This document shows, piece by piece, positions 1 through 46,988 of a stretch of 46,988 nucleotides of DNA. The notes beneath the pieces are model-generated. The model searched no databases. It worked only from the letters and a program-made list of their open reading frames with translations, and was not told the origin of the DNA. Source of the DNA: Candidatus Hydrogenedentota bacterium. Its GTDB lineage: Bacteria; Hydrogenedentota; Hydrogenedentia; Hydrogenedentales; SLHB01. The translations under genes and the position numbers were made by a program. The DNA lies in assembly GCA_019695095.1 (NCBI GenBank), contig JAIBAQ010000024.1, positions 1-46,988 of the forward strand, written 5' to 3'. The first letter of the stretch is position 1. Every line of letters begins with the position of its first letter.

Positions 1-608
1 AGGTTCTTCTCGTCGTCCACTTTCAGCCAATGGCATAGGTTGAACATAACACCGACGTTCGGGCGATTCGCCTTTTGCACAATGCGTAGGGCGTCTTCTA
101 CGCGCTCAAGCCAGTCACCGGAATGGGGATACAGTGCAACGCGCACACCCGATGCCGCAGCCAGATCAGCGATTTCCTGAACAAGTTCGACGGCGCGGGC
201 ATCGTGACTCGTGTCCGATGGTGATCCTCCGCTAATCAGAAGCGCCAACATCGTGTCGCTCCCTTTCAGCGAGGCAATGGCTTCCTTCAAGCGAGGATCG
301 TACGGTTCCACGTTTGGGGCGACATTCACGCGCATATAGACCTGATATAACTTCAGACCGTGCGCATCGAGTGTCGCAATGCGCTCACTCAAGTCATCCA
401 GCCAGAGATGGCCCGCTCCGTCGAACCCCAATTCGCTGAGGAGCGACGCCTGCTGATCGAGCGTACGCTTCTGACTGTCGTGTGTGTCCATGCAGAGAGC
501 GAAAAACGCGTGAACGGGCTTCGCGGCATGGGCTGAAAACGTCGCCAACCACAGCGCCAAGAGAACTGAAAGGGCGCGAAGTGCAGCCTTTGCGCTCAAC
601 TCCGCCAC
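1..608 (-). CDS. Secreted sugar phosphate isomerase/epimerase-like TIM-barrel protein (3' part beyond window)
   Basis: About 202 codons are visible; the C-terminus lies outside the window. I chose the GTG at 608 because GGAGAGGG sits just upstream and it is followed by a clear signal peptide (charged start, hydrophobic ALSVLLALWLATFSAHA, likely cleavage after AHA). The mature part alternates strands and helices in TIM-barrel fashion: DGAGHLWLDDL, LKLYQVYMRVNV, RVALYPHSGDW and NVGVMFNLCHW. This fits the xylose-isomerase-like/AP-endonuclease-2 fold, in which HSGDW and NLCHW resemble metal-site strands. The start overlaps the end of the preceding gene by 13 bases, so the two are translationally coupled. 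Substrate is unknown; the family assignment is by pattern only. Confidence 0.7.
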   Translation of the reverse strand, partial: MAELSAKAALRALSVLLALWLATFSAHAAKPVHAFFALCMDTHDSQKRTLDQQASLLSELGFDGAGHLWLDDLSERIATLDAHGLKLYQVYMRVNVAPNVEPYDPRLKEAIASLKGSDTMLALLISGGSPSDTSHDARAVELVQEIADLAAASGVRVALYPHSGDWLERVEDALRIVQKANRPNVGVMFNLCHWLKVDDEKN

Positions 609-1558
609 GGACGCTCCCTCTCCAGATTCGCCAGGATGTCATTTGCGATCTTGACGTCATCCGCGATTTCGAAATCGAACATCCCCGCAAGAACATGATC
701 CGCGCCGTTCTTGAACGCGTACTGGAAAGCGCTCTCGGGAGGAATCGCGCCCGCGGCCATCACCTTGAATGCAATCCACGGCTTTTCCACGCTCGCCATG
801 ACCTCGGAAGTCTCTTGAGGGTTCTTGCACCAATAGCCCGGAATCTCATTGCAGGCTTCGGTCAATTCATGTGGCTTGGGGCCCGTCGGATACTTGTGAT
901 GATGAAACGTCTTGATATAGAAATCGGTATTGATCTTGTTCTTCTCGCATTCCACAACGACGTTGGTGTCATGAGAACCGACGCCAGACGGGATGCCGTG
1001 CTCCTTCACCATGTCGACCAGACGCGCCAATGCGTCCATCCTGCCCTCCGCGACTAGCTTGTCCGCGTGAACACCCCACAAATAGATGGCATCAACCTTA
1101 TCGTCAACCAGCGATTTCACTTGATTTGCATACTCGCTCAAATCGTTCCCTACCGGTGCCGTCGGGCAGATGATGTATTGCATCTTACCGCCCATCTCCA
1201 CGCGATATTTCTTAAGCACCGCCAGTATCTCGGGCACAGTATGAATGACAAGCGTATTGATCCCATTCCGCTCGGCAACGGCCAGGGTTTCCAGAATCTT
1301 GTCATCCGTATTGTAGTGCGCGGCGAGATTGTAGACGTATTTCAGATCGCGGCTATGCGTGAAGTGCGTGAGCAGGTTCCCCCCAAGCAAGATCCGGCTG
1401 ACCTGCATGTTGCCAATACGCCCCTGGGGTAGCGTGGCGGTTGCACCGGAATCCTGAGGCGCCTTTGCTTCCCCTTCCGCTTGCATGGCCATTGCCATCG
1501 CGGCGGGCGCCATAATTGCGCCCTTCATGAATGTACGGCGGTCGGTTTGGTGTGCCAT
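596..1558 (-). CDS. Tat-exported TIM-barrel protein of unknown function, aldo/keto-reductase-like
   Basis: A 320-residue protein that starts with a twin-arginine signal (DRRTFMKG at residues 6-13, then an Ala/Met-rich hydrophobic stretch), so it is probably folded and cofactor-loaded before export. The body has TIM-barrel-like strand/helix alternation: RILLGGNLL, INTLVIHTV, VDAIYLWGV, IPSGVGSHD and WIAFKVMAAGAI. The GGN start and the late AFKVMAAG segment recall aldo/keto-reductase-related proteins common in Planctomycetes, but I do not see the full catalytic tetrad and do not assign a reaction. It is first in a two-gene unit with the downstream secreted isomerase-like gene, and has its own sigma70-like promoter at 1629-1657. 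It could equally be a lyase or isomerase using the same fold. Confidence 0.75.
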   Translation of the reverse strand: MAHQTDRRTFMKGAIMAPAAMAMAMQAEGEAKAPQDSGATATLPQGRIGNMQVSRILLGGNLLTHFTHSRDLKYVYNLAAHYNTDDKILETLAVAERNGINTLVIHTVPEILAVLKKYRVEMGGKMQYIICPTAPVGNDLSEYANQVKSLVDDKVDAIYLWGVHADKLVAEGRMDALARLVDMVKEHGIPSGVGSHDTNVVVECEKNKINTDFYIKTFHHHKYPTGPKPHELTEACNEIPGYWCKNPQETSEVMASVEKPWIAFKVMAAGAIPPESAFQYAFKNGADHVLAGMFDFEIADDVKIANDILANLERERPWRS

Positions 1559-1628
1559 GGCGCTTATCCCCCTCTCTGGACTCTGGACTCGTATCTACAG
1601 CCGTTTCCCCTCAGTGGCTCTAGGAATC

Positions 1629-1657
1629 ATCATAGGAGCGTTTGCGATTTCTTTCAA
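1629..1657 (-). promoter_or_regulatory. Sigma70-type promoter for the 1558/608 gene pair
   Basis: On the minus strand TTGAAA (1657-1652) and TATGAT (1634-1629) are separated by exactly 17 bases. The -35 is embedded in CCTATTGAAAGAAA, very close to the extended -35 box of the prepilin genes in this window (CCTATTGACAGA). Transcription would start near 1622, giving a leader of about 65 nt. Confidence 0.6.
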
Positions 1658-1687
1658 TAGGATTTTCCCTGCTGTGGCCTATCCTAT

Positions 1688-2530
1688 TTATACAATCGCC
1701 CGCAGGAATTCGACACTCTGGCGGATGTTCTCGTCAGCGCCGTAGCACTCAAGCGAGACTACGCCGTCCCAATTCGTTTCTTTCAAGAAGGCAATGCAAT
1801 CCCTTATGTTTCCTGCATTGACCCCGCCTCCGATGGGCACTTCGCTACACGCGATCCCGGTGTCCTCTCCACGTGCCGCCGCGGCCAGTCCCTCGCTGAC
1901 ATCTTTGATGTGGCAATGAGAAACGTACGGGCGCAACAGCTTCAAGTACTCCACCGGATCGTGACCCGCTATGAACGAATTGCCCGTGTCAAAATTGCAC
2001 CGCAACCATTCCGAATCGAAGTATCTGAACAACTTCAGCATGAAATCGCCGTCATTTGTATAGGGGCCGTGAGGCTCCACATTGACAACGATTCGGTAAT
2101 CCTCCGCCCACGATAGAACTTGCCGGTAGTTGTCGCAGGTAATGCGAAAGACTTCATCCCGGCTGAGTCCCTCGATTTTGAAAGCGCCGTCGGTCGTGTC
2201 CACCATGGGGCAATCCAACTCGGCCGCGAACCGTATAGACTGCCTTACATACTGCACGCCGTACGCCGAGCCATCCGGTCCCATCATGGGATAGGCGCCG
2301 TCGATTTGCGATATCTTCAGCCCGCGCTCGTCGCAGTAACGCTTCAGTGCGCGCGGGTTTGACTCGAGAGAAATGCCCGGTTCGTATCCCATGGCCTGAA
2401 TGAAATACTGGCCATGAATAGCTGCAAACTCCAGGTGTTTTATGCCGTATTTGACGGCCGTTTCCGCGGCTTTTCCGAAGCCCCCACTCAATGTGCGCCA
2501 ATTGTCCGTGTGCATACCAAGCTCTATCAT
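1688..2530 (-). CDS. Cytosolic sugar phosphate isomerase/epimerase, xylose-isomerase-like TIM barrel
   Basis: A 280-residue protein without a signal peptide, the usual size for this family. The four expected metal ligands are visible at the ends of barrel strands: Glu152 (NVEPHGPY), Asp181 (CNFDTGNS), His207 (HCHIKD) and Glu261 (SLECYG). This is the pattern of D-tagatose/D-psicose epimerase- and IolE/IolI-type enzymes that bind a divalent metal and isomerise or dehydrate sugars and inositol derivatives. The start is the ATG with AAGGAG upstream. It is upstream of the two other minus-strand genes but separated from them by 157 bases holding a promoter. A divergently transcribed Tat-protein gene begins 261 bases away, across a region with a palindromic operator candidate. 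Exact substrate cannot be read from sequence. Confidence 0.85.
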   Translation of the reverse strand: MIELGMHTDNWRTLSGGFGKAAETAVKYGIKHLEFAAIHGQYFIQAMGYEPGISLESNPRALKRYCDERGLKISQIDGAYPMMGPDGSAYGVQYVRQSIRFAAELDCPMVDTTDGAFKIEGLSRDEVFRITCDNYRQVLSWAEDYRIVVNVEPHGPYTNDGDFMLKLFRYFDSEWLRCNFDTGNSFIAGHDPVEYLKLLRPYVSHCHIKDVSEGLAAAARGEDTGIACSEVPIGGGVNAGNIRDCIAFLKETNWDGVVSLECYGADENIRQSVEFLRAIV

Positions 2531-2695
2531 GACTGACTCCTTGCCTGTCCCGACTTGCTTGCCCCCGGCAGCTGGAATCCAACTGGTATCGCCCGCGTGT
2601 TCCGGCGAACCGAATCATCCTCTCAGGACTTCAACCGCGAATCAAATACCGCAATTGGCTTCACCGCGCCCGTTACTCCCAGCCAGGCTATTTGC

Positions 2696-2710
2696 TGTAC
2701 ACGGTGTACA
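2696..2710. promoter_or_regulatory. Perfect 15-bp palindrome, operator candidate in a divergent intergenic region
   Basis: TGTACAC-G-GTGTACA is a perfect inverted repeat with a single central base. It is followed at once by another GTGTAC half-site (2713-2717 region, GGTGTACC). It lies between the divergent genes starting at 2530 and 2792, about 80 bases before the latter, where a sugar-responsive repressor or activator would bind. No regulator gene adjoins it. Confidence 0.5.
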
Positions 2711-2791
2711 GGTGTACCTTATACGCGCGTTGACGTGGACCTGCTTGTAGAGTTGAAACAATTTGAACTTTCTCTTCGAGGAGGGACACAC

Positions 2792-3700
2792 ATGAAGCGG
2801 CGAGAGTTTCTTCACACAGCGTCAGTAGCGGGATTGGCTTTGAGTGTCGCCGGACAGGCGATGAGCGCGGAAGGTCAGCCCAAGGAAGCAAAGCCGAACA
2901 ATCCCGGCAAACCGACTTTTCGCGATATCGGATGGGTGTGGGAAGGACAAGGGATTGACCCACAGGTTCCGCCTTCCATCTATGGACTTGGCCAAGGAGC
3001 GCGTTACTTTGGCCTTTCGCGAGTCAATTACCTGTTTCACCCCAATGATGTCCATGCCTTGCGCCTGCTGCAGGACTACGACGAAGTGGTCTGCGATATA
3101 AGCAAATGGGGATGGATCTGGGATGAGAACGGCCGTCCCGTGTGTAAGCCCAAGAGCGACCCCGCAACCGTACGCTCGGAAGGCGAAAACGTCGCGCGTC
3201 TTGCGAAACAATTCAGCAATGTGACGGGAGTCTATTGCGACGACCTGCTCGGACTGATGGATAGCGCCCAGTATGGTCCCGGTGAGTTCGCCAACATTCG
3301 CGCCGCAATTCGCGAACTGAACCCCGCTCTCAAGCTCTGGTCTGTTGTCTATACACACGAGTTTGAGAAGAAGGAGTTCTGGGCTGGGATGAGTCCGCAC
3401 ATGGACGTCGTGACCCTGTGGATCTGGAAATCCGAGGACATCGTCCGCATGCCCGAATACGTGGACCAATGTCGCGGCCTATTCCCTGACAAGCCCATTG
3501 TCATGGGCGTTTATCTTCGCGACTACACCAAGGTGGCTCCGGTGCCGGTCGATCTCGTGAAAAGCCAAATGGATGGCGTCGCCGAACTAGTCGAGAAAGG
3601 CACACTTGAGGGATATACCATCCTTGGAGCCGTGCTGATCGATGGACATCGCCCCCAAGCCGACGCAGTCCGCGATTTCATAAACGCCCACTCGGTGTAA
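2792..3700 (+). CDS. Tat-exported protein of unknown function, TIM-barrel-like
   Basis: 302 residues from an ATG preceded by GAGGAGGG; the reading frame stays open upstream, but that extension has no ribosome site and would bury the signal. The N-terminus (KRREFLHTA then a hydrophobic VAGLALSVAG stretch and AMSAEG) is a Tat signal peptide. The mature domain contains DEVVCDISKWGW, VTGVYCDDLLGL, LKLWSVVYTHEF, MDVVTLWIWKSED and KPIVMGVYLRDY. These look like successive strands of a barrel with acidic residues (YCDDLL) at the strand ends, as in glycosidase-like or DUF family proteins of Planctomycetes. I do not recognise the family with certainty. It precedes the large glycoside hydrolase at 3784 in the same direction, so a role in glycan breakdown is a reasonable inference. 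Confidence 0.7.
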   Translation: MKRREFLHTASVAGLALSVAGQAMSAEGQPKEAKPNNPGKPTFRDIGWVWEGQGIDPQVPPSIYGLGQGARYFGLSRVNYLFHPNDVHALRLLQDYDEVVCDISKWGWIWDENGRPVCKPKSDPATVRSEGENVARLAKQFSNVTGVYCDDLLGLMDSAQYGPGEFANIRAAIRELNPALKLWSVVYTHEFEKKEFWAGMSPHMDVVTLWIWKSEDIVRMPEYVDQCRGLFPDKPIVMGVYLRDYTKVAPVPVDLVKSQMDGVAELVEKGTLEGYTILGAVLIDGHRPQADAVRDFINAHSV

Positions 3701-3725
3701 ATAGAATCTTGTGGTGGCAAGGCCG

Positions 3726-3754
3726 TTGACACGCCTTCTCACGCAGGCTAGCAT
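3726..3754 (+). promoter_or_regulatory. Sigma70-type promoter for the GH20-like gene
   Basis: TTGACA at 3726-3731 and TAGCAT at 3749-3754 are separated by 17 bases. The predicted start near 3761 gives a leader of about 23 nt that contains the GAGGGGGG ribosome site of the gene at 3784. The gene can therefore be transcribed independently of the one upstream. Confidence 0.5.
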
Positions 3755-3783
3755 GCGCCTCTGAGTCATCGAGGGGGGAACCG

Positions 3784-6648
3784 ATGCGTACTCTTCTAGT
3801 CTCTCTGATCTGTTTCTGTTCAGCAATCTTCGGCAGCGAGCCGCCTGTCAGTCCAGGTGAAACGGAATGGCCCTTCGCGACGGAGTTGGCCGCCCCGATG
3901 TCCTGGCACCCGCATTGGACGCGAACGGAATGCGGTGATGATGAGGCGAACCTCCGGCAGGGCGTCCAAATTCACCCCGAGTTTCCGGACGCGGAGGGCC
4001 TGCTGGAAACCGCCCACGCGGATATGAAGGCGTTCTTCTCTTCTGTCGGCCTTTCCACAAATGGGCCATTTCGGATCGTCACAGAGCGCGTCCCCACGCA
4101 GAAACGCGAAGCGTTCACCCTGAGAATCTCCAAGGAGGAGTGCCGCGTTCAGGCGAACGACACAGAGGGTATTCGGAGAGGTATATACTTCCTCGAAGAT
4201 CAACTCCTCCGCGCTGACGGACCTTTTTTAGATGTAGGCGAGATTTCGCGCTCGCCCTTTATCCAAACGCGAATTTCGCGGTGCTTTTTTGGTCCCATCA
4301 AACGCCCCCCGATGAACCGCGACGAATTGCTCGATGACGTGGACTATTATCCCGATGGCTACCTGAATCGCCTGGCGCATGACGGCGTGAATGGGCTATG
4401 GCTCACCATTGAGTTCAAGGATTTGTGCAAGACTTCTCTGATACCGGATTGCAGCCCGGACCGCGAGAAACGACTTGAGAAGCTTCGCAAGACGGTAGCG
4501 AAATGCAGGCGATACGGCATCAAAGTCTTCCTCTTCTGCATCGAACCGTGTGCAATGACGGCCGGCCATCCTCTTCTTGTTGCGCATCCTGAATTGAGTG
4601 GAGCGGAACTGAACGCCTCAACAAGACTCTTCTGTCCATTCTCCGAAGCCGCCCAGACGTATCTGCGAGAAGCGATACAAGGAATTTTCGCGGAGGTGCC
4701 GAACCTTGGCGGGCTGATTAACATCAGCTATGGCGAGGCGCCAACCACGTGCTTGAGTGCAGCGGACGCCAACTGGCATATCAACTGCCCTCGGTGCGCG
4801 GAAAAACAGCCATGGGAAGTCTTGAACGCAACGCTTTCGCCGATGGAGCAAGGCATGCACGAGGCTGCCCCGGATGCCAAACTGATCTCGTGGTTGTATG
4901 TCCCCGAGAGCGGACCTGGGACACCGCTGCCCTCGGTGGAACCGCTCACCGAGATGGCCAGACACACACCGCCCGGCGTCGTTGTGCAGTACAACTTCGA
5001 ATCGGGAGGACACAAAACCCAACTTGGCAAGCAACGGCAGACCGGCGATTACTGGCTTTCCTACGTCGGTCCCAGTGCTGCGTTCGAACAAATGGCAACC
5101 GCAGTCGCATCCGCTGGTCAATCCGCGGAGATCTCCGCGAAAATTCAGGCGTGCTGCTCTCACGAGGTTGCCTCAGCACCCTATGTGCCCGTGCCGGGTC
5201 AACTCTACGGCAAATACGGGGCCATGCGGGAGCTTGGCGTTACTTCCGTTATGCAGTGCTGGTACTTCGGCAACTTGCCTTGCCTAATGAATCGGGCTGC
5301 TGCAAGCGAATTGCCCTTCATGAAAGAGGGCATAAGCGAAGAGCAATTCCTCTTGGACCTCGCGTGCAGAGATTGGGGCTCCCAGTACGCTCCACGGATT
5401 GTGAAGGCGTGGCGCCTGTTCGCCAAAGCCTACGACAACTATCCGATGACCAACGCGTTTCAATTCTACGGACCAATGACCGACGGAGTCGTCTGGCCGC
5501 TGCATTTGAAGCCGGTGCATCTTCCTCTCGGTCCAACTTGGCGTCTTGATTACCCCATATCAGGCGACCGCATCGGCGAGTGTTTCTCCGGCACGCATAC
5601 CTACCCCGAGGTGCTCGAACTCTGCAAGAACTTGTCGGAGACATGGCAACGAGGCGTTGAATTGCTGGATGAAACAAAGGACGAGTTTGCGGGAGAACCG
5701 GACCGCGAACAAGACCTATCCGTTGCGGAGGCCCTCGGTATTCAATTCCGCTCCGGCTATAACATTCTTCGCTTCTACGACCTTCGCGAACAGCTACTCT
5801 ACGGGCCAAAGAGTCGCAAGAAAGACGTGCTGCGGGACCTGCGCGCCCTCGTGGAGCAGGAAATCGAGAATTCTCAGCATATGAGTGCGTTGTGCGAAGA
5901 GAATTCGTTTCTAGGTTTCCACGCCGAGGCTGAAGGCTACAAGTACTTCCCCGCCAAATTGACGTGGCGCGTGGACGCACTGCGTGAAATGCTCGATACC
6001 GAGTTTTCCGAGGCAGAGCGCGCGCTGGAGATCGGACAGAACGTGTTTCCTGGACTGTGTGGTCTGGAAGGTTCCCCACTCGTGTATCATTGCCTACCTG
6101 CCAGCAAGTCATTTGCCTCGGCGTGGCGAACCGACGACGTCTGGCATGAGTCACCCGGCAGTCCAAAGATTGAGCAAGCACCACTCGCGCCTGCCCCCTC
6201 GGAAGCCCACTGGCAAGCCGTTTATGATGATCAATCGCTCTACTTGAACGTTGAGTGCGATCGATCCGCTGTGTTGTCACGTCCAACAGTTGTGGTCCAC
6301 ATCCAATCTTCGCACATCTATCCGCGGCGTACTTTTCAGATCGACGCGAATGGACAGAAGAACGAGCGTTTGGGCTGGCGTGCCACCGCAAGAGAATGGG
6401 ATGTGGAGAGTGTGGCTTCCGACAAACATCACACGGTGCGCCTACGAATTCCGTTTACCGCATTCGACGGCGAATTCGATAGGTCACGTCCAATGTGCAT
6501 CAACGTGCGCGTGCAGTCGGCAGGCGCGGAAGGCGCCAACGCATTGGTGCAGTCCTGGGCACCTCTTTCACCCACTCCTCCAAGATTTCGCCTGGGGTAC
6601 GGCGAAGAAGATCCACGAGAAATGGGTTGGCTGAGATTGGAGCCGTAG
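3784..6648 (+). CDS. Large secreted glycoside-hydrolase-like protein (GH20-like fold, C-terminal CBM9-like domain)
   Basis: 954 residues beginning with a signal peptide (MRTLLVSLICFCSAIFGS). After an N-terminal beta-rich region the segment TEGIRRGIYFLEDQLL (about residues 125-140) matches the non-catalytic GH20b-type domain that precedes the barrel in beta-N-acetylhexosaminidases and alpha-glucuronidases. It is followed by RSPFIQTRISR and a TIM-barrel-like region (VNGLWLTIEFKDL, GIKVFLFCIEP, GGLINISYGEAP). The GH20 Asp-Glu catalytic pair is not obvious; the Glu in SYGEAP is a candidate. The last 150 residues (WQAVYDDQSLYLNVEC, VHIQSSHIYPRRTFQID, VRLRIPFTAFDG) look like a family 9 carbohydrate-binding/DOMON-type beta sandwich. 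A long alpha-helical middle with ALVEQEIENSQ separates the two. Likely a periplasmic or extracellular glycosidase; substrate unknown. It ends 16 bases before a convergent gene. Confidence 0.75.
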   Translation: MRTLLVSLICFCSAIFGSEPPVSPGETEWPFATELAAPMSWHPHWTRTECGDDEANLRQGVQIHPEFPDAEGLLETAHADMKAFFSSVGLSTNGPFRIVTERVPTQKREAFTLRISKEECRVQANDTEGIRRGIYFLEDQLLRADGPFLDVGEISRSPFIQTRISRCFFGPIKRPPMNRDELLDDVDYYPDGYLNRLAHDGVNGLWLTIEFKDLCKTSLIPDCSPDREKRLEKLRKTVAKCRRYGIKVFLFCIEPCAMTAGHPLLVAHPELSGAELNASTRLFCPFSEAAQTYLREAIQGIFAEVPNLGGLINISYGEAPTTCLSAADANWHINCPRCAEKQPWEVLNATLSPMEQGMHEAAPDAKLISWLYVPESGPGTPLPSVEPLTEMARHTPPGVVVQYNFESGGHKTQLGKQRQTGDYWLSYVGPSAAFEQMATAVASAGQSAEISAKIQACCSHEVASAPYVPVPGQLYGKYGAMRELGVTSVMQCWYFGNLPCLMNRAAASELPFMKEGISEEQFLLDLACRDWGSQYAPRIVKAWRLFAKAYDNYPMTNAFQFYGPMTDGVVWPLHLKPVHLPLGPTWRLDYPISGDRIGECFSGTHTYPEVLELCKNLSETWQRGVELLDETKDEFAGEPDREQDLSVAEALGIQFRSGYNILRFYDLREQLLYGPKSRKKDVLRDLRALVEQEIENSQHMSALCEENSFLGFHAEAEGYKYFPAKLTWRVDALREMLDTEFSEAERALEIGQNVFPGLCGLEGSPLVYHCLPASKSFASAWRTDDVWHESPGSPKIEQAPLAPAPSEAHWQAVYDDQSLYLNVECDRSAVLSRPTVVVHIQSSHIYPRRTFQIDANGQKNERLGWRATAREWDVESVASDKHHTVRLRIPFTAFDGEFDRSRPMCINVRVQSAGAEGANALVQSWAPLSPTPPRFRLGYGEEDPREMGWLRLEP

Positions 6649-6664
6649 AGACTAAGCTCACACG

Positions 6665-7726
6665 CTAGACTATTGTCACTTCGCGATTGCGCGCCGAGGA
6701 CTCGTAGATTGCATCGATAATCTTCTGAATGTTGAGGGACTGTGCGGGTAGCACGCGCACCTCTCGGTTCTTTTCCACGCACTCCGTGAAATGCCGGATT
6801 TCCCCGCGATGGCCCTCTTCGTTCGGCATCCAGTCATACTTGGTACTGGTCAGCGCGCGGCGTTCGTACCCGTAAACACCCAACGGATCGGTCATGATGC
6901 CTGCCTTGTCGCCGAGGATCGTGATTCCCGCCTTCTCTTCCGCAATGTTCGCGGCCCAGGAGACCTCTACGGTCATCGTGATGCCTCCTTCGAAGCGCAC
7001 GTAAGCGGAGGCATAATCTTCGACATCGAACTCCTTTGGTGGATGCCGTTCTCCCCATTCCCCGTTAACAAGGTCTTCGCGGTCTCCGAACATGCGATAC
7101 ACCTTGCCTGAGGCAGCAACGGGTTTGGGACAACCCATCAGCCATACCGCCAAGTCCATCATATGTACGCCGATGTCGATGAGCGGCCCGCCGAGCGACT
7201 CCTTTTGAATGTGAAACTTCCCCCAGCCCGGAATGCCGCGACGCCGCAGCCATGTGGCATTTGCCGAGTAGATCGTTCCCAAGCGGCCGCTCTCAACAAC
7301 TTCTTTGAGCTTTTCGTGCGCAGTCTCGAACCGCATGTGTTGCGCGACCATGAGTTTGCGCTTCGCGGTCTGTGCCGCCGCCATCATCTGCTGGCATTCC
7401 TTGGCGTTCATGGCCATAGGCTTTTCAACAAGAACGTGCGCACCAGCCTTGGACGCGGCAATGGACACGGGAGCATGGCAGCGGTTATGGGTGCAGACGT
7501 CGATAATGTCGTACTGACCGTCCTTCAGCATCTTCTTGTAGTCGGTGTAGACTGCGCGCGCGCCGTATTTGCTGGCCATCGCCTCAGCGCGATCGGGAAT
7601 CAAGTCGCAGACTGCCATCAACTCAACGCGGCCTTCCGCCTCAAGTTCATTCCAATATGGAAGGTGACGTTCGTCCGCAATTGCGCCGACTCCCACCACG
7701 CCAACTCGAAGTTTCATCTTTGCCAT
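6665..7726 (-). CDS. Gfo/Idh/MocA family NAD(P)-dependent oxidoreductase (cytosolic)
   Basis: 353 residues from ATG 7726, which has GAGGAG five bases upstream; a GTG six bases earlier is in frame but overlaps the preceding stop and is less well placed. The Rossmann start GVVGVGAIADERH and the family signature HVLVEKPMA (Glu101-Lys102-Pro103) are clear, followed by GGPLIDIGVHMMDLAVW, which carries the conserved Asp and His of the active site. Enzymes of this family oxidise or reduce sugar hydroxyls with NAD(P). No signal peptide, so it acts in the cytosol, unlike its Tat-exported relative at 23369. It lies two bases after the stop of the endonuclease-like gene, with its ribosome site inside that gene, so the two are coupled. 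Confidence 0.92.
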   Translation of the reverse strand: MAKMKLRVGVVGVGAIADERHLPYWNELEAEGRVELMAVCDLIPDRAEAMASKYGARAVYTDYKKMLKDGQYDIIDVCTHNRCHAPVSIAASKAGAHVLVEKPMAMNAKECQQMMAAAQTAKRKLMVAQHMRFETAHEKLKEVVESGRLGTIYSANATWLRRRGIPGWGKFHIQKESLGGPLIDIGVHMMDLAVWLMGCPKPVAASGKVYRMFGDREDLVNGEWGERHPPKEFDVEDYASAYVRFEGGITMTVEVSWAANIAEEKAGITILGDKAGIMTDPLGVYGYERRALTSTKYDWMPNEEGHRGEIRHFTECVEKNREVRVLPAQSLNIQKIIDAIYESSARNREVTIV

Positions 7727-7728
7727 AG

Positions 7729-8577
7729 TCACTCCTCGGGAACCAGTGCCCTTTCCACTCGCTCGTCTTCGTTGTCGCGCACCCCTTTATCTGCCGCGGT
7801 CTCCTTGGCGGGCTCCAGAGTCAATTCCGCAACGTACGGAAGATGATCGGAGGCGATGCACGCCTCTGGCGTGTCGACGACGCGGGAGGATAGTACGTTT
7901 ACTGACTTCGATACCAGAATGAAGTCGATCCGGTCTTTGGAGTCCTTTCCCTGAAGCGTTCCTTCCCGTTTGCCCGTCTGCCAAAGAAACGAATCGAGCA
8001 GTCTGCTGAGTAGTATCCGGAGCGCTGGGTCTCCTGCCGATTCGTTTAGGTCCCCTGCCACAACGCTGGGCACATCGCGAAGGCGGCCAACGATGCTCTC
8101 TGCCTGCACACGGCGCGACGTAGCGATCAAATCGAAATGTGTGTTGTAGATGTCGACTTCCTGTCCGTCTATGGACAGCGTTACTCTCAGGCATCCACGC
8201 TTCTCCCCCGTGCCACTGAATGGGAAGGAGATGTTCTCTGAGGATACAACTGGGAATCGCGATAGCGTAGCGTTGCCATACTTGCCGCCCTGGAATTCGA
8301 GGTTTGCGCCGAAACGCACTTCCATATTGAGTAGCTTGGCCAGTCCTGCGGGCATATCAATCTGATTCGTGCGGGTACAACCCTGATCAACTTCCTGCAG
8401 GCACACCACATCTGGGTGTTCAGATTGAATTACCCGAGCGATACGCTCCAGGTTTAACACCTCATCTGTCCCTTCTGCATGGTGAATGTTGTAGGTAAGC
8501 ACACGAAGAGTCGTGTCCGCCCTTAAGACCGGCATACAACCAAGTGCCATGAGGAACAGGGCTACTAGTCTTTTCAT
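7729..8577 (-). CDS. Secreted endonuclease/exonuclease/phosphatase family protein
   Basis: 282 residues from ATG 8577 with GAGGAG seven bases upstream. The N-terminus is a signal peptide (MKRLVALFLMALGCMPVLRA). All diagnostic motifs of the DNase I/exonuclease III-like fold are present: LTYNIH (Asn30), QEVD (Glu62), THFD (His147), GDLNE (Asp176, Asn178), DRIDF (Asp218) and SDHLPY (Asp244, His245). It should be an active metal-dependent phosphodiesterase or phosphatase exported from the cytoplasm; DNA, phospholipid head groups or nucleotide sugars are all possible substrates. The tail after LTLEPAKET is charged and probably disordered. It is coupled to the downstream oxidoreductase gene, and its ribosome site abuts a leader hairpin at 8588-8647. 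Confidence 0.9.
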   Translation of the reverse strand: MKRLVALFLMALGCMPVLRADTTLRVLTYNIHHAEGTDEVLNLERIARVIQSEHPDVVCLQEVDQGCTRTNQIDMPAGLAKLLNMEVRFGANLEFQGGKYGNATLSRFPVVSSENISFPFSGTGEKRGCLRVTLSIDGQEVDIYNTHFDLIATSRRVQAESIVGRLRDVPSVVAGDLNESAGDPALRILLSRLLDSFLWQTGKREGTLQGKDSKDRIDFILVSKSVNVLSSRVVDTPEACIASDHLPYVAELTLEPAKETAADKGVRDNEDERVERALVPEE

Positions 8578-8587
8578 GGTGGTACTC

Positions 8588-8647
8588 CTCGAAAAGGCCG
8601 CCACTCTCGCCGCGTAAGTGGCACACGGCGCGTTGCGACTTTTCGAG
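8588..8647 (-). promoter_or_regulatory. Nested leader hairpin that reaches the ribosome site of the 8577 gene
   Basis: CTCGAAAAG (8588-8596) and CTTTTCGAG (8639-8647) are perfect 9-base complements. Inside them GCCACT (8600-8605) and AGTGGC (8617-8622) form a second stem. Read on the minus strand the outer stem ends in GAG, which is the first half of the GAGGAG ribosome site seven bases before ATG 8577. Folding would therefore partly occlude translation initiation. Confidence 0.45.
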
Positions 8648-8856
8648 TCTACCATGTCCCGCAGGCCGAGATCTCGGTTTTGAAAAGCTTTGGCAGGGAC
8701 CCATGCACGCATATACCGCATTTAAATACAGAAAACCCGAAACAAGACGAACAAGGTTGCCGGTAATCGCACCCCATATACGGGCATGCATCCACATGGT
8801 GCCCCAGCGCGTTGTGTAGGAAGGTGCAGCAAACGCGTTCTACCACAAGATATTGC

Positions 8857-8885
8857 TTGACTTATTTGGGAATTCGGACTATAGT
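8857..8885 (+). promoter_or_regulatory. Near-consensus sigma70 promoter of the 36-codon gene
   Basis: TTGACT (8857-8862) and TATAGT (8880-8885) are 17 bases apart, among the best promoter matches in the window. The predicted start near 8892 gives a 230-nt leader before ATG 9122. The remaining stretch 8648-8856 shows nothing I can name. Confidence 0.65.
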
Positions 8886-8989
8886 CTATCTGACGTGATT
8901 TGGGGTGAAGAGTGGTTTTCTTGAATCCCAACGCACACGCAATCACGTATGTGTAACATCAAATGACCTCAGGGGTAATTGAGTTTGTA

Positions 8990-9082
8990 GGGTAGGAAAT
9001 CGCAAAGCGATTTCTAACCCAGCCGTGTGGTACCGATGTTTGACGATCTTAGGCGAGTGTTGATAGAGTGTAGCATCGCCTA
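8990..9082 (+). ncRNA. Structured leader with two hairpins (candidate cis-regulatory RNA)
   Basis: Hairpin 1 spans 8990-9020: GAAATCGC and GCGATTTC pair perfectly around an AAA loop, and the stem continues through a G-U pair and one mismatch to GGG/CCC at the base. Hairpin 2 spans 9050-9082 with perfect TAGGCGA/TCGCCTA arms. Neither is followed by a U run, so they are not terminators. They sit between the 8857 promoter and the GGAGGAG ribosome site of ATG 9122. A regulatory leader or a processed small RNA are both possible; no known riboswitch signature was recognised. Confidence 0.4.
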
Positions 9083-9121
9083 TGACGAGGCATAACGACA
9101 AGAAACGGAGGAGATCACCTA

Positions 9122-9232
9122 ATGAAGCACCTTAAGACCGTCAGCAAGCTGGATCCGAAAATGGCGCACGGACCGGCCGACAGCATCTTCAAGACCATCG
9201 AAGAGAAGGGCAAGGCTCCGAAGGTTAGCTAG
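9122..9232 (+). CDS. 36-residue basic small protein, complete stand-alone gene
   Basis: ATG with an exceptionally strong ribosome site (CGGAGGAGATCACCTA immediately before it) opens 36 codons ending in TAG. The product runs MKHLKTVSKLDPKMAHGP, then ADSIFKTIEEKGKAPKVS: Lys-rich, no signal peptide or membrane segment, no cysteine. Codon use resembles the neighbouring genes (AAG for Lys, ATC for Ile). The gene has its own promoter (8857-8885), a structured 230-nt leader and an intrinsic terminator (9269-9296), so it is a complete transcription unit. I recognise no family and assign no function. A ribosome-associated, DNA-binding or regulatory peptide role would each fit its charge. Confidence 0.65.
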   Translation: MKHLKTVSKLDPKMAHGPADSIFKTIEEKGKAPKVS

Positions 9233-9268
9233 TCTTTTCGACGTAGATCTCGATTTTACTACTAGAGA

Positions 9269-9303
9269 GTGCCTCATACCGCAGGGTGTGGGGCGCTTGT
9301 CTT
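9269..9303 (+). terminator. Intrinsic terminator of the 36-codon gene
   Basis: GTGCCTCATACC (9269-9280) pairs over its whole length, using G-U wobbles, with GGTGTGGGGCGC (9285-9296) around a GCAG loop. TTGTCTTT follows. The position 36 bases after the stop codon supports the small gene as a unit. Confidence 0.65.
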
Positions 9304-9443
9304 TATACTTCACATATGTCAATCTCCTGCCGTCTACCCCCCTCAGCCCCACCATCATCACGCCCGTAGAGGTTACTCCGCTCTCTCCCACTCTATACAG
9401 CGCCCACTACGCATCTCGCTAACGTCCGGAGCGCCTAGGCGCA

Positions 9444-9515
9444 CAACTCCAATAGGTTGCTGCACAAGGAGTTGCACCTCATCTTGACATGAGATGACAC
9501 ATTTCGAGAATGTGT
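9444..9515. other. Cluster of three short hairpins in a non-coding stretch
   Basis: Three consecutive inverted repeats: CAACTCC/GGAGTTG (9444-9450 with 9468-9474), CATCT/AGATG (9480-9484 with 9492-9496) and ACACATT/AATGTGT (9497-9503 with 9509-9515). CAATAGGT at 9450-9457 is the reverse complement of the ACCTATTG box at 9534-9541. The rest of 9304-9752 has no convincing reading frame and holds only the promoter and leader of the prepilin gene at 9753. Confidence 0.35.
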
Positions 9516-9538
9516 GACAGAAGATAGAACCTGACCTA

Positions 9539-9567
9539 TTGACAGAAATTCGACCAAGAGTCATACT
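9539..9567 (+). promoter_or_regulatory. Promoter of prepilin gene 1, with extended -35 box
   Basis: TTGACA (9539-9544) and CATACT (9562-9567) are 17 bases apart. The -35 lies in TGACCTATTGACAGA (9532-9546), which recurs exactly upstream of prepilin gene 2 (11742-11756). The leader is about 180 nt and contains two GGGGACAA copies (9600-9607 and 9627-9634). Confidence 0.6.
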
Positions 9568-9752
9568 GCTACTGGAGACAGGGGGCAAGGTCCTATTGTG
9601 GGGACAAGTCTAGGGAATTCTTGAAAGGGGACAATCTGGCATCAAAGTAGCGCAACCACCCGCCAATTGTGCTTACAGGCACGAAAGGCTCGACTTAATC
9701 GTCTAGGGTTTTCGCTTGCAGTCACAGGCCCAACCTGGGGAGGTCATTTACA

Positions 9753-10634
9753 ATGAACCGCAAGGGCTTTACGTTGATTGAACTGCTTGTAGTAATTGCT
9801 ATCATCGGCATATTGGCTGCTATTCTTCTTCCCGCATTGGCGCGGGCGCGCGAAGCTGCCCGCCGCGCAAGCTGTCAGAACAATCTCAAGCAACTCGGTC
9901 TTGTCATGAAGATGTACGCAAACGAATCCAAAGGAGAGAAGTATCCCAGTCAGCAGAAGTGGGAAGGGGATGCCTGTACCCGTCGCACATTCATTGAGTT
10001 TTTCTTTGACGGTCGCGAGGTGTATCCCGAGTACTTAACGGATATCAACGTTATGGCGTGTCCTTCCGACTCCAATCCCGAAATTGAAACGTGGTACACG
10101 CCTGAAGATGTGAACGCCGGCACGCCAAATCCGTGCAAATTCCGCGCGACGTCTTACAACTACTCGTCATGGGTGCTTTCGGACGAGTTGATGTTGAACA
10201 ATGCGGCAGACAAGAACAACGCTGACCTTACGCTTGCAACTTTCTTGACCTACACAAGCCCCGATTTCCAAGCGGGAATCACCGATCTGCTTCAGAGAAT
10301 CGATGAAGAATGGGGGTCTGCAAGCGTTCCCGATCCGGGCGTCTATCACGAAGACTTTGAGGCCGGCAGCAAGATCGCGTACCGTCTGCGCGAAGGTATC
10401 GAGCGATTCTTTATCTCCGATATCAACAATCCAGCGGCCTCGGCAAAGGCACAGAGCGAAATCTTCGTGATGTACGACGATATCAACACTGGAGAGGTCG
10501 CGTTCATGAACCACATCCCCGGCGGCGGCAACGTGCTGTATATGGATGGACACGTGTCCTTCATCAAGTACCCGGGGGATAGCCCATTTTCTCGCGTTAT
10601 CGCAGTCCTGAATGAGTTTGCATATACCCTCTAG
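9753..10634 (+). CDS. Prepilin-type (DUF1559-like) protein 1 of tandem module A
   Basis: 293 residues. [10 protein letters not shown] at the N-terminus is a type IV prepilin/pseudopilin signal: peptidase cleavage falls between Gly and Phe, Glu5 of the mature protein is present, and [17 protein letters not shown] is the membrane/assembly helix. [18 protein letters not shown] follows, typical of DUF1559-like proteins of Planctomycetes and relatives. The C-terminus has the processing-associated His-to-Asp-Gly motif ([18 protein letters not shown]) with ten residues between His and Asp-Gly. [14 protein letters not shown] is shared with the other two prepilin-type proteins here, while the middle is divergent. 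Expected to be secreted and assembled on a pilus- or T2S-like filament; no machinery genes are in the window. GGGGAGG precedes the start. Followed by a TetR gene. Confidence 0.92.
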
Positions 10635-10688
10635 TCTCAATAAAGATATATGCAGGTTGATCATGACCTGTCGTAGACGTCATTCTTT

Positions 10689-10717
10689 GTGGAGCGGCCG
10701 CGAGTCGGCCGCTCCAC
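10689..10717. repeat. Perfect 12-bp-stem hairpin between prepilin gene 1 and its TetR gene
   Basis: GTGGAGCGGCCG (10689-10700), loop CGAGT, CGGCCGCTCCAC (10706-10717): a GC-rich, fully complementary stem. It lacks a U run on either strand, so it is not a standard intrinsic terminator. It may stabilise the upstream prepilin mRNA, mark a processing point or reduce read-through into the regulator gene. Confidence 0.6.
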
Positions 10718-10783
10718 GCATACACGAAGCATCGCACGGCCTCACGTACCGGCACCTGGGCAAGTAGAGGAGGCAGCGAAACC

Positions 10784-11581
10784 ATGGTTAACCAGGATGG
10801 TGACCACAGCGTAATGACGCAAAAGAGCAGCAGCGGCAAGCAACGTGAAATCCAGATGAGAGACGATCTCTTCTTGCGCGTTGCCCGAGACATCCTCCTT
10901 GAGGACGGCTATCACGGCCTGACAATGGCTCGTATCGCCAGCGTCACGCGCTTCTCCAAGGGAACGCTCTATAATCGTTTCACATGCAAGGAAGACCTGG
11001 TCGTTGAACTGGCCTGCCGGTGCCGGGAAGAACGCATTGCGATGGTAGACCGCGCAATGCGCTACGAGGGACGCCCGCGAGAACGGATGGTCGCCATCGG
11101 CGAAGCGGCCGAGCACTTCGCCCGCTTGTACCCAGAGAGTATTCGAGTCCTTCACATCATTGACGCCGAAGCCGTGCTGGAGAAGGTCCCGGAGAAGCAG
11201 CGCAGCAGGCTAAAAACCTACGATGAGCGAGTCTTCGCCGCTATGGCCGACCTAATTGAAGAGGCTATTTCCTTAAAGGATCTCGCGCTTCCCCCTCGAA
11301 CAACCGTCCGCGAAATCTGTTTCGCACTGTGGGCGCTTGTCGATGGCGGCGCCTCGGCCCGTCTTGGAGGTCTCCCCCTTGAGGCATTGGGCATCGCAGA
11401 CTCATTCGGCGCCATTGCGCGCGGGTGCCACTATCTCATGGACGGATTGGGTTGGAGGCCGCTCACGACGGAAATCAACTACAGTCTTGTCAGCAGGCAA
11501 ATACGGGATACTCTTCTTTCCGAAGAAGCGAAGCGCGTGACCGAGATGCAGTCCTTTCAGACGGTGCTCGCTAGACCATAA
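10784..11581 (+). CDS. TetR/AcrR-family transcriptional regulator of module A
   Basis: 265 residues; ATG with AGAGGAGG about ten bases upstream. The N-terminal helix-turn-helix (DGYHGLTMARIASVTRFSKG, then LYNRF) is a standard TetR DNA-binding domain, followed by an all-helical ligand domain. Segments RPRERMVAIGEA, RVLHIIDAEAVLEKV, FALWALVDGGASA and FGAIARGCHYLMDG recur almost unchanged in the regulator at 13050, showing the two are paralogues. It lies 150 bases after a prepilin-type gene on the same strand, a pairing repeated in the next module, which suggests it controls surface-filament expression or responds to the same cue. Ligand unknown. A short variable N-terminal extension distinguishes it from its paralogue. 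Confidence 0.92.
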   Translation: MVNQDGDHSVMTQKSSSGKQREIQMRDDLFLRVARDILLEDGYHGLTMARIASVTRFSKGTLYNRFTCKEDLVVELACRCREERIAMVDRAMRYEGRPRERMVAIGEAAEHFARLYPESIRVLHIIDAEAVLEKVPEKQRSRLKTYDERVFAAMADLIEEAISLKDLALPPRTTVREICFALWALVDGGASARLGGLPLEALGIADSFGAIARGCHYLMDGLGWRPLTTEINYSLVSRQIRDTLLSEEAKRVTEMQSFQTVLARP

Positions 11582-11593
11582 GGGTCTGATGCG

Positions 11594-11620
11594 CTGGCAA
11601 GCAGCTCGCTCCGGTTTTTT
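11594..11620 (+). terminator. Weak intrinsic terminator after TetR of module A
   Basis: CTGG and AGC pair with GCT and CCGG (11594-11614, two-base bulge, loop AGCTC), directly followed by TTTTTT (11615-11620). It sits 13 bases after the TetR stop codon. From here to 12051 the only features seen are the promoter and leader of prepilin gene 2. Confidence 0.45.
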
Positions 11621-11741
11621 CCCAAGTCCCTACTATTATTGACTTTCCTGCAACAACCAATCCCCAAACTTCTGCTGTATGCCGCTGACTGCGGCGCGCT
11701 TGGACGTGAAGTAGCGCGATATTGACTTCGCGTTCACAAAA

Positions 11742-11780
11742 TGACCTATTGACAGATTAAAGACCTCGATATACTATACT
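11742..11780 (+). promoter_or_regulatory. Promoter of prepilin gene 2, sharing the extended -35 box
   Basis: TGACCTATTGACAGA (11742-11756) is identical to the box before prepilin gene 1. TTGACA is at 11749-11754. The -10 region has two overlapping TATACT copies (11770-11775 and 11775-11780), at 15 and 20 bases from the -35, so the exact -10 is uncertain. The leader would be about 270 nt. Confidence 0.55.
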
Positions 11781-12051
11781 GACGCTGCGTCATAATGTGC
11801 ACGACGAGTCTTGCGCGCTCGGGTTCACTATCGAGTATTGCAGACGCAGCCGCACCGTATCCATTCGGCCAGACAAGTCACGAGATGCCTCGGGGGAGGA
11901 ATGGGCTTGTGCCAACGGAAGGAAGAAAGGGGGTATCGAGAACTCAGGCTTGACCAGCCTGTATCCACCTAGCCAATCGACGCGTATAGCCTTACTCAAG
12001 TTGTGCCTTCAAGTATTTTCGTAATACCCGAAACGGGGGAGGAAAGAAGTA

Positions 12052-12939
12052 ATGCATCGCAAGGGATTTACGCTGATTGAATTACTTGTGGTGATCGCGA
12101 TCATTGGAATTCTGGCCGCCATATTGTTGCCTGCACTGGCCAGGGCTCGTGAAGCGGCGCGCCGCGCTAGCTGCGCAAACAATCTCAAACAGTTGGGCCT
12201 AGTCTTCAAAATGTACTCCGGTGAGTCAAAAGGAGAGAAGTTCCCGACCAATCACATGTGGTCACGCGGAGTGGTTGCCGGACAGTGCGTTCCCTCAAAT
12301 GAATTCCGCGCAGCGCCGAACGGTATGGCGGTGTTCCCTGAATACCTGACGGACATCAATGTCCTTGAATGCCCATCCGATGCCACGTACCAGCAAGAAA
12401 TTGAAGACTTTAAGACAGGCGGAGAGTTCGATCCGTGCACGTTCGATGCCCGTTCGTATATTTACATCGGCTGGCTGCTTACGCCGAAAGTTCTCATGGC
12501 AGACCCGACATTGGAGAACGACGCGGCCATCACGGCGGACAATGTCATAGGCTATCTCAATTTGGATGCGGGCGTGGCCATGAACGACATGCTTGACCTG
12601 GCAAATGAGTTTCCCACGACGTTGGATGCCTCAATCTATGACGAAGACCTTTCGGAAGGCAGCGTAACTGCGTATCGTCTCCGCGAAGGTATTGAACGGT
12701 TCCTGATTTCCGACATCAACAATGCCGCGGCGAGCGCCAGGGCCCAGAGCGAAATCTACGTCATGCATGACGACGTAAGCGGCAACTGGATCGGAAACTT
12801 CAATCACGTTCCCGGCGGTGGAAACGTGCTCTATCTGGACGGCCATGTAAGCTTCATCAGGTATCCCGGCGATTCGCCATTCTCTCGCTTCTTTGGATGC
12901 TTCATGTCCACAGTCAACTCGATTAAGAGTCCGGCTTGA
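12052..12939 (+). CDS. Prepilin-type (DUF1559-like) protein 2 of tandem module B
   Basis: 295 residues, paralogue of the protein at 9753. The N-terminal 60 residues are nearly identical ([11 protein letters not shown] signal, [17 protein letters not shown] helix, [23 protein letters not shown]). The C-terminal block ([41 protein letters not shown]) is also conserved. The central part (about residues 70-215) is clearly different from protein 1 but shares [12 protein letters not shown] with protein 3 at 31223, so proteins 2 and 3 are closer to each other than to protein 1. GGGGGAGGA precedes the start. The gene is followed by a strong terminator and then the second TetR gene. Expected to be processed by a prepilin peptidase and assembled at the surface. 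Confidence 0.92.
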
Positions 12940-12972
12940 TAGTGACTGCTTTTGCTGAATGAATTTCACATA

Positions 12973-13000
12973 GCGGGGGGCAACCTCTGCCCCCCGCTTT
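12973..13000 (+). terminator. Strong intrinsic terminator after prepilin gene 2
   Basis: GCGGGGGGCA (12973-12982) and TGCCCCCCGC (12988-12997) form a perfect 10-bp stem with loop ACCTC, followed by TTT. It separates the prepilin gene from the TetR gene at 13050, which therefore probably has its own promoter or depends on read-through. Confidence 0.7.
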
Positions 13001-13049
13001 CCATTAGTCCCGAGAACTTAAAAGAGTTGGGCTCAAGTCCGGAATTATC

Positions 13050-13814
13050 ATGACTACGGTCTCTGGCAAACAGCGCGAACTCCGACAACGCGACGACCTC
13101 TTTCTTCGGCTGGCGCAAGCCATGTTGCTCAGCGACGGGTATCATGGCCTGACCATGAGCCGGATAGCCGAGGCCGCGCGGTTTTCGAAGGGCACTGTCT
13201 ACGCGAGATTTGCGTGCAAAGAGGAACTCGTTGCGGAATTGGGCTTTCGGTGCACGCAAAAGCGCCTGGAGATGATTGAACGCTGCGTGCAGTTTCCTGG
13301 CAGGCCGCGAGAACGAATGGTTGCGCTGGGAGAAGCAACGGAACACTTCTTCCGCTTGTACCCCGACGAACTCCGGGTCATTCACATCATTGACGCGGAG
13401 GCCGTGCTCGAGAAAGTATCCGAAGAGCAGCGTGCCCGAATGAAGTCCGCCGACTTGCGCGTGTTCGAAATCATGTCTTCCATTATCGTGGATGCCGTGG
13501 ACTGCGGTGACTTGGTATTGCCTGCCCGCAGCAGTCCGGCAGAATTGTGCTTCGCGTTGTGGGGGCTTGTCGATGGTGGGGCCAGTGCCGTTCTCGGTGG
13601 CCTGCCTCTCTCCCATCTTGGGATTTCGGATTCGTACGGAGCGATCGCTCGTGGATGCCACCTGCTTATGGATGGCTCCGGCTGGCATCCACTCTCCAGC
13701 GAGTGGCAATACAGCACCGTCGCCCGTCAGATTCGCGAGGCGGTTCTATCCGACGAGGCGCGGCAGGTATCTTCCCGTCTGGCTCGCCAAGCACAAGACG
13801 TCTCGGCAAGCTGA
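13050..13814 (+). CDS. TetR/AcrR-family transcriptional regulator of module B
   Basis: 254 residues, paralogue of the regulator at 10784. The HTH (DGYHGLTMSRIAEAARFSKG, then VYARF) and the ligand-domain blocks RPRERMVALGEA, RVIHIIDAEAVLEKV, FALWGLVDGGASA and GISDSYGAIARGCHLLMDG align without gaps. The recognition-helix region differs at several positions (SVTRFSKGTLYNRF versus EAARFSKGTVYARF), so operator preference may have diverged. It lies 110 bases after prepilin gene 2, beyond a terminator, in the same order as module A. The ribosome site is weak (GGA eight bases before ATG). The stop is ten bases from the convergent yjbQ stop. Confidence 0.92.
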   Translation: MTTVSGKQRELRQRDDLFLRLAQAMLLSDGYHGLTMSRIAEAARFSKGTVYARFACKEELVAELGFRCTQKRLEMIERCVQFPGRPRERMVALGEATEHFFRLYPDELRVIHIIDAEAVLEKVSEEQRARMKSADLRVFEIMSSIIVDAVDCGDLVLPARSSPAELCFALWGLVDGGASAVLGGLPLSHLGISDSYGAIARGCHLLMDGSGWHPLSSEWQYSTVARQIREAVLSDEARQVSSRLARQAQDVSAS

Positions 13815-13824
13815 GTCATTTCGC

Positions 13825-14223
13825 CTACTCAGATCGCAAGCACTGAATCCATACTTTTCGCGATCGGGGCCCATCGAACTCGCAGAAATAGACGGACTGC
13901 CACGTGCCCAACTGAATCCGCCCGCTCTTAACGAGTACCTGCTGGCTGAAGCCCATCATGCACGCTTTCACGTGCGCCGCCGCGTTTCCCTCCGCGTGGG
14001 CATAGCCCGCGTCCCACGGCACGACTCGATTCAGTGCCGTCTTCATGTCCGCGACCACGTCGGGATCGGCGTTTTCGTTGATCGTTATGCCGGCTGTCGT
14101 GTGTGGGACGAAGACCACGCACACGCCATCCTTGACCTTCGCTTCATCCACGGCGCGCTGCACGTGACGGTCAATGTTGACGAACTGGCAGTGTTCCGTG
14201 GTCCGTATGTTAATTTCGGTCAT
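13825..14223 (-). CDS. yjbQ: YjbQ/UPF0047 family protein
   Basis: 132 residues from ATG 14223, with GGGAGGAG seven bases upstream; an upstream in-frame ATG adds nine residues but lacks a ribosome site. The whole chain matches the UPF0047/YjbQ family: VFVPHTTAGITINENADPDV, the WDAGYAHAEGNAAAHVKACMMG segment and the C-terminal GTWQSVYFCEFDGPR. YjbQ homologues have been reported to have weak thiamine-phosphate synthase activity and carry the annotation secondary thiamine-phosphate synthase; the physiological role remains open. It is a small cytosolic beta-barrel protein that forms trimers in solved relatives. It lies 118 bases downstream of the ABC permease gene on the same strand and converges with the TetR gene. 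Confidence 0.92.
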   Translation of the reverse strand: MTEINIRTTEHCQFVNIDRHVQRAVDEAKVKDGVCVVFVPHTTAGITINENADPDVVADMKTALNRVVPWDAGYAHAEGNAAAHVKACMMGFSQQVLVKSGRIQLGTWQSVYFCEFDGPRSRKVWIQCLRSE

Positions 14224-14341
14224 GCTTTGACTCCTCCCAAGAGGAATCATAGCAATTCACGGCTTCGGTGCGCGCGTCACGAGTGCGTACCTCATGATCC
14301 AGAGTACCGCTGCATTCATCGAGTGTAATGTGACCAGAATA

Positions 14342-16009
14342 TCAGTACTCAGATTCGTTCAGGTTTCGTAAACCCAAACGCATCGGAAGCAGCGTGACCG
14401 TTGCACTCAGGACTGTCATAAAAGCGATCACCAGGCCCAACGCCATCCAGAAACGGGGCGTATGGCCGGCGTCCTGAATGCTTCCCCAGAACAGGATAAC
14501 CGCCTGCGCGCCGACGATCAGGACTATGTACGCCATGCTGAGGAGAAAATTGAGGGTCCCCCCCATCCCCGACACAATTCGAGCGGGATTGTCTTCCTGA
14601 AAGTTTGGGTAGAGACTACCGAGTCCGACTGCCAGTCCTGACAATCCGAAATTGGTGATGACGATACTGTACAGGGCAAGGGCGAAGGCTATCGGCTCGA
14701 CCTGAAGCATATAGCAGGTTAAAGCGACGAGAGAGATGGTAAACGTGGACGTTGTACACACGCTGAGCCAAAACTTCTGCCAGACTATTTGCCGGAACGT
14801 CACCGGTGCCAGTCCCAACACCCAGAAGCGACGGCCCTCAAGGCTGATGAGCGGGAAGATGAAGCGACTGGTAAGCGTCGCCAAAATCAGCGTACACGCC
14901 GCGATGTTCAAACAAACCATCCAATTGCGATACAAAGGTGTGTCGAAAGCGGCCGCGCGGTCTTTCAAGCTGGCAACGTAGAGCGCCATGATTCCAAAGA
15001 AGATCACAAACTGCGACCACTGGCTGGGTTCGCGCCAAAAGAGCTTAATGTCCTTGATGACCAGTGCGCGGTGCGGCTCTCGGAGCGGTCTGAGCAGCGA
15101 GTCGATACGCCCAAGCAAGCCGCTGCCCGGTGCACGCCGGGAAAGCTGGTGCCCCATGAGGCTGGACCATCCCGGATAGAACAACGCATGCGCAAGCATT
15201 GCCCCAAGCATGACAGACATGAATGCCGTAGAAACCAGCATGAGCAACCAGAAGAGCGCGTCCGCATACTCTCCCCTACCCGCTGCCAAAACGCCCGCCG
15301 AGGCCCAGTGACTCGGAAGGAACCAGGATTGCGTGCGGGACATGGCATCGAGGACGACGGATTCCGACAGCTTGACAGAATTCAAGCGGTCGCGAAGGTA
15401 AAAGAACAGGAAGACGACGGATAGCGCGCCAGCACCAATCATGCTGCCGCGTGGAAGGCGAGGAAAGATGCGCACGAGTAGCATCGCAATCACGGAACCG
15501 ACTGCCGCGGGTATGGTCACGTAGGGCACGTAGCAAGCGATCGAAGCCGCATAGAATGGGAGCGGTGCTTTGACCACAAGCCCGTACGCCAGGATTAGCG
15601 GCGATCCCAGGTAGGCGGAGGCCCAAGAGCTGAATGCAATGCATTCAACCAGACGCCCAAGATAGAACTCCCACCACGGCAAGGGGGCGTGGATCAGATA
15701 GGCTACCTCTTGCGAGCGATACAAAGTCGAAAACGCAATCAGCACGTTCGAGAAAATGAGCATGAAGAACAGAGCCAAGGCAAACACCGAAAGCAGACGG
15801 TTCATCACCAGATTGCCGAGGTTCAGCGAAGCCTCGAAACCCCTGAGCCAATTGAACGCTTCGGAAAAAGCCCAAAACGCGCCAACCCAAAGTAGAATGG
15901 CGGAAACAGAAACGACGGCCACTTTCAGCTTCGATTCATTGCGGACCGAAGCAATCTGATTCCGGGCGATACGGCCTTTGGCCCACAGCAGCGCGCCGAT
16001 GCGAGTCAT
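14342..16009 (-). CDS. ABC exporter permease, multi-spanning membrane protein
   Basis: 555 residues with about ten to twelve hydrophobic segments, including VAVVSVSAILLWVGAFWAF near the start, LLSVFALALFFMLIFSNVLI, ILYGLVV-type segments in the middle and FWMALGLVIAFMTVLSATVT at the end. There is no ATP-binding motif; the gene begins inside the end of the ATPase gene (four-base ATGA overlap at 16006-16009), so the two form one transporter. The length and layout match the large single-chain permeases annotated as putative ABC exporters in Planctomycetes and relatives. Substrate is unknown. The cytoplasmic loop around LLRPLREPHRALVIKDIKLF is a likely ATPase-contact region. Confidence 0.85.
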   Translation of the reverse strand: MTRIGALLWAKGRIARNQIASVRNESKLKVAVVSVSAILLWVGAFWAFSEAFNWLRGFEASLNLGNLVMNRLLSVFALALFFMLIFSNVLIAFSTLYRSQEVAYLIHAPLPWWEFYLGRLVECIAFSSWASAYLGSPLILAYGLVVKAPLPFYAASIACYVPYVTIPAAVGSVIAMLLVRIFPRLPRGSMIGAGALSVVFLFFYLRDRLNSVKLSESVVLDAMSRTQSWFLPSHWASAGVLAAGRGEYADALFWLLMLVSTAFMSVMLGAMLAHALFYPGWSSLMGHQLSRRAPGSGLLGRIDSLLRPLREPHRALVIKDIKLFWREPSQWSQFVIFFGIMALYVASLKDRAAAFDTPLYRNWMVCLNIAACTLILATLTSRFIFPLISLEGRRFWVLGLAPVTFRQIVWQKFWLSVCTTSTFTISLVALTCYMLQVEPIAFALALYSIVITNFGLSGLAVGLGSLYPNFQEDNPARIVSGMGGTLNFLLSMAYIVLIVGAQAVILFWGSIQDAGHTPRFWMALGLVIAFMTVLSATVTLLPMRLGLRNLNESEY

Positions 16010-16734
16010 TCATCCGCCTCACGCGTGAGTTCGAGAAAGACATCTTCCAAAGACCCAGGGTTTTCGGAAAGGGCGAGAATCTCCTTGAGCGTCCCGGTGT
16101 GTAGCAGCTTGCCTTTGTAAATAATGCCGATGCGATCGGCGACGTCTTCGATCACGCTCAGCGAATGTGTCGACATGAACACTGTCAACCCCTCGCGCGT
16201 CTTCTGCTTGAGATAGTCTTTCACGAATCGGATGTTCTTTGGGTCGAGCCCAACCCAGGGCTCATCCACAATCACGATCTTGGGAGAGTGCAGAAAGCAC
16301 GACGCGAATGATAGCTTCTGCCTCATACCGTGGCTGTAGTGCTCGATGAGCCGGTCAGCGACATGGCTAATCTCGAACAACTCCAGCAACTCGCCACACG
16401 CGCCATTCATGGCCGAAGGAGGCAGTTGATACAAGCCCGCCACGAACCGCATGAACTCGCGGCCCGTCAGTTTCTCATAAAGAAACGGGGTGTCCGGTAT
16501 GTATCCCAACAGCCCCTTGGTCCTGACCGGTTCCTTCTGAATATCCAGCCCGCCCAGGACGGCGCGCCCAGAAGTCGGCTTCAATAGCCCCGTAAGCATT
16601 TTGATGGTCGTGGTCTTTCCTGCCCCGTTCGGCCCGAGAAAACAGAAGAACTCTCCCTGTTCGATGTCGAGATTGAGGTTGTCTACGGCAGGATTAGCGC
16701 CAAATCGCTTCGTAAGAGCCTCTGTGTGAATCAT
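16006..16734 (-). CDS. ABC transporter ATP-binding protein
   Basis: 242 residues with every expected element: Walker A GPNGAGKT at residues 34-41, Q-loop region LLGYIPDTPFLYE, signature YSHGMRQKLSF (a variant LSGGQ common in ABC-2 exporters), Walker B IVIVDEPWVGLDP and H-loop STHSL. It energises the permease encoded immediately downstream, whose start overlaps its stop by four bases. The start ATG has GAGG upstream. Of the same broad class as NatA and CcmA-type exporters. It is a different lineage from the ATPase at 42488. Confidence 0.93.
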   Translation of the reverse strand: MIHTEALTKRFGANPAVDNLNLDIEQGEFFCFLGPNGAGKTTTIKMLTGLLKPTSGRAVLGGLDIQKEPVRTKGLLGYIPDTPFLYEKLTGREFMRFVAGLYQLPPSAMNGACGELLELFEISHVADRLIEHYSHGMRQKLSFASCFLHSPKIVIVDEPWVGLDPKNIRFVKDYLKQKTREGLTVFMSTHSLSVIEDVADRIGIIYKGKLLHTGTLKEILALSENPGSLEDVFLELTREADE

Positions 16735-16842
16735 GAAACGCCTCGGGGTGTTGTGCGGGCAAGTCTGACCCTATTCTACGCGGCATGAGACGGATTGTGC
16801 CAACATAAACGACAAATGACGATTGCGGCAGGTGGGATTCTT

Positions 16843-17784
16843 CTATTCTCGTCCATGCGCGCGGTGCATGCGCTCGATTGCCTCGCGCACTTCAGGCGGG
16901 AGATCTTCGATTGAATCATAGTGCTGGACGCTTCCATCCTTCCCCAGAACCTTGAACTCCTGTTTGAGCGTGACCTCTTTGGTGAACCCCGGAGTGAGTC
17001 CACCTTTCTCCGAATTGACGAGAGACTCAACTTTTGCACGTACGTCCGGAGGCAACTCATCGAGTGGTATCTCGTGGCGTGTTACGCGCGAAATCGGGAT
17101 GGTGATGTTTCTGGTTGTACCCCACCCTCGCCCGGATACCTGCGCGTCAACGATGGCGGGTTTTGGATCTGCGCTAATACCGGTGATACCACTCAGCGCG
17201 TCAACAAACTCTTTAACCCTGGACGGGAAGGGTCTGTTGTCCAGCGGACGCTCATGCTGGTGATCAAGCTGGAATTCGAGGTGGAACCCTCCTACGCCCT
17301 GCATTAACGGACTACTCACCACCGTGACGATCCACGTATAGCCGCGTGAATACAAAGGCCCATGCCGGCGGGTGCGAGCGAGCGATTGGCAGGCGCTCAC
17401 CTGAATCGTTGTGTGTTGAGAGAGCGGCGAGACGAGTCTCGATGTCCACAGGGACCGCTTTTGGACTACCAGATTCCCGCTGGCGTCACGGCCAATGCCC
17501 ACCTCCTCGATCAAGGCCGACAACACGGGCAGCATGCTCAGTATCCCGAGAAGGACCACAAAAACTTGCGCACCGCTCTTCAAGACGAGGGGCACAGCAG
17601 TCAGTGTGGACGCGTGATGGACCAGATAGAGTATCCCGGCGCCAACTAGGAGCGCGGCGAAAGGATACCCGAGACGTTTGAGAAGCGCCGTCAGGCTCGG
17701 GCGGTAAACGAGACTGTGCCTGTCGCACCTGGAAACATACCAATCGACAAGTGCGTACACCTTAGGACGTGAAAGGGTGTGCAT
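16843..17784 (-). CDS. Membrane-anchored protein with repeated LPPxVR motif, function unknown
   Basis: 313 residues from ATG 17784 (GGGAG eight bases upstream); the frame is open much further upstream but has no start signal there. Two adjacent transmembrane helices (about residues 40-58 and 71-92) are followed by a soluble domain. The C-terminal third holds two copies of a short motif: DELPPDVRAKVESL (242-255) and EDLPPEVREAIERM (293-306), each after a beta-like segment (the second preceded by KDGSVQHYDSIEDLP). Such motifs are frequent in proteins of this lineage and may form small helical caps. No enzyme signature was seen. It is 108 bases upstream of the ABC ATPase gene on the same strand and divergent from the rhamnosidase gene (79-base gap). 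Function not assigned. Confidence 0.75.
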   Translation of the reverse strand: MHTLSRPKVYALVDWYVSRCDRHSLVYRPSLTALLKRLGYPFAALLVGAGILYLVHHASTLTAVPLVLKSGAQVFVVLLGILSMLPVLSALIEEVGIGRDASGNLVVQKRSLWTSRLVSPLSQHTTIQVSACQSLARTRRHGPLYSRGYTWIVTVVSSPLMQGVGGFHLEFQLDHQHERPLDNRPFPSRVKEFVDALSGITGISADPKPAIVDAQVSGRGWGTTRNITIPISRVTRHEIPLDELPPDVRAKVESLVNSEKGGLTPGFTKEVTLKQEFKVLGKDGSVQHYDSIEDLPPEVREAIERMHRAHGRE

Positions 17785-17863
17785 ATTACGGACTCCCTTG
17801 CGTGCCGATTTAGAGTATATCATCTTAGGGAGCTGGTATCGTTGAAGTCTGGGGAGCCTCGCC

Positions 17864-20800
17864 ATGAAGAAGATGATTGCCGTCGCCACATGTCTTCTGC
17901 TTTGGAGTTCTCTCGCCCATGCCGGGGCGCGGAGGACAGAAGATCTTGAAGCAGGCTTCGTACGCCCTCCGGACAGCGCAAAACCCTGGGTATATTGGTG
18001 GTGGCTGAACGGAAATGTGACCAAGGATGGCATCACCGCCGACCTCTCAGAGATGAAACGGCAAGGAATCAATGGCGTCCTGATCTTCAACGCGGGCGGA
18101 GGGGAAGGTCCGGCAGGCCCCAAGTTCCTGAGCCCCGAATGGCACGAGCTCTTCAAGTTTGCCCTTCGTGAAGCAGACCGGCTTCACATGGAGGTTAGCA
18201 TTAACCTATGCGACGGTTGGGACGCCGGAGGTCCGTGGATCAGTGCGGACTGCGCGAACAAGAAACTGGTCTATTCGGAACTGCAAATCGAAGGACCCGG
18301 TCTCATTGAGCGCACGCTTCCAGCGCCGCCACAGCTCGACGGGTACTACCATGACTGCATGGTCGTTGCCTTTCCCGAGAAGCCAGACCGCCCCCTCTCG
18401 CCTCAATCCGTGAGCGCAAGTTCCACGCTCGGGGGCTATTGCGACGAATGGAACTTCCCACCGGATGACGCAGTCGACAACGATCCGGCGACTTACTGGT
18501 CATCAGGTAAAGAGTCTCCGACGCCGGAGAAGCCTGCCTGGTTGGCGCTCCAATACAGCGAACCCTTAACCGCCGTGGCGGCCTACGTCCTGTCGCCACA
18601 GCAGGGAGCGCCAGGCATCTGTGAAGTCCAGGTAGGTCTCGACGCCAATCAATATTCAACCATAGCACGCGTAAGTGTGAAGCCCGGCGAAGTGTGTCGC
18701 GTGGAGTTTCCCGAAGTACACGCGAGCCGTTTTCGTCTCGTGATCCCTTCCGCATCCGGAATCCCCGTGCAGATATCGGAATTTGCAGTGCTACGCAAAA
18801 CAGATGTTGCGGCGCCGCGACAGGGAATCAAATGGTGGCCGTTCAAATCAGGAAACAGAAGCTTCTGGGATTACCCGCGGCAAGGCCCAGCCGTCTTATC
18901 TGAAGAATACCCAGACACCGGAGAATCGGACTGCCGTAAAGCAGATGTTGTGGACCTGACCGCGAACGTGAACGAACAAGGGCAATTGCGCTGGGACGCA
19001 CCGGCAGGCAGGTGGACGGTGCTTCGCTTTGGTTACACCGTGGTGGGCCAACGCACCCGGTGCGGCACGACCGTGGTCGGTTATGAATCAGACATGCTGA
19101 GCGCCAAAGGAATCGAAACCCATTTTGCCGCAACTGCATTGCCATTGATGGCCGATGCGAAGGAAGTGCGCGCGAAGTCTCTCAAGTACCTTCACATCGA
19201 CAGCTACGAAGTTGGCGCGGACGTGCGAGGTCAGCAGCCCACATGGGTAGAGGATTTTCGAGAGCAATTCCAGGCGCGTAGAGGCTATGACCTTCTGCCC
19301 TATCTTCCCGCCATGGCCCGGCGCATTGTAGACAACAGGGAAATCACGAATCGCTTTCTCTGGGACTTCCGGCGAACCATCGGCGACCTAATTGCACAAC
19401 GTTTCTTTGGCAGATTCGCAGAACTCGGGCACGAGCATGGGATGCAGGTTCACAGCGAGACAGGATACGGCACGTACCCGTGGCCACACATAGACGGCCT
19501 GGAGTGCGCCGGCAAGAACGATATCACGATGGGTGAGTTCTGGATTGGAACGGACATCATGTCGCAGTTCAATCCGTGGGGAAACGTTATCAAGACGGTA
19601 TCCTCTTCCGCGCATGCCTACGGCCGCTCGATTGTCCAAGCAGAAGCATTCACCTCGTGGAATCACTGGCTGGAGTATCCAGCTTCCTTGAAGCCCGTGG
19701 GAGACGAAGCCTTCTGCAATGGTCTCAACCGCATGGTCTTTCATCAGTACACGCACCAACCCCGACTCGACATCAAGCCCGGATATCAATACGGCGCCGG
19801 AACGCATTTCGATCGCAACATAACGTGGTGGGAACAGAGCCGCGCTTTCTTCAACTACCTTGGCCGCTGCCAGTATATGCTGCAGCGAGGCAAACCCTTC
19901 GCTGACATTTGCTGGTTCTACGGTGAAGGGGTGACCACGTTTGCGCCTTCGCAGGAGTTCACGAAGCCGCTAATACCCCAAGGTTACGACTTCGACGCGG
20001 TAAACGCTGACATTTTGATGCATCGAATGAGCGTTCAAAACGGACGCCTGTCTATCCCGGACGGCCCGACGTATAGGGCCATGGTTATTGCGGAGGGTGC
20101 GCAACTATCACCGGCGCTCCTGCAACGTATAAAAGAACTCATTCAGGCAGGGGCAGTAGTAATCGGAAGCCGCCCCGATAACTGCCCGGGGCTTTCGGAT
20201 TACCCCGTCTGTGATCAGGAGGTCGACGAACTTGTTCATGATATCTGGGGAGAAAGCAACGGCACATCGGATCCCAAACTCAACCTGGGCGCAGGAACCG
20301 TGATGTGCGGTCGATCGGTGAATGAAGTTCTGCAGGAGCTCTCTATCCACCCAGATTTTGAAGCTTCGAACGAGGGCAAGCCAATCTTCATACGATACAT
20401 ACACCGCACGATGCCCGAAGCGGAAGCCTACTTTCTTGCCAACTCAACCGATCAGTGGTTTCGGGGAGACTGTAAGTTTCGAGTGATAGAAAGACTGCCG
20501 GAACAGTGGGATCCCGTGTCAGGATCGACAAAGTCTTTCCAGAGTTTCCAGCAAGACGGCCATCGCACAATTGTTCCGCTTGAGCTTGCGCCGTATGCGT
20601 CCACCTTCGTGGTTTTTCGCAGGAACATACCGTCGGCCCAGAATGGGACACAGGACACCAATATCACTCACGTCCAATTGAGCCAGACAATCACTGGACC
20701 ATGGTCAGTCGATTTTGATCCGGCTTGGGGTGGTCCCCAAGGTCTGGAATTCCGCGATCTCATTGACTGGACCCAGCACCCCGATCCCGGTATCCGCTTC

Positions 20801-21157
20801 TATTCAGGGAAGGCTGTCTATCGAGCGCACTTCGATTGCGCTGAAAAGCCAAGATCGGGAAAACGGGTCTATCTCGATCTCGGTGACGTGAAGTACATCG
20901 CTGAAGTGAAACTCAACCGGAAGAATCTGGGCATTGTCTGGACCGCTCCGTGGAGAGTGGATGTAACGGATGCGATTAAGACGAAAGGGAACCTGCTCGA
21001 GATCACCGTAGTAAATCTCTGGCCCAATCGCATCATCGGAGACGCCTCGTTGCCTCAAGCGGAGCAGCGCACGGTGACCAATGTGCGCTTTCCGTCTGAC
21101 AGGCCACTGCAGCAATCAGGATTGCTGGGTCCCGTTGTCTTGATGACTGAGCAGTAG
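17864..21157 (+). CDS. Secreted alpha-L-rhamnosidase-like glycoside hydrolase (GH106 type)
   Basis: 1097 residues, typical for GH106. A signal peptide (MKKMIAVATCLLLWSSLAHA) is followed by the family start: KPWVYWWWLNGNVTKDGITA, GVLIFNAGGGEGPAGP, and SINLCDGWDAGGPWISAD. Around residues 185-260 a discoidin-like segment (DDAVDNDPATYWSSG) is inserted. The barrel continues with HIDSYEVGADVRGQQPTW, MQVHSETGYGTYPWPHIDGL, IVQAEAFTSWNHW and MLQRGKPFADICWFYGEG; conserved Glu residues in HSETGYG and QAEAFTS are candidate catalytic acids. The C-terminal 130 residues form a galactose-binding-like sandwich (GKAVYRAHFD, LDLGDVKYIAEVKLN, LEITVVNLWPNRIIGD). Predicted to release L-rhamnose from plant or algal polysaccharides outside the cytoplasm. 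GGGGAG precedes ATG. Assignment to GH106 is strong by motif; linkage specificity is not known. Confidence 0.9.
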   Translation: MKKMIAVATCLLLWSSLAHAGARRTEDLEAGFVRPPDSAKPWVYWWWLNGNVTKDGITADLSEMKRQGINGVLIFNAGGGEGPAGPKFLSPEWHELFKFALREADRLHMEVSINLCDGWDAGGPWISADCANKKLVYSELQIEGPGLIERTLPAPPQLDGYYHDCMVVAFPEKPDRPLSPQSVSASSTLGGYCDEWNFPPDDAVDNDPATYWSSGKESPTPEKPAWLALQYSEPLTAVAAYVLSPQQGAPGICEVQVGLDANQYSTIARVSVKPGEVCRVEFPEVHASRFRLVIPSASGIPVQISEFAVLRKTDVAAPRQGIKWWPFKSGNRSFWDYPRQGPAVLSEEYPDTGESDCRKADVVDLTANVNEQGQLRWDAPAGRWTVLRFGYTVVGQRTRCGTTVVGYESDMLSAKGIETHFAATALPLMADAKEVRAKSLKYLHIDSYEVGADVRGQQPTWVEDFREQFQARRGYDLLPYLPAMARRIVDNREITNRFLWDFRRTIGDLIAQRFFGRFAELGHEHGMQVHSETGYGTYPWPHIDGLECAGKNDITMGEFWIGTDIMSQFNPWGNVIKTVSSSAHAYGRSIVQAEAFTSWNHWLEYPASLKPVGDEAFCNGLNRMVFHQYTHQPRLDIKPGYQYGAGTHFDRNITWWEQSRAFFNYLGRCQYMLQRGKPFADICWFYGEGVTTFAPSQEFTKPLIPQGYDFDAVNADILMHRMSVQNGRLSIPDGPTYRAMVIAEGAQLSPALLQRIKELIQAGAVVIGSRPDNCPGLSDYPVCDQEVDELVHDIWGESNGTSDPKLNLGAGTVMCGRSVNEVLQELSIHPDFEASNEGKPIFIRYIHRTMPEAEAYFLANSTDQWFRGDCKFRVIERLPEQWDPVSGSTKSFQSFQQDGHRTIVPLELAPYASTFVVFRRNIPSAQNGTQDTNITHVQLSQTITGPWSVDFDPAWGGPQGLEFRDLIDWTQHPDPGIRFYSGKAVYRAHFDCAEKPRSGKRVYLDLGDVKYIAEVKLNRKNLGIVWTAPWRVDVTDAIKTKGNLLEITVVNLWPNRIIGDASLPQAEQRTVTNVRFPSDRPLQQSGLLGPVVLMTEQ

Positions 21158-21172
21158 CGCGACGCAGTTCTT

Positions 21173-21188
21173 TTGAACGTTCATTCAA
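21173..21188. promoter_or_regulatory. Operator-like inverted repeat, copy 1
   Basis: TTGAACGTTCATTCAA: arms TTGAA/TTCAA around six bases, containing the palindrome GAACGTTC. A second copy lies at 21247-21262, 74 bases further on. The form resembles TetR-family operators. It is between the rhamnosidase stop and the promoter of the lipoprotein gene. Confidence 0.4.
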
Positions 21189-21246
21189 GAACAGTCGTTT
21201 TGCCCCTGTCTTCCGATGCATTCATCACCACTCGGCACGCCGTTTT

Positions 21247-21262
21247 TTGAACGTTCGTGCAA
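21247..21262. promoter_or_regulatory. Operator-like inverted repeat, copy 2
   Basis: TTGAACGTTCGTGCAA shares TTTTGAACGTTC and CAA with copy 1. It ends 14 bases before the -35 of the lipoprotein promoter (21277), a position suited to an activator or a looping repressor acting with copy 1. Confidence 0.4.
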
Positions 21263-21276
21263 AACACACAAACTCC

Positions 21277-21305
21277 TTGACAGATTCCATCGTTCTCGGG
21301 AAAAT
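21277..21305 (+). promoter_or_regulatory. Sigma70-type promoter of the DUF4382 lipoprotein gene
   Basis: TTGACA (21277-21282) and GAAAAT (21300-21305) are 17 bases apart. TTGACAGATT matches the start of the promoter of prepilin gene 2. The leader would be about 60 nt. Confidence 0.5.
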
Positions 21306-21373
21306 CCAATTGTGAGACATGGCAGGGACGTCAGTGCTCAATACTTTCGTTCGGGGTGTGGAAGTACGCGCAT

Positions 21374-22243
21374 ATGAACTTGAATAGAACGATTGCTCAA
21401 CGAGCAGCATCTCTAATTGCACTCTCGGCGGTACCTCTCTTGATACTGGGTTGCCCGCCAAAAGGTACCGGTAAGTCGGACATCACAGTCCTGCTCTCAA
21501 GCAGCGAAAACAAGATTGCCTCTGCAATAGTGTCTGCCCTGCAGGCTGAGAAATCGGTCGTCGATATCTACGATATTGAGAGCTTCGTGGTTAGCGTTAC
21601 CGAAATCTCGCTTGACCACGCGGGCTCGTCCGATGACACCAAAGCGGGATCAAGCAAAGTCGTTGTCTTCGACGGTGAACAAGACGTCGATCTTCTTGAC
21701 CTGACGATGTCAGGTCTCTCTTCGTTGATTGCGGTAGATTCCGTGCCTTCTGGGCTCTACACGAAGATCCGTATCGAGATCGATAATCCCAGGCTGGTTC
21801 TGAAGTCCGATCCGGATACGGTCATCGAAGATGTACACCTGACTGCCAACAGCCACTTGTTTATCTCCAAATCGTTTGAGCTACCGGAAGGGCAAAACAG
21901 CCTGATTGTTTTGGACTTTGGAGGTATCCACTTAATTGAGAACGGCAACGGCAAGTACACCCTGACACCCCAGCTACGTGCCGATATCACCGTCCAGTCA
22001 GCCGACGTTACGCTCGAAGGGGTCATCGAGAGTGTCGACATGGACGCTGATACGCTGACGCTCACGTCGGGCGGCGTGACGACAACCGTCAATTATGCAG
22101 GCGCAGCAGTCTTCTTGCCGGCGGATACCGATACGCCGACAGGCACTGAAGCTGACCTTGTCGCTGGACTCACCGTGCACGTTGAAGGGGTACTGAATCC
22201 CGATAGCACGGTGGACGCAAGCGCTATACGAATCGTTTCATAG
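21374..22243 (+). CDS. DUF4382/DUF5666-like surface lipoprotein
   Basis: 289 residues from ATG 21374; an in-frame GTG six codons earlier is possible. The signal ends in a lipobox (LLILGC, Cys27), so the protein is lipid-anchored. The next 190 residues follow the DUF4382 layout: DIESFVVSVTEISLDHAG, VVVFDGEQDVDLLDL, SGLYTKIRIEIDNPRLVL and FELPEGQNSLIVLDF, a beta sandwich. The C-terminal 80 residues (VTLEGVIESVDMDADTLTLT, DLVAGLTVHVEG, VDASAIRIV) match the DUF5666 small-barrel type. Function is unknown; such lipoproteins are often single secreted genes. It has its own promoter, two operator-like repeats upstream, and a strong terminator. Confidence 0.8.
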   Translation: MNLNRTIAQRAASLIALSAVPLLILGCPPKGTGKSDITVLLSSSENKIASAIVSALQAEKSVVDIYDIESFVVSVTEISLDHAGSSDDTKAGSSKVVVFDGEQDVDLLDLTMSGLSSLIAVDSVPSGLYTKIRIEIDNPRLVLKSDPDTVIEDVHLTANSHLFISKSFELPEGQNSLIVLDFGGIHLIENGNGKYTLTPQLRADITVQSADVTLEGVIESVDMDADTLTLTSGGVTTTVNYAGAAVFLPADTDTPTGTEADLVAGLTVHVEGVLNPDSTVDASAIRIVS

Positions 22244-22266
22244 CCGGGTAGTACCTACATACCTCG

Positions 22267-22304
22267 CCGCGCGCAGTCCCCCCCCTGCGCGCGGTGCCTT
22301 TTTT
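22267..22304 (+). terminator. Strong intrinsic terminator after the lipoprotein gene
   Basis: CCGCGCGCAG (22267-22276) and CTGCGCGCGG (22285-22294) form a perfect 10-bp stem around TCCCCCCC, followed by TGCC and TTTTTT (22299-22304). It touches the stop codon of the convergent gene. Confidence 0.85.
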
Positions 22305-23268
22305 ACTTCAACACCGCTATGGAGTGAACGGATTCGCGCGAATTCTCTGACAATACGACGCGGCGAGTTGCAGAAGGTGTGGCAGGGTCAAAGAACAAGA
22401 CTGAGTTTTGATCGCCAATAACGAGACGCCCATCTTCGAATCGGCACAAACCGCGCAGATACTCCGAAGAGAACGCGTGTCTGGAGAGAACCTCGCCGTC
22501 GTCCGTCCGCAAACGCACCAGTTCACCCTCGCCAGTATCCAGAAAGAGCAGCGTACGATCCGGTTGCATCACAAGGTTGTGAATGGCCACATGCACATTG
22601 TGACGCATATAGAGGATTTCGGCATCCCGTCCTTCTCGCAACCTCACCACGCAGGCCTTGCCCGGACCCTCCTCCTCATTCCTCACCAGCCCCAGCGACA
22701 CGTATAGCGTGCCGTCAGGCGCCAGACAGACACTATTCAAATGCGCGCCATCGTAAGCGTCCTTTTCGTGAGTTCTGGGGTCCCGAAAGTCGAGGTGACC
22801 CGCGTGAATACCTCCTTCCTCCAAGAGATTCACGGCGCGCCAGCCGGCGAATCCTTTTACCTGAGTCCACTCGCGCGCATTATGGTATTTGCGAAGGCGA
22901 CCTGCGCAATCGAAGATGAGAAGCAAGTCATTGCGCGTCGAAGTCACATACATGCTGTCATTCATGAAGGCGATGTCATGAATATCCGAACAGCTTGGAT
23001 GTGAGACAAACGGGATGAACTCACCGGATGGTTTGAACCGGAAGACCGTATCAAAATTGGCAACATAGATTTCTGTTCCTTGCACGGCAATTCCTCGCCC
23101 GCCCCGCATTCCCCCTCTTGGATTGAGGTCGTGCGCTCGCAATGCCGCTTCAGGGATGGGGTATCGGACAAGTACGTGACCCGCCTCCGAGTCCACGCAA
23201 TAGACATACCCCGAGCACTCACTCGATGGACAAGTACGGTATATGGTTGTGACAAGTAGTTGAGACAT
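22303..23268 (-). CDS. Beta-propeller protein (NHL/SMP-30-like), function unknown
   Basis: 321 residues with no signal peptide. The chain shows repeated four-stranded blade patterns with a recurring G-x-hydrophobic-Y-V/hydrophobic step: GIAVQGTEIYVANFDTVFRF, DIAFMNDSMYVTSTRNDLLL, NSVCLAPDGTLYVSLG, NLVMQPDRTLLFLDTGEGEL and GLCRFEDGRLVIGDQNSVLF. This is typical of six-bladed propellers of the NHL or SMP-30 kind, which serve as lactonases or binding scaffolds; the metal ligands of SMP-30 are not evident. HNVHVAIHN is an unusual His-rich loop. The ribosome site is absent, and a TATAAT lies only eight bases before the ATG, so the mRNA may be leaderless. Confidence 0.7.
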   Translation of the reverse strand: MSQLLVTTIYRTCPSSECSGYVYCVDSEAGHVLVRYPIPEAALRAHDLNPRGGMRGGRGIAVQGTEIYVANFDTVFRFKPSGEFIPFVSHPSCSDIHDIAFMNDSMYVTSTRNDLLLIFDCAGRLRKYHNAREWTQVKGFAGWRAVNLLEEGGIHAGHLDFRDPRTHEKDAYDGAHLNSVCLAPDGTLYVSLGLVRNEEEGPGKACVVRLREGRDAEILYMRHNVHVAIHNLVMQPDRTLLFLDTGEGELVRLRTDDGEVLSRHAFSSEYLRGLCRFEDGRLVIGDQNSVLFFDPATPSATRRVVLSENSRESVHSIAVLK

Positions 23269-23276
23269 TGTGGGCG

Positions 23277-23282
23277 ATTATA
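23277..23282 (-). promoter_or_regulatory. Perfect -10 element eight bases before the start of the propeller gene
   Basis: TATAAT read on the minus strand, ending eight bases before ATG 23268. With transcription starting six to eight bases downstream, the message would begin at or next to the start codon. No good -35 at 17 bases was found, so the promoter is incomplete on sequence alone. Confidence 0.4.
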
Positions 23283-23368
23283 CCGGTCTCTACCCTTGAT
23301 CATTTAGCAACGCTCACGTAGGCTACTGCCTCAACGTTGGCCGGGACCAAGAAGGAGAGCGCCTAGGC

Positions 23369-24739
23369 ATGAAGAGTATCTCGCGACGTCAGTTTCTCAA
23401 ATCGAGTTCGGGTGCGGCACTTGGTGCAGGGCTGGGCGCGGGTTGCGCAACGACCGAAAAACCGGTCGAAGTGGCCAAGAAGGCTCCCGCGGCCGCACCT
23501 GCGCAGGGACGTGTCCTGGGGGCGAACGATCGCATCAATATCGGTATCGTGGGTGTCGCCGGCCGCGGAATGTCGCACGTCCAGTGGCTAAACAGCCAGA
23601 AAGACGTTCAGATCGCCGCCATGTGCGATGTGTACCGTCCGCATCTCGACAAGGCGATTGCCTCCACGCGATCCAAGCCCAAGGGCTTTTCCGATTACCG
23701 GAAGATGCTCGAGATGCCCGAACTGGACGCCGTGTTCGTAGTAACGCCACCACACTGGCACCCCCTAATCACCATTCACGCATGTCAATCCGGGAAGGAC
23801 GTATACTGCGAGAAACCTCTGGCCCTGACACCGGGTGAGTCGATGGCCATGGTTAAAGCGGCACGCGCCAATAACCGTGTGACACAGGTTGGGACCCAGA
23901 TCCATGCCAGCGCAAATTACCACAAGGTCGTCGAGATCGTCCGTTCAGGCGTTCTCGGCCCTATTTCGGTTGTTCGAACCGGACTCGCCTTGAATGAAGC
24001 ACCTGACGGCATCGGTAGTCCGCCGGATACCCCTCCCCCACCCGGCCTCGATTGGGACATGTGGTGCGGTCCTCATCCGCTGACTCCGTACAACGAAGCC
24101 CGCTTCAAATTGGGTTACCATCGGTATTTCGCCGACCTCGACGGAAGCTGGTTGCATGAGATGGGGCCGCACATCATTGACCTTCCGGTGTGGGCTCTTG
24201 AACTGGGTCAGCCCCTCTCGGCCTCCGCGGTCGGAGGCAAGTTCGTGATGAAAGACATCAGTACAATCCCCGACACTCTCGAGGCCGTCTTCGAGTATCC
24301 GGGTATGATTCTTACCTGGTCGAACTCGTGCGGCAACAGCTTTGGGCAAGCTTTCCAGAAGCCAGGCAAGAACGACATCCGGCGGCGCCTTGGCATCATT
24401 TTCCAGGGAACGAAAGCCACGCTATGTGCGGACTATGACGAGTACTGGATTATCCCCGAAGGAGACCGGCTCGCTGGCGTGACGGTCCCCGAGCCTGAGG
24501 TTGGCTCGATTCCCGAACATCCGCGTGAATTCCTGGAAGCCATTCGCTCCCGGAAGTTGCCGAGTTGCGATGTCGAAAAGCACCTTCCCTTGGCCATCGC
24601 GCTGAATCTCGGTAACCTTTCGTATAAGATTGGGCGTAAGATTCATTGGGACGCCCAGACCGGACAAATCGTCAACGACCCCGAGGCGAACGCTCTTGTT
24701 ACGCCGGAGTATCGTAAACCGTGGGTATTGCCCGCCTAA
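23369..24739 (+). CDS. Tat-exported Gfo/Idh/MocA family oxidoreductase (possible lipoprotein)
   Basis: 456 residues. SRRQFLKSS at residues 5-13 is a classical Tat signal, and GAGC with Cys26 forms a lipobox-like end, so the enzyme may be exported folded with bound NAD(P) and lipid-anchored. The Rossmann fold starts at INIGIVGVAGRGMSH; VYCEKPLAL (Glu148-Lys149-Pro150) is the family signature; DLDGSWLHEMGPHIIDLP carries the active-site His. The C-terminal region (PREFLEAIRSRKLPSCDVE, LGNLSYKIGRKIHWDA) is the usual end of exported members in Planctomycetes-like bacteria. It is 27 bases upstream of a Tat-exported isomerase-like gene, forming a two-gene operon. An exported pair of dehydrogenase and TIM-barrel enzyme suggests periplasmic oxidation and conversion of glycosides (inference). 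Confidence 0.92.
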   Translation: MKSISRRQFLKSSSGAALGAGLGAGCATTEKPVEVAKKAPAAAPAQGRVLGANDRINIGIVGVAGRGMSHVQWLNSQKDVQIAAMCDVYRPHLDKAIASTRSKPKGFSDYRKMLEMPELDAVFVVTPPHWHPLITIHACQSGKDVYCEKPLALTPGESMAMVKAARANNRVTQVGTQIHASANYHKVVEIVRSGVLGPISVVRTGLALNEAPDGIGSPPDTPPPPGLDWDMWCGPHPLTPYNEARFKLGYHRYFADLDGSWLHEMGPHIIDLPVWALELGQPLSASAVGGKFVMKDISTIPDTLEAVFEYPGMILTWSNSCGNSFGQAFQKPGKNDIRRRLGIIFQGTKATLCADYDEYWIIPEGDRLAGVTVPEPEVGSIPEHPREFLEAIRSRKLPSCDVEKHLPLAIALNLGNLSYKIGRKIHWDAQTGQIVNDPEANALVTPEYRKPWVLPA

Positions 24740-24766
24740 CCGGGCTGTGGGAAAGGACAAGAGAGA

Positions 24767-25657
24767 ATGAGCAGTTCAATGATCGGACGACGGGATTTCA
24801 TGATGCAGACAGCGGCATTGGCCGCGGGCGCAGGTATGGCCAGTTCGCTGTTTCAAGCCGCAGCGGCCGACGCTGCCGCCAAGCCCTTCAAGACCGCCCT
24901 CATCTTCGGCATGCTTCCCAAGGACCTGTCAGAAGAAGACCGGTTCAAGCTGGCAAAGAAATGCGGGTTTGAGGGTATCGAATCGGAACCGGTCGATGAT
25001 CTCGCCGCCGCCAAGAAACGCGGCGACTTGGCAAAGGCTGCGGGCGTCCCCATTCACTCCGTCATCTACGGCGGTTGGGACCCCACACTCACTGATCCCG
25101 ACACGGCAAAACAAGAAGCGGCTCGCGCAAAGGTTGAATCGGCACTACGTTCCGCCCAAGCCATGGGCGCCGACAATATTCTCCTTGTCCCCGGCGTCGT
25201 GAAGGGCGAGGTCACGTACGATCAGGCATGGGAGCGTTCGACGAAGCATATTCGCACGCTGATCCCCGTCGCCGAAGAGCTCAAGGTAATCATTTGCATT
25301 GAAGAAGTGTGGAACAACTTCCTGCTTGATGCGAACGAAATGGCCAAGTACGTGGATCAATTCAATTCCCCGTGGGTACGCGCGTACTTCGACATAGCCA
25401 ACGTGGTGAAGTTCGCCGAGCCTCAGGCTTGGATTCGCACGCTCGGCAAGCGCATCTACAAAGTGCACGTTAAGGAGTATAAGAAGGCCGATAGCTCATG
25501 GCCCAATCTCGGCGAAGGCGACGTCAACTGGCCCGAGGTACGGAAAGCGTTCGCTGAGGTCGGCTACCAGGGTTTCGGCACCGCCGAGTTGGGCGGCGGC
25601 GATGAAGCCTATCTCACGGACCTTCGCAAGAGGATGGACACGCTCCTCAACGGATAA
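24767..25657 (+). CDS. Tat-exported sugar phosphate isomerase/epimerase-like TIM-barrel protein
   Basis: 296 residues. IGRRDFMMQ at residues 6-14 is a Tat signal followed by an Ala-rich hydrophobic stretch. The barrel carries the expected four metal ligands: Glu179 (ICIEEVWN), Asp209 (AYFDIANV), His234 (KVHVKEY) and Glu274 (GTAELGGG). Enzymes with this fold act as isomerases, epimerases or lyases on sugars. Encoded 27 bases after the Tat-exported oxidoreductase and ended by a good terminator, so the two are one operon. Compared with the cytosolic relative at 1688, the export signal is the main difference. A role in converting a 3-keto-glycoside made by the neighbour is plausible but inferred. 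Confidence 0.9.
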   Translation: MSSSMIGRRDFMMQTAALAAGAGMASSLFQAAAADAAAKPFKTALIFGMLPKDLSEEDRFKLAKKCGFEGIESEPVDDLAAAKKRGDLAKAAGVPIHSVIYGGWDPTLTDPDTAKQEAARAKVESALRSAQAMGADNILLVPGVVKGEVTYDQAWERSTKHIRTLIPVAEELKVIICIEEVWNNFLLDANEMAKYVDQFNSPWVRAYFDIANVVKFAEPQAWIRTLGKRIYKVHVKEYKKADSSWPNLGEGDVNWPEVRKAFAEVGYQGFGTAELGGGDEAYLTDLRKRMDTLLNG

Positions 25658-25679
25658 TCCGAAGCATTAGAGTTCACAA

Positions 25680-25713
25680 CACCCTGCATGGAGATAGACT
25701 CCCATGCAGGGTG
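25680..25713 (+). terminator. Intrinsic terminator after the oxidoreductase/isomerase operon
   Basis: CACCCTGCATGG (25680-25691) and CCATGCAGGGTG (25702-25713) form a perfect 12-bp stem with a ten-base loop. It is followed by a T-rich stretch (CTCTCATTCGTTATTTTC) rather than a pure T run. Confidence 0.7.
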
Positions 25714-25893
25714 CTCTCATTCGTTATTTTCTCAACCGTCCACCTTCGTGGAAAGCGCCCCCCACTACTTGCTAACATAAGGGCTCCCGTGTGCTGTCAA
25801 TCGGCCTCGGGAACCTGCTTGCCGCGCCGGAATCCGTATCGGCGCGCCTCGGGGCAATCCAACTCACCAAGCGTCAGCAGTTAGGATATCGCA

Positions 25894-28800
25894 ATGTACG
25901 TTCAGGAAGTGTTGCAGACATTAAACCGGTTTTGGAGCGAGCGCGGTTGCTTGTTGTGGCAGCCCTACCACACAGAAGTTGGCGCGGGGACATCGAATCC
26001 GGCGACGTTTCTGCGCGTCCTGGGTCCCGAGCCCTGGTCAGTCGCTTATCCCGAACCGAGCACACGGCCAACGGACGGTCGCTACGGCGAGAATCCCAAC
26101 CGACTTCAGCACTACTACCAATACCAGGTTATTCTGAAACCGTCGCCTCCGGATGTGCAGGAACTATTCCTTCAATCCCTGGAAGCGTTGGGGCTCGATC
26201 TTCATAAACATGATTTCCGCTTCGTGGAAGACAATTGGCAGAGTCCGTCCCTGGGCGCATGGGGACTTGGTTGGGAAGCATGGCTGGACGGAATGGAGGT
26301 TCTCCAATTCACGTACTTCCAGGAATGTGGCGGGGTGAAGCTCGATGTGCGCGCCTGCGAATTGACGTACGGCATCGAGCGCATCTGCATGTACCTGCAG
26401 GGAGTCGAAAACGTCTATGACCTTGTGTGGGCGCCAAGCGGAGTTACCTACCGCGACATATTCCATGCTTCAGAGGTCGAATACTGCCACTACAATTTCC
26501 AGGCGGCGGATACAGACAAACTCTTCAATGTGTTTGATATCTGGGAAAGCGAAGGCGCCCGTCTTCTTGAACTAGGCTTCATCTTACCTGCCTACGATCA
26601 CTGCCTGCGGCTCTCGCACTTGTTTAACGTGCTCGACGCGCGTGGAGCTCTCTCGGTCACAGAGCGCGGACGTTTTCTGCTACGATGCCGCGCGATTGCC
26701 GAGCGGTGTGCCAAAGGTTTCCTTGCCCAGCGCGAGGCGATGGGCTTTCCCATGCTGCGCCACGCCAAGCCCATCGCAGAACTGACTGCGCCCGCAAAAG
26801 CGCCGGAGTCTTCCGAGTACTCGCCTGAGGAAACACTCCTGGTTGAGATCGGCGTCGAAGAACTACCGGACAAGGACATTCAGACTCTTGAAGCTCAAGC
26901 ACCTGCCCTTTTCTCAAAGCTCATGGCGGAACGGGGTCTTTCCCATGGCCCATTGACGGTCTACGTAAGCCCGCGGCGAATAGCGATTCAAGCACCGAAT
27001 GTCCCTTCGCGCCAGAAAGACGTCAGCAAGGAAGTTCGCGGCCCCAAACGCGCCGTATGCAAAGACGACAATGGCAACTGGACCATGCCCGCCAAACGCT
27101 TTGCGGAAGGTAACGGCGTATCGGTGGAAGACATTTACTTCCGCGAAGACGGCAAGGCCGAATACGCCTTCGCGCAAGTGCAACAAAAGGGCCGTCACCT
27201 GTCCAAGCTGCTTAATGAGATTGTCAACGATTTCGTGACGGGTATTCATTTTGTCAAAACCATGGGGTGGGAGAATTCCACCCTGGTGTTTTCGCGTCCG
27301 ATTCGTTGGGTTGTCGCATTGCACGGCTCGACACTCGTACCCGTACAAATCAAGCTACGCGACGCGTCCGAGATTGGCCCAGAGCGCTTCGTGTATTCAG
27401 GCCGCGAATCCTATGGTCATCGGCGATTGGCAGCAGGGCCTGTAACGATTTCATCTGCGCAATCCTACGTAGATGACCTGCGCGGACGCCTCGTGCTGGT
27501 CGACGGGGCGGAGCGCAAAGCTGTTCTTCGGGATAAAGTCCTGGCCCTCGCGACAGAGATGAACCTCGTCCCCGAGCAGGATGAAGATCTATACACGGAA
27601 ATTGCCAACCTTGCCGAGTGGCCCGAACCGATTGTCGGGGCCATACCGGAAGACGCGCTCACCCTGCCAGAAGAAGTCATTATCACACCCATGAAGGTTC
27701 ATCAACGGTACATCCCCCTCCGGACGGCAAATGGCAAACTGAGTCATTACTTTGTGTGTGTAGCAAACGGCGAGCATTCCGCCGAAGGCAAGGCAATTAT
27801 CCGGCAAGGCAATGAGCGTGTTCTGAACGCGCGCCTGCGTGATGCGAAGTACTTCTGGGACAGCGACACCCAAACACCCTTGAAAGCCTTTGCAGAGAAA
27901 TTGTCGTCCGTCATGTTCCACCAGAAGCTCGGGACGGTGGCCGACAAGGTAGCGCGCCTGCGCGATCTCTACTTCACCCTGAAGGGTCACTTGCCACTGG
28001 TGGATGACCGGAAGATGGCGGACGTCCTGACCTTGATGAAGGCGGATCTGACGACACAAATGGTATTCGAGTTCGATTCCCTTGAGGGCGTAGTGGGTAT
28101 GCTCTATGCCAAGAAAGAAGGCATCGCTCACGACATCGCAGACGCTATTGCCGAGCATCGCCTGCCACGGCGCGCCGGTGACCAACTCCCCTCCTCGGCT
28201 CTGGGAATTGTGGCAGCCTTGCTCGATCGCTTTGATACGTTGGCGGGCTACTTTGGAATAGGCATGCGCGTAAAGGGAACCAGTGATCCGTTCGGGCTCC
28301 GCCGCAATGCCCTTGCCTTGCTTTCCATCGTGGAGTCGGCGGGGCTGGAAATCGATCTCGAGACATTCTTCCGCGCGGCCCTTGCCAACTACGGGACCGT
28401 CGTACACGCGCCGGACAAGGCTTTGCAGGAATTGATCGATTTCTTCAACGACCGCATGGCTGTAGTTCTTCGTGACCAGGGTTTCTCCTACGACTTGGTC
28501 GCCGCCGCTCTGGCTACGCATGGACGCCGTCCCCGTCATGCCCGTGAATGCGCGAAAGCATTAGGGCGCCTGGAGGACAGCGAAGTCCAAAGCCTTGCGG
28601 AACAGACCAAGCGCATGCAACGCATCATTAAGGAGCCCGCGGATAGCCTGGATGCGGGCCTGTTGACCGAGCCTGAGCAGAATCTTCTCGCTGAGTGCAA
28701 TGCCATTCGTGACAGAATCCCCGCTCTGATGGAGCGGCACGAATTCGACGACGCCATCGAGGCCATCTCGCACGCAGTGCCGGTCATCTCGGGCTTCTTC

Positions 28801-28920
28801 GAGAAAGTCTTGGTGAACGATCCGGACGAACGTGTCCGCCGTAATCGCCAGGCGCTTCTGCAGCAGTTCTTGAATACCGTGACTCAAGTGGCCGACTTTA
28901 CGCGCATCGAGAAGAAGTAA
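25894..28920 (+). CDS. glyQS: Fused glycyl-tRNA synthetase, alpha and beta subunits in one chain
   Basis: 1008 residues charging tRNA-Gly. The alpha part (about 1-290) is unmistakable: [64 protein letters not shown] and [20 protein letters not shown] carry the class II catalytic motifs. A short linker (about 288-312) leads into the beta part ([71 protein letters not shown] and a helical anticodon-binding end). Most bacteria make two separate polypeptides of about 300 and 690 residues; the sum fits this fused chain. The start is ATG 25894 with AGGA seven bases upstream. The 236-base leader shows no T-box signature. It heads a run with a methyltransferase gene and rsgA. Confidence 0.96.
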
Positions 28921-28939
28921 CACAAGGAGCGGATACCGC

Positions 28940-29674
28940 GTGTCCGTGAACTACGATCAAATTGCGCAGACCTACGATCGGTTCCGGAGCATCGGTGGGC
29001 CTTTCATGGATTCCATACTCTCGCTGGCGCGCGAGAGTGGGGCCCGGAGCGTGGTCGAGTTGGGTGCAGGCACCGGCAACAACTCCGTTGCCCTGCTTGA
29101 AGGTCATCCGTGTCAGCTTACGTGCCTGGACGCCTCCCTGGGCATGTTGCGCGAAGGCCGCCGGAAGTGTCCAAGCGCTCGTTGGATCCAAGCGAATGCG
29201 CTGGCCACACCCCTCGCATCGGGCGTCGCGCAATTTGTCTTCAGCGTGTACATGCTGCACCACATTGACGATCTAGACCCGCTCTTTCGCGAATGTGCAC
29301 GCTTGCTCGGATCGGGCCATAGCGCGCATGTCACAACAACGCACGACTTCATCGAACGCCACCCCATGAACCGCTACTTTCCCAGCTTTGCCTCGATTGA
29401 CACGAAGAGATTCCAACCCTTGGAGACTGTCGTCTCTGCGATGAAGGCCGCCGGATTTAACCGTATCGACCACCGTGTCCACCGAGCCGCACCTGTGCCG
29501 ATAGACTCCGCGTACCTGCGAAAGATCGAAAACCGCTTTATCAGCACGTTCAATCTGATGGATTCCACGGAGTTTGATGAAGGGGTAGCCCGATTGCGCT
29601 CCGAGATTGAATTAAAGGGTCACCTTGATGAACCCATAGCCTGGGAATCCATGGTTGTATGGGGCAGCATATGA
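28940..29674 (+). CDS. Class I SAM-dependent methyltransferase
   Basis: 244 residues from GTG 28940 with AAGGAG ten bases upstream. Motif I (VVELGAGTGNNSVALLEG) binds S-adenosylmethionine, LTCLDASLGMLREGRRKC is the acidic motif II strand, WIQANALATPLASGVAQFVF covers motif III and the VYMLHHIDD post-motif is typical of UbiE/Methyltransf_11 members. The substrate is not evident. It begins 20 bases after glyQS and ends 27 bases before rsgA, so it is likely cotranscribed with both. No signal peptide or membrane segment. Confidence 0.9.
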   Translation: MSVNYDQIAQTYDRFRSIGGPFMDSILSLARESGARSVVELGAGTGNNSVALLEGHPCQLTCLDASLGMLREGRRKCPSARWIQANALATPLASGVAQFVFSVYMLHHIDDLDPLFRECARLLGSGHSAHVTTTHDFIERHPMNRYFPSFASIDTKRFQPLETVVSAMKAAGFNRIDHRVHRAAPVPIDSAYLRKIENRFISTFNLMDSTEFDEGVARLRSEIELKGHLDEPIAWESMVVWGSI

Positions 29675-29701
29675 TTCACCTTTCAGGTCAGCAGGGAATC
29701 C

Positions 29702-30739
29702 ATGCCTAAGCGCGGGCGAACACGCAAACGCAACTGGGGCGTCCAAGACATCGACACGCCGACTCGCGTAGCCAACTCTCGCCAAGAGACACCCTCCGGT
29801 CGCACGCCGGAAGACAGGGTCTATTTCAGCGACATCGAACCCAACGCGCTTTTAGTTTCACCGTACGGTTCGCTCGCCTTCGTTCTCTGGGAGGGTCAAG
29901 AGTGTCTCTGCCGCGTCGCTGACTCGTTGTTAGACCGCAAACGTTCCATACTTGCTCCCGGCGACGAAGTGCTTGTTGAACGGCTTGAGGACAAACCCTT
30001 CGTGAAAGCGGTTCGGCATCGACGCAACAAACTCAGCAGGCCCGCTATCGGACAGAATCGCGAGAAGGTCTTTGCTGCGAACATCGATTTAGCGGTTGTG
30101 GTTGCCGCGGCAGCCAAACCGTACTTCAACCCTGGCTTCATCGACCGATACTTGATAGCCGCTCAAGTGGGTAACGTCGAACCCCTGGTCTGTCTGAATA
30201 AGATCGACCTTGTCTCGCAGGAGCCTCCGCAACTTCAGCTCTATCGAGACATGGGAGTGCGTGTTGTTAATACAAGCTGCACAAACGGTGACGGACTTGA
30301 AGAACTGCGAGACTGCTTGACGGGTCGAATAAGCGTCTTGGCGGGGAACAGCGGTGTCGGCAAGTCATCGATCATCAATGCATTGGACCCTCGCCACGAA
30401 TTGGTGACTCGTGAAATCTCTGAGAGCACTCAACGCGGACAGCACACCACAACTGCCTCTCGAATGTATGAACTTCGCGGGGGGATTCGCATAATCGACA
30501 CACCCGGTATTCGTCAGTTGGGCCTGTGGGGAGTTGTCCCGGAGGAACTGGACTTCTACTTCCATGAATTCACGGACTTCTCGAAATCGTGCCGATTTCG
30601 CAACTGTACGCATACGCACGAACCGTCGTGCGCTGTAAAGACCGCTGTAGAGGAAGAAATGCTTCCCCGAGCCCGCTACGAATCCTACCTACGAATCCGG
30701 CGAACTCTCGACGAGAATGACCGTCCAACCTCAGACTAG
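29702..30739 (+). CDS. rsgA: Ribosome small-subunit-dependent GTPase RsgA
   Basis: 345 residues. The circularly permuted GTPase order is seen directly: G4 NKID at 166-169 comes before G1 GNSGVGKS at 215-222 and G3 DTPG at 266-269. The switch segment STQRGQHTTT (242-251) and the C-terminal zinc knuckle CRFRNCTHTHEPSC complete the family signature. The N-terminus is a short Lys/Arg-rich tail followed by an OB-fold-like region (SDIEPNALLVSPYGSLAFVL). RsgA helps late maturation of the 30S subunit. Start ATG has AGGGAA upstream. It is last in the glyQS run. Confidence 0.96.
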   Translation: MPKRGRTRKRNWGVQDIDTPTRVANSRQETPSGRTPEDRVYFSDIEPNALLVSPYGSLAFVLWEGQECLCRVADSLLDRKRSILAPGDEVLVERLEDKPFVKAVRHRRNKLSRPAIGQNREKVFAANIDLAVVVAAAAKPYFNPGFIDRYLIAAQVGNVEPLVCLNKIDLVSQEPPQLQLYRDMGVRVVNTSCTNGDGLEELRDCLTGRISVLAGNSGVGKSSIINALDPRHELVTREISESTQRGQHTTTASRMYELRGGIRIIDTPGIRQLGLWGVVPEELDFYFHEFTDFSKSCRFRNCTHTHEPSCAVKTAVEEEMLPRARYESYLRIRRTLDENDRPTSD

Positions 30740-30778
30740 CACAGATACGCAACCCCCCTTAACCGTAACCATCTTTAG

Positions 30779-30805
30779 AAGGCTGACTTGGAGACTTAAC
30801 AGCCT
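30779..30805 (+). terminator. Possible terminator after rsgA
   Basis: AGGCTG and CAGCCT pair (30780-30785 with 30800-30805) around a 14-base loop, followed by GAGTTTGT. Weak. The stretch 30806-30958 shows nothing I can name. Confidence 0.3.
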
Positions 30806-30951
30806 GAGTTTGTAAAGGCTTTTGTGAGAAAACGTTGTGTCAAACAGCTCGACAACTCGTCTTCCTTACAAATATGCAACCAGCCGTTTCGGCTACACTT
30901 GCGTCAGCTTCGCTCATCTGACCCTACGTACACCTCCTGACTCTTGGTCGC

Positions 30952-30987
30952 AAACCTATTGCAGAAAAATCCGAATCATGCTAGGGT
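30952..30987 (+). promoter_or_regulatory. Promoter of prepilin gene 3, related extended -35 box
   Basis: ACCTATTGCAGAAA (starting at 30954) matches the ACCTATTGACAGA box of the other two prepilin genes with one base missing. TTGCAG (30959-30964) and TAGGGT (30982-30987) are 17 bases apart. The leader to ATG 31223 is about 230 nt, similar to the other prepilin genes. Confidence 0.45.
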
Positions 30988-31222
30988 GAATGCAGCAAGC
31001 TGTACGTACTGGTGATTCCGATGCCTTTCCAATAGCAGTCGGCGTCCCCGAGTAACCCTTTCTTTGGTTTACAAGGTCGTGTAATTGCGACGGAAGGGGG
31101 TGGGAAAGTAGTCAATTCGTTCGGTTCCGAAATTGCAGTAGCCCGCTATGTGTCAATCCTGGTAGAACCGGAATTCAGTAACATGCATTGCTTTGAGCTT
31201 TGCGCAAGGAAGGAATTCCTAG

Positions 31223-32092
31223 ATGAAAAAGCGTGGTTTTACTCTCATTGAGCTTCTTGTAGTGATTGCTATCATTGGCATACTTGCAGCCATCTTGCTT
31301 CCGGCGTTAGCTCGGGCCCGCGAAGCGGCACGCCGCGCGAGCTGCCAAAACAACCTCAAACAAATGGGTCTCGTTTTCAAGATGTACGCCAACGAGTCCA
31401 AGGGCGAGAAGTATCCCACAAACCAGAAGTGGGGACGGACCGCAGTCCCTGGTACTTGCGTCGCGAGCAACTTCAAGGCAATTTGCGATGGTGTGGACAT
31501 CTTTCCGGAATACTTGACCGACGTCAATATTCTCGAATGTCCATCTGATGCCAGCTACGATAGAGAGCTGGACGAATTCAGCACGGCCGGTCAACCCGAT
31601 CCCTGCGCTTTTGACGCGCGTTCCTACATCTACATCGGCTGGTTAATTTCGCCGCAGAAGGCCATGCTTGATCCGACACAGGAAAACGATGCTGCTCTCA
31701 CCCCTGACGCTAGTGTCTTGGCCTACATGACCCCAGATGCGCAAGACAGCCTACTTGACCTGCTTACAGGCTCACAAACCTGGGAAACCGGTGGTGTAGA
31801 CGCATCCGTTTATCAGGATGACCTGGGAATCTTCCCGCGCCTGAGGGAAGGCATCGAGCGTTTCTTGATCTCCGACATCAACAACCCGGCCGCCTCCGCG
31901 AAGGCCCAGAGCGAAATCTTCGTGATGACCGACGACATCAGCGGCGACAACTCAGGCAATTTCAACCACGTACCTGGCGGTGGTAACGTCCTTTATATGG
32001 ACGGCCACGTGTCCTTCATCAAGTACCCGGGCGAGACCCCCTTCTCTCGTTTCTGGTCTTGCTTCATTTCGTACGCGCTTAGCGCACTGTAA
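31223..32092 (+). CDS. Prepilin-type (DUF1559-like) protein 3
   Basis: 289 residues, third member of the family in this window. [11 protein letters not shown] is the prepilin signal, then the same membrane helix and [10 protein letters not shown] block. The C-terminus has [32 protein letters not shown] and GETPFSRFW. The central region shares [24 protein letters not shown] and [16 protein letters not shown] with protein 2, so these two are the closer pair. There is no TetR gene next to it; instead a GntR-type regulator gene converges from the other side of a shared terminator. AAGGAAGGA precedes the start. Expected to be processed by prepilin peptidase and exported. Confidence 0.92.
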
Positions 32093-32116
32093 TCGGCCTG
32101 ACCCAACACAACAAAA

Positions 32117-32145
32117 AGCGGGACGTCCCATTGGGGCGTCCCGCT
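32117..32145. terminator. Bidirectional intrinsic terminator between prepilin gene 3 and the GntR gene
   Basis: AGCGGGACGTCCC (32117-32129) pairs with GGGGCGTCCCGCT (32133-32145), one G-U pair, loop ATT. On the minus strand it is followed by TTTTTGTTGTGTT, a good U run for the GntR gene; on the plus strand the tail is only CTGCATTCC. Confidence 0.75.
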
Positions 32146-32182
32146 CTGCATTCCTTCAGAACTTTACCTCAGCGAGCCCGAA

Positions 32183-32593
32183 TCAGGCACCACCAGCATA
32201 TGGCGTCGCTCCAGACTTGATCGCCTTGTTTACCGTCGCGGTTATGTCGCTTGCCTTCATACCGCACGCCAGGCACTCCGCAACGGCATCCCGGAGATGT
32301 TCGGCAACCATTGGTAACGTCTTGCGCAACGCAATTTGCTTGGCGCCCGCAGCCACCATGACTCCTACTCCACGGCGCGTACGCAGCAATCCCATAATCT
32401 CCAAATCGCGATATGCCTTGTTAACTGTATTCGGATTAACTGACACCATTTCAGACATGTCGCGCCCAGAAGGAATCGCTTCTCCTTCTGCAAGCTTTCC
32501 GGACGCGATAGCAAACATGAGTTGATTTTCGATTTGTGTGTAAACGGCCAGCGGTCCGTCCACATTAACGGAAAACTGCATTCCATCCGTCAT
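32183..32593 (-). CDS. GntR-family regulator, YtrA-like short form
   Basis: 136 residues with GGAGGAAG before ATG 32593. The winged helix occupies residues 17-82: VYTQIENQLMFAIASGKLAE, EAIPSGRDMSEMVSVNPNTV, YRDLEIMGLLRTRRGVGVMV. Only about 50 residues follow, too few for a full effector domain, which places it in the YtrA subfamily. YtrA-type repressors usually sit beside and control ABC transporter genes; none adjoins here, though two ABC systems lie elsewhere in the window. Convergent with prepilin gene 3. Confidence 0.9.
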   Translation of the reverse strand: MTDGMQFSVNVDGPLAVYTQIENQLMFAIASGKLAEGEAIPSGRDMSEMVSVNPNTVNKAYRDLEIMGLLRTRRGVGVMVAAGAKQIALRKTLPMVAEHLRDAVAECLACGMKASDITATVNKAIKSGATPYAGGA

Positions 32594-32974
32594 TCAAACT
32601 TCCTCCAAGCCCCATTCTCGCGGTACATAGCGGCACTCCTATAATACGCACATTTATAATATCCAAGGTATATGGATCGATTCAAGTCATCGAGTCGATT
32701 CACCCTCGAAAAAAGTGGCCAGCGCTCCTCTGAATCTGCCGTCGAATCACGACATTTCGTGCCGAGTCACCGGCGGCTAAACGAAATGTCCTCCAAGAGC
32801 ATCAATACCCACACGGTATGTTCCGCGGCCTTGAAAACGATCAAATATTGAAGATGGCAAACTGGTTACTTGCATTCCCACCTGCATTGCTGGTGAAATT
32901 CCTATGTAGACATTCGCAGTGACCCACTGCATGACGGATTCCCCGAGTGGGGAAACGCGAAAGGAGACGCGCCC
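32594..32974. other. Intergenic region between GntR and PspA-like genes
   Basis: Divergent spacer of 381 bases. Two TATAAT hexamers read on the plus strand (32640-32645 and 32655-32660) inside an AT-rich patch that must also hold the GntR promoter; none has a good -35 at 17 bases. The remainder shows no reading frame or hairpin I would defend. Confidence 0.4.
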
Positions 32975-33805
32975 ATGTTCAGCGCAATCGGACGTTGGTT
33001 CAAGTCCCTAATTCTACTCGTTACCGGCCGCGTGGATTCCTCACGCCGCGGCTTGGACACCAATCCCCACGTAATCCGGGCTCGTTACGATCAAATCGTG
33101 CGCGAGAAAACCGAACGTATTCAGCAATTCAAGCAGGCGGTTGCGGGTCTCATTTCGCAGCAAGTCATGAAGATGTCCAAGGTGAAGACCCTGTCCGAAG
33201 AGGTCGCTCATCTCGAACGCCTGCGCACGGGCGCGCTCGCAAAAGCAAAACAGACCGTTTCCCAGATGCAGGCCGCCGGCAAGAGCATGGAAGAAATCAA
33301 GAGCAACGAGGACTATATGCGTTGCCTGGCCGCTTACAACGACTTCTCCTCCACGCTTGAGGAGAAAAAGGCCCGCATCCAGGAGCTGGAAGAAGACGTC
33401 GAAGGATTCGCGAGCCGCATCAAGGAACACAAGGTCCAACTCGAATCACTCATGCGTGAAGTGGATAAGCTGCGCAGCGAGGCCGTGGACGCCGTTGCGG
33501 AAATCATGACCGCAAAAGAAGAACGTGAAATCGCGGACACCCTGTCCGGCATCGCGCATGACGGGACCGCCGAGGAACTGCAGAGACTGCGCACCATGCG
33601 TGAAGAGGCCAAGGCGGAGGCCCGCATTTCAAAAGAGCTCGCGGGCACGGATTCCCGCGCACGCGAAGCGGAATTCCTCGAATATGCACGAAACACATCC
33701 GCATCGTCCGAGTTCGATCAGCTACTCGGTTTGGCCCAAGCTGCGGATACCAAACCTGCCGAAAAGGATAAGGCCCCAGCAGAAAAGACCCCGCTGCCCG
33801 AATAG
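32975..33805 (+). CDS. PspA/IM30-like coiled-coil protein
   Basis: 276 residues with AAAGGAG before the ATG. The N-terminus FSAIGRWFKSLILLV is amphipathic and could bind membranes like helix 0 of PspA/Vipp1. NPHVIRARYDQIVREKTERI and the following about 200 residues are almost wholly helical, with heptad-like charged coiled coil (LEEKKARIQELEEDVEGFASRI, LESLMREVDKLRSEAVDAV) resembling the hairpin core of the PspA/ESCRT-III superfamily. The tail (residues 257-276) is a Lys/Pro/Glu-rich linker. Longer than typical PspA (about 220). It is followed after 24 bases by an AAA ATPase gene. Family identity rests on architecture and is moderately sure; role would be membrane maintenance. Confidence 0.7.
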   Translation: MFSAIGRWFKSLILLVTGRVDSSRRGLDTNPHVIRARYDQIVREKTERIQQFKQAVAGLISQQVMKMSKVKTLSEEVAHLERLRTGALAKAKQTVSQMQAAGKSMEEIKSNEDYMRCLAAYNDFSSTLEEKKARIQELEEDVEGFASRIKEHKVQLESLMREVDKLRSEAVDAVAEIMTAKEEREIADTLSGIAHDGTAEELQRLRTMREEAKAEARISKELAGTDSRAREAEFLEYARNTSASSEFDQLLGLAQAADTKPAEKDKAPAEKTPLPE

Positions 33806-33829
33806 TCTCGTCGCGAGGAAAATCGTGCA

Positions 33830-35653
33830 ATGACCTCTCCAGATTACGCGTTTCTCCGTTCGGCAGGACGAATCCTGAATTCCGGTCAGGCACGCACGGT
33901 CGTACTTACCGGAAATGTGTACGACTTGTTCTGCCATTCAAGCGCAGACGGTTCGCAAGACTACGTAACGTTACTCGACTTTCTCTCCGCGCAGTGGAAG
34001 CTTCCGAATGTCATCTTGGTTGTTTACGAGATAAACGGCCCGATTCGCTTTGTGAATGTAGCCGACCGAGACAAGGTCAAAGACGCGTGGTTGAAATGGC
34101 GAACCGGACTCGATGCAAACGAGATTGCCATCAAGCGCATGCTTTCCAACTCCAAGGAAGCCATTGAACACGAAGCCTTGGGGGCGGCGTTCGACGCCAA
34201 CTTAAAGGCCGCCGTAGGAAATCCCACCGTCGCCCTCGAACTCTTCCGGCAGATGTGCCTGTGCTCGCGCTCCGAGTCCAATGGAGCTCCGTTGCTGAAA
34301 GAGGACTTGCTCATCCTCATCGAATCCGCCGACATGCTCCTCCCGGAAGGTGAGATTACCCGCCTTTCGGACGTCGACAGACACCGTGTCAATATCTGCC
34401 ACGACTGGTTTGGCGATCCGGGTTTCATGAACGGGCACGATGCCGTGGTGTTGTTGTCGGAATCTCGCAGCCTCCTCAACAGCCGCGTATCGCGACTTCC
34501 ACAGGTCCTTGAGGTAAGTGTGCCCTCTCCCGACGAGTCGGCTCGCCTCCATTTCATCAATTGGTTCCTTGCTAGTCGTTCCGAGACTGGACCATTACAG
34601 CTATGGAGCAGCCCCGAAGACCTGGCGCGCTTTACGGCTGGCCTTTCGATCCATGCATTGATGCAGCTCATGAAGGGCGCGCAACACGAGCGCAAAACGC
34701 TCACGCAAGAGCAAGTGATCGAAAAAGTCGAAGACTACATCAAAGGGCAATTGGGAGAAGATATTGTTGAGTTCAAGAAACCCTCTCATACGCTGAACGA
34801 TGTGGTTGGCTTCACAAAGCTCAAACGCTTTCTGCGCGAGGAACTCATTCCCCGTTTCCGTGCCACCGGGCCGGAGGCCCTATCCGGCGCAGCAGTCGCG
34901 GGTGCCATCGGCGGCGGCAAGACATTTATCTTTGAGGCAGTTGCGTCTGAATTAGATATGGTGGTGTTGGTCCTCAAGAACATCCGGAGCCAGTGGTTCG
35001 GACAGACCGACGTCATATTCGAGCGGTTGCGCCGCGTGCTGGACGCTCTCGCAAAGGTCCTGATCTTCGTGGATGAGGCCGACACGCAATTCGGGGCGAT
35101 TGGCCCCGAGGCTCACGAAACCGAGCGCCGATTGACTGGTAAGATCCAAGCCATGATGTCCGATCCCAAGTCTCGCGGACGCGTCGTCTGGCTCCTGATG
35201 ACCGCTCGCATTCACCTTTTGTCCCCTGACCTGCGACGGCCTGGCCGCGTGGGCGACCTGATCATCCCCGTTCTTGACCCCGAAGGTGATGACCGCACGG
35301 AGTTCGTGAAGTGGCTCGTGAGTGGCTGCATGGAGGGAACCTTGGACGATTCATCGCTTCAGCGTCTCGACGCAGCGACCTTGGGTTATTCAGCGGCCAG
35401 TTTTGCTTCCATGCGATCGGAATTGAAGGCAAAAGCCGCACTCAAACAAAAACCGCTCACCATCGACGATGCACTCGCTGTCCTTCACGATCACGTCCCT
35501 CCTGCCATTGGGGAGACTCGCCGCTATCAGACGCTTCAGGCCCTTGTGAATTGTACGCGCCGAAGTCTTCTGCCCGACCCTCAAGTCGCGGAATCCCAAC
35601 GAGCCAAGTGGGCCGAAGAGATTCGAGCGCTGGAAATGGCTGGGGTGCGTTAA
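33830..35653 (+). CDS. Classical-clade AAA ATPase with degenerate N-terminal AAA-like half
   Basis: 607 residues, GAGGAAAA before ATG. The C-terminal half is a full AAA module: Walker A GAIGGGKT (358-365), aromatic pore loop WFG (389-391), Walker B LIFVDE (Asp415-Glu416), and the second region of homology DLRRPGR (467-473) with arginine-finger candidates. The lid follows (TLGYSAASFASMRSEL). The N-terminal half (TVVLTGNVYDLF, LLILIESADMLL, SRLPQVLEVSVPSPDE) has AAA-like spacing but lacks a Walker A and has Glu-Ser in place of the Walker B acid pair, as in Ycf46-type proteins. A pore loop means it can probably thread or remodel a polypeptide; the PspA-like protein encoded 24 bases upstream is the obvious candidate partner (inference). 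Confidence 0.88.
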   Translation: MTSPDYAFLRSAGRILNSGQARTVVLTGNVYDLFCHSSADGSQDYVTLLDFLSAQWKLPNVILVVYEINGPIRFVNVADRDKVKDAWLKWRTGLDANEIAIKRMLSNSKEAIEHEALGAAFDANLKAAVGNPTVALELFRQMCLCSRSESNGAPLLKEDLLILIESADMLLPEGEITRLSDVDRHRVNICHDWFGDPGFMNGHDAVVLLSESRSLLNSRVSRLPQVLEVSVPSPDESARLHFINWFLASRSETGPLQLWSSPEDLARFTAGLSIHALMQLMKGAQHERKTLTQEQVIEKVEDYIKGQLGEDIVEFKKPSHTLNDVVGFTKLKRFLREELIPRFRATGPEALSGAAVAGAIGGGKTFIFEAVASELDMVVLVLKNIRSQWFGQTDVIFERLRRVLDALAKVLIFVDEADTQFGAIGPEAHETERRLTGKIQAMMSDPKSRGRVVWLLMTARIHLLSPDLRRPGRVGDLIIPVLDPEGDDRTEFVKWLVSGCMEGTLDDSSLQRLDAATLGYSAASFASMRSELKAKAALKQKPLTIDDALAVLHDHVPPAIGETRRYQTLQALVNCTRRSLLPDPQVAESQRAKWAEEIRALEMAGVR

Positions 35654-35675
35654 TTACGTTACCCGTTCCGCCACG

Positions 35676-35704
35676 TTGACTCCCCTTCTTTCTGCGGCTA
35701 TACT
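35676..35704 (+). promoter_or_regulatory. Sigma70 promoter of mazEF
   Basis: TTGACT (35676-35681) and TATACT (35699-35704) with a 17-base spacer. Just downstream the palindrome GTATATAC (35707-35714) overlaps the expected transcription start, a fitting place for MazE or MazEF autorepression. The leader is about 19 nt. Confidence 0.65.
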
Positions 35705-35729
35705 TTGTATATACCTTGGAGAATCGACT

Positions 35730-35978
35730 ATGGTCACGCGCATACAGAAGTGGGGAAACAGCCAAGGGCTTCGCCTTACGCGAGATATCCTAGAATCTGC
35801 TTCGATTGAGATCGGTGAGGAAGTTGAGGTTTCCACACGGCAAGGAGTAATCGAGATTCGGGTAGCGAGACGTATCCGAGGCAAGTATGACATCGAGGAA
35901 CTAGTTTCCAGAATCCCCAGGCACGCCAAGCGCGGGGAAATCGAGTGGGGCGAGCCTCGCGGCAAGGAAACTTGGTAG
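35730..35978 (+). CDS. mazE: MazE-type AbrB/SpoVT antitoxin
   Basis: 82 residues from ATG 35730 (GGAG eight bases upstream). TRIQKWGNSQGLRLTRDIL is the AbrB/SpoVT swapped-hairpin DNA-binding domain typical of MazE. The C-terminal tail (RRIRGKYDIEELVSRIPRHA, then RGEIEWGEPRGKETW) is the acidic/Trp-containing segment that wraps and blocks the toxin. The stop TAG abuts the toxin ATG with no gap, giving tight translational coupling. Expected to autoregulate the promoter at 35676. Confidence 0.93.
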   Translation: MVTRIQKWGNSQGLRLTRDILESASIEIGEEVEVSTRQGVIEIRVARRIRGKYDIEELVSRIPRHAKRGEIEWGEPRGKETW

Positions 35979-36314
35979 ATGCCGTCTTATGTGCCTCGCC
36001 AAGGCGATCTTGTTTCCGTAACACTTGATCCTCAGTCGGGTCACGAACAGAAAGGGCGCCGTTCTGCCATCGTTGTAAGCAAGACAACCTTCAACAGACA
36101 TACAGGCATGGCGTTGCTCTGCCCAATTACCAACACAAATCGCGAATATCCATTTCATGTTCCACTCGACAACGAAGGGAAAGTCACTGGATTCGTGATG
36201 GTGGAGCAAATCAAATCTGTTGATTTTCGTGCACGGAGCGTGAAGTACATTACGAAGGCTTCCGACAATCTCCTTGACGAGGTACTGTCGCTGCTTGATG
36301 CCTGCATCTACTAG
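35979..36314 (+). CDS. mazF: MazF/PemK-type endoribonuclease toxin
   Basis: 111 residues, normal length. YVPRQGDLVSVTLDPQSGHEQ, GRRSAIVVS, MALLCPITN, YPFHVPL and VMVEQIKSVDFRAR follow the E. coli MazF sequence throughout. The catalytic Arg (Arg28 of GRRSA) and Thr (Thr51 of PITN) are both present, so it should be active as a sequence-specific mRNA interferase held in check by the antitoxin encoded immediately upstream. The target site cannot be read from sequence. Confidence 0.95.
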   Translation: MPSYVPRQGDLVSVTLDPQSGHEQKGRRSAIVVSKTTFNRHTGMALLCPITNTNREYPFHVPLDNEGKVTGFVMVEQIKSVDFRARSVKYITKASDNLLDEVLSLLDACIY

Positions 36315-36340
36315 GACTACTGTTCTTTGGGATTGAGCTA

Positions 36341-37738
36341 ATGGTCACAAGAAACGACGTTCGAATTACGGGCACCACCCTCTTCTACCTGCCCGTTGAA
36401 ACGCGCGTGCCCCTGAAGTTTGGCACGGAAACCCTCACACACGTTACCTGCGCGCGCGTTTGCATCACTGTCGCCGGCAAGACAGGCCGCACGGCCGTTG
36501 GTTGGGGCGAGACTCCGCTAAGCGTGCAGTGGGTCTGGCCAAGTACCCTCCCGTATGAGAAGCGACACGAACGGATAAAGCAATTCTGCATAAGTCTGGT
36601 GTCGGCTTGGGCGGGATTCGAGTCATCTGGTCACCCGGTGGAACTTGGCGCCGACTTCCAAGAACAGGTCCTTCCTCCCCTTCTGGCACAACACAACGCA
36701 TCCCATTCCGAGCCCATGCCGTGGTTGGCGGCACTGGTGTGCTGCTCCGCTTTCGATATCGCCTTGCATGACGCATACGGCCAGTTACACGGCGTGCCCG
36801 TCTATGATACTTACACCGCCGAGTTCATGAGCCGCGACCTCTCCGCGTATCTGGATACCGCACGCAATGGCGGCATTTCATTCGAGGGCAAGTTTCCGGC
36901 GGATTATCTCGACTTTCCTCGTCTCGACTCGCTTCCTGTCTGGCATTTGGTTGGCGGTAAAGACCCAATCAGCGTTTCCGAACTCGACGGCTCCGAACCC
37001 GACGACGGATATCCGGTGCTGCTGCGCGATTGGATCGCCCGCGACGGGTTGCGGTGCTTGAAGGTGAAGTTGCGCGGCAACGACGCCGATTGGGATTGGG
37101 ACCGTCTCGTGCGAGTTGGCGAGTTAGCCAAAAAGTGTGGTGTACTTTGGCTCTCAGCAGACTTCAACTGCACTGTTACGGAGCCCGGTTACGTGAATGT
37201 CATTCTCGACCGCCTGATGGCCGAACACCCTGCCATCTACGGCATGCTCTTGTACGTGGAGCAACCTTTTCCCTACGACCTCGAAGCGCATCGCATCGAT
37301 GTGCACAGCGTATCGGCACGTAAACCCCTGTTCATGGATGAAAGCGCGCACGACTGGCGGCTGGTGAAATTGGGGCGAGAACTGGGCTGGTCCGGTGTGG
37401 CGCTGAAGACCTGCAAGACACAGACGGGCGCACTCCTCAGCCTGTGCTGGGCCAAGGCCCACGGCATGACACTCATGGTGCAAGATCTCACCAATCCTAT
37501 GTTGGCGCAAGTCCCCCACGTTCTCCTCGCGGCGCACGCGGGCACGATCATGGGCGTCGAATCCAATGCGATGCAGTTCTACCCCGAGGCATCGTCGTTA
37601 GAGGCGGCCGTGCACCCTGGGTTGTTCCGTCGGCGCAACGGACAACTCGACCTAAGCACGATTCAAGGCCCCGGTTTTGGCTACCGCATTGACGAGATAC
37701 GCAGGGACTTGCCCGATCCTGTTGCCGTTGCCGGTTAA
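36341..37738 (+). CDS. Enolase-superfamily enzyme (mandelate racemase/muconate lactonizing-like)
   Basis: 465 residues. The KxK catalytic pair (Lys241, Lys243 in LKVKLRG), metal ligands Asp274 (SADFN), Glu307 (YVEQPF) and Asp333-Glu334 (MDES), and the opposite-face Lys356 (ALKTCKT) are all present in barrel order. The N-terminal capping domain carries VPLKFGTETLTHV, resembling dipeptide epimerases and o-succinylbenzoate synthase-like members, but the chain is about 100 residues longer than the usual 360, with an insertion between residues 150 and 230. It should abstract a proton alpha to a carboxylate; substrate unknown. The ribosome site is weak. It starts 26 bases after mazF and ends 13 bases before a convergent gene. 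Confidence 0.88.
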   Translation: MVTRNDVRITGTTLFYLPVETRVPLKFGTETLTHVTCARVCITVAGKTGRTAVGWGETPLSVQWVWPSTLPYEKRHERIKQFCISLVSAWAGFESSGHPVELGADFQEQVLPPLLAQHNASHSEPMPWLAALVCCSAFDIALHDAYGQLHGVPVYDTYTAEFMSRDLSAYLDTARNGGISFEGKFPADYLDFPRLDSLPVWHLVGGKDPISVSELDGSEPDDGYPVLLRDWIARDGLRCLKVKLRGNDADWDWDRLVRVGELAKKCGVLWLSADFNCTVTEPGYVNVILDRLMAEHPAIYGMLLYVEQPFPYDLEAHRIDVHSVSARKPLFMDESAHDWRLVKLGRELGWSGVALKTCKTQTGALLSLCWAKAHGMTLMVQDLTNPMLAQVPHVLLAAHAGTIMGVESNAMQFYPEASSLEAAVHPGLFRRRNGQLDLSTIQGPGFGYRIDEIRRDLPDPVAVAG

Positions 37739-37751
37739 CGCAGCCTCTTCC

Positions 37752-39167
37752 CTACGCGAACAACTCCATCACGGGCTTCCCTAGTCCGTCCTTGGTCGTG
37801 TAGAAAGGCCTGCGTTCGACCTCATAGGCCAGGTTTGGCGGTATTCCCATCGCCCGATACATCGTGGCATGCAGGTCGGTCGTCTTCACCGGCTTTTCAA
37901 TGGTCTTGCAGGGGCGCTCGTCCGCGGTGACGCCGTGCAGATACCCCTTCTTGATGCCGCCGCCAAACAGGAGGACCGAACCCGCGTCCGTGAAGTGACG
38001 GTGCATGCCGTAGTGCTTTGGTTCGGTCAATACCGCAGGCACTTCGACTTGGTCTTTCACCTTGTTGTCAGGCTTGCCCTCGGTCAGCATGTCGCGGCTA
38101 AACTCACTCGCAAGCACGATCAGGGTTCGTTCCAGGAGACCCCGTGCTTCCAAGTCCAGAACAAGCTGCGCAACGGGCGCGTCGATCATCTGCTTCAAGC
38201 CGACCATGCGCGAATGACCGTCTTCGTGCGTATCCCAATGCTTGAAGGGCTCATATTCCGTGGTGACTTCTATGAAGCGTGCGCCCACCTCACAAAGACG
38301 CCGGGCAAGCAGACAGCCAAGTCCAAATTTCCCGGTATTGTAGATGTCGTAGATTTCCTTTGGTTCCTGGGAAAGGTCGAATGCCTTCGCTGCCGGCGAC
38401 GTTAAGAGACGATACGCGCCTTCCATCGAACGAACCAACGATTCGCGTTGATAGTCGCTTCCGAGTTGACCCACTGGACTGGCGTCGGCCAGAGCCTTAT
38501 ACGCTTTGTTTCGGTTCTTGAAGCGTGCATCGCTCATTCCTGCGGGAGGTTGCACGCTGGCCTGCGCTTCGGTCGGATTCGGAACGAAGAAAGGCCCATA
38601 CTCCGTCCCGAGAAAGCCTGCCGTGTGAAATGCCTTCAACTCCTCCCCTTCACCCAGATCGAAACTCTGGCCGATGTCGATGAAAGCGGGCACGTCAGGA
38701 TTCAATGGGCCGAGTGTGCGCGAAATGAATGATCCGATGTGTGGCGCGGCAACGGACAGCGGCGGCTCATAGCCCGTGTGCCAGTGGTATTGGTGACGCG
38801 AATGTAGAATGAAACCCAGATCAGCCGCTTGATACGTACGGATAAGCGTTCCGCGATCCATCACGGAACCAATCTTCTCAAGCCCCTCCGAGAACTTCAT
38901 GCCGTCCACGACAGTGTCGATCGCAGGAAAAGTACTGAGCACGTCGTTCGCTTGCATTCCCGCTGTGAACTCCGTGTAGCGCTTCGGATCGAACGTCTCG
39001 GTATGTGCCATCCCACCCGCCATCCACAACACAATCATGGTATCGGCCGTGGGTCGAATGCTCTCGAGTTCATTTGCCTCGGCTTTGCGGGGGAAACCTG
39101 CCGCCAGGGCAGACAGCGTTGCCGCGCTCGCCGTCTTGAGGAAATCGCGCCTATTCAACGTCGTCAT
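37752..39167 (-). CDS. Tat-exported DUF1501 protein
   Basis: 471 residues; GAGGACACTACG before ATG. NRRDFLKTASAA at residues 5-16 is a Tat signal. TADTMIVLWMAGGMAHTETFD at the start and the RTYQAADLGFILHSRHQYHW, GLGCLLARRLCEVGARFIEV and IVLASEFSRD segments match the DUF1501 family, a sulfatase/phosphatase-like (alkaline-phosphatase-superfamily) fold abundant in Planctomycetes and relatives. In these bacteria it is typically the partner of a DUF1549-DUF1553 cytochrome protein, as here (gene 28 bases upstream). The enzymatic reaction is not established. Confidence 0.93.
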   Translation of the reverse strand: MTTLNRRDFLKTASAATLSALAAGFPRKAEANELESIRPTADTMIVLWMAGGMAHTETFDPKRYTEFTAGMQANDVLSTFPAIDTVVDGMKFSEGLEKIGSVMDRGTLIRTYQAADLGFILHSRHQYHWHTGYEPPLSVAAPHIGSFISRTLGPLNPDVPAFIDIGQSFDLGEGEELKAFHTAGFLGTEYGPFFVPNPTEAQASVQPPAGMSDARFKNRNKAYKALADASPVGQLGSDYQRESLVRSMEGAYRLLTSPAAKAFDLSQEPKEIYDIYNTGKFGLGCLLARRLCEVGARFIEVTTEYEPFKHWDTHEDGHSRMVGLKQMIDAPVAQLVLDLEARGLLERTLIVLASEFSRDMLTEGKPDNKVKDQVEVPAVLTEPKHYGMHRHFTDAGSVLLFGGGIKKGYLHGVTADERPCKTIEKPVKTTDLHATMYRAMGIPPNLAYEVERRPFYTTKDGLGKPVMELFA

Positions 39168-39195
39168 CGTAGTGTCCTCATTCCCACCGTTCTTC

Positions 39196-41127
39196 TCAAT
39201 GGATCAATTGGAACTCAGGAAGCATCGACATGGCCCACAGCAAGTCTTCCATGCCTTCCTGAGTCGGCGGAGCCCCGATAATTCCCTTGCCAATCTCCAA
39301 TTCCTGAGTCGTCGCATCGCGTTGCAGGGCCCGCCGGTACAGAACTTGAAGCAAAGCATCGGTGTCAGTCTGTCCGGATGCCAGCAATGCCGCGGCGCTT
39401 CGCTTCATGCCGTCGGAAAGCGTCTTGCCGTTGGTAAGCTCCACGGCCTCCAAGGCGGTTGCAACAGACTGCCGACGCAACGTGACTTGTTCTCGATTGG
39501 GACGCCCCATCGCCCGCGACAGCGGATCGGCATTGATGCGCCACGCGCGGATCTGCCCTTCGCGGCCTTTGGCTTCTTGCGGCAAGTTGAATTTTGGATC
39601 TTGTTGCCAAGCCCCCGTTACCGACGCCAGCGCATCCAGGAATTGTTCGGCAGACATGCGCTTCACCTCAGGCCCTTTAAATACGTACGGTTCCTCCGAT
39701 TGGAGGGGAGTACTCACGGCGGGGAGCGCATACGCCCTGGACGTAAGAATTAGCCGCATCGTGCTCTTGAGGTTGTAGCCGTTGTCAATGAGGTCCGCGG
39801 CCATCCAATCCAGCATTTCCGGGTACCACGGCTCGTTCTCGATGATTTCCAGCGGTTCGATAAGGCCACGCCCCATGAACTTCGCCCAAAGCCGATTGAC
39901 GATGGTGCGCGTGAAAAAGCCGTTCTGTTCGCTTGTAATCAGCCGCGCGAGTTGGGCACGGCGCCCTTCTTTGGACCGTGTTCCGTCAAGCTCGCCGACT
40001 TCCGGCCACAGGAACTTCGCCTGGGCCATCTCACCCATCGGCACGTCACACCTTACCAACTCCAACGGACTGTCCGAAAACGCGCTGGCCATACCGTACG
40101 AATCCGAGAGCTTCCAATGATCCACGAAGCTGTCGTGACACGAAGCGCACTTCAGATTCACGCCAAGGAAGACCTGCGACACCGTTTGCGCGGCCTGCAT
40201 CGGCGGCACCATGGCCGCCGCCGTCACCCCGCGCCAAATGATGCCATTGACGAAGCCTTCACTCTCCGGAGTCGGATTCACGAGTTGGGAGACAAACTGA
40301 TCATAGGGCAGGTTTTGATAGAGCGCGTTGTAAAGCCAATCAGTGATTTGCTTCCGCCCCCCGTCGATATACCCAGTCCCCTGAAAATCGTTGCGCAACG
40401 CGTCGTTCCAAAACGAAATCCAGTTTTCGGCATACGCCTGTTGATCGGCGAGCAACGTGTCAATGAGCTTCGCGCGCTTATCGGCGGCGGTATCCTCGCA
40501 GAATGCCTTAAGCGCCGCCTCATCTGGAAGCAGACCCCATACATCGATATACGCCCGGCGCATAAACGCCGCATCGGAAACCGGCTCGGCAGGCTGAACA
40601 CCGTGCTTCTCCCAGTATGCGCCCAGGAACCGGTCCAGCGAATTGCCTTGAACCTCGCCCGGCGGTTGCGTCCGATTCAGCGTGACTGACGGCTTCCACG
40701 ACGTCTGCGCAGGTTCGGTCCTGAGGTCCCAGGGCAATCCCTGATCGATCCATGCACGCAGAAGTCCCACCTGTTCATCGGTCAACCGGGGGCCCTTCGG
40801 CGGCATGACGGTATCCTGTTCCATCCCCGCTACCAGTCGAATCAGGCGACTCTCAGCACTCTTTCCTTCAACGACAGCAGCACCGGATTCTCCTCCCTCC
40901 AAGAGAGTCTCCCGCGACGCCATCGAAAGACCACCTTTTCGCTTTCCCTGCCCGTGGCACTCAAAACAGCGCTCCGCGAGGATGGGATGAATGTCATTTT
41001 CGAAGCTAATTGTGCGATTGAGAGCTTCGGGAGGCGCGGAAGGCGGCTCTTGAGCCGACGCCGTAAGGGACGACAAGAAAAGTAAAACAGGACAGCACAG
41101 TACGGTAGCGTTGATGCGATTCGTCAT
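39196..41127 (-). CDS. PSCyt1-DUF1549-DUF1553 exported protein
   Basis: 643 residues with a signal peptide (VLCCPVLLFLSSLTASA). Residues 40-135 are a Planctomycete-type cytochrome c domain with heme motif CFECH (Cys54, Cys57, His58) and the distal VMPPKGPRLT with its Met. DUF1549 follows (FMRRAYIDVWGLLPDEA, WISFWNDALRNDF, second heme-like motif CASCH with Cys327, Cys330, His331), then DUF1553 (RTIVNRLWAKFMGRGLIEP, SRAMGRPNREQVTLRRQS, LYRRALQRDATTQEL). Located in the periplasm or outer surface; presumed redox role together with the DUF1501 protein encoded 28 bases downstream. The substrate is unknown, although many homologues cluster with polysaccharide genes. Confidence 0.93.
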   Translation of the reverse strand: MTNRINATVLCCPVLLFLSSLTASAQEPPSAPPEALNRTISFENDIHPILAERCFECHGQGKRKGGLSMASRETLLEGGESGAAVVEGKSAESRLIRLVAGMEQDTVMPPKGPRLTDEQVGLLRAWIDQGLPWDLRTEPAQTSWKPSVTLNRTQPPGEVQGNSLDRFLGAYWEKHGVQPAEPVSDAAFMRRAYIDVWGLLPDEAALKAFCEDTAADKRAKLIDTLLADQQAYAENWISFWNDALRNDFQGTGYIDGGRKQITDWLYNALYQNLPYDQFVSQLVNPTPESEGFVNGIIWRGVTAAAMVPPMQAAQTVSQVFLGVNLKCASCHDSFVDHWKLSDSYGMASAFSDSPLELVRCDVPMGEMAQAKFLWPEVGELDGTRSKEGRRAQLARLITSEQNGFFTRTIVNRLWAKFMGRGLIEPLEIIENEPWYPEMLDWMAADLIDNGYNLKSTMRLILTSRAYALPAVSTPLQSEEPYVFKGPEVKRMSAEQFLDALASVTGAWQQDPKFNLPQEAKGREGQIRAWRINADPLSRAMGRPNREQVTLRRQSVATALEAVELTNGKTLSDGMKRSAAALLASGQTDTDALLQVLYRRALQRDATTQELEIGKGIIGAPPTQEGMEDLLWAMSMLPEFQLIH

Positions 41128-41221
41128 GGCGATACCACCTACGCGAAACTAGCCTTGCAGTTGCTGGCTCCATGATAGCGATGAAATCGCCTCAAATCCA
41201 CCTGGCCTCAAGGAGGCTTGG

Positions 41222-42010
41222 CTAAAGTCGCTGGACGCCAAATCCCCCGCCGACTTCAATGACCGCCCCCGTCGCGTACGCGAAATAGCCTTCTGCAAGC
41301 CCCGTTACCGCCTTGCCGATGTCCTCAGGGGTCCCCCACCGCTTCTGAAGCAGCAATCCCTCGGCAATCAGGTGGTCGTACTTCGACTGCACAGCAGACG
41401 TCATGTCGGTTGCAATGATCCCTGGACGAACGTCGTAGACGTTGATTCCAAATTCGGCTAGACGGACGGCAAAACACTGGGCTGTCATCGACAGGCCGGC
41501 CTTGCTCACACAATACTCGGCCCGGCTGGGGCTGGCCGTATTGGACGAAATGCTCGTCACAAAAACGATGATGGGCGCGTAGGTAGTTCCTCTTTTGACC
41601 TGCTCAATCATCTGTTTGGCAGCGCGCTGCGTGAAAAAGAAGGGGCCACGCGAATTAATGTTCGTCAACCTGTCAAAACTCTCTGGACTGGTCTCGAGAA
41701 TGTCCATCCGCTTCAACGGAGCGACTCCCGCATTGTTCACAAGAACGTCGATCTGCCCAAATGCGTCTAAAGCGCCCTGGAGCACGCGTTCGTGATCGTC
41801 CACATTCGAGATATCTCCTGCGATGGGATGCATTCGCTGTCCGAGTGATTCGACGACCCCTTTGACCTCGTACAACCCCGATTCGGTGTTGGCCGGGTCC
41901 GCTTTGGTGGCGATTCCCACGATATCGTACCCATGCTTGGCCAGTTCGATTGCGATTCCGCGGCCAATTCCGCGACTTGCACCCGTAACCAAAGCAATAG
42001 CCTTACCCAC
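41222..42010 (-). CDS. Short-chain dehydrogenase/reductase (3-ketoacyl-ACP-reductase-like)
   Basis: 262 residues from a GTG start with AAAGGA eight bases upstream. Cofactor motif TGASRGIG (9-16), NNAG (91-94), and the catalytic Ser in SISSN plus Tyr165 and Lys169 (EYCVSK) are intact. The C-terminal GTPEDIGKAV and GAVIEVGGGF match FabG-like SDRs. The FVTSISSNTASPSRAEY segment is common in sugar and polyol SDRs of these bacteria. It starts 13 bases after the small membrane protein gene and ends 94 bases before the cytochrome-type gene; same-strand neighbours. Confidence 0.93.
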   Translation of the reverse strand: MGKAIALVTGASRGIGRGIAIELAKHGYDIVGIATKADPANTESGLYEVKGVVESLGQRMHPIAGDISNVDDHERVLQGALDAFGQIDVLVNNAGVAPLKRMDILETSPESFDRLTNINSRGPFFFTQRAAKQMIEQVKRGTTYAPIIVFVTSISSNTASPSRAEYCVSKAGLSMTAQCFAVRLAEFGINVYDVRPGIIATDMTSAVQSKYDHLIAEGLLLQKRWGTPEDIGKAVTGLAEGYFAYATGAVIEVGGGFGVQRL

Positions 42011-42023
42011 GTCTTGTGTCCTT

Positions 42024-42320
42024 TCAGTGTCTGTCTACACGCACGCGAACCAACCGCCGCCGCGTGTGCCGTGCGCTGCCCCCATGGCCACCCAAATCAA
42101 AGAAGATGGCCACAATGAGCAAGACCAACGTCCAGCCTCTGAAACCACCCGTGCTGTTCATACCGATAGCGTAGGCGCAGGTCGTGTACGGCATGATAAA
42201 AAAGCCGGCCAACGGCCATAGCCACGTTTCGAATGCCCGCCCCGTGTATCCCGTTATCCACATAAAAAACAGCGTAACCCGCGGCACGATCAGCGCGAGC
42301 AAAACCACTAAGCACGGCAT
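42024..42320 (-). CDS. Small three-helix membrane protein, function unknown
   Basis: 98 residues from ATG 42320 (GGAGGA six bases upstream). Three hydrophobic segments: CLVVLLALIVPRVTLFFMWI, LWPLAGFFIMPYTTCAYAI and GWTLVLLIVAIFFDLGGHGG, with a basic tail (RHTRRRLVRVRVD). FFMPYTT-like and DLGGHGG segments recur in small membrane proteins of many bacterial phyla. No function assigned. Thirteen bases before the SDR gene. Confidence 0.75.
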   Translation of the reverse strand: MPCLVVLLALIVPRVTLFFMWITGYTGRAFETWLWPLAGFFIMPYTTCAYAIGMNSTGGFRGWTLVLLIVAIFFDLGGHGGSARHTRRRLVRVRVDRH

Positions 42321-42487
42321 TCTGTATCCTCCAGCGGCGGACAAGGAAGCTCTTTCCCGTCCCGGTGGTTTCACTGTACCGTCGCCCCTCTTAAGGATAC
42401 AAGCTCGCGGCAGCTTGACAGGTGTGTCGAATCAGTGACAACCTCTTGCATGCCGATGAATGGTTGTCGGTTTACCGGGAGTAAGAC

Positions 42488-43258
42488 TTGTCCGACAATG
42501 CGCAGCCAATGATCCGCGCCGAAGCCCTGACGAAAGAATTCGAGGGGGCGGGCGGCAGCCGTGTGCTGGCGGTGCAGGACGCTACGTTGTCCGTCTACCC
42601 CGGCGAGATCTTTGGCCTTTTGGGTCCCAACGGCGCAGGCAAGACGACCCTCTTGCGTATGCTCGGCACGATCATCACGCCCACCTCCGGGACTTGCTCT
42701 ATAGGTGGCAGGCCAACCCACGACGCACCTGCCGATGCACGCCGCAAAGTGGGGTTCCTCTCCGGCAATACAAAACTCTATGGCCGCCTCACCGCCCGCG
42801 AATTGCTCCGGTACTTCGGCCGCCTGTTCGGAATGCACGATACGAGCATCGCACGCCGCACCGAAGACCTCGCGGACTCCCTGTGCATGCGTGACTTTCT
42901 CGATCGGCGTTGTGAAGCCCTGAGTACCGGGCAGTCTCAGAAGGTATCCATCGCCCGCGTTCTGCTGCACGATCCCCCTGTCCTCATTCTGGATGAGCCC
43001 ACGCTCGGTTTGGACATCATGACGAGCAAGACCATCCTCGACTTCATCATCGACGCCAAGCAGCGCAATCACTGCATCATCTTCTCCACGCACTACATGA
43101 CCGAGGCCGATCTGTTGTGCGACAGGGTTGGCCTCATGTACTCCGGCCGTATCCTCGCCATGGGAACCAAGGCCAGCCTCTTTGAGCAAACCCATACCGA
43201 CAATTTGAAGGATGCGTTTCTCGCGCTGGTGGAAGAGCGCAAGGCGGCCGTTCCATGA
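42488..43258 (+). CDS. ABC transporter ATP-binding protein, NatA-like
   Basis: 256 residues from TTG 42488, chosen because GGGAG lies six bases upstream; the next ATG (42509) has no ribosome site. Walker A GPNGAGKT (46-53), signature LSTGQSQKV, Walker B VLILDEPTLGLD and H-loop STHYMTEAD are all present. The overall shape (NTKLYGRLTARELLRYFG region, MTEADLLCDRVGLMYSGRI) is that of NatA-type ATPases of sodium or peptide exporters. The permease gene begins inside its last four bases. Confidence 0.93.
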   Translation: MSDNAQPMIRAEALTKEFEGAGGSRVLAVQDATLSVYPGEIFGLLGPNGAGKTTLLRMLGTIITPTSGTCSIGGRPTHDAPADARRKVGFLSGNTKLYGRLTARELLRYFGRLFGMHDTSIARRTEDLADSLCMRDFLDRRCEALSTGQSQKVSIARVLLHDPPVLILDEPTLGLDIMTSKTILDFIIDAKQRNHCIIFSTHYMTEADLLCDRVGLMYSGRILAMGTKASLFEQTHTDNLKDAFLALVEERKAAVP

Positions 43259-45288
43259 ACTTCTTCACGGTATTTGTCATCTTCCGGAAGGAACTCGTGG
43301 ACATGCTGCGCGACAAGCGCACCCTCATTGCCATGATTGGCATTCCGGTCGTCATTTATCCAGGACTGTTCATCGCCGGTTCCCAGGCCGTTCTTCTCCA
43401 GCAAGGAAAGGTCGCTGGGGGTATGTCTCGCGTTGCCGTCGAAGGACCGGGCACTGAGCAGCTTCGCGAGTGGATCTCGGACATCCCAAAGATCGCCCTA
43501 TTCGAATCCAAGGACGCCAGGTTGGATCTGAACGCAGGCAAGATCCATGCAGTGGTGATCGCTGAGGACAACGTCCAGGAGACTCTGGCGCGCGGAGGAA
43601 CGGCGAGAATCCGTATTCTCTATGACGCCGCCGAGGGCGATTCGCTGGAGGCAGAACACAGGCTTGCCGAGGGTCTCGACAAGCGCTATGAAGCCCTTTT
43701 GGATGACCGTCTCGCGTCATTGGGTATCCAGAAGGAATTCGCTCGTCCCATTGACGTTACTCGCAAGAATGTTGCAACGCCCGCAAAGTCCACCGGGTCC
43801 ATCCTTGGAATGATGATGCCCCTCATCATGATCGTCATGTTGGGTATCGGCGCATTGGTGCCCGCTGTCGATCTGACCGCAGGCGAAAAAGAACGAGGAA
43901 CGTTCGAGACTCTACTCTCGACGCCGACATCAAGTCTCGAGATACTTGCCGGGAAGTTTTTGACCGTCTTCTGTCTGGCTATGTTCACGGGTGCACTCAA
44001 TCTGGTGAGTATGATCCTGGCACTCGCCATTCAACTCTCACAACTGGAGCAGACCATTGGTGAATTCAGCCTGAGCCTTCCCGTTCGCAGTGTTGTCATA
44101 ATCGCCTTGGCGTTGGCCCCGCTGGCCTTCTTGATTTCCGCGGTCATGATGTCCATCGCCACACTCGCCCGCAGTTTTCGTGAAGCACAGAATCTACTCG
44201 CTCCTTTCCTCCTGCTACTCCTCTTTCCCGCCGCACTCGCTGCCGTACCGGGCATCTCCTTGAGCACGGGCACACAGTTCATTCCTATCGTCAACGTCGC
44301 ACTCCTATTCAAGGACCTCATGACCGACGAAGTCGGACTACAACCCGTCTTCATGGTACTGGCGAGCACGACTCTCTACGCTATTCTTGCACTGCTTCTG
44401 GCGGCGAAACTCTTCCAGCGTGAGGAAGTAGTCTTGTCCCAAGATCGCGGCATTCCTCTCACATTCAGACGCTCGCGCTTTACGCCGCGCACACAACCGA
44501 CTCCAGGCACAGCCCTTCTGCTCTTCACGCTTTGTCTGCTGCTTCTCTACTACGTGGGCGCGTACGTTCAGGCAAAGCACGCATTGGTCGGGCTTTTCGT
44601 GACTCAATGGGGACTCTTCCTCCTCCCCACGCTTGCCATGCTCTGGTTCCTGCGGGTAGACATCAAATCGGCACTCAACCTCCGCGCGCCATCCATTGGC
44701 ACCCTCATTGGATCGGCGATTGCCGCTTCTGGGTGGGTCGTGCTAAGCCTTCAAGTTAGCGTGTGGCAGCAACGAGTGTTGCCATTCCCGGAAGATTTGG
44801 CTCAAGAAATGTCGCGCCTGCTGGGAATGGGAAATACGCCCGTCCCCATACTCCTCTTCGTATTGGCCCTATCTCCCGCCATTTGCGAAGAAGCGCTGTT
44901 TCGCGGCGCCATTCTCTCCGGGCTTCGCAGACATCTACCCAGTTGGGCATTGCTGATTGCGGTGGGATTTCTCTTTGGACTAGCCCACTTGAGCGTTCAC
45001 CGGTTACTCATCACGGGGCTCAGCGGCGTGGTCCTCGCCTTCATCGTGCTCCGTTCGGGAAGCATCTTTCCTGGCATGCTCGCCCACTTCATTGTGAACG
45101 CGTCTTCGATTCTCATCGAGACCAATCACGTCCCACATGCCGTCGATCGCATTGTGGGCCCCGCCGTGCGAGAGGAAAAAGGTTTCTCCCTCCTTATCCT
45201 GACAATCGCGGCAATAGTCTTTGTGATCGGGTTAGTCGCGATTCGCGAAAGAAGCGTGTGCTCGAGTAAGGCGTCAAGCGCCCCCTAA
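43255..45288 (+). CDS. ABC-2 (NatB-like) permease fused to a CPBP intramembrane protease
   Basis: 677 residues. Residues 1-390 are an ABC-2 permease: a first TM, a large extracytoplasmic loop, then TMs from about 185 (MMMPLIMIVMLGIGALVPA) with the typical AGEKERGTFETLLSTPTSSLEI segment. Residues 415-670 add another membrane domain with the complete CPBP (CAAX protease/bacteriocin-processing) active site: EEALFR (Glu545, Glu546, Arg550), FGLAH (Phe574-His578) and HFIVN (His611-Asn615). Export and proteolysis are thus joined in one chain, suggesting that the transporter processes a peptide or lipoprotein signal, or clears proteins. Start ATG overlaps the ATPase stop. The stop overlaps the convergent lysA stop by four bases. 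Confidence 0.93.
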   Translation: MNFFTVFVIFRKELVDMLRDKRTLIAMIGIPVVIYPGLFIAGSQAVLLQQGKVAGGMSRVAVEGPGTEQLREWISDIPKIALFESKDARLDLNAGKIHAVVIAEDNVQETLARGGTARIRILYDAAEGDSLEAEHRLAEGLDKRYEALLDDRLASLGIQKEFARPIDVTRKNVATPAKSTGSILGMMMPLIMIVMLGIGALVPAVDLTAGEKERGTFETLLSTPTSSLEILAGKFLTVFCLAMFTGALNLVSMILALAIQLSQLEQTIGEFSLSLPVRSVVIIALALAPLAFLISAVMMSIATLARSFREAQNLLAPFLLLLLFPAALAAVPGISLSTGTQFIPIVNVALLFKDLMTDEVGLQPVFMVLASTTLYAILALLLAAKLFQREEVVLSQDRGIPLTFRRSRFTPRTQPTPGTALLLFTLCLLLLYYVGAYVQAKHALVGLFVTQWGLFLLPTLAMLWFLRVDIKSALNLRAPSIGTLIGSAIAASGWVVLSLQVSVWQQRVLPFPEDLAQEMSRLLGMGNTPVPILLFVLALSPAICEEALFRGAILSGLRRHLPSWALLIAVGFLFGLAHLSVHRLLITGLSGVVLAFIVLRSGSIFPGMLAHFIVNASSILIETNHVPHAVDRIVGPAVREEKGFSLLILTIAAIVFVIGLVAIRERSVCSSKASSAP

Positions 45289-46547
45289 ACCTCATTCTCG
45301 AGAATCTGCTCCAGAGTCTGCCGCTTGCGGATAAGCCGCAATTCCCCGCCAGTCGTCAGCAACACCTCGGGAGCTTCGGGAAAGGAATTGTAGTTCTTGG
45401 TCGACATGGCCGCGCAGTAGGCTCCGGCCCCGCCGATGACCACCGGATCGCCAATACGTGCCTCCGTGAGACGCCGCGGCGCAAGCCCTTCCGGGTTGCC
45501 AGGCTCCGGAGTCAATACGTCGCCGCTCTCGCAGCAATGACCCACCACGATGTAGTCTCTCTCTCCGCGCGCCTCGTCGTGTGCTGGAACGACCACAATC
45601 GGATGTTGCGCCCCGTAGATCGACGGACGCAGCACCTCCGTCATCCCGCTATCCACCTTGATGAACGTGTACCCGTCGGCGCCGGTATCGACAACGTCCA
45701 CCGCTGTGGCAACCAGTGCGCCCGCGTTTGCCACGAGGAAGGTCCCCGGCTCCACTTCAAGGCGCAGTTTGCGCCCGTACTGCTCGTAGAACTGCACGAA
45801 ATCCGCCGCGATCGGCTTGCCTATCGCCTGAAGGTCCGTTGACACCTCGTCCTGCATACGCCCGACTTTAAAGCCCCCGCCGAGACTTAACGTTTCAACC
45901 TCGGTAAACTTCGCCGCAATACCCAGCGAAAGCCGGGCGCAATGCTCCCACACCGCCGGATCACTTCCCGAACCGATGTGGGTATGCATGCGGGTTATCC
46001 GTAGACCGTGCTTCTTCTGCACGGCGAAAACGTCATCAAGATGCTCGTGCCAAATGCCGAAACTCGCCGAAGGCCCCCCCACGTTTGTTCGGTTGCTGTG
46101 CCCGGAACCCATCCCGGGATTGATGCGGACACATACCTCCGTCCCCGGAAATTCCTTGCCATAGGCATCGAGTTGATACAGGGAACACGCGTTAAACAAG
46201 ACCCCCTTGCGAACAAAGTCGCCAAACGAATCCGCCAACTGTTGCGCGGTGAGTTGAATCTCATTCGGCTGAATCCCGGCTTTCAACGCACGCACCACTT
46301 CAAATCCGCTGCTCGCGTCAATATGGAGTCCCATCTTGGAGAATATCTTCAATACCGCCGCGCTGGGCAATGCCTTCATGGCATACCGCGCCTTCAGTCC
46401 GTACGCGTTGGGAAACGCAAGCAGTGCCTTGGCCTGCGATTCAAGGGTCGCCTGGTCGTAAACAAAGACCGGCGTTCCAAACTCGCGTTGTATGCGTCGG
46501 GCCAATTCCGGCGTTAGAAACGACAACTTCTCCATACGGTCAACCAA
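45285..46547 (-). CDS. lysA: Diaminopimelate decarboxylase (LysA)
   Basis: 420 residues; decarboxylates meso-diaminopimelate to lysine with PLP. VFVYDQATL, the PLP-lysine segment YAMKALP (Lys58), HTHIGSGSD, LSLGGGFKVG, LEVEPGTFLVANAG and the C-terminal domain residues GHCCESGD and the YNSFP end are the family motifs in order. I kept the TTG at 46547 because AAGG lies six bases upstream; ATG 46535 (four codons later) is an alternative with poorer spacing. The stop overlaps that of the convergent permease/protease gene. Confidence 0.94.
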   Translation of the reverse strand: MVDRMEKLSFLTPELARRIQREFGTPVFVYDQATLESQAKALLAFPNAYGLKARYAMKALPSAAVLKIFSKMGLHIDASSGFEVVRALKAGIQPNEIQLTAQQLADSFGDFVRKGVLFNACSLYQLDAYGKEFPGTEVCVRINPGMGSGHSNRTNVGGPSASFGIWHEHLDDVFAVQKKHGLRITRMHTHIGSGSDPAVWEHCARLSLGIAAKFTEVETLSLGGGFKVGRMQDEVSTDLQAIGKPIAADFVQFYEQYGRKLRLEVEPGTFLVANAGALVATAVDVVDTGADGYTFIKVDSGMTEVLRPSIYGAQHPIVVVPAHDEARGERDYIVVGHCCESGDVLTPEPGNPEGLAPRRLTEARIGDPVVIGGAGAYCAAMSTKNYNSFPEAPEVLLTTGGELRLIRKRQTLEQILENEV

Positions 46548-46716
46548 TCCCTTCTATGTAGCGGTAAACAATACGTCCGCGCAGCCCAAGGGCATCACAC
46601 ACCAGACGCGAAACAGATCCCCTTTCACATCAAATCGCGTTTATGCACACCCGATTCCCCAATCCTCCCGCTATCTGCTATCCTCCTGGCAAATCGCATT
46701 CGGAAGGGCCAGTTTG

Positions 46717-46988
46717 ATGTCAAAAGCCAAGTCGACCTTTGTCTGCCAGAGTTGTGGCGCGATTTCCGTTCGATGGTCCGGACGCTGCGACGCGTGCGGC
46801 GAATGGAATACCATCGTCGAAGAAGAGGTCGTCGAGTCTGGAAAGCATACCCGTCAATCCTTCAAGGAGCAAGCTGCCGCACCCATTCCCATAACCGATA
46901 GCGCGCAAGGGGTTTCTACCCGCCTCGACATCCAACTCGCGGAGTGCAACCGCGTGATGGGCGGCGGAATTGTCCCCGGATCGTTGAC
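46717..46988 (+). CDS. radA: DNA repair protein RadA, N-terminal part (continues beyond window)
   Basis: The first 90 codons are visible. ATG follows GGAAGGG by eight bases. TFVCQSCGAISVRWSGRCDACGEW is the RadA zinc finger (Cys10, Cys13, Cys24, Cys27), followed by the linker and RLDIQLAECNRVMGGGIVPGSL, which leads into the RecA-like ATPase domain whose Walker A lies just past the window. RadA helps process recombination intermediates. Confidence 0.95.
   Translation, partial: MSKAKSTFVCQSCGAISVRWSGRCDACGEWNTIVEEEVVESGKHTRQSFKEQAAAPIPITDSAQGVSTRLDIQLAECNRVMGGGIVPGSL

Follow-up and report, generated by a model that had tools for sequence, protein, structure and literature searches.

The transcription unit and its neighborhood

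The window (the whole 46,988-nt stretch of DNA analyzed here) holds a transcription unit on its plus strand, between positions 8857 and 9303. A σ70-like promoter (TTGACT-17-TATAGT, 8857..8885, with 10/12 consensus matches) is followed by a 5' leader of ~230 nt (8893..9121) with hairpins at 8990-9020 and ~9047-9085, by a Shine-Dalgarno stretch, CGGAGGAGAT (9106..9115), that is placed alike in the orthologues described below, by a 36-codon open reading frame (9122..9232, stop at 9230-9232) whose ATG is preceded by the ribosome site GGAGGAGAT, and by an intrinsic-terminator-like hairpin (9267..9303: 14 pairs at 9267-9298, then GTCTTTATAC). The 5' leader is predicted to fold at -74 kcal/mol (z = -3.5), with its two-hairpin part, 8985-9085, at z = -3.7; the terminator hairpin scores z = -3.65, and its T tract is weak. 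The complete unit listed by the first-pass annotation is present in all its elements. Promoter and terminator matches are, by themselves, near chance (four promoters found vs 1.3 expected; one terminator vs 1.1 expected), and the unit is credible above chance because its frame, promoter, leader length and terminator are kept in other genera.

The encoded peptide, MKHLKTVSKLDPKMAHGPADSIFKTIEEKGKAPKVS, is precursor-like: a conserved N-terminal peptide leader, MKHLKTVSKLDPKMA (9122..9166), common to ~180 peptides of the phylum, is joined to a variable core, HGPADSIFKTIEEKGKAPKVS (9167..9229), which reads [CA]D[ST][IF][LF]KT[PI]EEK in the orthologues. AlphaFold2 (AF2), given the single sequence, predicts a helix at residues 18-29 with moderate confidence. 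That the peptide belongs to no known family is borne out by searches of Pfam, NCBIfam and the PDB sequences, which yield no match, and no plasmid relatives of it were found.

Two genes lie upstream on the minus strand, both named from their sequence: a Gfo/Idh-type oxidoreductase (6665..7732) and an endonuclease/exonuclease/phosphatase-like gene (7729..8721), the likely start of which is an ATG near 8577; the gap from that start to the prepilin gene at 9753 is ~1.18 kb. Downstream, two DUF1559-type prepilin-like genes (9753-10634 and 12052-12939) stand on either side of a TetR-like gene (10784-11581). Prepilin-like genes are also found near several of the maturation clusters of other genomes, probably just from being numerous.

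Orthologues of the window gene

The window gene is real, with orthologues in no fewer than three other genera. Searching related genomes with tblastn and a profile retrieved its frame from G004, G020 and G024 (one genus), from G009 and G021 (another), and from G014; the orthologues read MKHIKALTKVDPKMAATNGAKCDTILKTPEEKEEKKAEKQNPTT and similar, with a terminator-like hairpin after the stop. The frame is conserved and silent changes are favored, as the check proposed in the first-pass annotation asked: pairs with the window give pS of 0.48-0.67 vs pN of 0.31-0.39, and the G004-G020 pair differs by two silent substitutions and zero replacing ones. At the position of an alanine in the window peptide, the orthologues of two genera carry cysteine (CDTILKT).

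Synteny extends upstream. The oxidoreductase adjoining the peptide gene in G009, G021 and G024 is 74-76% identical to that of the window; G024 (oxidoreductase 76% identical) has both upstream genes in the same order, its nuclease being 50% identical and in the same place, and in G009 and G021 the oxidoreductase is in place beside the peptide. The proximity to prepilin genes that had been remarked upon is not conserved at the orthologous loci and appears incidental, since the upstream oxidoreductase and nuclease are what stays beside the orthologues.

Conservation of the 5' leader is of a limited kind: the position of the promoter and the length of the leader are kept, but its sequence and its hairpins are not. 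Four genomes retain the -35 and -10 boxes together with a 187-237 nt leader, and the alignment places a common flank, ACAAGATATTG, 5' of the -35 box of the window promoter and its orthologues (AAGATATTGTATTGAG...GTATACT in G009/G021, AGATATAGATTGCG...GTATACT in G024). The leader hairpins have no match in the DNA of 29 related genomes, an Rfam search of the leader returns nothing, and the leaders of the orthologues have at best a slight folding advantage over shuffles (z = -0.27, -1.68, -0.26 and -1.60). No conserved RNA structure of the sort that marks a riboswitch or a structured leader is found upstream, and the reading of the leader as a riboswitch or cis-regulator (the "leader-controlled peptide" of the first pass) was dropped as the main idea.

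A family of peptides with a common N-terminus

The window peptide is one of ~180 different peptides of 26-75 aa, all in Ca. Hydrogenedentota, that have the N-terminus M-[KR]-H-[IVL]-[KR]-x-[IVL]-[ST]-[KR]-x-P-x-x-A in common and unrelated C-termini (135 of them non-redundant). A pattern combining a ribosome site with MKH[x]..[ST][KR] retrieves 103 rows (including three sites counted twice through overlapping ribosome-site matches) from 68 genomes, which are the whole phylum in the GTDB-based set, vs two rows for a reversed-pattern control. Over the 135 non-redundant peptides, the first nine residues are rich in information, those up to ~15 moderately so (P at 11-12, A at 14-15), and from residue 16 the content is near background. 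Codons for K2 (AAA 83, AAG 82) and H3 (CAC 96, CAT 80) are evenly mixed, and the constraint therefore acts on protein; no upstream regulatory motif common to the family was found beyond the ribosome site and start. In this the peptides resemble RiPP precursors, which are short and have a conserved leader and a variable core.

The cores are basic and P/A/K-rich, Cys-rich, or hydrophobic helices. Lysine occurs within the last 22 core residues of 129 of the 135 peptides vs 106 in shuffles (the maximum among 500 being 120), these being pooled shuffles that ignore relatedness. Among 45 diverse members there is no convincing match to a Pfam or NCBIfam model; no NCBIfam model for a six-Cys-in-45 (SCIFF) precursor matches those 45 peptides, most cores having no cysteines, and no model for an NHLP or Nif11-like leader matches the family. 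One recurring core class, e.g., QGLCTNVTDELQARFCFVLAFLTDVFVPLVLPFIQSK, has two conserved cysteines (L124, L135, L209 and L214, with relatives in L213, L230 and L231); it stands beside the hydrophobic class in arrays, and the two may form two-peptide products.

The genome of the window (G000) encodes at least 14 family peptides, i.e., at least 13 besides that of the window. Two accompany the maturation cluster on contig C70; the other twelve or more are on C9 (two), C14, C24 (the window), C45 (two), C59 (two), C67, C87, C101 and C137. (A technical note: a loose motif without a ribosome site gives 141 matches in this genome vs 114 for the control and is mostly noise; only those matches that translate to small open reading frames with the leader were kept.) This puts the window peptide among roughly a dozen orphans. 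Another two, 28 aa long, P/A/K-rich and in tandem (MKHVKELSKAKLPAPAGAVPAKPVKKAG; G000:C9:58859-59061, L062:6085 and 6250, minus strand), belong to a class also present in G004, G020, G021 and G024; they look too short and too basic for bacteriocins.

The maturation and export cluster

The peptides often occur in tandem, and the arrays directly precede a cluster of genes in the order GNAT1, (GNAT2'), GNAT2, a CPBP/Rce1-type protease, an ABC ATPase, an ABC-2 permease and a fusion protein of ~640 aa. The arrays end in a conserved class, ADAFTNFxNAVWRAWxDFRYEKKNE, just before GNAT1, and family members are found directly upstream in most clusters whose upstream flank is intact. The cluster is syntenic, with the fusion protein encoded once per genome in 62/68 genomes; the free-standing GNATs, two or three per cluster, are as constant as the exporter, and the CPBP motif EExxxR is present in 49/50. 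The family as a whole accordingly has precursor genes adjoining maturation genes that include one for an RRE protein, but the orphan window gene does not.

Peptides are found in 44/62 genomes with the fusion gene vs 2/6 without it (Fisher p 0.08), and their hit counts differ between the two groups (Mann-Whitney p 0.02); the co-occurrence is statistically weak because only six genomes are without the fusion gene. One of these, G027 (99% completeness), has no fusion gene or cluster that could be found, yet carries a single MKH peptide on the small contig C397 (L141:1893); an assembly gap or a binning error could explain this, or the peptide may not depend on a cluster. Across 84,980 species the fusion protein is confined, save for one case, to records of Ca. 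Hydrogenedentota (some of them titled "uncultured bacterium"), in a scan that would miss distant relatives outside the phylum because it requires two conserved peptide motifs. The exception, a record titled Nitrospiraceae, probably corresponds to G010:C638, which the GTDB-based set places in Hydrogenedentota. An active, ScfB-like radical-SAM enzyme was considered as the partner of the peptides and rejected: it is present in only 8/68 genomes and absent from that of the window. Models of anti-phage systems give no match.

The RRE/SPASM/GNAT fusion protein

In the fusion protein, an RRE/SPASM maturase of the CteB type has shed its radical-SAM cysteines and acquired a GNAT domain. A profile search with the fusion finds CteB (5wgg) over residues 4-425, the RRE included, with E = 8e-43; Foldseek, given an AlphaFold2 model (pLDDT 85.8), returns 5wgg/5why (CteB) as the best PDB hit, with the C-terminal part resembling SpeG/ArsN-like GNATs. 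The radical-SAM motif CX3CX2C is found in 0/39 fusion sequences, the ISHDCNLRCKYC segment of CteB being replaced there. Invariant in alignment A3 (L282 numbering) are the SPASM-type cysteines C393, C396, C402 and C425, and C25 and C28 in the RRE part. These last are in a near-invariant CFCFECD (residues 23-28; L282:10001-11920), possibly a metal site, where CteB has no cysteines.

Relation to known systems

The first 425 residues of the fusion protein are homologous to the CteB/SCIFF (ranthipeptide) maturases (5wgg, TIGR03974, NF040492), including the N-terminal RRE and the SPASM C-x2-C-x5-C part. The fusion differs from those maturases in having no CX3CX2C (39/39) and an added C-terminal GNAT, and its precursors are not six-Cys SCIFFs; two marks of a ranthipeptide system, an active radical-SAM maturase and a six-Cys precursor, are therefore absent. 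Selidamides, the GNAT-acylated RiPPs (phaeornamide, PhaN; PMC9505594), likewise have leader-bearing precursors, GNAT acyltransferases and an exporter; putative GNAT genes and a fused GNAT domain are both present here, and the likeness suggests acylation of lysine or ornithine as the outcome. Phaeornamide is made from an NHLP-family precursor with a LanM (PMC9505594), in contrast to a 15-residue leader without a Pfam or NCBIfam match and an RRE/inactive rSAM/GNAT fusion as partner. The prochlorosins (ProcM, with 29 ProcA substrates; PMC10783134) offer a parallel in layout: a single maturation system serves numerous precursors that have the leader in common but differ widely in their hypervariable cores, and that are in many cases encoded singly and far from the enzyme. 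In the present system there is, however, no lanthionine synthetase, the leader is by model search unrelated to Nif11, and the distribution is near-universal in a phylum. PqqD/RRE-dependent RiPP systems (RRE-Finder; PMC7470986, PMC12710340) likewise have an RRE domain, predicted to bind the leader; GNAT or acetyltransferase fusions do not figure in the main text of these RRE surveys. The open literature searched, which was covered incompletely, yielded no account of the system. The family is apparently undescribed: the general RiPP scheme is familiar, but no precedent was found for its leader, fusion protein or set of genes.

What does the window gene specify?

The probable answer is an orphan (dispersed) precursor, processed in trans, that belongs to a RiPP-like system peculiar to Ca. 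Hydrogenedentota. By analogy with known RiPP systems, and from the gene content of the cluster, the 15-residue N-terminus would serve as the leader, to which the RRE domain of the single-copy fusion protein (contig C70) probably binds; the fusion protein, as a scaffold, would offer the short core both to the GNAT domain that it carries and to the cluster's two or three free-standing GNATs, which probably acylate a lysine near the C-terminus; the CPBP protease would remove the leader, and the ABC-2 transporter would export the product. It is the common leader that argues for processing in trans, since the window peptide does not lie beside the cluster. Given the diversity of the cores, it is not certain that a single chemistry serves them all, and GNATs in operons can have other roles: immunity or unrelated acetylation.

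Might the common N-terminus instead be only an export or sorting tag, recognized by the ABC transporter and the CPBP protease, with the peptides secreted unmodified as bacteriocins or signals and the GNATs serving immunity or something else? CPBP proteins have known roles in bacteriocin self-immunity and in peptide processing, the exporter and CPBP genes are always there, and amphipathic or hydrophobic helices of the kind usual in bacteriocin-like peptides make up many of the cores. Such a tag would nevertheless leave aside the RRE/CteB-like protein and the free GNATs (two to three), all as constant as the exporter, and a near-universal C-terminal lysine, in peptides that have no GG-type or Sec leader; we consider it unlikely.

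Two other proposals, both of which would detach the peptides from the cluster or reduce it to an outlet, are less probable still. One, close to the suggestion of the first-pass annotation, takes the gene to encode a small regulator, or a leader peptide under riboregulation, that is controlled by the hairpins and has nothing to do with the cluster. The promoter and long 5' leader conserved in four genomes, and the strength of the hairpins in the window, speak for it; the hairpins are not conserved, Rfam is without a match, and dozens of peptides directly before RiPP-type genes have the same N-terminus. A precursor peptide is the likelier reading because of the fixed leader, the hypervariable core and the linked maturation/export cluster, and the regulator is quite improbable. 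The other would make the peptides structural or toxin-like parts of a different process (a membrane-active toxin, a toxin-antitoxin pair, a cofactor precursor of the PQQ or mycofactocin kind), with the cluster as their only outlet. Cofactor RiPPs are, like this system, single-copy and near-universal, and the ADAFTNFxNAVWRAWxDFRYEKKNE class just before GNAT1 stands out from the other classes in being far more conserved. Against this, the genome of the window encodes at least 14 different family peptides, which is unlike a single cofactor precursor, and the anti-phage models give no match. We hold this to be very improbable and place it last.

A single 36-codon gene leads in this way to a testable system of ~180 precursor-like peptides, 135 distinct cores and one conserved cluster in nearly all sampled genomes of Ca. 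Hydrogenedentota, a phylum known almost wholly from metagenomes. The leader, should acylation be confirmed, is short enough to make a useful tag. The fusion protein is a natural case of a radical-SAM maturase in which the catalytic cluster has been lost, the substrate-recognition parts kept and a new enzyme domain acquired. One can go further, tentatively and with rather more doubt than confidence, and think of the dead maturase as a leader-binding scaffold fused to an acyltransferase that would acylate a dispersed set of hypervariable peptides, a dozen or more per genome, throughout the phylum, possibly constituting its main repertoire of secreted peptides.
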